DNA of 28,027 nucleotides from a virus, in IMG/VR virus record IMGVR_UViG_3300042352_000285, positions 1 through 28,027 of that record. The stretch is one strand, 5' to 3'. Numbering within the stretch: position 1 is the stretch's first letter; each line of letters begins with the position of its first letter. This document shows, in pieces, positions 1 to 28,027 of the stretch. The notes beneath the pieces were generated by a model. It made no database searches and was not told the origin of the DNA. It saw nothing but the letters and a program-made list of their open reading frames with translations. The translations under genes and the position numbers were made by a program.

Positions 1-519
1 AAGGGTCAACTCCCCTTCAGATGTATCATTTGTAATTAAATCTTTTAAAGGTGTTATTAATGCTTCAAGTCCATAAAGTTTAAATTGTGCAAATAATAAA
101 TCATATGCTGAATTTTTACCAGCAGCAGCAGCAGCAGCAGTTACTGTTGGGATATTAATTGGTGTTTCATATTGACTAACAGCACCAGTTGCTGTGTCTA
201 CTGCTTGTTGCTCAGCCTTGGTTTGTTCGGATATATTAAGACCAATATTTTCATCTTTATATAAATTAGCAGCAGCAGCTTGTAATCCATAACGAGCAGA
301 CATTGCAGCCAAACCTCTTGCTGCACCTGGATCAAGATCAGAAGATAAACCAGCCAAAGCCTTTTTAAATATAACATCGCCAGTTTTACCTCTAGCGCCA
401 ACTTGAGCAGTTGACAAGGCTTCTTTAGCAGTAGCAACCTGTGCTTGGGCGCGTTCCAAACTTCTTTGGCGAGCAGCCTCAGCCGCTATTGCTGCATTAC
501 GTTCTGCTTGAGTTGCCAT
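1..519 (-). CDS. Virion structural protein, N-terminal part (runs off window)
   Basis: The ATG at 519-517 follows a purine-rich AGGGG ribosome site at about 525-529. The frame stays open for 173 codons to the left edge, so only the N-terminal part is seen. The first 45 residues are Ala/Gln/Arg-rich and probably helical. A six-alanine run (GCT repeats, 121-140) precedes a segment with YDLLFAQFKLYGLEALITPL. From memory this segment resembles a conserved stretch in large virion proteins of actinophages and environmental phages. The gene is three bases downstream of the 460-residue virion gene in the same late operon. The exact role (internal virion, tail or ejection protein) cannot be decided from this part. 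That it is a real gene is well supported, while the function is inferred from position. Confidence 0.75.
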   Translation of the reverse strand, partial: MATQAERNAAIAAEAARQRSLERAQAQVATAKEALSTAQVGARGKTGDVIFKKALAGLSSDLDPGAARGLAAMSARYGLQAAAANLYKDENIGLNISEQTKAEQQAVDTATGAVSQYETPINIPTVTAAAAAAGKNSAYDLLFAQFKLYGLEALITPLKDLITNDTSEGELTL

Positions 520-522
520 TAT

Positions 523-1905
523 TTACCCCTGAAATCCAAAGTCCCGTAGGACTCTAAGTGCTTTACTGGAAACTTCTTCTCTAGCGTTGTTGGTATATTG
601 CCAACGAGGATCTTTCTTTAACACTTTTCTAAATTCATATATGGGAAGTTCTTTATCCCCAATAGCAGTTTGTAGAGTTGTATCATTTATATCAATAGAT
701 TCTGGATCTAATTCTAATAAAGTTGCCATAGTCCTTTTGTAAGGTGCGTAAATAGTACCCAGATCTGTACCTTCTGCAAGGAGTTTTTTAATATTATCTG
801 GTCTACCTATGCCAGCTAAATTACGAATTTGATTTTTAATTACATTGATATCTTTACCATTTCTAATATCTAAATTATACTGTTCTATTTCCTGAGGTGA
901 TAAAGTAATTCCATTAGCCTTAGCAATTAACTGTAGGCTTTGAGTATTTAAAGTATCTTTTTCACTTCTTTTAGTTTCAAATTCAGACTTACCAGTTTTA
1001 AGATCTTTAATCTTTTTTACTTCTTCAGTAAGAAATTGAACTCTATCTATATCAGTAGTATATTCAGTACGACCACCAGAGGTTTTGGTTTTGCGACCAG
1101 CATTTCGTTCTGCTTTATTTAATACAGTAGTAAATCTAGCAACTTCTTCTGGGGTAGCATCTCTATTTAAAGTATTTTTAAATACTCCCTGAATAGTAGA
1201 TGCAGCTTGAGTAGGAGAAGATATAACAATGTCTAACTCAGGACCACCAGTGCCTTTACCATCAACAGTAATATCAATAGTTGGACTAAGTAAAAACTCT
1301 CTTAAAGAAGCACCTTGTAAACCTTTAGGTAGTTGTCCTCTTCGTTCAGCAATAGCCTCAAGTGCTGCTTGAGTTCTGATCCAGTCTTTTAGACCACTTA
1401 CTTGACCTTTATAAAGACTTGGAAAGTTCTTTCTTAAATCTTCCTGAACAGATTTTAATTGTGCTTCATCTGCTACAAGAGTGTTAAGTAATTCACTATA
1501 GGTTGCAACTGATTGTTGATCTAGAGCACCCTTATTGGCTATATCTCTAGCAGCTTTTTCTTTATCTAGGGCATCTTTTTTTTGTTTACGTAATTCTTCT
1601 ACAGTTATACCTAAATCAGCCGCTTGATCAGCCTCTGATAAGCCTTCTTTTTCGCCAGTTATTTTTTTATTTTCTAACTCTTTATTATAAGCGGCAAGTA
1701 TACCATCATAATACTTTTTAGCTACATTATATTTTTTAGAGGCAGCAGTAATCTTGGCATTGATCTCATCTTTTTCAGATTGAGGTCTATCCTTAAATTT
1801 AATATATCTATTATCTTTTCTAAGAGATAGAACAGCATCGCGGGCATATCCAGCATTTCGAAGATCTGCATTGGCCTTTTCTAACTGACTTTTTAAGGTA
1901 GCCAT
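523..1905 (-). CDS. Coiled-coil virion protein, 460 aa
   Basis: No enzyme motif is seen. The first 120 residues are Lys/Glu/Ala-rich and probably form long coiled-coil helices. The middle (about 230-330) carries a short helical module, NRDATPEEVARFTTVLNKAE. The C-terminus ends with WQYTNNAREEVSSKALRVLR and FGFQG, a tail that from memory recurs in virion proteins of marine and freshwater phages. The ATG has an AGGAGA site just upstream, which overlaps the end of the 1612-residue gene. Lying between the giant virion gene and another virion gene suggests an internal or ejection-apparatus component. This is inference, because no structural homologue can be checked here. Confidence 0.75.
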   Translation of the reverse strand: MATLKSQLEKANADLRNAGYARDAVLSLRKDNRYIKFKDRPQSEKDEINAKITAASKKYNVAKKYYDGILAAYNKELENKKITGEKEGLSEADQAADLGITVEELRKQKKDALDKEKAARDIANKGALDQQSVATYSELLNTLVADEAQLKSVQEDLRKNFPSLYKGQVSGLKDWIRTQAALEAIAERRGQLPKGLQGASLREFLLSPTIDITVDGKGTGGPELDIVISSPTQAASTIQGVFKNTLNRDATPEEVARFTTVLNKAERNAGRKTKTSGGRTEYTTDIDRVQFLTEEVKKIKDLKTGKSEFETKRSEKDTLNTQSLQLIAKANGITLSPQEIEQYNLDIRNGKDINVIKNQIRNLAGIGRPDNIKKLLAEGTDLGTIYAPYKRTMATLLELDPESIDINDTTLQTAIGDKELPIYEFRKVLKKDPRWQYTNNAREEVSSKALRVLRDFGFQG

Positions 1906-1909
1906 TAAA

Positions 1910-4900
1910 TTAATCTCCTAACAATCTGCCGAATAAGACATCGTATACTGCTTGTGTGTTTTCATTATAAAGGGCTAACTCTCTAAGTTTAAGAATAGTG
2001 TCATCCTTTAAGTACTTGATTAACTTTTGAGATCCACCAAACTGATCATAGTTTGCTTTCTCATCTTTATATTCTTTATAAGTTTTAGACATTTCTCTAA
2101 GTTTATCTTGAACATCTTTCCTAAGATCTATGTTTTGAGATAACATATTATCTAATTCATCCAAAGTATTTAAGCGATTAGCAGCTCTTTGAGAACCAGT
2201 TGTTCCTAATTCTTCTCTAACTAATGGGCGAGCTGCAAAGAACACATCTTTCCAAGCATCAAACTCTTTACGCAATTGAGTTCTTTCAAAATCTACTGTT
2301 GAATTTTCCAAAGAAGATTCAAATGCTTCTTTTCGCCTATAGTAGACTTGTAGATCTGAAGAAGTTTGCACTTCTCGTAGATAGTCATCTACTCGCTTAT
2401 TATAGGTCATACCCATTTCTCGCATAAGTTGATAGGTATCCCAAGAGAATCCAGTCTCGTGAGGTATTAAGAACCCAGCAGCATTAGGGAAGTCCTGGAA
2501 TATTTCTCTGTTGTTATCTACAAAATATCCTGACTGCTCAGCATATTTAAGTGGAGCAATAGACTTACGCTCTGATTCAGTTACTGTATATGGAACTTGG
2601 TTAGGGAATAACTCTACCCACTTAGCCATTGCTGCATCGTAATCACCAGGATACTTATCTAATAGATTATTAAATGCTTGTTTCCAATTAGCGCGACCAT
2701 TATCACTAATCCACTGTGCCATATCAGATTTAAGTTGGACTGCTGGTGATGCTGGTGCCAAAAATCCTAAAGCAAAACGAACTCTTAAAACTCCAAGAGT
2801 AGTGTTCTTAACCCTTATCCGATATTCCTCTTGCTCTGCCGAAGTAGGTGGTAATAGATTTTTTTCATCATCATATCTCTTTGGCAATCCATTACCAGAT
2901 GCTTCAAGATAGGTTACTGCTTTACGCCAAGCACTTGCATACTGAGAATTACGCTCATCAGTATCTAATGCACCAATCAAACGATTGATATGTGCTGGCA
3001 TTAAGGCTGAAAGAATAGGTCTATCTACAGAGTATTTACCTAATAGATATCCATCTAAACTATCTGCTGATTTTTCGTCAACAAAACCTAGTAAAGTTGT
3101 AACTGTTTTAACACTTGCTCCAGCTAATGGACCAGAAAATGTAGGAACTAAAGAATCTGGATTTAAAGATGGTGTAATCATCTTCAATTGAGCACCAAAC
3201 TCTACTGGGAATGGAGTCTTAAATTCATCTGCAATGCCTAAGCGAGATAATACATCTTGTATTGCATTGTAAACTGGTGCTATACCAGGATAAACAAAGT
3301 AGTCATTACCTTGGTCATCTTTTTGCACCCATCCTGAATGAGTTACACCTTCGTAGGTGAGGGCTGCTTTAACAAGTGCCTCTGGATTGTAACGAACAAC
3401 CCGATACATACGGCGATAGAAATCTTCAGTTGCTCTATAGAAACGAGCAAAGTTACGAGAATTAAAAGCAATTTGAGTTCTAATAAGTGGATTGTCTACA
3501 TATTGTAGAATCTGACTTACTGCTCTTTCCTGTACAGCACTAGCCAAAGCCACCTTAGCTCGTTCTGTTGCAATAGCTATACCAGTAGTATTAGTTGGAT
3601 CTATACCTGCGATATGAGATTCAATCCATTTTTTTTCAAAACCAGTCTTTTTCATTTCCTTACGAATTGCTACCATCTCATTTAATACTAAAGGTTGACG
3701 AGACAAGCGAGCATTTGCTAAACCAAGCCAAGCCCAACCTGTTCTCATAACAGTTGAAGTAGTTTGATCTAATGAGACCACTGGAACAAGAGTAGGTCCT
3801 GCGATTGCAAAAGGAATGTCTGCATCATCAGTAGGCATATCATCAATAGATAGTTTACCTTCTACCTTATATTTGCCAGACTTATCCATAACACGAATTT
3901 TATTTAAGAAGTCTAGATTAATATTACCATCGCGCTTAACAAAATGATCTTTAGAACGCTTAAAGGCAAGATCCAATAATTGAGATTCGCTCATATCGTT
4001 AGACAGTTGAGCATCCTTTAGATATTGTTTACCAGCTTTAGTCTGTAACCAAATACGACCTTGCTTTAAAAATTCACCCTGATCATCTAGATTAGCAATA
4101 GCAATTTTACCTAAATCATCATTAGCATAATACCCAATGCGAGACATCCAAGTATATATTGATGCTTCATCTTGTGTAGATATAGCTTGTGGAGTAAATG
4201 TTTGCTCACCAGGTTTTTTAACTAAAGTTTTTGGTATTGCAACTTGAAGAGGTACAACTTTTGTACCAGTTCTTTTAACTAAATCTTGAGCGCGACCTAC
4301 ATAATCAGTAGCACCACTTGCAAAATTGGATGCACTCTCTGATATTTCACCTAACGCGTTATCAACATCTCCATATTTAATTTGTTCTGTAAGGAGATCA
4401 GCTTCTTTTTTAGCAAATGGTTTTAAACCAAGTTTTTTTCTAAAACGATTAACCTTACCTGTAGTTAATGTTCTAGCAAATATTTCCCTGGTTTGTTTTG
4501 TAAGGCCACCCTTAACCACATATTCAAGTTCTTTAATTTTAAGTTCAATATCTGAAACGTCTATTGGATCTTTAGTTTTAGATAGTTTAATTCTTAATTT
4601 AGGAAGTTCAGATGAGGCATTATCAAAAGTCTTTTTTAATGTAGTAAGTTCTTTAGCTATATCATCTACTTCATTTTTGTTAACTAATCGCATAGCAAAT
4701 CCAAGAGGATTCTCAGACCATTTGACCTTACCTTCTGCTTTCATAGCGGCAGCTAAATAAGTGTTAATACGAGTTGAAAGAACTCTATTCTTAGCAACTC
4801 CCCAAACTGACTCACCAATAGCAAGATTCATCATTAGGTCTTCACCTGCGTTACGAAGGGCATAACGAGGTCCAGCAAGAGTTAAGAAGGACCAAGCACT

Positions 4901-6748
4901 GACTGCTTGTTCAGCTAATTGAGTATTTGGAATACCCATCATCTTTTGAAATAATGCGTTACGACCTGCTGCTCTATCCAAATCTCTTAAACTTGGGGCA
5001 GATGCTAACGGACTAAAATCAGAAGGCAAAACACCTTTATCTCTATAAGCATCATCCAAACCAAATAAGGCTTGATTTTTACCAGTAAGATACCGAACCA
5101 ATTGTTGACCAGGTAATGTAGTATTTAAACCACGAACTTCGGCAACAGTTCCCCATAATCCATAGTAAACTTGTTTTCTTTTACCTGTGTCTTCAATACT
5201 ATCAAATGCCTGTGCTAATAGTTTAGATTCTCTTTTAGGCATAATCATAATAGCAACTCGGTATATTTGAGTTGAAGCATCGGCTGCTGTAACATCAAAT
5301 ACATCATCTTTAAATAATGGAGCAATAGTAAATTTTGCTTTAGCTCTATCAATTCTTTGTTTAATATATGCTGTTGAAAATCTTGCAACATCTATTGGTT
5401 TTGTAGATGCTTTAACTATATTAGTAAATTCTTCTTTTCCATTAATAATAGTTTTAGCAATACCATCAGCATCAGTTGCTCCACCAAACCAACCATCATC
5501 TACTAATTTAGGTCCGATATCATCTATATTTAATGTTTTACGACCAGTAGTAACGGCTGTAATACGAGCCTGACGTAATGGATCCATTCTAGGAATGATA
5601 ATTCTTCTACGACCAATAGATCCTTTAAGCATTTCATCTAATTGATTAGTATTCTCAAAAAATGCTTGTGCTGTTTTAGCATTAGTTACTGGAACATCTG
5701 CTCTCAAAAAAGTTTGTATTACAGTATTTCCATACTCAGGTGCTAAAGTTTCTAAATCTTTTTTAATTCTTAAAATTTCTTCAGTATTTTTAACTGGAGC
5801 AGATTGTGCTTTTTGAAGTTCATCTAATTTGCTACCATATTGGTCCCAAAATTTAATTACTGGTGCTTTAGAAAATACAGTAGCTACTCTATCTCCACCA
5901 GTTGCAACAGTAAGAGCATACCTACTGGCATCATACCAACGTTTAGCGGCACCAACTCTAAGTAATGGGTCAGATAAAATTCTAAACGCAGCATCTACTG
6001 TACCTGATACGGCTTTGTAAAAAAGACCTGAGCCTTCCATATCTTGAGGTGTAATAAAGTTAGCAAATTGACGACCAGGAGAATATTTAGCGGCGTTTAC
6101 TTCATCAAGAGTGTTTTGAAAATTAGCACGAGCTGCTTTAATATTTTCACTTTCAATACCTGGAATATTATTTTGTCTTGGGTCTGCCAACATTATATAT
6201 TTTTGTTGTTCAGGTGTAGCAGAAGCAAAAATATCTTCAGGTTTTTCACCAGCAGCAATACGCATTGCTACATCTACTGCTTCTACACCCCATCTTGATT
6301 TAGCATCGCCAATACGACCAGGGCTAAATACTTTATCGCCCTTATCATTAGCAATACGGAAAGCACTACCAAGACTTACATCTTGATCTATAGCAATAGC
6401 GGCAGTACGATAACCACGAGTCATCGCATCTGATATATTACCTAAACCGGCAAGTGTTTTACCACCTACATAACCAAGAGCATTAGCAACTTGACCACCT
6501 GTATAGTGCCAAGCAGTTCCAAGCCAACCACGATTAGGTTTTAATGCTGGATCTTCGTTACCAAAGTTATTTTGTAAAGATGTTTGTTGAGAAGGATCTA
6601 AATTATTATAAACTTGGCTAGCTACATCTGAAGGTAGGTTAGATAAATTTTTATGTACAGCAAGAGATTTATTAAAATCATCAAGTTTCTTTCGCTGTTC
6701 TGGCGTTAATCCTGCCGCTAAAGCAGCAGATTTTAAATTCTCAGACAT
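1910..6748 (-). CDS. Giant virion protein, 1612 aa (internal/ejection-type)
   Basis: This is the largest gene in the window. The N-terminal 60 residues are helical with Gln/Asn-rich stretches. The central part (about 610-660) has a conserved-looking segment with GPRYALRNAGEDLMMNLAIG. The region near 1100-1180 has FARFYRATEDFYRRMYRVVR, followed by VYPGIAPVYNAIQDVLSRLG, and the last 150 residues are charged coiled coil. Similar segments occur, from memory, in very large virion proteins of actinophages and environmental phages, where roles in genome ejection are suspected. I could not find convincing RNA polymerase, lysozyme or transglycosylase motifs. The start codon shares one base with the stop of the upstream gene (TAATG), indicating translational coupling. 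Role as a minor virion or ejection protein is inferred from size and position. Confidence 0.75.
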   Translation of the reverse strand: MSENLKSAALAAGLTPEQRKKLDDFNKSLAVHKNLSNLPSDVASQVYNNLDPSQQTSLQNNFGNEDPALKPNRGWLGTAWHYTGGQVANALGYVGGKTLAGLGNISDAMTRGYRTAAIAIDQDVSLGSAFRIANDKGDKVFSPGRIGDAKSRWGVEAVDVAMRIAAGEKPEDIFASATPEQQKYIMLADPRQNNIPGIESENIKAARANFQNTLDEVNAAKYSPGRQFANFITPQDMEGSGLFYKAVSGTVDAAFRILSDPLLRVGAAKRWYDASRYALTVATGGDRVATVFSKAPVIKFWDQYGSKLDELQKAQSAPVKNTEEILRIKKDLETLAPEYGNTVIQTFLRADVPVTNAKTAQAFFENTNQLDEMLKGSIGRRRIIIPRMDPLRQARITAVTTGRKTLNIDDIGPKLVDDGWFGGATDADGIAKTIINGKEEFTNIVKASTKPIDVARFSTAYIKQRIDRAKAKFTIAPLFKDDVFDVTAADASTQIYRVAIMIMPKRESKLLAQAFDSIEDTGKRKQVYYGLWGTVAEVRGLNTTLPGQQLVRYLTGKNQALFGLDDAYRDKGVLPSDFSPLASAPSLRDLDRAAGRNALFQKMMGIPNTQLAEQAVSAWSFLTLAGPRYALRNAGEDLMMNLAIGESVWGVAKNRVLSTRINTYLAAAMKAEGKVKWSENPLGFAMRLVNKNEVDDIAKELTTLKKTFDNASSELPKLRIKLSKTKDPIDVSDIELKIKELEYVVKGGLTKQTREIFARTLTTGKVNRFRKKLGLKPFAKKEADLLTEQIKYGDVDNALGEISESASNFASGATDYVGRAQDLVKRTGTKVVPLQVAIPKTLVKKPGEQTFTPQAISTQDEASIYTWMSRIGYYANDDLGKIAIANLDDQGEFLKQGRIWLQTKAGKQYLKDAQLSNDMSESQLLDLAFKRSKDHFVKRDGNINLDFLNKIRVMDKSGKYKVEGKLSIDDMPTDDADIPFAIAGPTLVPVVSLDQTTSTVMRTGWAWLGLANARLSRQPLVLNEMVAIRKEMKKTGFEKKWIESHIAGIDPTNTTGIAIATERAKVALASAVQERAVSQILQYVDNPLIRTQIAFNSRNFARFYRATEDFYRRMYRVVRYNPEALVKAALTYEGVTHSGWVQKDDQGNDYFVYPGIAPVYNAIQDVLSRLGIADEFKTPFPVEFGAQLKMITPSLNPDSLVPTFSGPLAGASVKTVTTLLGFVDEKSADSLDGYLLGKYSVDRPILSALMPAHINRLIGALDTDERNSQYASAWRKAVTYLEASGNGLPKRYDDEKNLLPPTSAEQEEYRIRVKNTTLGVLRVRFALGFLAPASPAVQLKSDMAQWISDNGRANWKQAFNNLLDKYPGDYDAAMAKWVELFPNQVPYTVTESERKSIAPLKYAEQSGYFVDNNREIFQDFPNAAGFLIPHETGFSWDTYQLMREMGMTYNKRVDDYLREVQTSSDLQVYYRRKEAFESSLENSTVDFERTQLRKEFDAWKDVFFAARPLVREELGTTGSQRAANRLNTLDELDNMLSQNIDLRKDVQDKLREMSKTYKEYKDEKANYDQFGGSQKLIKYLKDDTILKLRELALYNENTQAVYDVLFGRLLGD

Positions 6749-7146
6749 TAATCACCCCGCGATAAAGCATCCTGATATAAAATACCTATTTCGCCAGTAG
6801 TATCATAAGGCAATAATGGTGCTAAAGTATCTGATGTTTTAACTGATGATTTTTTCATCATAAGTGCTTTTGATCCAGCACCAGGCCCAATATCAGAACC
6901 ATTCATAATATCTTGTGTTTTATTCTGTGTTTCAGAAAACAATGGAGTTACTGAAGTTTGCATTATTGGATTAGATGGTCTTCCACCTACATCGTCTGCA
7001 ACACCGCGAGTCTTTGATTTAGGTGCTGCTGTGTTAAGTTCAGCAGTATCGTCACCATATGATGTTGAACCTAAGGATAATTTATCCGTTCTTGTTGCGT
7101 ACTTTCCTGGACCTGATGGACCAGCTAGTGGATTCATCATTGACAT
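6748..7146 (-). CDS. Low-complexity structural-operon protein, 132 aa
   Basis: The product is rich in Ser, Thr, Gly, Pro and Ala and looks mostly disordered. It starts MSMMNPLAGPSGPGKYATRT and ends with the more ordered DTTGEIGILYQDALSRGD. An AGGAGG site four to five bases before the ATG supports the start. It sits between the portal-proximal small genes and the giant virion gene, where scaffold-like or minor virion proteins are often found. From memory, similar short proteins beginning with a Pro-Gly-rich segment lie at this spot in other environmental actinophages. No function is recognised. It could be a head-completion or scaffold-type accessory. Confidence 0.7.
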   Translation of the reverse strand: MSMMNPLAGPSGPGKYATRTDKLSLGSTSYGDDTAELNTAAPKSKTRGVADDVGGRPSNPIMQTSVTPLFSETQNKTQDIMNGSDIGPGAGSKALMMKKSSVKTSDTLAPLLPYDTTGEIGILYQDALSRGD

Positions 7147-7147
7147 A

Positions 7148-7357
7148 CTAGTCCTCCTTTAAAGTTTCTAAGTCTTGCGAAAATTGTTGCCAAACTTTTT
7201 CTTCTTGGCTTTTCTGAGTTGAATGATAGATAGCTAATTGGTGCAGATCATCTGCAAGTGCTTCTATTACTGATGTTAAATTTAAAAAGAATCCTGATAC
7301 TATTACTAGATAGTCAGACATTCGTACTGGGCGATTAAGATTGTTATCGTTATTCAC
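7148..7357 (-). CDS. Small protein with hydrophobic N-terminal helix, 69 aa
   Basis: A GTG start at 7357 is preceded by AGGAG at a good distance. Residues 15-35 (DYLVIVSGFFLNLTSVIEAL) are hydrophobic and may form an amphipathic or membrane helix. The remainder is Gln/Glu/Lys-rich and probably helical. It is followed with one base spacing by the 132-residue gene. No family is recognised. Its place in the virion operon suggests a minor structural or morphogenesis accessory. Confidence 0.65.
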   Translation of the reverse strand: MNNDNNLNRPVRMSDYLVIVSGFFLNLTSVIEALADDLHQLAIYHSTQKSQEEKVWQQFSQDLETLKED

Positions 7358-7381
7358 CCAGTACTCCTGTCATTAAAATAA

Positions 7382-7513
7382 TTATGCTTTTGTTCCTTTG
7401 CGACCTGCTGGTGTGTAGCCGAACTTAACTTCTCCACCTGCTGGCTTGGCTGTATCCATCTTACTTTGTACAGGCTTGACCTCTACAGACTTTTGAAATG
7501 TTCCCTTTTTCAT
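7382..7513 (-). CDS. Basic small protein, 43 aa
   Basis: The ATG at 7513-7511 follows a near-perfect TAAGGAGGTG ribosome site (about 7517-7526). The frame encodes 43 residues, beginning MKKGTFQKSVEVKPVQSK and ending FGYTPAGRKGTKA, then TAA. It is Lys/Gly-rich, with no Cys and no membrane segment. The strong ribosome site and tight fit in the 171-base gap between portal and the next gene support it as real. The function is unknown. It could bind nucleic acid or be a minor head protein. Confidence 0.7.
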   Translation of the reverse strand: MKKGTFQKSVEVKPVQSKMDTAKPAGGEVKFGYTPAGRKGTKA

Positions 7514-7528
7514 TTTCACCTCCTTATT

Positions 7529-9283
7529 TTATGCTGCTCCGCCAATGGAGGCGAGTAGTTGTGCGATATCAGGTCTAGGTCCAGCAGCAGGGGCCTCTCC
7601 GCTTTGTTGTTGTTCAGTTGGCTGCGAGGCAGGAACGGGGGCCGTTCCTACTGCTGGAATACTAGATTGTTCTGGAAGCGCCGGTGCTGTTGGTGCTACT
7701 GGCTGTGGTTCTGGTGCAAATGCTTTTTCTATAATAGTTTCTAATTGGAAACCTTTTTGTCTACCTTGTATTACTTCAGCAATTCTTGTAATGATTTGAG
7801 ATGGGTCTTGACCTTGGGCAGCAAGTGCGGGAATAGCTTGTGCATACTGAGCAACAGCAACCCTAAGAGAATCACGCATTTCTTCAATGTCAACTCTTTG
7901 TTCTTCTTGCGTAACATTTAACTCCATTGGTATTTCTCGGCGAACATAATCACGGGACACTAACTTATCGCTACGCATTTGTAGTAATGCAATGATGGCA
8001 CGGTTAGGATCCATACCAGACATAATGCCGTAACGTACATCTACGCCATACTCGCCTTTAATATCACGAGATGGTGTGTACTTCATTGTATAAGGTGTAC
8101 CGTCATCGGTTCCCTTAATAGTCTTGGTCATATTACCAAAGACAATCTCATCTACTTCAAAGCAAAGTGAGGTTAACTCTTGGAACAATCTAGCAAACTG
8201 CGCTTGTGCTGCTTTAACTTGTGTATCAAAGCCAGCTTGTAATGCCTGAACTCCACGACCTGTAACAACGGAGGCATCAATATTGCCTGAACGAGATTCA
8301 GGGTAGCGAGAACCTAATCTTAACTCACGCTCTAGTACACCAGACTCTGTAAATACTCCTGCTGGTAGTTCTAGTGGAACTCTACGGATACCTTGTGGGT
8401 TAGCAGACCTCATAATCGCATCAGGTCCTAGTGCTAACTCCTGTACATCTTGTGGAATAGCGATAGGTGCTTGAATAGATTTCTCTGCTGCTTGGATCTG
8501 CAATACTGCAAAACGAGCACGGGCTAACTGAACGGATAGAACATCATCAAACTGTCCACGAGCTTCACCATCTAAGGATGAACGAAGTGCAACTCTTGCT
8601 AAACACTTACCGACTGGGTTAGGTGTATTAGATAGAACTAAGTTATTACGTTCTGGTATAAAAATTAAGTCTTGATCTTTGTCGTGGTATCTAACGATAG
8701 ATAGGTAAGGGGAAGCGTAAGAATAAACTGTCTTGCCAACTATCTGATCGTAATACTCAGGATACTGGGAAGCAATACTCTCAGCATCGGATGCAATGAT
8801 CTGTGATATAGATAAGCAACGACCAAATCGGTCTACCTCAGGGTATACACCAAAAGGATTTAGTAAACGAATACGAGGATTGTTTGTCTCATAATCCATT
8901 TCAATCATTGCTGGCAATAGACCGTAGGTATTAAAGTAATCAGCACCGGTATACATCTGGATCTGTAGATCAGATGATGCTACATAGTAATTAGCAATAC
9001 GAGTTCTAGTATCAGCAGCACGGCGTTGGGTATCAGATACCATATTGGTTGCTGCACAGTTAAAGGATGGCAGTGGTGCCATTACCTCTGCTAGATCACG
9101 AGCAGCTACATCTACAAAGTTTGCAACTAAAGGCTTTGGGTAATCCTCTGAAAACATCGCTGGATATACTTTTGATATATCACCTTGGCGCACAGAAAGA
9201 ACATCGCGCATACGCTGGTCTCTAGCTGCATAGCGGTTCTTCAACCGATCTATCTTTGAGACTACCTCTTTAGTTGATAACAA
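7529..9283 (-). CDS. Portal protein
   Basis: This is the predicted dodecameric portal that forms the DNA entry and exit vertex of the capsid. The product is 584 residues, a usual size. The N-terminal third has the mixed alpha/beta layout of phage portals (NRYAARDQRMRDVLSVRQGD, then FVDVAARDLAEVMAPLPSFN). The central part holds SLLCFEVD-like stem and crown regions around residues 370-420. The C-terminal 80 residues are Pro/Ala/Gln-rich and probably disordered. A TTG start at 9283 follows GGAGCAATA. The gene lies directly after the terminase with a nine-base gap, the canonical order, which strengthens the call. I cannot assign a portal subfamily from sequence alone. Confidence 0.85.
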   Translation of the reverse strand: MLSTKEVVSKIDRLKNRYAARDQRMRDVLSVRQGDISKVYPAMFSEDYPKPLVANFVDVAARDLAEVMAPLPSFNCAATNMVSDTQRRAADTRTRIANYYVASSDLQIQMYTGADYFNTYGLLPAMIEMDYETNNPRIRLLNPFGVYPEVDRFGRCLSISQIIASDAESIASQYPEYYDQIVGKTVYSYASPYLSIVRYHDKDQDLIFIPERNNLVLSNTPNPVGKCLARVALRSSLDGEARGQFDDVLSVQLARARFAVLQIQAAEKSIQAPIAIPQDVQELALGPDAIMRSANPQGIRRVPLELPAGVFTESGVLERELRLGSRYPESRSGNIDASVVTGRGVQALQAGFDTQVKAAQAQFARLFQELTSLCFEVDEIVFGNMTKTIKGTDDGTPYTMKYTPSRDIKGEYGVDVRYGIMSGMDPNRAIIALLQMRSDKLVSRDYVRREIPMELNVTQEEQRVDIEEMRDSLRVAVAQYAQAIPALAAQGQDPSQIITRIAEVIQGRQKGFQLETIIEKAFAPEPQPVAPTAPALPEQSSIPAVGTAPVPASQPTEQQQSGEAPAAGPRPDIAQLLASIGGAA

Positions 9284-9292
9284 TATTGCTCC

Positions 9293-11155
9293 TTAAATAA
9301 ACGTGCGTTCCTTCTCAGCAAAGAGTTCATCAAGATTGACAACCACTCTTTTGTTCTGTTCATACTTTGATAGGAATGGATTTTTAAGATGGTGTGTCTG
9401 GTACTTACCATAGTTGAGCATCTCTCTTGCTCTGATCTCACAGAACCAAAGAGCCATTACCATATCTGTCTTACCCTTAGTCGTAGGAGACCAAGTAATT
9501 AACTGCTCTATTAGAGCCTTAATATTTTCAGTTTGATCTGAAGGCAAATGTATTAGGTTATCCCTATGGTGTTTACCATCAAATTGCTTAGTACCAAATA
9601 AGGTAGCCATAGATGCAACACCAAAACCTGCATCCCATTTATTATTACCGGTATGGTGCTCTTTAAACTGTACACCTTTAGATGCTAGGTGCATCTTGAT
9701 ACCTTCATCTTGTGTTAAGAAAGATTGAAATGCGTTTTTCTCTACTATCCACTCACTAGGACCATACAAGGATGTCCAGTCAAATATTAAATTTCTAATA
9801 GCAGCAGGGCTAGGCCTAGTAATTTTAATAGCATCTACAATATAACGTTTACTAGTAGCTCTATCTATTGCATAACAGATAGCTGCGGTATCTCCTACCA
9901 TTGCAGGATCAAGGCCACAGATAAAAGTAAAGCCATTTAAATCTCTTGGGTGTCCAGGATGACCTGCGGTTAACCTACCTGCCTTACGCATACCATCAAT
10001 AGATCCACGAACACAGACTGGGTCAAAGGCCGCATCATCTGATATATCTTGTTGCTGGTAAATCAAAGCCCAGGTGGAAGCATCCATAGATTGGCGTTCG
10101 TTATATAGGTTACGCCCATTCCATCTAGGATAAAGATTAGTTACTGGATCCTTCTCTTCTTCCTTCTGACCATCAAAGGGTTGATCGGATGCGGGCCATA
10201 AGGTTTCCCACTTATCAGGATCATCATCTACTGTAAGTAGAGCTGGCATTGCTAGGTAGGACCAAGGTACTAGACCACCAGGATATCTATCGTTGTTGCG
10301 TAGTTCCTTATATAAATCAACTGATGCCACACGGGTACCTATGATAATAAGTTTACCTGTGGGGTTAAGACGAGATCTAACATCTTGGGTTAACCACTTG
10401 ATCTGTCGTTCAAAGTCATTAGCATTGGATAGAGTTACAGCATCATCTACTATAATCATATCTGCACGCTTACCGTAGATCTGACCGCCAATACCAACTG
10501 CTTCTATATTGGGATCCTTCTCACCAGATTCACGCAATTCATCACCGAAGGTAACGCGAGTTGCTTGCCAGGAGGCGCTCTTAGATTTAAAGCCGATACC
10601 GGCAGCGTAAGCTGACTGGAGGGCCTCATACTGCGGATGGGTAAGTCTTTGCTTTATAGCGTATAAAAAGTCTGCTGCTAATCTTTGAGTCTGGGAAACT
10701 ATTAAGACTCTAAAGTTTGGGTTCTTACAAACCTGCCAGGTGACGTAGTCAATTGTAATAGTCATTGACTTGGCGTGGTTGGGTGGAATGTTTAGAAGTA
10801 TGCGGTTATTAGCAAGTCCTGGTTCATATTTCATAGAGGGGTGCAACCAAGAAGGTTTACCAACCTCAATCATATCTACTAAATTTTGTTGATGGGGGAA
10901 GGTCTTGTTATGTAAGAAGCGTTCCCTGAACTGGGCGAAGGTAATCTCATTTACATCACCTAATGCGAAGTTCTTATCCCTTAGACCTAGCCTAGTTCTA
11001 TCTACCTTGTCTGAGAATATCTTGTCTGTCCTGCGGTAGTACTCATAAGTCTTAATGGATTTACCGGCGCAGGCACAGGCTTGCTCTATCGTCATACCTT
11101 CTGCTACGGATGTTAAAATAATCCGCTTGCCGATATCTGCTGAGTTCTCAGCCAT
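9293..11155 (-). CDS. terL: Terminase large subunit with N-terminal HTH-like segment
   Basis: This is the DNA-packaging motor ATPase and nuclease. The ATPase half shows a Walker A variant, PPNHAKSM (residues about 124-131), Walker B MIIVDD (about 233-238) and a coupling motif IIGTR (about 271-275). The nuclease half shows acidic residues in FICGLDPAMVGDTAA (D416), WIVEKN (E472) and KTDMVMALW (D564). Residues 10-50 (GMTIEQACACAGKSIKTYEY) look like a helix-turn-helix resembling small-terminase DNA-binding domains. No separate small-terminase gene is seen nearby, so packaging-site recognition may be fused here. It is the first gene of the leftward late operon, with a GGAG site before ATG at 11155. 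Confidence 0.93.
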   Translation of the reverse strand: MAENSADIGKRIILTSVAEGMTIEQACACAGKSIKTYEYYRRTDKIFSDKVDRTRLGLRDKNFALGDVNEITFAQFRERFLHNKTFPHQQNLVDMIEVGKPSWLHPSMKYEPGLANNRILLNIPPNHAKSMTITIDYVTWQVCKNPNFRVLIVSQTQRLAADFLYAIKQRLTHPQYEALQSAYAAGIGFKSKSASWQATRVTFGDELRESGEKDPNIEAVGIGGQIYGKRADMIIVDDAVTLSNANDFERQIKWLTQDVRSRLNPTGKLIIIGTRVASVDLYKELRNNDRYPGGLVPWSYLAMPALLTVDDDPDKWETLWPASDQPFDGQKEEEKDPVTNLYPRWNGRNLYNERQSMDASTWALIYQQQDISDDAAFDPVCVRGSIDGMRKAGRLTAGHPGHPRDLNGFTFICGLDPAMVGDTAAICYAIDRATSKRYIVDAIKITRPSPAAIRNLIFDWTSLYGPSEWIVEKNAFQSFLTQDEGIKMHLASKGVQFKEHHTGNNKWDAGFGVASMATLFGTKQFDGKHHRDNLIHLPSDQTENIKALIEQLITWSPTTKGKTDMVMALWFCEIRAREMLNYGKYQTHHLKNPFLSKYEQNKRVVVNLDELFAEKERTFI

Positions 11156-11164
11156 TAATCTCCT

Positions 11165-11185
11165 TGTGGATAAACCTGTGGATAA
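11165..11185 (-). promoter_or_regulatory. Two DnaA-box sequences in tandem
   Basis: On the minus strand the sequence TTATCCACA occurs twice, at 11165-11173 and 11177-11185, 12 bases start to start and in the same orientation. Both match the bacterial DnaA-box consensus exactly. They sit just upstream of the terminase start and overlap its probable leader. They could be part of a phage replication origin or a DnaA-responsive control site. The match is seen directly, while DnaA binding is inferred. Confidence 0.6.
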
Positions 11186-11225
11186 GCGCCGAGAGTAAAT
11201 TCTTTTAATTTTACTAGGCCCAGAA

Positions 11226-11231
11226 TATTAT
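11226..11231 (-). promoter_or_regulatory. Possible -10 element for the terminase/virion operon
   Basis: A perfect TATAAT reads leftward at 11231-11226, about 70 bases upstream of the terminase start and in the right direction. No good -35 hexamer lies 16-18 bases upstream, so activator help or a phage sigma factor would be needed. The surrounding stretch is AT-rich, so a chance match is possible. Confidence 0.35.
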
Positions 11232-11249
11232 ACTGGAGATAATATTACA

Positions 11250-11440
11250 CTACACCTGCCGCTTGCGTATGTTGTCTGGTAACTCCCGAAGGAGCTACAG
11301 CGACTGAGGGGTAAAACCTCGCTCGCCCTTAGGGGGCATCGCGTAGGTTTACCGAAGCGATGTGGTCGTAAAACTTAGCACTCCCCGTTTTACTCCCCTA
11401 CTATATATAAGGCGGGAAATATAAGCCATTTCCCGTTTTT
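11250..11440 (+). ncRNA. Candidate structured non-coding RNA
   Basis: No reading frame is seen here, but the plus strand holds consecutive stem-loops followed by an intrinsic terminator. Stem 1: GTTGT (11271-11275) with ACAGC (11297-11301), enclosing CTCC-CGAA-GGAG (11283-11294). Stem 2: GCGA/TCGC (11300-11303, 11323-11326) enclosing GAGG/CCTC (11306-11309, 11317-11320). Stem 3: CATCGC/GCGATG (11337-11342, 11357-11362). Stem 4: GTAAAAC/GTTTTAC (11368-11374, 11387-11393). A terminator without an upstream gene implies a transcript starting near 11240-11260, where TATACT (11229-11234) or GATAAT (11238-11243) could be -10 elements. It resembles no RNA family I can name. The boundaries are approximate. 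Confidence 0.45.
11413..11440 (+). terminator. Intrinsic terminator of the candidate ncRNA
   Basis: CGGGAAAT (11413-11420) pairs perfectly with ATTTCCCG (11428-11435) around a seven-base loop, followed at once by TTTTT (11436-11440). This is a textbook rho-independent terminator for rightward transcription. No protein gene lies upstream on this strand between 11156 and 11413. Confidence 0.7.
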
Positions 11441-11721
11441 CGGCAATAAATCTTTTAAATGTGATACAACTCACTAGAAATACCATACCAAAACGGACAT
11501 ATCGGGCTATATACAGCCAGCTTTACTTTAGCAAATATTTTTATTGTGGGTGTATACAGCACAGAGCGAGGAAAGTTAAAAGGGGCGGGTAGGTAAATCC
11601 TTGCGGTGGGCGGTGTTTGCGGGGCGGTGGTTAGGGATTAAAGGCAGGTGCGCCCGTATTGGTAAGGATCGGAGGGCTTGCTCCACTTCTGGCGGTCTAA
11701 ATTAAATATCTTCCCCCGATA

Positions 11722-11761
11722 TGCCAGCCCTTGCCAGCCCGCCAGCAATTCAGCCCAGCCC
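11722..11761 (+). repeat. Phased CCAGCCC repeats (iteron-like)
   Basis: TGCCAGCCC occurs at 11722-11730 and again at 11732-11740. GCCAGC follows at 11741-11746 and CAGCCC at 11751-11756 and 11756-11761. The spacing is near one helical turn for the first copies. Such short phased repeats are typical of initiator or regulator binding arrays, but low complexity of the C-rich strand could also explain them. Confidence 0.4.
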
Positions 11762-11824
11762 GCAAACCCTAACCCTCAACCTTAGGTTTAACCCAGCCAA
11801 CTCTCAGCAACACCTCAGCCAATC

Positions 11825-11844
11825 GTTATCAAACTGTTATCAAA
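11825..11844 (+). repeat. Tandem GTTATCAAA repeat, 11-base period
   Basis: GTTATCAAA is present at 11825-11833 and 11836-11844. The 11-base period puts both copies on the same face of the helix, which fits cooperative protein binding. It lies about 100 bases before the first plus-strand gene, in position to control that operon. It resembles the DnaA box only loosely. Confidence 0.4.
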
Positions 11845-11944
11845 ATAAGGCTGTATAAGTTGCATAGGGGAGCATCCGCCATTACTCTGATCCTATTGAA
11901 GCAAACCGCTTTAATGATTTAAGAGCCTAAGAGGAGAATAAATT

Positions 11945-12109
11945 ATGACCCGTAAAGATTACATAAAAATAGCAATGGTTATAAATACAAGTTGGTGGGG
12001 CAGTGCTGATTTAAAATACTGCTTCGCTCAAAACCTTGCTGATGAATTTAAATTAGATAATCCCCGTTTTGATCGTGCCCGTTTTCTAACCGCTTGCGGG
12101 GTGAAGTAA
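11945..12109 (+). CDS. Small conserved phage protein, 54 aa
   Basis: First gene of the rightward array. The ATG at 11945 follows GAGGAG at 11931-11936. The 54-residue product begins MTRKDYIKIA and ends with NPRFDRARFLTACGV, a C-terminal motif that from memory recurs in many small phage and plasmid proteins of unknown role. There is no membrane segment. Its stop overlaps the next start (TAATG). An early host-interaction role is possible but not shown. Confidence 0.8.
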   Translation: MTRKDYIKIAMVINTSWWGSADLKYCFAQNLADEFKLDNPRFDRARFLTACGVK

Positions 12110-12267
12110 TGCCTAAATTTACAATTTACGCCACTAAAACCATAGATCTATCGGTGGTGGTAGAGGCTGAAAACTATGAAGAGGCTTTAAATCTTTACGA
12201 TAATGAATTGCTAGACGGCGATTATGAAGTAGAAAATTCTGAATGGAAGTTAGAAGCGATCATTTAA
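12109..12267 (+). CDS. Small acidic protein, 52 aa
   Basis: The ATG shares one base with the preceding stop, so translation is probably coupled. The product starts MPKFTIYATKTIDLSVVVEA, looks like alternating beta-strand and helix, and ends acidic with Trp (NSEWKLEAII). Its pattern (strand, strand, helix with AENYEEALNLYD) resembles small ferredoxin-like-fold phage proteins, but no family is identified. Confidence 0.75.
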   Translation: MPKFTIYATKTIDLSVVVEAENYEEALNLYDNELLDGDYEVENSEWKLEAII

Positions 12268-12287
12268 TTTAGTGGCGGGCTATCGCT

Positions 12288-12303
12288 CACCCCTTGCGGG
12301 GTG
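12288..12303 (+). repeat. GC-rich hairpin between early genes
   Basis: CACCCC (12288-12293) and GGGGTG (12298-12303) form a perfect six-pair stem with TTGC loop. No T-run follows, so it is not a standard terminator. A second inverted repeat, CACTC/GAGTG, lies at 12312-12316 and 12328-12332, right before the next ribosome site. They could protect or regulate the mRNA. Confidence 0.4.
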
Positions 12304-12351
12304 GGTGGTGGCACTCTCCTAAAATGGTGAGTGAGAGGGAAGGGGCAAGTA

Positions 12352-12609
12352 ATGGCAAAAACAATCAAAACCAGCACAATGCTGGCAGATAATAGCGGGG
12401 CGATTTGGGTAGAAGCAGAATTAACTCAAACGCAAGTAAAGCGGGTAATAAATAGTTATAAGCGGGCGGGAATTGATTTAACCCCTTATGGCTCACCAGA
12501 TCAACTAACTAAGCAAGTGGAAGAGATCAATGCCTTCTTCGCTAACGATGAGCGCTCCCGTTCATTCGTAGAAGCGGGCAAGTTTCAAGTGATCGGGGTG
12601 GGCTTCTAA
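12352..12609 (+). CDS. Hypothetical protein, 85 aa
   Basis: The ATG at 12352 is chosen over a GTG at 12331 because GAGGGAAGGGG lies directly upstream of the ATG. The product begins MAKTIKTSTMLADNSGAIWV. A predicted helix (TQTQVKRVINSYKRAG) is followed by a segment containing LTPYGSPDQLTKQVEEINAF. There is no Cys, signal or membrane segment. It is in the rightward early operon and its stop overlaps the next ATG (TAATG). No function is recognised. Confidence 0.75.
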   Translation: MAKTIKTSTMLADNSGAIWVEAELTQTQVKRVINSYKRAGIDLTPYGSPDQLTKQVEEINAFFANDERSRSFVEAGKFQVIGVGF

Positions 12610-12806
12610 TGTTAGATATTGATAACCTTCAAGAATTAAGTGCTCCCGATTTAATTATGGTGTTAGGAGGAGAGTTAGAGATTTACCCCGCTTTATTAAT
12701 GGAGCAGATAGGGGAGGAGGAGGAGGCTAAAGCTATCGTGAGAGATTATTTAAAGGGCTTGGCCACTTATGAGCAAGTGAGGGAGAAGGTGTCGGAAATA
12801 GTTTAA
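12609..12806 (+). CDS. Acidic hypothetical protein, 65 aa
   Basis: The product is very rich in Glu, Leu and Asp and is mostly helical (MLDIDNLQELSAPDLIMVLG, then GEEEEAKAIVRDYLKGLATY). The start overlaps the previous stop, with AAGTG-type purines upstream. It ends the first sub-block of the array, since a new promoter candidate lies at 12832. Small acidic early phage proteins often bind host enzymes or mimic DNA. That is only a general analogy here. Confidence 0.7.
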   Translation: MLDIDNLQELSAPDLIMVLGGELEIYPALLMEQIGEEEEAKAIVRDYLKGLATYEQVREKVSEIV

Positions 12807-12831
12807 ATTAATGGCAATCTCCTGCTTATCC

Positions 12832-12840
12832 TGCTACAAT
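12832..12840 (+). promoter_or_regulatory. Extended -10 promoter, TGCTACAAT
   Basis: TGC followed by TACAAT is an extended -10 element, with no clear -35. The same nine bases occur upstream of the replication operon on the minus strand (23160-23168), which supports real use. A start near 12847 would give a leader of about 60 bases containing the hairpin GATGCTC/GAGTATC (12855-12861, 12867-12873). Confidence 0.5.
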
Positions 12841-12854
12841 AGGGTAGGCAGGGG

Positions 12855-12873
12855 GATGCTCTTAATGAGTATC
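12855..12873 (+). repeat. Leader hairpin before the 119-aa gene
   Basis: GATGCTC and GAGTATC pair with one G-T wobble around a TTAAT loop. It lies between the promoter candidate and the ribosome site of the gene at 12906, so it would be in the mRNA leader. There is no T-run. Confidence 0.35.
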
Positions 12874-12905
12874 ATCAACAAACAAAAGAGGGAGAAGGGC
12901 AACAA

Positions 12906-13265
12906 ATGGAAGCAACAAAACAAACAACTTGCGCCGAGCGTATCGGACAAGAGTTAGCAGATAGAGAGCAATATCTAGCCGATCTTTATACTAAGGCAGA
13001 AGATGGCAATTTTACCGAGCAGGATGAGGCTTATACCGAGATAAATGAGATGGCTTACGGCATAAGCATAAGCAAGGTGGCAACAGTTATCTGGTCAGGT
13101 GGCGGACCTTCCGATTACTTAGAGATTACTTACAATGAGGATGGCGTTCAAGGTGTCGTTTATGTTTATGCAGATTGGTTTGATGTAGCCCGCAAGGATG
13201 TTTATGAGGCTTCCCCTGCGTGGCGTTATGCGACAGACCTATTTGAGCAAGGGGTGTTGATCTAA
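12906..13265 (+). CDS. Conserved small phage protein, 119 aa
   Basis: The ATG follows GAGGGAGAAGGG. The first 55 residues are acidic and helical. The second half has a recognisable core, ISKVATVIWSGGGPSDYLEI followed by VVYVYADWFDVARKDV. From memory this core is shared by many small phage proteins of unknown function found in early regions. No catalytic motif is evident. Its stop overlaps the next gene's start. A host-takeover role is plausible from position only. Confidence 0.8.
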   Translation: MEATKQTTCAERIGQELADREQYLADLYTKAEDGNFTEQDEAYTEINEMAYGISISKVATVIWSGGGPSDYLEITYNEDGVQGVVYVYADWFDVARKDVYEASPAWRYATDLFEQGVLI

Positions 13266-13411
13266 TGAGATCACCTACATATTACAGAGTGCGAACGCTG
13301 GCGAGAATAATTTTCTGGTCAGCTATTTTCTGCCTATTTTACATAATCGCCACCCATATCTGGTGGGTGGACGGGTATTGCTTCGGCACAGTAGAGGAGT
13401 GTGGATTGTGA
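13265..13411 (+). CDS. Small single-pass membrane protein, 48 aa
   Basis: The frame opens at ATG 13265, overlapping the previous stop, and encodes MRSPTYYRVRTLARIIFW, a hydrophobic helix to about residue 35, then WWVDGYCFGTVEECGL. The basic N-terminus and one hydrophobic helix suggest an inner-membrane protein with a short Cys-containing tail (two Cys, possibly disulfide-bonded outside). From memory, similar WWV-GYC-EC tails occur in membrane proteins of other actinophages. It could act in superinfection exclusion, but this is unproven. Confidence 0.75.
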   Translation: MRSPTYYRVRTLARIIFWSAIFCLFYIIATHIWWVDGYCFGTVEECGL

Positions 13412-13584
13412 GAGAGTTAGAGCAATTCTTAAACACCGAAGCGGAATGGGTATTGGAGAGATTATCTACTGGCACAGAAGTTAATGACCGCAATTATTAC
13501 CAAGGCAGATTAGACCAGCTCGCACAAGTGAGAAGGTTTTTAGGTCAGCCCCAAATTATGAGAGAGAGGGAGGGCGCAAGGTGA
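13408..13584 (+). CDS. Small helical protein, 58 aa
   Basis: A GTG at 13408 overlaps the previous TGA (GTGA) and has AGAGGAG at 13393-13399. This is preferred to an upstream ATG at 13363, which would overlap the membrane gene by 49 bases and lacks a good site. The product is helical (RELEQFLNTEAEWVLERLST, then NYYQGRLDQLAQVRRFL) and ends MREREGAR, whose codons carry the next ribosome site. The function is unknown. Confidence 0.7.
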   Translation: MRELEQFLNTEAEWVLERLSTGTEVNDRNYYQGRLDQLAQVRRFLGQPQIMREREGAR

Positions 13585-13814
13585 TAACTAAAAAAACACA
13601 AGAAGATCTAATAAAGTTAAGCGATAGTTATGCTCACTATTACGAGTACATAGAGGGAGAAGATACTGTTAATGGTCAAACTCTAGGCATAATCCGTGAT
13701 CTCTGGGACTTGGAGCCTTCAGAGTTTGCTGATGTAGATATTTTAAACCTAATTGAGCAAGTGCTAGAAAACTATCACCAATACAATAAACAAGAGAGAG
13801 AAGGCGGATTATGA
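13581..13814 (+). CDS. Acidic hypothetical protein, 77 aa
   Basis: A GTG start overlaps the preceding stop (GTGA), with GAGAGGGAGGG upstream. The product is acidic and rich in Tyr and Asp (SDSYAHYYEYIEGEDTVNGQ, DLEPSEFADVDILNLIEQVL), all helical, ending KQEREGGL. No domain is recognised. It is one of a chain of coupled genes, where each C-terminal Arg/Glu stretch encodes the next gene's ribosome site. Confidence 0.7.
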   Translation: MITKKTQEDLIKLSDSYAHYYEYIEGEDTVNGQTLGIIRDLWDLEPSEFADVDILNLIEQVLENYHQYNKQEREGGL

Positions 13815-14077
13815 TAGAGCACCACTTTATTATTAAATACAGTAAAGAGGAGGGCTGGAGTTGGGATACCGATAGCGAAGAGCCACGCTACCCTGACGGC
13901 ACAGTCTGGAATGATCAGACCGAAGAATGGCAAGGCGGTTATGTTGGCTGGAATGAGGAGAAGGGCGAAGCAGAGTACCTAGATGATGATGACCTAATAG
14001 GTGAGCAACTGGGCGCAATTCTAAAACTAGCTAACGAAGCAAACAAGGAAAGGGAAGGACAAGAGAATGAACTGTAA
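13811..14077 (+). CDS. Very acidic Trp/Gly-rich protein, 88 aa
   Basis: The ATG overlaps the preceding stop (ATGA). The product has six Trp residues and a repeated aromatic/acidic pattern (EEGWSWDTDSEEPRYPDG, then TVWNDQTEEWQGGYVGWNEE), followed by the acidic patch LDDDDLIGEQ. The Trp/Gly pattern suggests a small beta-rich binding module. The high negative charge could mimic DNA, but no known anti-restriction family is recognised. Confidence 0.7.
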   Translation: MIEHHFIIKYSKEEGWSWDTDSEEPRYPDGTVWNDQTEEWQGGYVGWNEEKGEAEYLDDDDLIGEQLGAILKLANEANKEREGQENEL

Positions 14078-14195
14078 CTTATGCGGGTGCGAGGGTGCTT
14101 ACCTAGCGCACAAGGCAGGGCGTAAGGTGATCACTATATGCGGTGATTGCTGGTATTACGAAGATAAAACAGAGAGAAGGAGAGAGAGAGTATGA
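14067..14195 (+). CDS. Zinc-ribbon microprotein, 42 aa
   Basis: The start lies inside the end of the previous gene (11-base overlap). The product begins MNCNLCGCEGAYLAHKAG and contains CNLC and CGDC knuckles about 18 residues apart, a classic four-Cys zinc ribbon, followed by a basic tail ERRRERV. It is the first of three such microproteins in this array (also 14329 and 14626). Zinc ribbons usually bind nucleic acid or protein partners such as RNA polymerase. The partner is unknown. Confidence 0.75.
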   Translation: MNCNLCGCEGAYLAHKAGRKVITICGDCWYYEDKTERRRERV

Positions 14196-14332
14196 AGGCG
14201 ATACCTGCAATATGTGGCGATCACTTAGTACCGATAAGCGAGTGTGATTGTCTAAGTTATATGAGAGAGATAGCAAGCTCAGCAGAGAGGCTGATCCAAC
14301 TAGCGCAAGAGAGAGAGGAGTTAACTAAATGA
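14192..14332 (+). CDS. Small Cys-containing protein, 46 aa
   Basis: The ATG overlaps the preceding stop (ATGA) with a GAGAGAGAGAG ribosome tract upstream. It starts MKAIPAICGDHLVPISECDC and continues as a charged helix ending QEREELTK. Cys8, His11, Cys18 and Cys20 could form a metal site, although the spacing is not a standard ribbon. No family is recognised. Confidence 0.65.
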   Translation: MKAIPAICGDHLVPISECDCLSYMREIASSAERLIQLAQEREELTK

Positions 14333-14463
14333 AAACTATCTGTCAATTCTGCGGGTGGGAAGTGAGCAGACCCGACTGGTATAACGATTATAACGGGAAG
14401 TTAATCTGTGATAACTGCCTAATGGATAGCGCAACTGAGAGAGAGAAGGAGAAGGCAATATGA
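14329..14463 (+). CDS. Zinc-ribbon microprotein, 44 aa
   Basis: Coupled by ATGA to the previous gene. The product begins MKTICQFCGWEVSRPDWYND and has CQFC and CDNC knuckles around an aromatic strand, then a charged tail TEREKEKAI. This is a minimal four-Cys zinc ribbon. The second of three in the array; the sequences differ enough that recent tandem duplication is not obvious. Confidence 0.75.
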   Translation: MKTICQFCGWEVSRPDWYNDYNGKLICDNCLMDSATEREKEKAI

Positions 14464-14633
14464 TTAAAGAGATAGAGTTAGAATATACGGCTCATAACCT
14501 TGTTAAATTATCAAGGGACAAGTGGGGCGATAACGCTACTGAGTACCTAGCAGGTGCGTTAGAGAGTGTTATTACTTATAATCAAATGAAAGTTTTAATT
14601 GACTTTCTAAAAGCTGAGCGAACTAATGGCTGA
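14460..14633 (+). CDS. Hypothetical helical protein, 57 aa
   Basis: The ATG overlaps the previous stop. The product begins MIKEIELEYTAHNLVKLSRD and continues GDNATEYLAGALESVITYNQ, with no Cys and no membrane helix. The C-terminus (LKAERTNG) overlaps the next start by eight bases. No function is recognised. The real-gene call rests on the coupled chain and the ribosome tract. Confidence 0.65.
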   Translation: MIKEIELEYTAHNLVKLSRDKWGDNATEYLAGALESVITYNQMKVLIDFLKAERTNG

Positions 14634-14796
14634 GCCACGCTACCTATCGGGAGATGAGTATGCCCTGAACGGGGTTGAGCTAGATATTGTTAAGTGTAAG
14701 GAGTGTGCGAGTGAGTATGACTATGCTCAATACCACTCTTACACCTGCTCAGATTGTGAAGATAAGATGATAGCGAGAGAGAGGGAGCGAGTGTGA
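14626..14796 (+). CDS. Zinc-ribbon microprotein, 56 aa
   Basis: The start lies inside the end of the previous gene. The product begins MAEPRYLSGDEYALNGVE and contains CKEC and CSDC knuckles separated by an aromatic segment (SEYDYAQYHSYT), a four-Cys zinc ribbon. The tail ARERERV encodes the purine-rich ribosome site of the next gene. From memory, short proteins of the C-x2-C type with a Tyr-rich loop are common in actinophage early regions. The role is unknown. Confidence 0.75.
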   Translation: MAEPRYLSGDEYALNGVELDIVKCKECASEYDYAQYHSYTCSDCEDKMIARERERV

Positions 14797-14981
14797 AGAT
14801 AACTAAGTACAGGAATGGGAGAGAGAGCTACGACTTTAAGATAAGTAAACAAGATATGGAGGGATTTATATCAGGTTTAGTTAGTAGTGTAGTTAGAGGT
14901 GGAGTTAAACCCACATATTACTGGGTAAATTCTAAAGGTAATGAGTTGATTAAACTAATAGTGGAGGATGAGAATGGGTAA
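14793..14981 (+). CDS. Hypothetical protein, 62 aa
   Basis: The GTG start overlaps the previous TGA (GTGTGA), with GAGAGAGAGGGAGCGAG upstream. The product starts VKITKYRNGRESYDFKISK and reads as a small alpha/beta fold (KQDMEGFISGLVSSVVRG, then TYYWVNSKGNELIKLIVE). No family is recognised. Confidence 0.7.
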   Translation: MKITKYRNGRESYDFKISKQDMEGFISGLVSSVVRGGVKPTYYWVNSKGNELIKLIVEDENG

Positions 14982-15240
14982 TATCGTAGAGTTATTTACT
15001 GAGCGTGAGAGAAGGATTACCTTCTATGAGGTGTCCGACAGTCAGGATATAGCCATATGGGGCGGAGAGAACCCTTCAGAGGCCTTAAAGTGGTATCGCA
15101 ATAGCCCTAACGGGAGTAAGATAAGGGTATCTGAGTGGCTTACAACTGAAGAAGATGCAACGATTATAGTGGAGGGAGTAGAGATAACCCCGCTAGTCCT
15201 TGTTACAATAGCTGACTGTATGGAGAGATGGAGTAAATGA
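14974..15240 (+). CDS. Hypothetical protein, 88 aa
   Basis: Two starts are possible, ATG 14968 and ATG 14974. The second is chosen because GGAGG (14963-14967) lies six bases before it and would touch the first. The product begins MGNIVELFTERERRITFYEV and includes WGGENPSEALKWYRNSPNGS and an acidic strand-rich end. It looks like a compact alpha/beta protein. No function is recognised. Confidence 0.7.
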   Translation: MGNIVELFTERERRITFYEVSDSQDIAIWGGENPSEALKWYRNSPNGSKIRVSEWLTTEEDATIIVEGVEITPLVLVTIADCMERWSK

Positions 15241-15452
15241 AGAATACGCATAGGTTAAAATCAGCAAGTAATAGGGCTGTCTATCAGCGCAATTATCGCA
15301 GAGCAAGGGATCGGGCTTTGGCTAGGTTAGCTAACGCTTTCCCTGATATCTATCGTGCCTACTTGGAAGAGGAGAAAATATCTGATGAACAAATGGGCAA
15401 GAAATGGCTTGATCTTGACGGTAACACTAAGCCTATTGACAGTAGGGCATAA
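15237..15452 (+). CDS. Basic hypothetical protein, 71 aa
   Basis: Coupled by ATGA. The first half is Arg-rich (NRAVYQRNYRRARDRALARL) and the second acidic (YRAYLEEEKISDEQMGKKWL). The basic helix suggests nucleic-acid binding. Its last 68 bases overlap the transglycosylase gene in another frame, an unusually long overlap for this window. Confidence 0.7.
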   Translation: MKNTHRLKSASNRAVYQRNYRRARDRALARLANAFPDIYRAYLEEEKISDEQMGKKWLDLDGNTKPIDSRA

Positions 15453-15807
15453 CAGTTTATTTCAACCACCGATAGGGAGGATCCCTGACGGGGTAATAGA
15501 GAATAGGAAGGCAACGCAAGATGAAAAGAAACATAACAGGAAGCTTGCAAAAGAGTACGCTTCGGCTGGTTTTGGGTGGCAAGGAAGAGAGTGGAAATGC
15601 CTTGAGTCCCTTTGGACCCGTGAGAGCAGGTTTGACCACCTCGCAAAGAACCAACAAGGATCTAGCGCTTTTGGTATTGCTCAGCTCCTTAGAGAGAAAG
15701 ATAGAAGACCTGAATACCAAATCCTTAGAGGTCTTAAATACATTTCTAAGCGATACCAATCACCCTGTAAGGCATATAAGTTTTTCCTCAACCGCAACTA
15801 TTACTAA
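15385..15807 (+). CDS. Membrane-anchored lysozyme/transglycosylase-like protein
   Basis: The 140-residue product has a basic N-terminus and a hydrophobic stretch (NGLILTVTLSLLTVG, residues 7-21), which is either a signal peptide or an anchor. The catalytic half has KCLESLWTRESRFD with a likely catalytic Glu at residue 80. It then has SAFGIAQLL and a C-terminal GLKYISKRYQSPCKAYKFFL, the layout of soluble-lytic-transglycosylase/resuscitation-factor-like domains. It would cut peptidoglycan glycan strands outside the membrane. The ATG 15385 is chosen because GAGGAG lies ten bases upstream. Its place at the end of the early array, not in the lysis cassette, is unusual. Confidence 0.75.
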   Translation: MNKWARNGLILTVTLSLLTVGHNSLFQPPIGRIPDGVIENRKATQDEKKHNRKLAKEYASAGFGWQGREWKCLESLWTRESRFDHLAKNQQGSSAFGIAQLLREKDRRPEYQILRGLKYISKRYQSPCKAYKFFLNRNYY

Positions 15808-15832
15808 GTAGTATGGTAGAGTAAGAGAGTTA

Positions 15833-15858
15833 GACTGGTTTTGCTCTTTCTTCCAGTC
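15833..15858 (+). repeat. Inverted repeat GACTGG/CCAGTC
   Basis: GACTGG (15833-15838) and CCAGTC (15853-15858) flank a pyrimidine-rich 14-base loop. It precedes the main terminator and may assist termination or RNA stability. Confidence 0.4.
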
Positions 15859-15869
15859 AGCATAAGAGA

Positions 15870-15906
15870 GCCTCACTACCCTTCCAGTGGGGCTTTCTAC
15901 TTTTTT
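15870..15906. terminator. Terminator between convergent operons
   Basis: GCCTCACT (15870-15877) pairs with AGTGGGGC (15886-15893), eight pairs including one G-T, followed by TTT and, after CTAC, TTTTTT (15901-15906). It ends the rightward array. The stem lies just beyond the stop of the leftward methyltransferase gene (15897), so it may also serve that operon, but its leftward T-tract is poor. Confidence 0.7.
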
Positions 15907-16472
15907 CTAATCCAATACTGATTGTTAATAATTAAAGTTTCTATACTGTCCTTATGGTAATCAACAAAGATAAGAATTCCAGGGCGAGGTGTCTTAGTTG
16001 GTGGGAGATTTCTTCCCCAAGTGTAATCATCAAAGGCCATAACACCACCGGACTTTAGTAAAGGCCAAGACAACATAGCATCCATCAATACATTAGCTGT
16101 GGTGTGGTCAGCATCAATATAAATAAAATCAAATGACTCTTTAAAATTATCTATCTGTCTAATTAAGTATGAGGTGGTATCACTAACAACAGATATGGCA
16201 GGTAGATCCTTTACCTTCTCTTTGTATACCTGATAGACATCGCTGAAGTCCATCTCGGCGTGGCTTTGCTCATCACTTCCCTGCCAAGTATCAACATCAA
16301 TTAACTTAGAGGTTGGGTCGGTGAGTATGTTGTTGCACATCCATACAGTTGCATCCCCTGTGAATACACCAAGCTGTAAGAAGCGAAGGTTAGGTTTACC
16401 TTTATACTCTGCAAGATATGTACTAAAGTTATCTTCAGCAGTGGACTTAAACCAATTAGGATACTCAGTCAT
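15897..16472 (-). CDS. Class I SAM-dependent methyltransferase (Methyltransf_24-like)
   Basis: The 191-residue product shows a class I fold signature. The SAM-binding loop is LQLGVFTGDATVWMC (residues about 32-46), the acidic strand end is KLIDVDTWQG (about 56-65), the motif FDFIYIDADHT is at about 114-124, and the motif GGVMAFDDYTWGR is at about 140-152. Family members methylate small molecules or sugars, and the substrate here is unknown. The start overlaps the stop of the FmdB-like gene (TAATG). It is the last gene of the replication operon. From memory, homologues are frequent in cyanophages and other environmental phages. Confidence 0.85.
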   Translation of the reverse strand: MTEYPNWFKSTAEDNFSTYLAEYKGKPNLRFLQLGVFTGDATVWMCNNILTDPTSKLIDVDTWQGSDEQSHAEMDFSDVYQVYKEKVKDLPAISVVSDTTSYLIRQIDNFKESFDFIYIDADHTTANVLMDAMLSWPLLKSGGVMAFDDYTWGRNLPPTKTPRPGILIFVDYHKDSIETLIINNQYWIRKK

Positions 16473-16645
16473 TACTTGTCCGTACTATAGAAGCCGCTAC
16501 CCTTAAAGGTAATAGTAGGTGGAGAATAGATACGCCTCAGCGTAGCACCACAGGTTGAACACCTATAGTTTTCTTCAGGTGCATTAACAGATCTTTCAAT
16601 ACTGATAGTCTCATCACCACCAGGACATTCATACTCGTAGATCAA
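16472..16645 (-). CDS. FmdB-like zinc-ribbon protein, 57 aa
   Basis: This gene is easily missed because it starts with TTG at 16645-16643, overlapping the TGA of the upstream gene (TTGA). The product begins MIYEYECPGG, contains the knuckle CSTCG, and ends TITFKGSGFYSTDK, the C-terminal signature of FmdB-type ribbon proteins. A canonical member has two Cys pairs. Here the first pair has only one Cys (CPGG), so zinc binding may be altered. FmdB-like proteins are putative regulators, and phage versions have no established role. Confidence 0.75.
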   Translation of the reverse strand: MIYEYECPGGDETISIERSVNAPEENYRCSTCGATLRRIYSPPTITFKGSGFYSTDK

Positions 16646-17034
16646 AATAGTATCCCATCTTCTAACTTTAAGAACCCTACTAGTTTAGTACGACTAGTTT
16701 TGTTAGCAAACTCAGTAGTGATAGGTAGCCACTTATCCTCCCACTTAGGCTGAGGTATAGTAGATAAATCAAAACCCCAGATACCCTCAGGTGTGGCGTT
16801 GATATACCAAGGTGTAAGGGATCTGATACCTGCCGCCATAATTAAACCTTGGTACTTACTCTCTTCAATAAGTAGGTCAGGGTAGTGTGTCTTACGGGAC
16901 TTGAGTTCTATAAACATCTTATGTTCTAGTGATATACAATCCCAGTTGTCAAACTCTTCAGACTTCTCTAGATCTGAATAGTAAAACTCTTTAAGATAAT
17001 CAAGTAGCTCTGGTTCTTTTAACTCTATGCCCAA
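16642..17034 (-). CDS. PD-(D/E)XK-like nuclease-fold protein, 130 aa
   Basis: The core reads FDNWDCISLEHKMFIELKSR, a strand with D, then E-x-K (IELKS), followed by HYPDLLIEESKYQGLIMAA. This is the order of a small PD-(D/E)XK fold. Then come YINATPEGIWGFDL and KWLPITTEFAN, which from memory recur in phage proteins of unknown role. The start is a TTG at 17034 with AGGTGG upstream, overlapping the sigma gene by ten bases. Nuclease activity is inferred, and restriction-fold proteins without activity are also common. Confidence 0.6.
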   Translation of the reverse strand: MGIELKEPELLDYLKEFYYSDLEKSEEFDNWDCISLEHKMFIELKSRKTHYPDLLIEESKYQGLIMAAGIRSLTPWYINATPEGIWGFDLSTIPQPKWEDKWLPITTEFANKTSRTKLVGFLKLEDGILF

Positions 17035-17660
17035 GGTGTTTGTCCACCTAACTTATCCTGTAATCTACGCAGAGCAGAGGTGCATCTGCGATCAGCAGTT
17101 GAGGTAGCACACTCTAAGTACTGGCCTATCTGCTGTAAGGTATAGTTATCGTGGTATCTCATCTGTAATATAGTCTTATCTTCTTGCTGTAATTTTAAAT
17201 AACACTTCTTAATATCAATTAGGATAGCTAATAGATTGCCACCTTCGGCAGGTGTTGATTGTTTACGAGGTGTGCCATCGTTGATCATCTCTTGTGCTTG
17301 CTCAAGGACTGTGCCATTAACAATGGAAGCAATAACAAATGGAATTAGTTGGGCAATAATTGTTGTATCGTAGAAGGCTTCATCTCCTACTTTGTATCCA
17401 GCCTTACGAGCCTTCTCTTTACGGGCATATCTTTCTGCAACTCTACGCATCTGATAGGCAATACGTCTTTCATTCTGCTCACGCTTATCGTGGTTAGGTT
17501 CATTAAGTAGATCAGTAAACTGTTGACCACGACCAATAGCCCACAGATAGCACTCTTGTCTTACATCATCAGTATCAACCCAACCTTTAAACTTACGAAC
17601 AATAACGTAAGTAACTGAAGGTACTAACTCGTATAGAGTTGGGTGTAATTCGTGGGTCAT
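17025..17660 (-). CDS. Sigma-70-family RNA polymerase sigma factor
   Basis: The 211-residue product has a region-2-like N-terminal half (WVDTDDVRQECYLWAIGRG, residues about 27-45) and a clear region-4 helix-turn-helix near the C-terminus (DKTILQMRYHDNYTLQQIGQ followed by STADRRCTSALRRLQ, residues about 161-201). It should redirect host RNA polymerase to phage promoters, probably late ones. The linker at about 115-140 is longer than in minimal ECF factors. A good AAGGA site precedes the ATG, which overlaps the HNH stop (ATGA). The promoter sequence it reads is unknown. Confidence 0.75.
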   Translation of the reverse strand: MTHELHPTLYELVPSVTYVIVRKFKGWVDTDDVRQECYLWAIGRGQQFTDLLNEPNHDKREQNERRIAYQMRRVAERYARKEKARKAGYKVGDEAFYDTTIIAQLIPFVIASIVNGTVLEQAQEMINDGTPRKQSTPAEGGNLLAILIDIKKCYLKLQQEDKTILQMRYHDNYTLQQIGQYLECATSTADRRCTSALRRLQDKLGGQTPWA

Positions 17661-17944
17661 TTATTCCTTGATAAATATTCAATAGCCCTTGCCAGTAAGT
17701 TAATGTTGTCATTAAATAAACCAATAGCCCTATTGTGATTAGAGCAAAGTAAACCTCTAACTTTACCTGTATCGTGATCGTGGTCTATGTCTAATGCTCT
17801 TTTATCGCTAGGTTTTTTATTACAAATATAACAAACACCATTTTGATCTATTAACATTTGTTCGTATTGTTCAGTACTTATCCCATAGGAACGTATCCTT
17901 GATACTCTTTGTTCCTTATAAGTTTTATTTTTTGTACGAGGCAT
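17657..17944 (-). CDS. Recombination endonuclease VII-like HNH nuclease
   Basis: The 95-residue product carries CYICNKKP, then LDIDHDHDTGKVRGLLCSNH and NRAIGLFNDNI, the signature of phage endonuclease VII-like enzymes that resolve branched DNA. The second metal knuckle reads C-S-N-H instead of the more usual C-x2-C, so one ligand may be His. The catalytic DHDH is intact. It may resolve replication branches before packaging or be a homing-type nuclease. The full-length T4 enzyme is longer, so this is a core-domain version. There is no strong ribosome site before the ATG at 17944. Confidence 0.8.
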   Translation of the reverse strand: MPRTKNKTYKEQRVSRIRSYGISTEQYEQMLIDQNGVCYICNKKPSDKRALDIDHDHDTGKVRGLLCSNHNRAIGLFNDNINLLARAIEYLSRNK

Positions 17945-17949
17945 AAGGA

Positions 17950-18372
17950 TTATTCACAATCCAGAGTTGGCGTTTCAGGCCAGTTGTTATCCAGTACCAT
18001 CAGCGCAATAGCGCTGTAGTTCAGTAGATCTAAGAAAGAGTCTCTTAACGATTCGTTGTTTGGGTTCCTATCATTATCAACTAAGTTATTTATACGGGCG
18101 ATCTTGTCCCACATACGTACTCTTAACCCATTGATTGGACCACCAGGTGAGCCAGCTATATTCTTTGGACCGTAATCGTGGTGCTTAGATAGAAGTAAAT
18201 TACCTGCTGCATCTAGTACTTCCCACATATCAGCAGCAAACTTATTGTCTACGACCTTATCGGCTTTGGCCTTACTTGTAGAGTCCCAGTTTCGTAGTCT
18301 ATCAAAACCACTTCCAGTCCCAATTCCGTTAACCAAACGGCGAGTTCCGTCAGCTCTGAGTTCTTCATACAT
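17950..18372 (-). CDS. Nmad1/DUF1599-like nucleotide-modification-associated protein
   Basis: The core LLLSKHHDYGPKNIAG followed by NGLRVRMWDKIARINNLVDN and RDSFLDLLNYSAIAL matches my memory of the DUF1599/Nmad1 family. Its members are all-helical proteins with conserved His, Asp, Lys and Asp residues. They are associated with modified nucleotides or MazG-like pyrophosphatase fold. The ATG at 18372 is chosen over a TTG at 18384 because GGAG lies six bases upstream. It could sanitise or modify dNTPs during replication. The biochemical role is not established. Confidence 0.8.
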   Translation of the reverse strand: MYEELRADGTRRLVNGIGTGSGFDRLRNWDSTSKAKADKVVDNKFAADMWEVLDAAGNLLLSKHHDYGPKNIAGSPGGPINGLRVRMWDKIARINNLVDNDRNPNNESLRDSFLDLLNYSAIALMVLDNNWPETPTLDCE

Positions 18373-19012
18373 TTGGCACTCCAATTACTCGTCTAGTTTC
18401 TTCAATTCCTTTGGCTAAGTATAAATCATTAAGATCTAATCCAGCAGGTAGCGACACGATGGTTGAGTTCATCACCTCTTGAGCTACTCTCCTTGAGAAC
18501 TCTGCCCCAGGATTAGAACCATCCTCTTTAATATCATTATCACCAATAATATAAATCTTTCCATAGCCGGTAAACATCTTAGTAAAGTGTGGCTTCCAAG
18601 CAGCAACACCAGGAACTCCAACTGCTGGCATACCTAGTACTGCAGAACAAATGATTGTATCTAACTCACCTTCACAAACTGCTATGTATTCACTAGATAC
18701 AATGATGTCACTAACATTATAGAGATGACCCTTCTGACCGAGAGGTGCTCCATACTTAGGCTTGCCATCATCTAATCTTCTAAACTTAAATCCAACGCAG
18801 TGTCCAAGCGCTGTTATATAAGGTATGGATAGCCAGCCCTGATAGTTCTCGTGGGTTGAAGCAGGTTCTTTTATGTAACCTAACTTGTACTGGTCAGCTA
18901 TCTCCTTAGAGATCCCACGACCTGCGAGAAACCCTACCGCTTCTTCGCTTAGATCTTTGTTGTACTGAACCGCCACTTCCAGCGATGATTTCAATTGCAC
19001 GGGCGAGAGCAT
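18365..19012 (-). CDS. DNA primase, TOPRIM catalytic part (split primase)
   Basis: This is the catalytic half of a DnaG-type primase. The order is a helical start (YNKDLSEEAVGFLAGRGISK), the middle WLSIPYITALGHCVGFKFRR, the TOPRIM motif VCEGELDTII (residues about 112-121) and the metal-binding IIGDNDIKEDGSNPG (about 154-168). It lacks a zinc finger, which is in the next upstream gene in a different frame. The two overlap by 107 bases, and the ATG at 19012 has its own GGAG seven bases upstream. Separate translation is therefore likely, although a +1 frameshift could fuse them. Confidence 0.85.
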   Translation of the reverse strand: MLSPVQLKSSLEVAVQYNKDLSEEAVGFLAGRGISKEIADQYKLGYIKEPASTHENYQGWLSIPYITALGHCVGFKFRRLDDGKPKYGAPLGQKGHLYNVSDIIVSSEYIAVCEGELDTIICSAVLGMPAVGVPGVAAWKPHFTKMFTGYGKIYIIGDNDIKEDGSNPGAEFSRRVAQEVMNSTIVSLPAGLDLNDLYLAKGIEETRRVIGVPNV

Positions 19013-19283
19013 CTTTAAACTCCATATTCTCTTTGATACTAATAATGTTTACTGCATTGCCACCCTTACCGCAGGTATGACAAAAGTATAGATTCTCTTG
19101 CGTATTAATTACTGCACTTCTTCTGCTGTCGCTATGCAATACACACCTTACAGAGCAAGCCCTACCTTCTCTTACCTCACCGCCATAGTGAGCAACTATT
19201 ACTCCAATGGGTATTGAGTTCGCATCGGTTCTGCCATTGCCATTGCTAGACTTCCTACTCCTGGACCAGTCTGATGCTGGCAT
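18906..19283 (-). CDS. DNA primase, zinc-finger part (split primase)
   Basis: The product has the CHC2-type zinc motif, seen as CVLHSDSRRS, then LYFCHTCGKGGNAVNII, and ends with EFKDALARAIEIIAG. The zinc-finger domain reads the template strand for the TOPRIM half encoded downstream. The ATG at 19283 is preferred to a TTG at 19289 because AAGGAGG lies seven bases before it. The last 35 codons overlap the TOPRIM gene and encode an Arg/Ser-rich tail. Its start overlaps the 60-residue gene by 85 bases. Confidence 0.8.
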   Translation of the reverse strand: MPASDWSRSRKSSNGNGRTDANSIPIGVIVAHYGGEVREGRACSVRCVLHSDSRRSAVINTQENLYFCHTCGKGGNAVNIISIKENMEFKDALARAIEIIAGSGGSVQQRSKRRSGRVSRRSWDL

Positions 19284-19381
19284 CCGCAATCCTCCTTACA
19301 TTTTTTGTGCATAGTAATAGCACGCTTGAACTGACCAGTCTTATTCAGTTCACCGCCTGATCTACATACTTCACAGATCAT
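19199..19381 (-). CDS. Small Cys-rich zinc protein, 60 aa
   Basis: The start at ATG 19381 has AGGAGGAAGA upstream. The product begins MICEVCRSGGELNKTGQFKR and contains HKKCKEDCGCQH, together giving about five Cys and two His for metal binding. From memory, similar CxxC...KxC.DCxCQH proteins sit near primase genes in other phages. Its C-terminal third overlaps the primase zinc-finger gene in another frame. It could be an accessory DNA-binding protein. The function is unproven. Confidence 0.75.
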   Translation of the reverse strand: MICEVCRSGGELNKTGQFKRAITMHKKCKEDCGCQHQTGPGVGSLAMAMAEPMRTQYPLE

Positions 19382-19467
19382 TCTTCCTCCTTTACCTCTT
19401 CCTCTACTACCTCTGGTACTGGTTGTAGTATTTCTGTCGTTGTTATTACGCCCTCTGGTGTTGGCAT
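19378..19467 (-). CDS. Tiny acidic peptide, 29 aa
   Basis: An ATG at 19467 overlaps the previous stop (TAATG), with GGAG six bases upstream. It encodes MPTPEGVITTTEILQPVP and then a highly acidic end (EVVEEEVKEEE), stopping inside the next start (ATGA). The coupling at both ends supports translation. Alternatively it may serve only to couple the flanking genes. No function is recognised. Confidence 0.55.
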   Translation of the reverse strand: MPTPEGVITTTEILQPVPEVVEEEVKEEE

Positions 19468-19628
19468 TAGATCTCCTTTGCGAAGTTAAAGTTATTACCA
19501 AGGAAAGTAAATGTAAATCCATCAGTAATTCCGTACTTCACTGACTCTGTTTCATAGAAGGACAGTCCAAGGAAACCCTTGTACCACTTGTCTATGTATG
19601 TATCTCTGTCTTCATACTTGTATTTCAT
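19467..19628 (-). CDS. Aromatic-rich small protein, 53 aa
   Basis: The ATG at 19628 has AGGAG five bases upstream and overlaps the resolvase stop (ATGA). The product, MKYKYEDRDTYIDKWYKG followed by FYETESVKYGITDGFTFTFL, is rich in Tyr and Phe and looks beta-rich. No family is recognised. Earlier in-frame starts lack a good ribosome site. Confidence 0.7.
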   Translation of the reverse strand: MKYKYEDRDTYIDKWYKGFLGLSFYETESVKYGITDGFTFTFLGNNFNFAKEI

Positions 19629-19975
19629 TGCTTCTCCTTTAGCCATTGTGTTAGGTCTTGGATTACCCAAGTCTTGTCTATTCCTGCGTTTCTTCTTTTG
19701 TATAGTACATAAGATAAAGGCTGATCAACGCCACGATGCTTAGCGTAATTAGCAGCTTCTGTTTGCGCTTCATCCCAAAACTCCTTCAAGTTTAATTTCT
19801 TAGTATTCTTTAATTCAAAGACAAAGGTTTTACCAGCAACTATAACTACTAGATCTCCCTCATCCTCTGCTCCTGATAAGCGTAAGCGTTCAGCTACTGC
19901 GCCCATCTTTCTAAACCACTTCATTACATCTACTTCAAACTGAGAACCCTTTTGTTTATTGTACTTGGCTGACAT
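19625..19975 (-). CDS. Holliday-junction-resolvase-like PD-(D/E)XK nuclease
   Basis: The 116-residue product has the archaeal-type resolvase layout. It shows KYNKQKGSQFEVDVMKWFRK (early Glu), then LSGAEDEGDLVVIVAGKT (catalytic Asp in EGDL) and FVFELKNTKKLNLKEFW (E-x-K). It would cut four-way or other branched DNA during recombination-dependent replication. It overlaps the helicase gene by 20 bases and is followed by three tiny genes. A second junction nuclease (endonuclease VII-like) lies 2 kb downstream, so the phage may have two systems for branch resolution. Confidence 0.8.
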   Translation of the reverse strand: MSAKYNKQKGSQFEVDVMKWFRKMGAVAERLRLSGAEDEGDLVVIVAGKTFVFELKNTKKLNLKEFWDEAQTEAANYAKHRGVDQPLSYVLYKRRNAGIDKTWVIQDLTQWLKEKQ

Positions 19976-20798
19976 TTATTAGGGCATCCCTTCTATACAT
20001 CCGACCATACTCATCTGCATCACTGATCTGACACACAGAATAGTTTACGAATAAGGTAACAAAGTCTGAGCCATCTGCTGTGTGTGGTCCAAATCTATTC
20101 TTAACTGGTGCCACCTTTAAGGTGCCATCTAGTGGATCAAAACCAAGAGTAAGTATTAATGCAGGTAGTTGTGATACCTTGCCGTGAATAGCCCTACGAT
20201 GAGGTGGGAAGCTGGTCTTACCATACTCAGTCTGCTCTGAAACGTGGTGTAAAACCATCACACAAGCCTCAGTCTTACGAGCCATATCGTGGAAGTCCAC
20301 CATAATAGCTCGTAGTCCTGCCCACTCATTGTCAGTTTCAGCAGCCACATTCATTAAGTTATCAACAACAATCAACTCTGGTGGAATACCATAGAGTTCA
20401 ACATAAGCCTTGATCTCTAACTCAATATCATCTAGTGATGGTGATGAGTCAAAGACAAACTGTATGTTAGACATATCCTCTAGGTGCTTATCGTAGTAAT
20501 GACGGTTACTATTTAAGTTACCTTCCACCAGTAGCTGACTGTGTCCTGATAGGTGAGAGGCTGCTCTCATCATCACAGTTGCTATGTCGGTATCAGCCGA
20601 GAAAAATAAAGTTGGAACCTTTGCTTTAACTGCATAGATAAGAGCAAACATACTCTTACCAGCATTAGGTGCGGCGGCAACCATACATACCTGACCTCTA
20701 CGAAATTTGATCTGCTTTTTAGCAAGATCATTCCATACATCAGGTAATGGAGTTGCACTGGTATTACTACCACGCCACGCTCTATCTATATTAAGCAA
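19956..20798 (-). CDS. RecA/DnaB-like ATPase, probable replicative helicase
   Basis: The 280-residue product has Walker A AAPNAGKSM (residues about 42-50), a helix-strand block with TLFFSADTDI (about 63-72), Walker B ELIVVDN (about 141-147) and a sensor-like VMVLHHVSEQ (about 185). The C-terminal part has APVKNRFGPHT, resembling the arginine finger region of DnaB-family hexamers. It lacks the DnaB N-terminal domain, as is common in small phages. It should unwind DNA together with the split primase. The start is a TTG at 20798, with GAGAGGA upstream inside the WhiB gene's end. Confidence 0.8.
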   Translation of the reverse strand: MLNIDRAWRGSNTSATPLPDVWNDLAKKQIKFRRGQVCMVAAAPNAGKSMFALIYAVKAKVPTLFFSADTDIATVMMRAASHLSGHSQLLVEGNLNSNRHYYDKHLEDMSNIQFVFDSSPSLDDIELEIKAYVELYGIPPELIVVDNLMNVAAETDNEWAGLRAIMVDFHDMARKTEACVMVLHHVSEQTEYGKTSFPPHRRAIHGKVSQLPALILTLGFDPLDGTLKVAPVKNRFGPHTADGSDFVTLFVNYSVCQISDADEYGRMYRRDALINVSQVQ

Positions 20799-21054
20799 CG
20801 TGTTCCTCTCTGGAAAGACTTATCCCTTTTGCTACTCTAATTTTTTTTCTCTTTATTGCAGTCATACCGCCCCAAGTACCAAAGCGTTCTCTCTTAATGC
20901 CCCACTCAGCACACTCTGCTAAATGGGGACAGATCTTACAAACGTTAATTGCTTGTTGAGTATGGATCTTATCGTCATCATCTATTTCAGGATAGAAAAT
21001 TTCCATTCCCACTTCAGCGCAAGCTGGGTTCTCATACTTCCAGGGAACCCGCAC
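20791..21054 (-). CDS. WhiB-family transcriptional regulator
   Basis: This 87-residue protein has four Cys in WhiB spacing. These are Cys12 (NPACAE), then NVCKICPHLAEC (Cys39, Cys42, Cys48), which would bind a 4Fe-4S cluster. The GTWGGMT turn (residues about 59-65) follows, then a basic tail KRKKIRVAK for DNA contact. WhiB proteins occur essentially only in Actinobacteria and their phages and act with the primary sigma factor. It is the strongest host clue here. A phage WhiB may repress host WhiB targets or phage promoters. The start codon is GTG. Confidence 0.9.
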   Translation of the reverse strand: MRVPWKYENPACAEVGMEIFYPEIDDDDKIHTQQAINVCKICPHLAECAEWGIKRERFGTWGGMTAIKRKKIRVAKGISLSREEHVA

Positions 21055-21057
21055 CTG

Positions 21058-21429
21058 CTATCTAATCCAGACGGTTTCGCATTTGTCTACAGCACCTTTA
21101 GGTGCAGCACACATCCAACCTTTCCAAGGACCTTTCTGTCCTACGCCTGAGCGAAATGCCATTGAGCCGTGCTTACAATCAGGATTATCTCCTGCTGGTA
21201 CTGCAACCTGTGTCGCACCTAGTGCTGCTTTAGCATAGGAAACTGCGCCACCTGATGACTGTGCGCTGACACCGAGTGAGGTGCCAGTTGATGTTACTAA
21301 TGTTGCTACGTCAGCAATTGAAGTTAGAGATGCCTCTAATTCAGCCTGACTAGTTGCATAAATATTTACTAGAGTTCCATCGCCTAACTTGTAGTTGATT
21401 TGGAACTTGGTGCTTTCCGGTGCAGCCAT
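21058..21429 (-). CDS. Conserved zinc-ribbon-like replication-operon protein, 123 aa
   Basis: The ATG follows GGAGGTAAGTAA. The N-terminal half is a small strand-helix domain (FQINYKLGDGTLVNIYATS). A Ser/Ala/Gly-rich linker separates it from a C-terminal Cys/His module with CKHGSMAFRSGVGQKGPW, KGWMC and DKC. From memory this C-terminal pattern is widespread in actinophages and other phages next to recombination nucleases. It probably binds zinc and perhaps single-stranded DNA. No direct evidence for the role is visible. Confidence 0.75.
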   Translation of the reverse strand: MAAPESTKFQINYKLGDGTLVNIYATSQAELEASLTSIADVATLVTSTGTSLGVSAQSSGGAVSYAKAALGATQVAVPAGDNPDCKHGSMAFRSGVGQKGPWKGWMCAAPKGAVDKCETVWIR

Positions 21430-22386
21430 TTACTTACCTCCAGTATGTTTGACAGTTAATCTAACTGATTCCTGTCCTTGTTTCTTTGGTACAAAACCGA
21501 GAAGTTTCTCAACCTCTTCGGCATCTACTGATTCTCTACCACTAACTGTGCTCCATAGTATGGATACACCACTATTGGTATTACCAGTAAATCCTTCTAA
21601 CGCAGCTTTTAATGACTCGCGTTCACTAGTCAGTTCCTTTATCTTTACATCTAATTGTAAATACTTCAAGGCCGATGTGTCTACCTCAGGATTATCTATG
21701 AAGATTTCACCTTCCTTGATACGTTCTTTTTTTAGACCAGTACATCCCATCTCGCCCGACTCATCAAAGTACTTGCAATAGAACTTGCAATAGTTTTGAT
21801 CGCGCTCTGGCTCTGGTGCATCTGCGCTCTCTTTAATAGCAGATAACCAATTCAAAGCATCTTCTGCTAACTTCGGATCATAAGGTTCTGAATGAACCTT
21901 GACATCTCTTTCATCACCATCTCTGGCAATGGCTACTAGATTAACAGTTCTGGGCTTCCCCTTACCAGACTTGTCAAGCAAGTAGCCATAGACCTGAACT
22001 TGCCAGCGCTGTTGTAGCGATGGGAAGTAAGATAGATTCTTAACCTTAACGGTTTTCCAATCTATCACATCTCCTGTCTCTGGTATATATAAATCTATGT
22101 GAGCTTTCATTCCGTTGTATTCAACAGATGTTTCAACCCAGTACTTTTCACCCTTTGGATCTGCAACTGATATTGCTTTCTCTATCTCAGCGTGGATGGC
22201 AGTACCCATAATAGCTGACAACTTTAATTCGTTATCATTAGTTTCAGGTTGATCGTTAAGACGATACCAAACCTTACGCCGGCAACCACCTAACTCTGAT
22301 GGACCTACCTGTGTCTGTTTAGATCTAGCCCTACCAGCATCTTTATCTCGTAGTACTTGAAGTAATAATTCTTTTGGATCAGTCAT
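21430..22386 (-). CDS. Cas4/RecB-like exonuclease
   Basis: The 318-residue product shows the RecB-family PD-(D/E)XK set. It has GTAIHAEIEK (His65), KAHIDLYIPE (Asp98), DVIDWKTVK (Asp109, Lys111) and QRWQVQVYGYL (Gln and Tyr). Four Cys, one early (GGCRRKVWY, Cys35) and three late (CKFYCKY and MGC, Cys200, Cys204, Cys215), match a Cas4-type iron-sulfur cluster. It would degrade DNA ends for recombination or host DNA breakdown. No CRISPR array is present, so it is a phage recombination enzyme. The C-terminal coiled coil (about 245-270) may mediate partner binding. Confidence 0.85.
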   Translation of the reverse strand: MTDPKELLLQVLRDKDAGRARSKQTQVGPSELGGCRRKVWYRLNDQPETNDNELKLSAIMGTAIHAEIEKAISVADPKGEKYWVETSVEYNGMKAHIDLYIPETGDVIDWKTVKVKNLSYFPSLQQRWQVQVYGYLLDKSGKGKPRTVNLVAIARDGDERDVKVHSEPYDPKLAEDALNWLSAIKESADAPEPERDQNYCKFYCKYFDESGEMGCTGLKKERIKEGEIFIDNPEVDTSALKYLQLDVKIKELTSERESLKAALEGFTGNTNSGVSILWSTVSGRESVDAEEVEKLLGFVPKKQGQESVRLTVKHTGGK

Positions 22387-22565
22387 TCTTTACCTCTTAC
22401 CATATTTGCAAAAGATTTAACATCATTTATATACCAATCAATAGCCTCTGGTGTGCGACCACCAATAGCCATCCATAAAAAAGAAACATCACTGCCAGAT
22501 TTTTCAATCTCTTGTGCAATCTGCTCTCGCAGATCCTCTTCAAAGACCTTTAATGTTTTCTCCAT
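22383..22565 (-). CDS. Small hypothetical protein, 60 aa
   Basis: The product begins MEKTLKVFEEDLREQIAQEI and continues FLWMAIGGRTPEAIDWYIND, an all-helical acidic protein without Cys. Its stop overlaps the nuclease start (ATGA) and its start abuts the Ntn-hydrolase stop. No family is recognised. Its tight placement suggests a partner of either neighbour. Confidence 0.7.
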   Translation of the reverse strand: MEKTLKVFEEDLREQIAQEIEKSGSDVSFLWMAIGGRTPEAIDWYINDVKSFANMVRGKE

Positions 22566-23132
22566 TTACTTAACCTTCCGCTTTTGTATTGCTATCTGTA
22601 TTGGTGGACAAGTATTGATATCTAATTGAGCAGATATCTCTATAGCTTTCTGTGCTATCTCAACTGCTGCATCCTGGTTCATAATCTGATAGTCAAGTGA
22701 GTATAAGTATCCGGTAGCAAACTGACCGCCTGAACCAATACCATAAACCTTCAGTTCATTTTGAATGAATGACATATCACAAGCAATATGAAACAGATTA
22801 GAATCAAAGGCTATTAGATAGTCAAAGCCACCATCCTTCTTATCAACATTAGCCCAGTCATAAGCGTTCTTATTGAAGGCGTTGATAATAGATGGAATCA
22901 TTTTCTTACCCATAAACTGGACAGGATCTTCACCTCTATATGTTGGTGGCTTCCAGTTATAAGTTAAGATATCACCAGCTCTAGTATCACCGGTAATTCC
23001 AATGGCAACATAACCAACTTGAACTATCTTTGGTGTGCCTAAACTAATTGTTCTAAGATTATCTTCAGTGATCTGCGAATCCGCAGCGAGAACTACATAA
23101 CCATTTCCTTGAATACCAACAACCGTAGTCAA
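22566..23132 (-). CDS. Proteasome-beta/HslV-like Ntn hydrolase
   Basis: The 188-residue product begins M-TTVVGIQGNGYVVLAADSQ. After Met removal, Thr1 would be the nucleophile, Asp falls exactly at position 17 (AADSQ), and Lys aligns one residue after the canonical Lys33 (GTPKIVQVG). A GITGDTRAG turn and the IGSGGQFATG motif (residues about 132-141) match the proteasome beta/HslV Ser-Gly-Gly region. No alpha subunit or HslU-like ATPase is in the window, so it may act alone or with host partners. TTG is the start, with AGGAGGGG upstream. It heads the replication operon. Confidence 0.8.
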   Translation of the reverse strand: MTTVVGIQGNGYVVLAADSQITEDNLRTISLGTPKIVQVGYVAIGITGDTRAGDILTYNWKPPTYRGEDPVQFMGKKMIPSIINAFNKNAYDWANVDKKDGGFDYLIAFDSNLFHIACDMSFIQNELKVYGIGSGGQFATGYLYSLDYQIMNQDAAVEIAQKAIEISAQLDINTCPPIQIAIQKRKVK

Positions 23133-23159
23133 TTCAGCCCCTCCTTTTATCTTGGATTA

Positions 23160-23168
23160 ATTGTAGCA
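23160..23168 (-). promoter_or_regulatory. Extended -10 promoter of the replication operon, TGCTACAAT
   Basis: Reading leftward, TGC then TACAAT lies about 30 bases before the TTG start of the Ntn-hydrolase gene. The same nine bases occur before the early gene at 12906. No good -35 is visible. It is well placed for the whole minus-strand operon. Confidence 0.5.
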
Positions 23169-23273
23169 CTAGGCACCGACAATGCTGGGATGCGAAAAGG
23201 ACACGCCGAGGATACGATCCTTATCGGTTACTAGTCCAAGAATGTGTACCATATGAGCCGTGAGGCGAATTAC

Positions 23274-23309
23274 AGTACGGGCGGCGCATTAAGCGCCGCG
23301 ATAGTACGG
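23274..23309. repeat. GC-rich palindrome flanked by AGTACGG repeats
   Basis: GCGGCGC (23281-23287) and GCGCCGC (23293-23299) form a perfect seven-pair palindrome around ATTAA. AGTACGG flanks it on both sides, at 23274-23280 and 23303-23309. No T-run follows on either strand, so termination is unlikely. It lies just upstream of the plus-strand gene and inside the divergent control region, which suits an operator or protein-binding site. Confidence 0.5.
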
Positions 23310-23314
23310 TCAGT

Positions 23315-23551
23315 ATGTTCCGTCTACCAAACCTGCGAAAAAATAAAGAGAACCTACCACCTAAATTTGGTACAGATCTAAGGTCCTTAGGACCATTACA
23401 CGCCTGTCCTTGTGGCTCTAAAGTATTCTCTATTCTTGCAACCTTTGATGATTTTGAGATCTCCTGGTATATGTTAGATGCAACCTGTGCTAACTGTGGC
23501 AATCTAATACTTGTACCCTGTCCAATAGATGATCCAGCTAGGGAAATTTAG
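23315..23551 (+). CDS. Lone zinc-ribbon protein, 78 aa
   Basis: The only plus-strand gene in the right half. The product begins MFRLPNLRKNKENLPPKFG, then has HACPCGSKVFSILATFDD, DATCANCGNLILVPCPI. Two knuckles (CPC and CANC) plus a later Cys give a zinc ribbon. From memory, similar CPCGS...CANCG proteins are frequent in environmental phages. There is no clear ribosome site, but a GATAGT element at 23300-23305 lies about ten bases before the ATG, so a leaderless transcript is possible. The function is unknown. Confidence 0.75.
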   Translation: MFRLPNLRKNKENLPPKFGTDLRSLGPLHACPCGSKVFSILATFDDFEISWYMLDATCANCGNLILVPCPIDDPAREI

Positions 23552-23563
23552 ACAACAAAAAAT

Positions 23564-23591
23564 AAGGCCCACCCCTTTCGGGATGAGCCTT
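23564..23591 (-). terminator. Terminator of the tail/lysis operon
   Basis: AAGGC (23564-23568) pairs with GCCTT (23587-23591) and CCC (23573-23575) with GGG (23580-23582). Read leftward the stem is followed by TTATTTTTTG, a strong T-run. Read rightward only TTTGTG follows, so it is weaker for the lone plus-strand gene. Confidence 0.65.
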
Positions 23592-23615
23592 TGTGTAGCC
23601 TCGCAGTAAACTAGA

Positions 23616-23804
23616 TTACTCTGAGCCTCTACCAAATTCTGTAGCTGATGGATCTAGCCACTTCAATAATGGTCCTGCTAGACCTGCTAATGCTGCTGCG
23701 CCTAATTGCTTAGGATCGGTGATTCCACTTACATACAGTGCAACTGCTGCTGCGGCTGCTGCTCGGAACCAACTTAGTGCTGCTTGCTTGAACGCTGGGT
23801 TCAT
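23616..23804 (-). CDS. Holin-like small membrane protein
   Basis: The 62-residue product has an Ala-rich hydrophobic helix (WFRAAAAAAVALYVSG), then a second hydrophobic stretch (LGAAALAGLAGPLLKWL), and ends DPSATEFGRGSE. This two-helix pattern resembles phage holins of actinophages and other phages. It would open the membrane at lysis so the endolysin can reach the wall. It is the last gene of the operon, right after the M15 peptidase, which fits a holin/endolysin pair. Confidence 0.7.
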   Translation of the reverse strand: MNPAFKQAALSWFRAAAAAAVALYVSGITDPKQLGAAALAGLAGPLLKWLDPSATEFGRGSE

Positions 23805-23815
23805 TTTCTCTCCTT

Positions 23816-24319
23816 CTATTTTGTCTTGCTATGCACCTTGCAACAGGTACACACTGGGACTTTATATGCTTTCTTTGCTGGCGTAGTCATAACTGAGGCA
23901 ATCAAAGTATTGATCGCTTTAGGTTGATTCATCCACCAGAACCAAGGTGATGTGTCATTTGCTGACCCATCATTAATAGAAATATGTAAATGTTTATTGT
24001 GTTGATTACTGCCGGTATAGGTACGGTTACCCTCTTTAGCCTTTTCTTTAGACCAGATCTTGCCCTGAAATATTAGGTACTTAACTCTTGCATCTTCTTT
24101 TAACTTCTCAAATATCTCCACACAATCAACACCATTCTTAGGATCGTGGGTTAGATCAACTGCTAGTCCAGTATTGTGATCTGAGTTAGGGCTTTGTTTA
24201 ATGTGTGCCGATGAAGGCAATAAGCCGTCTGAGAGTTTGTTGCGCTTCGGATACAACGCTGTCGCTTGGCGTAATACAGCTATTGCAGCAGGTGTCGCTC
24301 TCTTTGCAATCAATTTCAC
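23816..24319 (-). CDS. Endolysin, M15 peptidase-like (VanY/CwlK type)
   Basis: The 167-residue product has a predicted zinc site. It shows SDHNTGLAVDLTHDP (His48, Asp55) and QHNKHLHISI (His110, His112), with the SxHxxGxAVD layout of L-alanyl-D-glutamate or D-Ala-D-Ala peptidases. It should cut stem peptides of peptidoglycan at lysis. The last residues carry VPVCTCCKVH, a Cys-rich tail that could bind metal or be a wall-binding extra. No signal peptide is visible, consistent with holin-dependent release. It overlaps the membrane gene by one codon. Confidence 0.85.
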   Translation of the reverse strand: MKLIAKRATPAAIAVLRQATALYPKRNKLSDGLLPSSAHIKQSPNSDHNTGLAVDLTHDPKNGVDCVEIFEKLKEDARVKYLIFQGKIWSKEKAKEGNRTYTGSNQHNKHLHISINDGSANDTSPWFWWMNQPKAINTLIASVMTTPAKKAYKVPVCTCCKVHSKTK

Positions 24320-24588
24320 TTGACATCCTCATCTCTTTTCTTACTCTTTAGTCCGTTAGCAGATACGATTCCTGCAAGGGTTCCAGTAAGGAACACACAC
24401 AGGGTTGATACTAAATCAATAGCAGCTTTATCATTTGGTGCTTGCTCTCCTAAAGGTTGAGTAATAAATAAGAACGCATAGAGCAAAGAGAAGACTGATC
24501 CAGCAAATACAATAGCCAGAATGATTCCAATGGCTACTATTAATCTAGCGTGTAGTTCTTCAGCGCTTAGTCGTTGACGTTTTTCCAT
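24316..24588 (-). CDS. Two-helix membrane protein, 90 aa (holin candidate)
   Basis: The product begins with a charged stretch, MEKRQRLSAEELHARL, and then has two hydrophobic helices, AIGIILAIVFAGSVFSLLYA and LVSTLCVFLTGTLAGIVSAN, followed by a basic tail KKRDEDVK. The layout matches class II-type holins. Two holin-like genes then flank the endolysin, so one may act as an antiholin or a spanin-like partner. It has a TAGGAGA ribosome site and overlaps the lipoprotein gene by 29 bases. Confidence 0.7.
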   Translation of the reverse strand: MEKRQRLSAEELHARLIVAIGIILAIVFAGSVFSLLYAFLFITQPLGEQAPNDKAAIDLVSTLCVFLTGTLAGIVSANGLKSKKRDEDVK

Positions 24589-24787
24589 CAGTATCTCCTA
24601 CAGAATCTGGTATTAGGTCTTTAGTACACTGTCCTACTGCTAAACATTGGGGCGGATTACATTCAGGCTTTTCCCAATTCTCAAACTCTTGACAGGGATA
24701 ACGCATCCAACCTTGATAACCACAACCTGTTAATAGGTTAAGACTTGCTACGATTAATAAGGATGCTGTTATTCTCTTCAATTTCAT
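24560..24787 (-). CDS. Lipoprotein, 75 aa
   Basis: The N-terminus KLKRITASLLIVASLNLLTG followed by Cys22 is a lipobox signal. The mature part has RYPCQEFENWEKPECNPPQC and LAVGQCTKDLI, with several Cys that could be disulfide-bonded. From memory, near-identical cores occur in lipoproteins of many marine and freshwater phages near lysis genes. It would be anchored outside the cytoplasmic membrane and could act in superinfection exclusion or as a spanin-like partner. The role is not established. Confidence 0.75.
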   Translation of the reverse strand: MKLKRITASLLIVASLNLLTGCGYQGWMRYPCQEFENWEKPECNPPQCLAVGQCTKDLIPDSVGDTDGKTSTTKR

Positions 24788-25431
24788 TCATTCTCTTTCT
24801 TCGTTTCTATGTCATAGTGAAAAGCATTAGAATCTTCAGTGACCCACTTCTTCTTATCTTCAACATCCCACTTGCGATCATTGATGATCCTGTGGATTAG
24901 TGGATCTCCATACTTAGTTGTATATGATGGTTCAAAAACAAATATTCTATTGTTAGGCTGGATAGCAAAGTTGCCATCATCTCGCTCTATAACGTGACCG
25001 CATTTGTGTTCATCGGGGGTCTCTGAGTATCCATCATCTAATCTATTAGAGTCAGGGTTATGCCAGTCAAGGGTAAAGAGATACTTACCATTTACCTTGG
25101 TCTTATTCCTGTCCACATAATGAAGGCTTAGGTTTGCTAGGTTACTAAACTTGGTAGCTGTTATGTATGGACTAAAAGAGTTCCACAGTACTAGGTTGTA
25201 TAAACTTTCCTCAGGTACACCTGGCTTCTTACAGAAGGCATTGATAGGCATACGCCACCACAGGCCACCATCTTCCATCATAAAATGAAATAGTGGGCTT
25301 CTATTTTGTACGCTACTCACTCCAAAGATTACACAAGGGAAGTACTTATCGTGACTATCCTCTTGATTGCGTAGGAAATTACCTCTTACATAACAATCTA
25401 TTGGTGGGATATTAGCGTTTAACTCTGGCAT
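24784..25431 (-). CDS. Conserved phage protein of unknown function, 215 aa
   Basis: The product has the segment IPPIDCYVRGNFLRNQEDSH, then PCVIFGVSSVQNRSPLFHFM, a Trp-rich centre (GGLWWRMPINAFCKKPG), and a C-terminal PNNRIFVFEPSYTTK. From memory this family is widespread in marine podoviruses and pelagiphages near tail or lysis genes but has no known function. There is no membrane segment. The start overlaps the preceding stop (TAATG). Confidence 0.75.
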   Translation of the reverse strand: MPELNANIPPIDCYVRGNFLRNQEDSHDKYFPCVIFGVSSVQNRSPLFHFMMEDGGLWWRMPINAFCKKPGVPEESLYNLVLWNSFSPYITATKFSNLANLSLHYVDRNKTKVNGKYLFTLDWHNPDSNRLDDGYSETPDEHKCGHVIERDDGNFAIQPNNRIFVFEPSYTTKYGDPLIHRIINDRKWDVEDKKKWVTEDSNAFHYDIETKKENE

Positions 25432-25634
25432 TATCTCTTGATCAATTCCTTTACTAGGTCAGTTAGTAACTCAACCTTTTCTTCTAATAAATTGATCTTA
25501 TCTTTTACACTTGAGCCACCATTCGGGCGAAGCTCGTATAGGTAATGCTTAACTAAATGTCTTACGCCAATTGCAACTGCGCTAACTAATGTAGTTACCG
25601 CTACTGCCAGCCCTGCCCATTCGTTAGGTGTCAT
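25431..25634 (-). CDS. Membrane-coiled-coil protein, 67 aa
   Basis: Residues 7-24 (GLAVAVTTLVSAVAIGVR) form one hydrophobic helix. A linker with ELRPNGGSSVKDKI follows and then a C-terminal coiled coil (LLEEKVELLTDLVKELIKR). This membrane-plus-coiled-coil layout with a PNGGSS linker recurs, from memory, in small phage proteins near lysis or tail genes. It could be a holin-like or virion-inner-membrane protein. There is no strong ribosome site, and it follows the tail gene by four bases. Confidence 0.7.
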   Translation of the reverse strand: MTPNEWAGLAVAVTTLVSAVAIGVRHLVKHYLYELRPNGGSSVKDKINLLEEKVELLTDLVKELIKR

Positions 25635-25638
25635 ATCA

Positions 25639-27552
25639 TCATATTAATCTAATAGTAGCGATTAACAATCCACCGTATCCGGAGAATCGTCTATCACTTG
25701 GGGTTCTGTTTATAAAGTCAAGCTCTTCAATTAATCCAATATATGACTCACCAGTTCTAAAGTCTTCTACTCTGATGGTGTCTCCTACATTCTCTATCGC
25801 TTCTAGTTGGCTCAACCGATCATAGGCTGAACCTTCATAGCCCACCTCAACACCTAAGTTATCGCTCTCGTGGTCATAGCAGAACAAAGGGTATTGGATT
25901 ATTCTTTGGCGAGGCACAGCAGGTAAAGACTTTAGTTGGTATCCAGTAAATAGTGGACCCTTAGTTGCATCAGTAGATGATCTAGACATAGTAAATTTAA
26001 AAGCAAGATACTCTTGTGCTGAGTTAGGGTAAGGTACACCCAGTTCACTAGTTGCAGCACCTTGAGCAAAACCACCTATGTTATATGCAGTATCTGCGTA
26101 ATCAATAGATTGAATAGTTATAGCACCATTTGTAGTATCTATTCTAGGATTAAGTAGCTTGTATAGTTTATTTTCTAATGTGTTGTATCGTATAAAACCT
26201 GTTTGTAAGTAACCACTTGTTACCTTATTACTTGTTGACTCAGCGTAGATAACATTGCCAGAACTAAAGGCTGCTCTATCTGTATTACCAAAGAAGGCTA
26301 CCTGGTTAGATTCAGCAGTAACACCACTTGCTACTAGATCCCAAGCCCAAGGAAAGACTAGGCTATTAGCTATTACAGTTGTAGATAGATCTACCTTTAC
26401 TAGTCCTGCCTCACCATCAATAGTGGTTGCAATATAAGCAAAGCGATCTCTAAATGCTATTGAGTTACAGCCAGCTTGATCAAATAATAAAGGACCATAC
26501 TGGATGTTACCGTTAGTATCTGATACACCTACTCTAAATCCTTTATTAGTTGCAAGGACTGCATATAAGCCAAGGTATACATCAAAGTCGTTGATGCGCT
26601 CACCCTCTGGTAGATCAATAATAACTGTAGGTGTTTCAAGAGTTGGGAAACCTAATGAGTTAGAATTTGTTACATCTAAGACAATTTTAAAGACAGATGA
26701 GGATGTTCCATTAGGATCATATCCTGATATGTAGATAGCACCAGGTCCTTCTGATATAGAAGACCATACCCAAGATGAGTTAGGATGGGTAAAAAATGCA
26801 GTAGGTAGTCCTGTAGAAGAAGTCCTTGTAGCATCTAGTTCATAGATAGATGCACCTACTGCTGCAATAAGACGTTGCTTTACATAACGGATTGTTGCAC
26901 GAGTAGTACCAGAAGCATTATAGATTTCAGCATCGGCAGGTGTAGCACCAACTGAACCTTTATGAACGTGGGTACCATTAATAAAGTAATAACTAGAGCC
27001 ATTAGTAGTAAGGCTAAAGATAGTAGCTGGTGTACCAGCCTGAGAAATAGTAGTAGGTGAGCCAGCAGATGATGCTTGTTTCTTTAAAGCAGTACCATCT
27101 GTAAAGAAGATACAGTCATTAGTGCCATCATTAACACCTATTAATTGAGCAGGGGCTGCGCCTGAATAGAAACTAGCAGTGCTATTTAGTAGAGTAACTT
27201 GTCCTTTAGTAAAGACCTCTACACCTTTAGACTCTGTGTACTGGAAACGAAGTGACTCATCCTGAGCTGGTTCAAAGTATTTAATACCAGCGCCAAGGTG
27301 GAATGTTGACTGGGATCTAAACCACCAGCCAGTAAGTGATTGCTCACCAGCTTCTCTAGTCTGGTCATACTGTTCTTTACGATACTTAGCAGTTACTCTA
27401 CGATAAGGGGAATCATCGGAGGCTGCAATAAAGAATGGTTGACCGGCAATAGCCATATCATAATTAACACCAGTAGCTGAATAGTTTGTAGCACCAGCAG
27501 GGTTGGATAATACATAGGGGATACCTTCGGTAATATCATCGCCGTATGCCAT
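25639..27552 (-). CDS. Tail protein, 637 aa, beta-rich
   Basis: The product begins MAYGDDITEGIPYVLSNPAG and is rich in Ser, Thr, Gly and aromatic residues with many short strands, suggesting beta-propeller or sandwich repeats across about 100-430. The C-terminus has FRTGESYIGLIEELDFINRT and SDRRFSGYGGLL. From memory this is conserved in tail proteins of environmental actinophages. It probably forms part of the tail tube, nozzle or baseplate. The start has GGAG four bases upstream. A terminator hairpin precedes it, so its expression may be adjusted. Confidence 0.75.
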   Translation of the reverse strand: MAYGDDITEGIPYVLSNPAGATNYSATGVNYDMAIAGQPFFIAASDDSPYRRVTAKYRKEQYDQTREAGEQSLTGWWFRSQSTFHLGAGIKYFEPAQDESLRFQYTESKGVEVFTKGQVTLLNSTASFYSGAAPAQLIGVNDGTNDCIFFTDGTALKKQASSAGSPTTISQAGTPATIFSLTTNGSSYYFINGTHVHKGSVGATPADAEIYNASGTTRATIRYVKQRLIAAVGASIYELDATRTSSTGLPTAFFTHPNSSWVWSSISEGPGAIYISGYDPNGTSSSVFKIVLDVTNSNSLGFPTLETPTVIIDLPEGERINDFDVYLGLYAVLATNKGFRVGVSDTNGNIQYGPLLFDQAGCNSIAFRDRFAYIATTIDGEAGLVKVDLSTTVIANSLVFPWAWDLVASGVTAESNQVAFFGNTDRAAFSSGNVIYAESTSNKVTSGYLQTGFIRYNTLENKLYKLLNPRIDTTNGAITIQSIDYADTAYNIGGFAQGAATSELGVPYPNSAQEYLAFKFTMSRSSTDATKGPLFTGYQLKSLPAVPRQRIIQYPLFCYDHESDNLGVEVGYEGSAYDRLSQLEAIENVGDTIRVEDFRTGESYIGLIEELDFINRTPSDRRFSGYGGLLIATIRLI

Positions 27553-27571
27553 TGATCTCCTTAAATAGAAA

Positions 27572-27589
27572 ACCCCGCCGAAGCGGGGT
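27572..27589 (-). terminator. Internal terminator before the 637-aa tail gene
   Basis: Reading leftward, ACCCCGC (27589-27583) pairs with GCGGGGT (27578-27572) around a TTCG tetraloop, followed by TTTCTATTT. It is a compact intrinsic terminator between the 114-residue and 637-residue genes of one operon. It probably reduces read-through, or a promoter for the next gene may overlap it. Confidence 0.75.
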
Positions 27590-27608
27590 CATTAATAATT
27601 GTTATTGC

Positions 27609-27953
27609 TTAAAGAGCAGGTGCTTCAACCCAAGAGGTTGTTGCTTCATCCCAAGTGTAACGCTTGTCATCAGTTGGCATAGGAGTTGGTGCTTCCCACA
27701 AATAAGTATCTGAGTTCTTTGCCCAAGAAGGGTATGGTTGTGGTGCTGAGAAACCAACACCATCCCAAGTATAACCAATACCAGCATAGTTCTTGTGTAG
27801 TGCCTCTCCACCTGGGCGGTTGTTAACTCCACCGATAGTGTTGTATGAGGTTTGAACCCAAGTACCACCTAGGTTTGCTTGACACCACTCTTTAGAATCG
27901 GCAACGATAACTTGTGTCACCACACCGTCTTCTACTTTTGCATAATGAGCCAT
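27609..27953 (-). CDS. Tail-associated protein, 114 aa
   Basis: The product begins MAHYAKVEDGVVTQVIVADS and has LGGTWVQTSYNTIGG, KNYAGIGYTWDGV and repeated aromatic-Trp patterns near the C-terminus (KRYTWDEATTSWVEAP). From memory these features match small tail-fibre-associated proteins found across cyanophages and pelagiphages. The start shares a base with the stop of the gene to the right. A role in tail fibre or receptor contact is plausible. Confidence 0.75.
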   Translation of the reverse strand: MAHYAKVEDGVVTQVIVADSKEWCQANLGGTWVQTSYNTIGGVNNRPGGEALHKNYAGIGYTWDGVGFSAPQPYPSWAKNSDTYLWEAPTPMPTDDKRYTWDEATTSWVEAPAL

Positions 27954-28027
27954 TATTTATCCTTGTCTTCTCCGTATAGAGTTGCTGAGTTTACTAATTT
28001 AACTTCACGCTTTGTAACTATTCCGCC
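27953..28027 (-). CDS. C-terminal end of a tail-operon gene (start outside window)
   Basis: The minus-strand frame is open from the right edge and reads GGIVTKREVKLVNSATLYGE then DKDK before TAA, which overlaps the next start (TAATG). Only 24 residues are visible. The coupling and the AAGGAT ribosome site inside its last codons support it. The function cannot be told. Confidence 0.6.
   Translation of the reverse strand, partial: GGIVTKREVKLVNSATLYGEDKDK

Follow-up and report, generated by a model that had tools for sequence, protein, structure and literature searches.

What does a virus do with a peptidase built like a proteasome subunit? This question is raised by one locus in a 28,027-nt stretch of viral DNA (IMG/VR record IMGVR_UViG_3300042352_000285, positions 1 to 28,027), which is called the window here. 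An initial annotation of the locus had proposed a proteasome-beta/HslV-like Ntn hydrolase at the head of a replication operon. The peptidase gene is real, functional-looking, widespread and of a published kind. What is new is its core status in freshwater actinophages, its occurrence at two genomic positions and the conserved operator-like motif upstream of it.

Fold, catalytic residues and partners

The ORF has exactly the annotated coordinates and is encoded on the minus strand (Table 1). Its start codon is TTG, and the reading frame meets a stop only a few codons further upstream, with no alternative start in between. Most relatives in the window's clade have TTG, ATG or GTG at the same position, followed by Thr-Thr. 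The peptidase ORFs of three relatives (L072:754, L075:4229 and L097:3277) appear to start with an Ile codon at the place of ATG, GTG or TTG in the others. In L072 and L075 this codon is ATC with a Shine-Dalgarno sequence, possibly a rare start codon.

Table 1. Features of the window around the peptidase gene, with the portal gene for comparison
Feature	Position	Strand	Remark
Divergent 78-aa CxC...CxxC protein	23315..23551	plus	upstream boundary of the operon; 70/70 loci
Operator-like 8-mer GGCGTGTC	23200..23207	minus	sole copy of the motif in the window
-10-like TACAAT	23160..23165	minus	downstream of the operator-like motif; predicted from sequence only
Shine-Dalgarno AGGAGG	23140..23145	minus	7-nt spacing to the TTG start; close relatives share the layout
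Proteasome/HslV-fold Ntn hydrolase gene	22566..23132	minus	188 aa, 188 codons
Codon of mature Thr1	23129-23127	minus	catalytic
Codon of Asp17	23081-23079	minus	catalytic
Codon of Lys34	23030-23028	minus	catalytic
Codon of Gly47	22991-22989	minus	
Codon of Ser133	22733-22731	minus	in GSGG
60-aa ORF	22383..22565	minus	begins right after the peptidase stop; unconserved in the clade
PD-(D/E)XK nuclease (RecB/Cas4-like exonuclease)	21430..22386	minus	conserved next gene
Mycobacteriophage L5 gp49-like protein	21058..21429	minus	conserved
WhiB-like regulator	20791..21054	minus	actinophage marker
DnaB-like replicative helicase	19956..20798	minus	
Portal-like protein	7529..9283	minus	52% identical to the LanE43-AprE7 portal; peptidase gene not behind it

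The window protein matches the Pfam Proteasome family (E 3.5e-13; 50.1 bits against a cut-off of 22.4 bits) and phrog_1040, "peptidase HslV family" (E 4.9e-25); in alignment A5, all 46 other members match phrog_1040 as well. An AlphaFold2 model from 47 diverse sequences (pLDDT 92.6, pTM 0.88) has the four-layer Ntn fold of proteasomes, with helices H1 at residues 50-58, H2 at 70-88, H3 at 136-144 and H4 at 153-170. It superseded a poor earlier model from 39 close relatives (pLDDT 47.8). VIA-align gave Z scores of 19.8-21.1 over 157-174 residues against proteasome beta and BPH chains. When solved structures were searched with Foldseek, BPH came first (2e-12), then HslV and proteasome beta. A phage-only profile of window-type proteins (A1), run against PDB sequences, also matched BPH best (5ovs, 1e-7) and HslV next (8.5e-5). 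Two overlapping scans of IMG/VR gave at least 581 and at least 560 confirmed relatives, and plasmids gave four matches only, all distant. Since Pfam, phrog_1040, the AlphaFold2 and VIA comparisons and the large number of viral relatives agree, the proteasome-like identity is not due to chance, and the fold proposed at the outset is borne out. The NCBIfam HslV models scored only 36.2 bits against a cut-off of 137 and 35.4 against 157.75, and matches to the archaeal and bacterial beta models were also far under their cut-offs. Thus, the protein is a relative within the family, and not an equivalog of HslV or of a 20S subunit.

After removal of Met, the protein has Thr1, Asp17, Lys34 (one past the canonical 33), Gly47 and IGSGG at 131-135, which include all of the residues claimed from the sequence and the set that marks the proteasome-like family (Thr1/Ser1, Asp17, the Lys33 equivalent and Gly47). 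For their conservation, 213 distinct relatives were compared, drawn from IMG/VR, from cultured phages and from a small number of bacterial genomes; one relative is truncated at the N-terminus. The nucleophile is Thr in 206 and Ser in 6 of the 212 relatives that cover it, position 17 is Asp in 208 and Glu in 4 (again 212/212), and Lys34 is invariant (213/213). Gly47 is found in 208/213 and Ser or Thr at position 133 in 213/213. The homologs with Glu in place of Asp17 (L263, L288, L294 and L295) are related and belong to one branch of the phage family. The gene is under purifying selection, with dN/dS of 0.04-0.11 in closely related pairs. In the window's clade, conservation is highest at residues 18-36 together with 46-60. 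The former stretch is the S2-S3 loop, in which 15 of 19 columns are invariant, and its longest invariant run of 11 columns was matched by 19 of 20,000 shuffles. The S2-S3 loop forms part of the S1 pocket in proteasomes, so that its conservation suggests that substrate preference is probably fixed.

Profile searches gave no partner, in line with the annotated absence of an alpha subunit and an unfoldase. Each genome has one homolog of the peptidase. No HslU/ClpX-type ATPase (PF07724) was found in 13 relatives, in LanE43-AprE7 or in three other cultured phages (controls 14/14), and neither the window nor the 13 relatives gave a PF00004 match. A PF00004 match in LanE43-AprE7 was rejected as an unfoldase because it falls in the DnaB-like ORF. 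Pup ligase was absent from the window-type records and detected in the control genomes. These searches covered records that are near-full-length with uncertified completeness, and a small or divergent partner could escape them. The 60-aa ORF directly downstream was considered as a partner and rejected, being unconserved in the clade. With one homolog per genome and no propeptide, the protein lacks the propeptide and alpha partner of a 20S beta subunit; it likewise lacks the equivalog score of HslV and an HslU encoded along with it.

Core status and two genomic positions

The terminase (terL) of the window is 46% identical to that of Planktophila phage LanE43-AprE7 (OX376640), and portal, lysis and replication genes are conserved between the two. 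On the basis of these genes and WhiB, the window belongs to one family with LanE43-AprE7, whose host of isolation is 'Ca. Planktophila' strain LanE-43 (PMC10202952), and the hosts of this family, as judged from such sequence markers, are very probably actinobacteria. Thirteen window-type records carry exactly one homolog of the peptidase each, as does LanE43-AprE7. Contigs were also chosen by DnaB, so that their selection was independent of the peptidase gene; here, the peptidase was found in 29/29 window-type loci with coverage and in 14/14 sister-type records. The peptidase is a core single-copy gene of the large freshwater actinophage family that includes LanE43-AprE7. As a separate observation, the virion module of LanE43-AprE7 encodes a 530-aa protein (L083:15339-16931) with a long Gly-Thr repeat, the tract length of which could vary.

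The proposed first place in the replication operon was confirmed: in all 119 loci of the window's clade with enough downstream DNA, the peptidase gene is followed by genes for the RecB/Cas4-like nuclease, the gp49-like protein, WhiB and DnaB. The gp49-like protein matches Pfam Phage_gp49 (mycobacteriophage L5/D29 gene 49), which makes its PHROG label, "ribonucleoside reductase class II", doubtful. The divergent CxC...CxxC protein upstream has no PHROG match. What did not hold is the use of this operon position as a clue to function, as the single-copy homolog of the sister phages adjoins the portal gene instead. In 63 of 66 sister-clade loci (three loci from a different phage group, DSL-LC01-type, L228-L230, also belong to this set), the peptidase gene immediately follows the portal gene and precedes the gene for a virion-module protein of ~1700 aa. 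It is thus in the head module in the sister clade and outside it in the window's clade, and the genomes of the two clades are otherwise largely syntenic. The replication module of LanE43-AprE7 is arranged as in the window, with a PD-(D/E)XK-type nuclease (by eye), a gp49-like protein, DnaB, a nuclease and primase, and has no peptidase gene at its head. When an AU test asked whether the window-type and portal-linked clades descend from one ancestor, p was 0.23, a value compatible with either answer. In other actinophage-like contigs (L233, L253 and L268; ORFs read by eye), the peptidase is among replication genes, and in L241 (also read by eye) and DSL-LC01 it adjoins WhiB. The peptidase gene of L238 is flanked by what look like terminase and portal genes, and probable genes for scaffold and capsid come next (by eye). 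Because the position is specific to each clade, it is a poor guide to function, and a replication role deduced from placement in the replication operon was rejected on the sister-clade comparison.

A short motif upstream of the gene is also conserved. In 32 of 33 long loci from the window's clade (L002-L140), the 8-mer GGCGTGTC, or GACACGCC, is found no more than 75 bp before the start codon, a count that reflects conservation among related loci and not independent events. Its position varies from -24 to -75 in either orientation, its expected chance from base composition is ~0.003 per locus, and some loci carry it as half of an inverted repeat, GTGTC...GACAC. The motif may serve as an operator for the replication operon. 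A sigma-70 consensus scan upstream of the peptidase gave no full promoter. In several relatives, the start codon is 5-9 nt after a TANNNT hexamer, a spacing that may be interpreted as resembling leaderless mRNAs.

Possible roles during infection

On balance, the protein is probably a stand-alone, self-assembling, unfoldase-independent threonine peptidase of group I and of the BPH type, with a host protein early in infection as its most likely target. Of the parts of this reading, peptidase activity is likely, judging from the sequence and the model, and the early host-protein target is tentative. The start Met would be removed by the host methionine aminopeptidase to expose Thr1, with no propeptide to be cleaved, and the subunits would form a single or double ring that encloses the active sites. 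Thr1 would then attack the peptide bond with the assistance of Lys34 and Asp17, and Gly47 would provide the oxyanion hole. Without an unfoldase, the targets would be peptides or unfolded or exposed segments, and the conserved S2-S3 loop (residues 18-36) may set the preference among them. Expression in the window's clade would be driven by a regulated promoter, with the peptidase gene in first place in a presumably early replication operon. The peptidase would act in trans, in a step required by all phages of the LanE43-AprE7/window family. Degradation or trimming of a particular host protein, or a class of them, early in infection is the most likely form of this step, followed in likelihood by the trimming of a phage protein. 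The portal-adjacent gene of the sister clade does not favor a role that is early only.

That sister-clade position leads to another explanation, in which the substrates of the peptidase are scaffold, portal-associated or internal virion proteins, processed in or beside the procapsid. The slot behind the portal gene is the usual place of the head-maturation protease in many phages, and it is occupied by the peptidase in 63/66 sister-clade loci; the arrangement in L238 points the same way, and PHROG/Pfam scans of the LanE43-AprE7 head genes examined named no other protease. Nevertheless, a role in virion morphogenesis seems unlikely. The window's clade keeps the gene in the replication operon, and Streptomyces phage Immanuel3 has homologous terL and portal genes and no peptidase homolog. 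In addition, the LanE43-AprE7 capsid matches Phage_capsid_3, a type that usually matures without proteolysis. Destruction of a host antiphage protein is rather improbable. It would suit a core, trans-acting gene that one clade keeps in its replication operon, and the movement of the gene between modules fits a function independent of its neighbors. However, genes for counter-defence tend to be accessory and patchy in distribution, whereas the peptidase is present in every genome of the family checked, and PADLOC gave no match to it.

The protein might instead join a host AAA+ unfoldase, or compete with host 20S subunits, and so redirect or block host protein degradation; interference with the actinobacterial proteasome was one of three functions suggested in the initial annotation, beside the cutting of host proteins and the processing of phage proteins. 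Many actinobacteria possess a 20S proteasome, the hosts very probably belong to this group (from WhiB, the terL identity and the host of LanE43-AprE7), and the PF07724 and PF00004 searches gave no unfoldase of the phage's own. This explanation is quite improbable, given that no alpha subunit is encoded and that pull-downs with BPH recovered no ATPase partner (PMC5777263). We found no relevant paper on a proteasome in Nanopelagicales. It is very improbable that the same Ntn fold serves a non-protease role, as an amidase or a connectase-like ligase. Connectase, a monomeric protein ligase, does belong to the proteasome-like family (PMC8665760), but the signature helices of connectase lie in a long insertion early in the fold that the model lacks, and the nearest relatives are BPH and HslV.

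If the stand-alone peptidase reading is followed to its full extent, the gene would encode a viral self-assembling "mini-proteasome" with a dedicated substrate, obligatory for a whole phage family on abundant freshwater bacteria and probably a proteasome-homolog subfamily of its own, and would have changed places between the replication and head modules, with neither loss nor duplication in the genomes seen. This larger picture is possible but rather doubtful. Proteasome homologs in phages are known only as sequences, as far as the literature we found goes, and the isolated pair of LanE43-AprE7 and 'Ca. Planktophila' LanE-43 offers a place to test one. The invariable presence of the gene in this freshwater actinophage family, at two genome positions, makes its role in infection worth testing.

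Comparison with known systems

The window protein falls within phrog_1040, a broad family for which we know of no tested function, but forms part of a distinct, well-supported actinophage clade in it (100/98). Fuchs, Alva and Lupas (2021) described the group I proteasome homologs PPH, AAH and CPH in tailed phages, with neither AAA+ partners nor a gene context hinting at function (PMC8665760). Thus, the window gene is not a one-off. PPH is ~140 aa long and lacks helix H2 (PMC8665760); by these published criteria the window protein is not a PPH, because it has 188 aa and its model includes H2 (residues 70-88). AAH and CPH, compared by their published description only, resemble it in belonging to group I, in occurring in tailed phages and in having no AAA+ partner; the same survey found no Actinobacteria-specific phages with AAH (PMC8665760).

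Among solved structures, BPH (5ovs/5ovt/5ovu) is both the best sequence-profile match and the top Foldseek match. Like the window protein, it has no propeptide, a Thr or Ser nucleophile and no unfoldase found, and its Lys is also shifted, to 37 as compared with 34. In BPH, which serves best as a working model for the window protein, Met is removed to expose Thr1 without a propeptide, epoxomicin is bound, the assembly is a tetradecamer and no unfoldase is known (PMC5777263). The BPH tetradecamer is a double ring with an acidic pore loop, and the model of the window protein is of a monomer. Although its active site is competent, BPH did not degrade the model substrates tried (PMC5777263), so that activity may need a cofactor. 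Identity between BPH and the phage protein is ~20-23%. Bacterial BPH-like loci, one of which (L094) matches 5ovu at 3.7e-41, form their own tree branch (100/99), and the phage protein did not group with them.

HslV (ClpQ) shares the fold and Thr1/Asp17/GSGG with the window protein, which differs in having no HslU and in scoring far under the NCBIfam cut-offs. A separate arrangement is seen in the jumbo Escherichia phage 121Q (L088), where ClpP-like and HslV-like protease genes are almost adjacent (2900-4432). A cultured counterpart is the homolog of LanE43-AprE7 (OX376640, 7500-8036), single-copy in a largely syntenic phage and 27.5% identical to the window protein: it lies behind the portal gene, whereas the window gene heads the replication operon.
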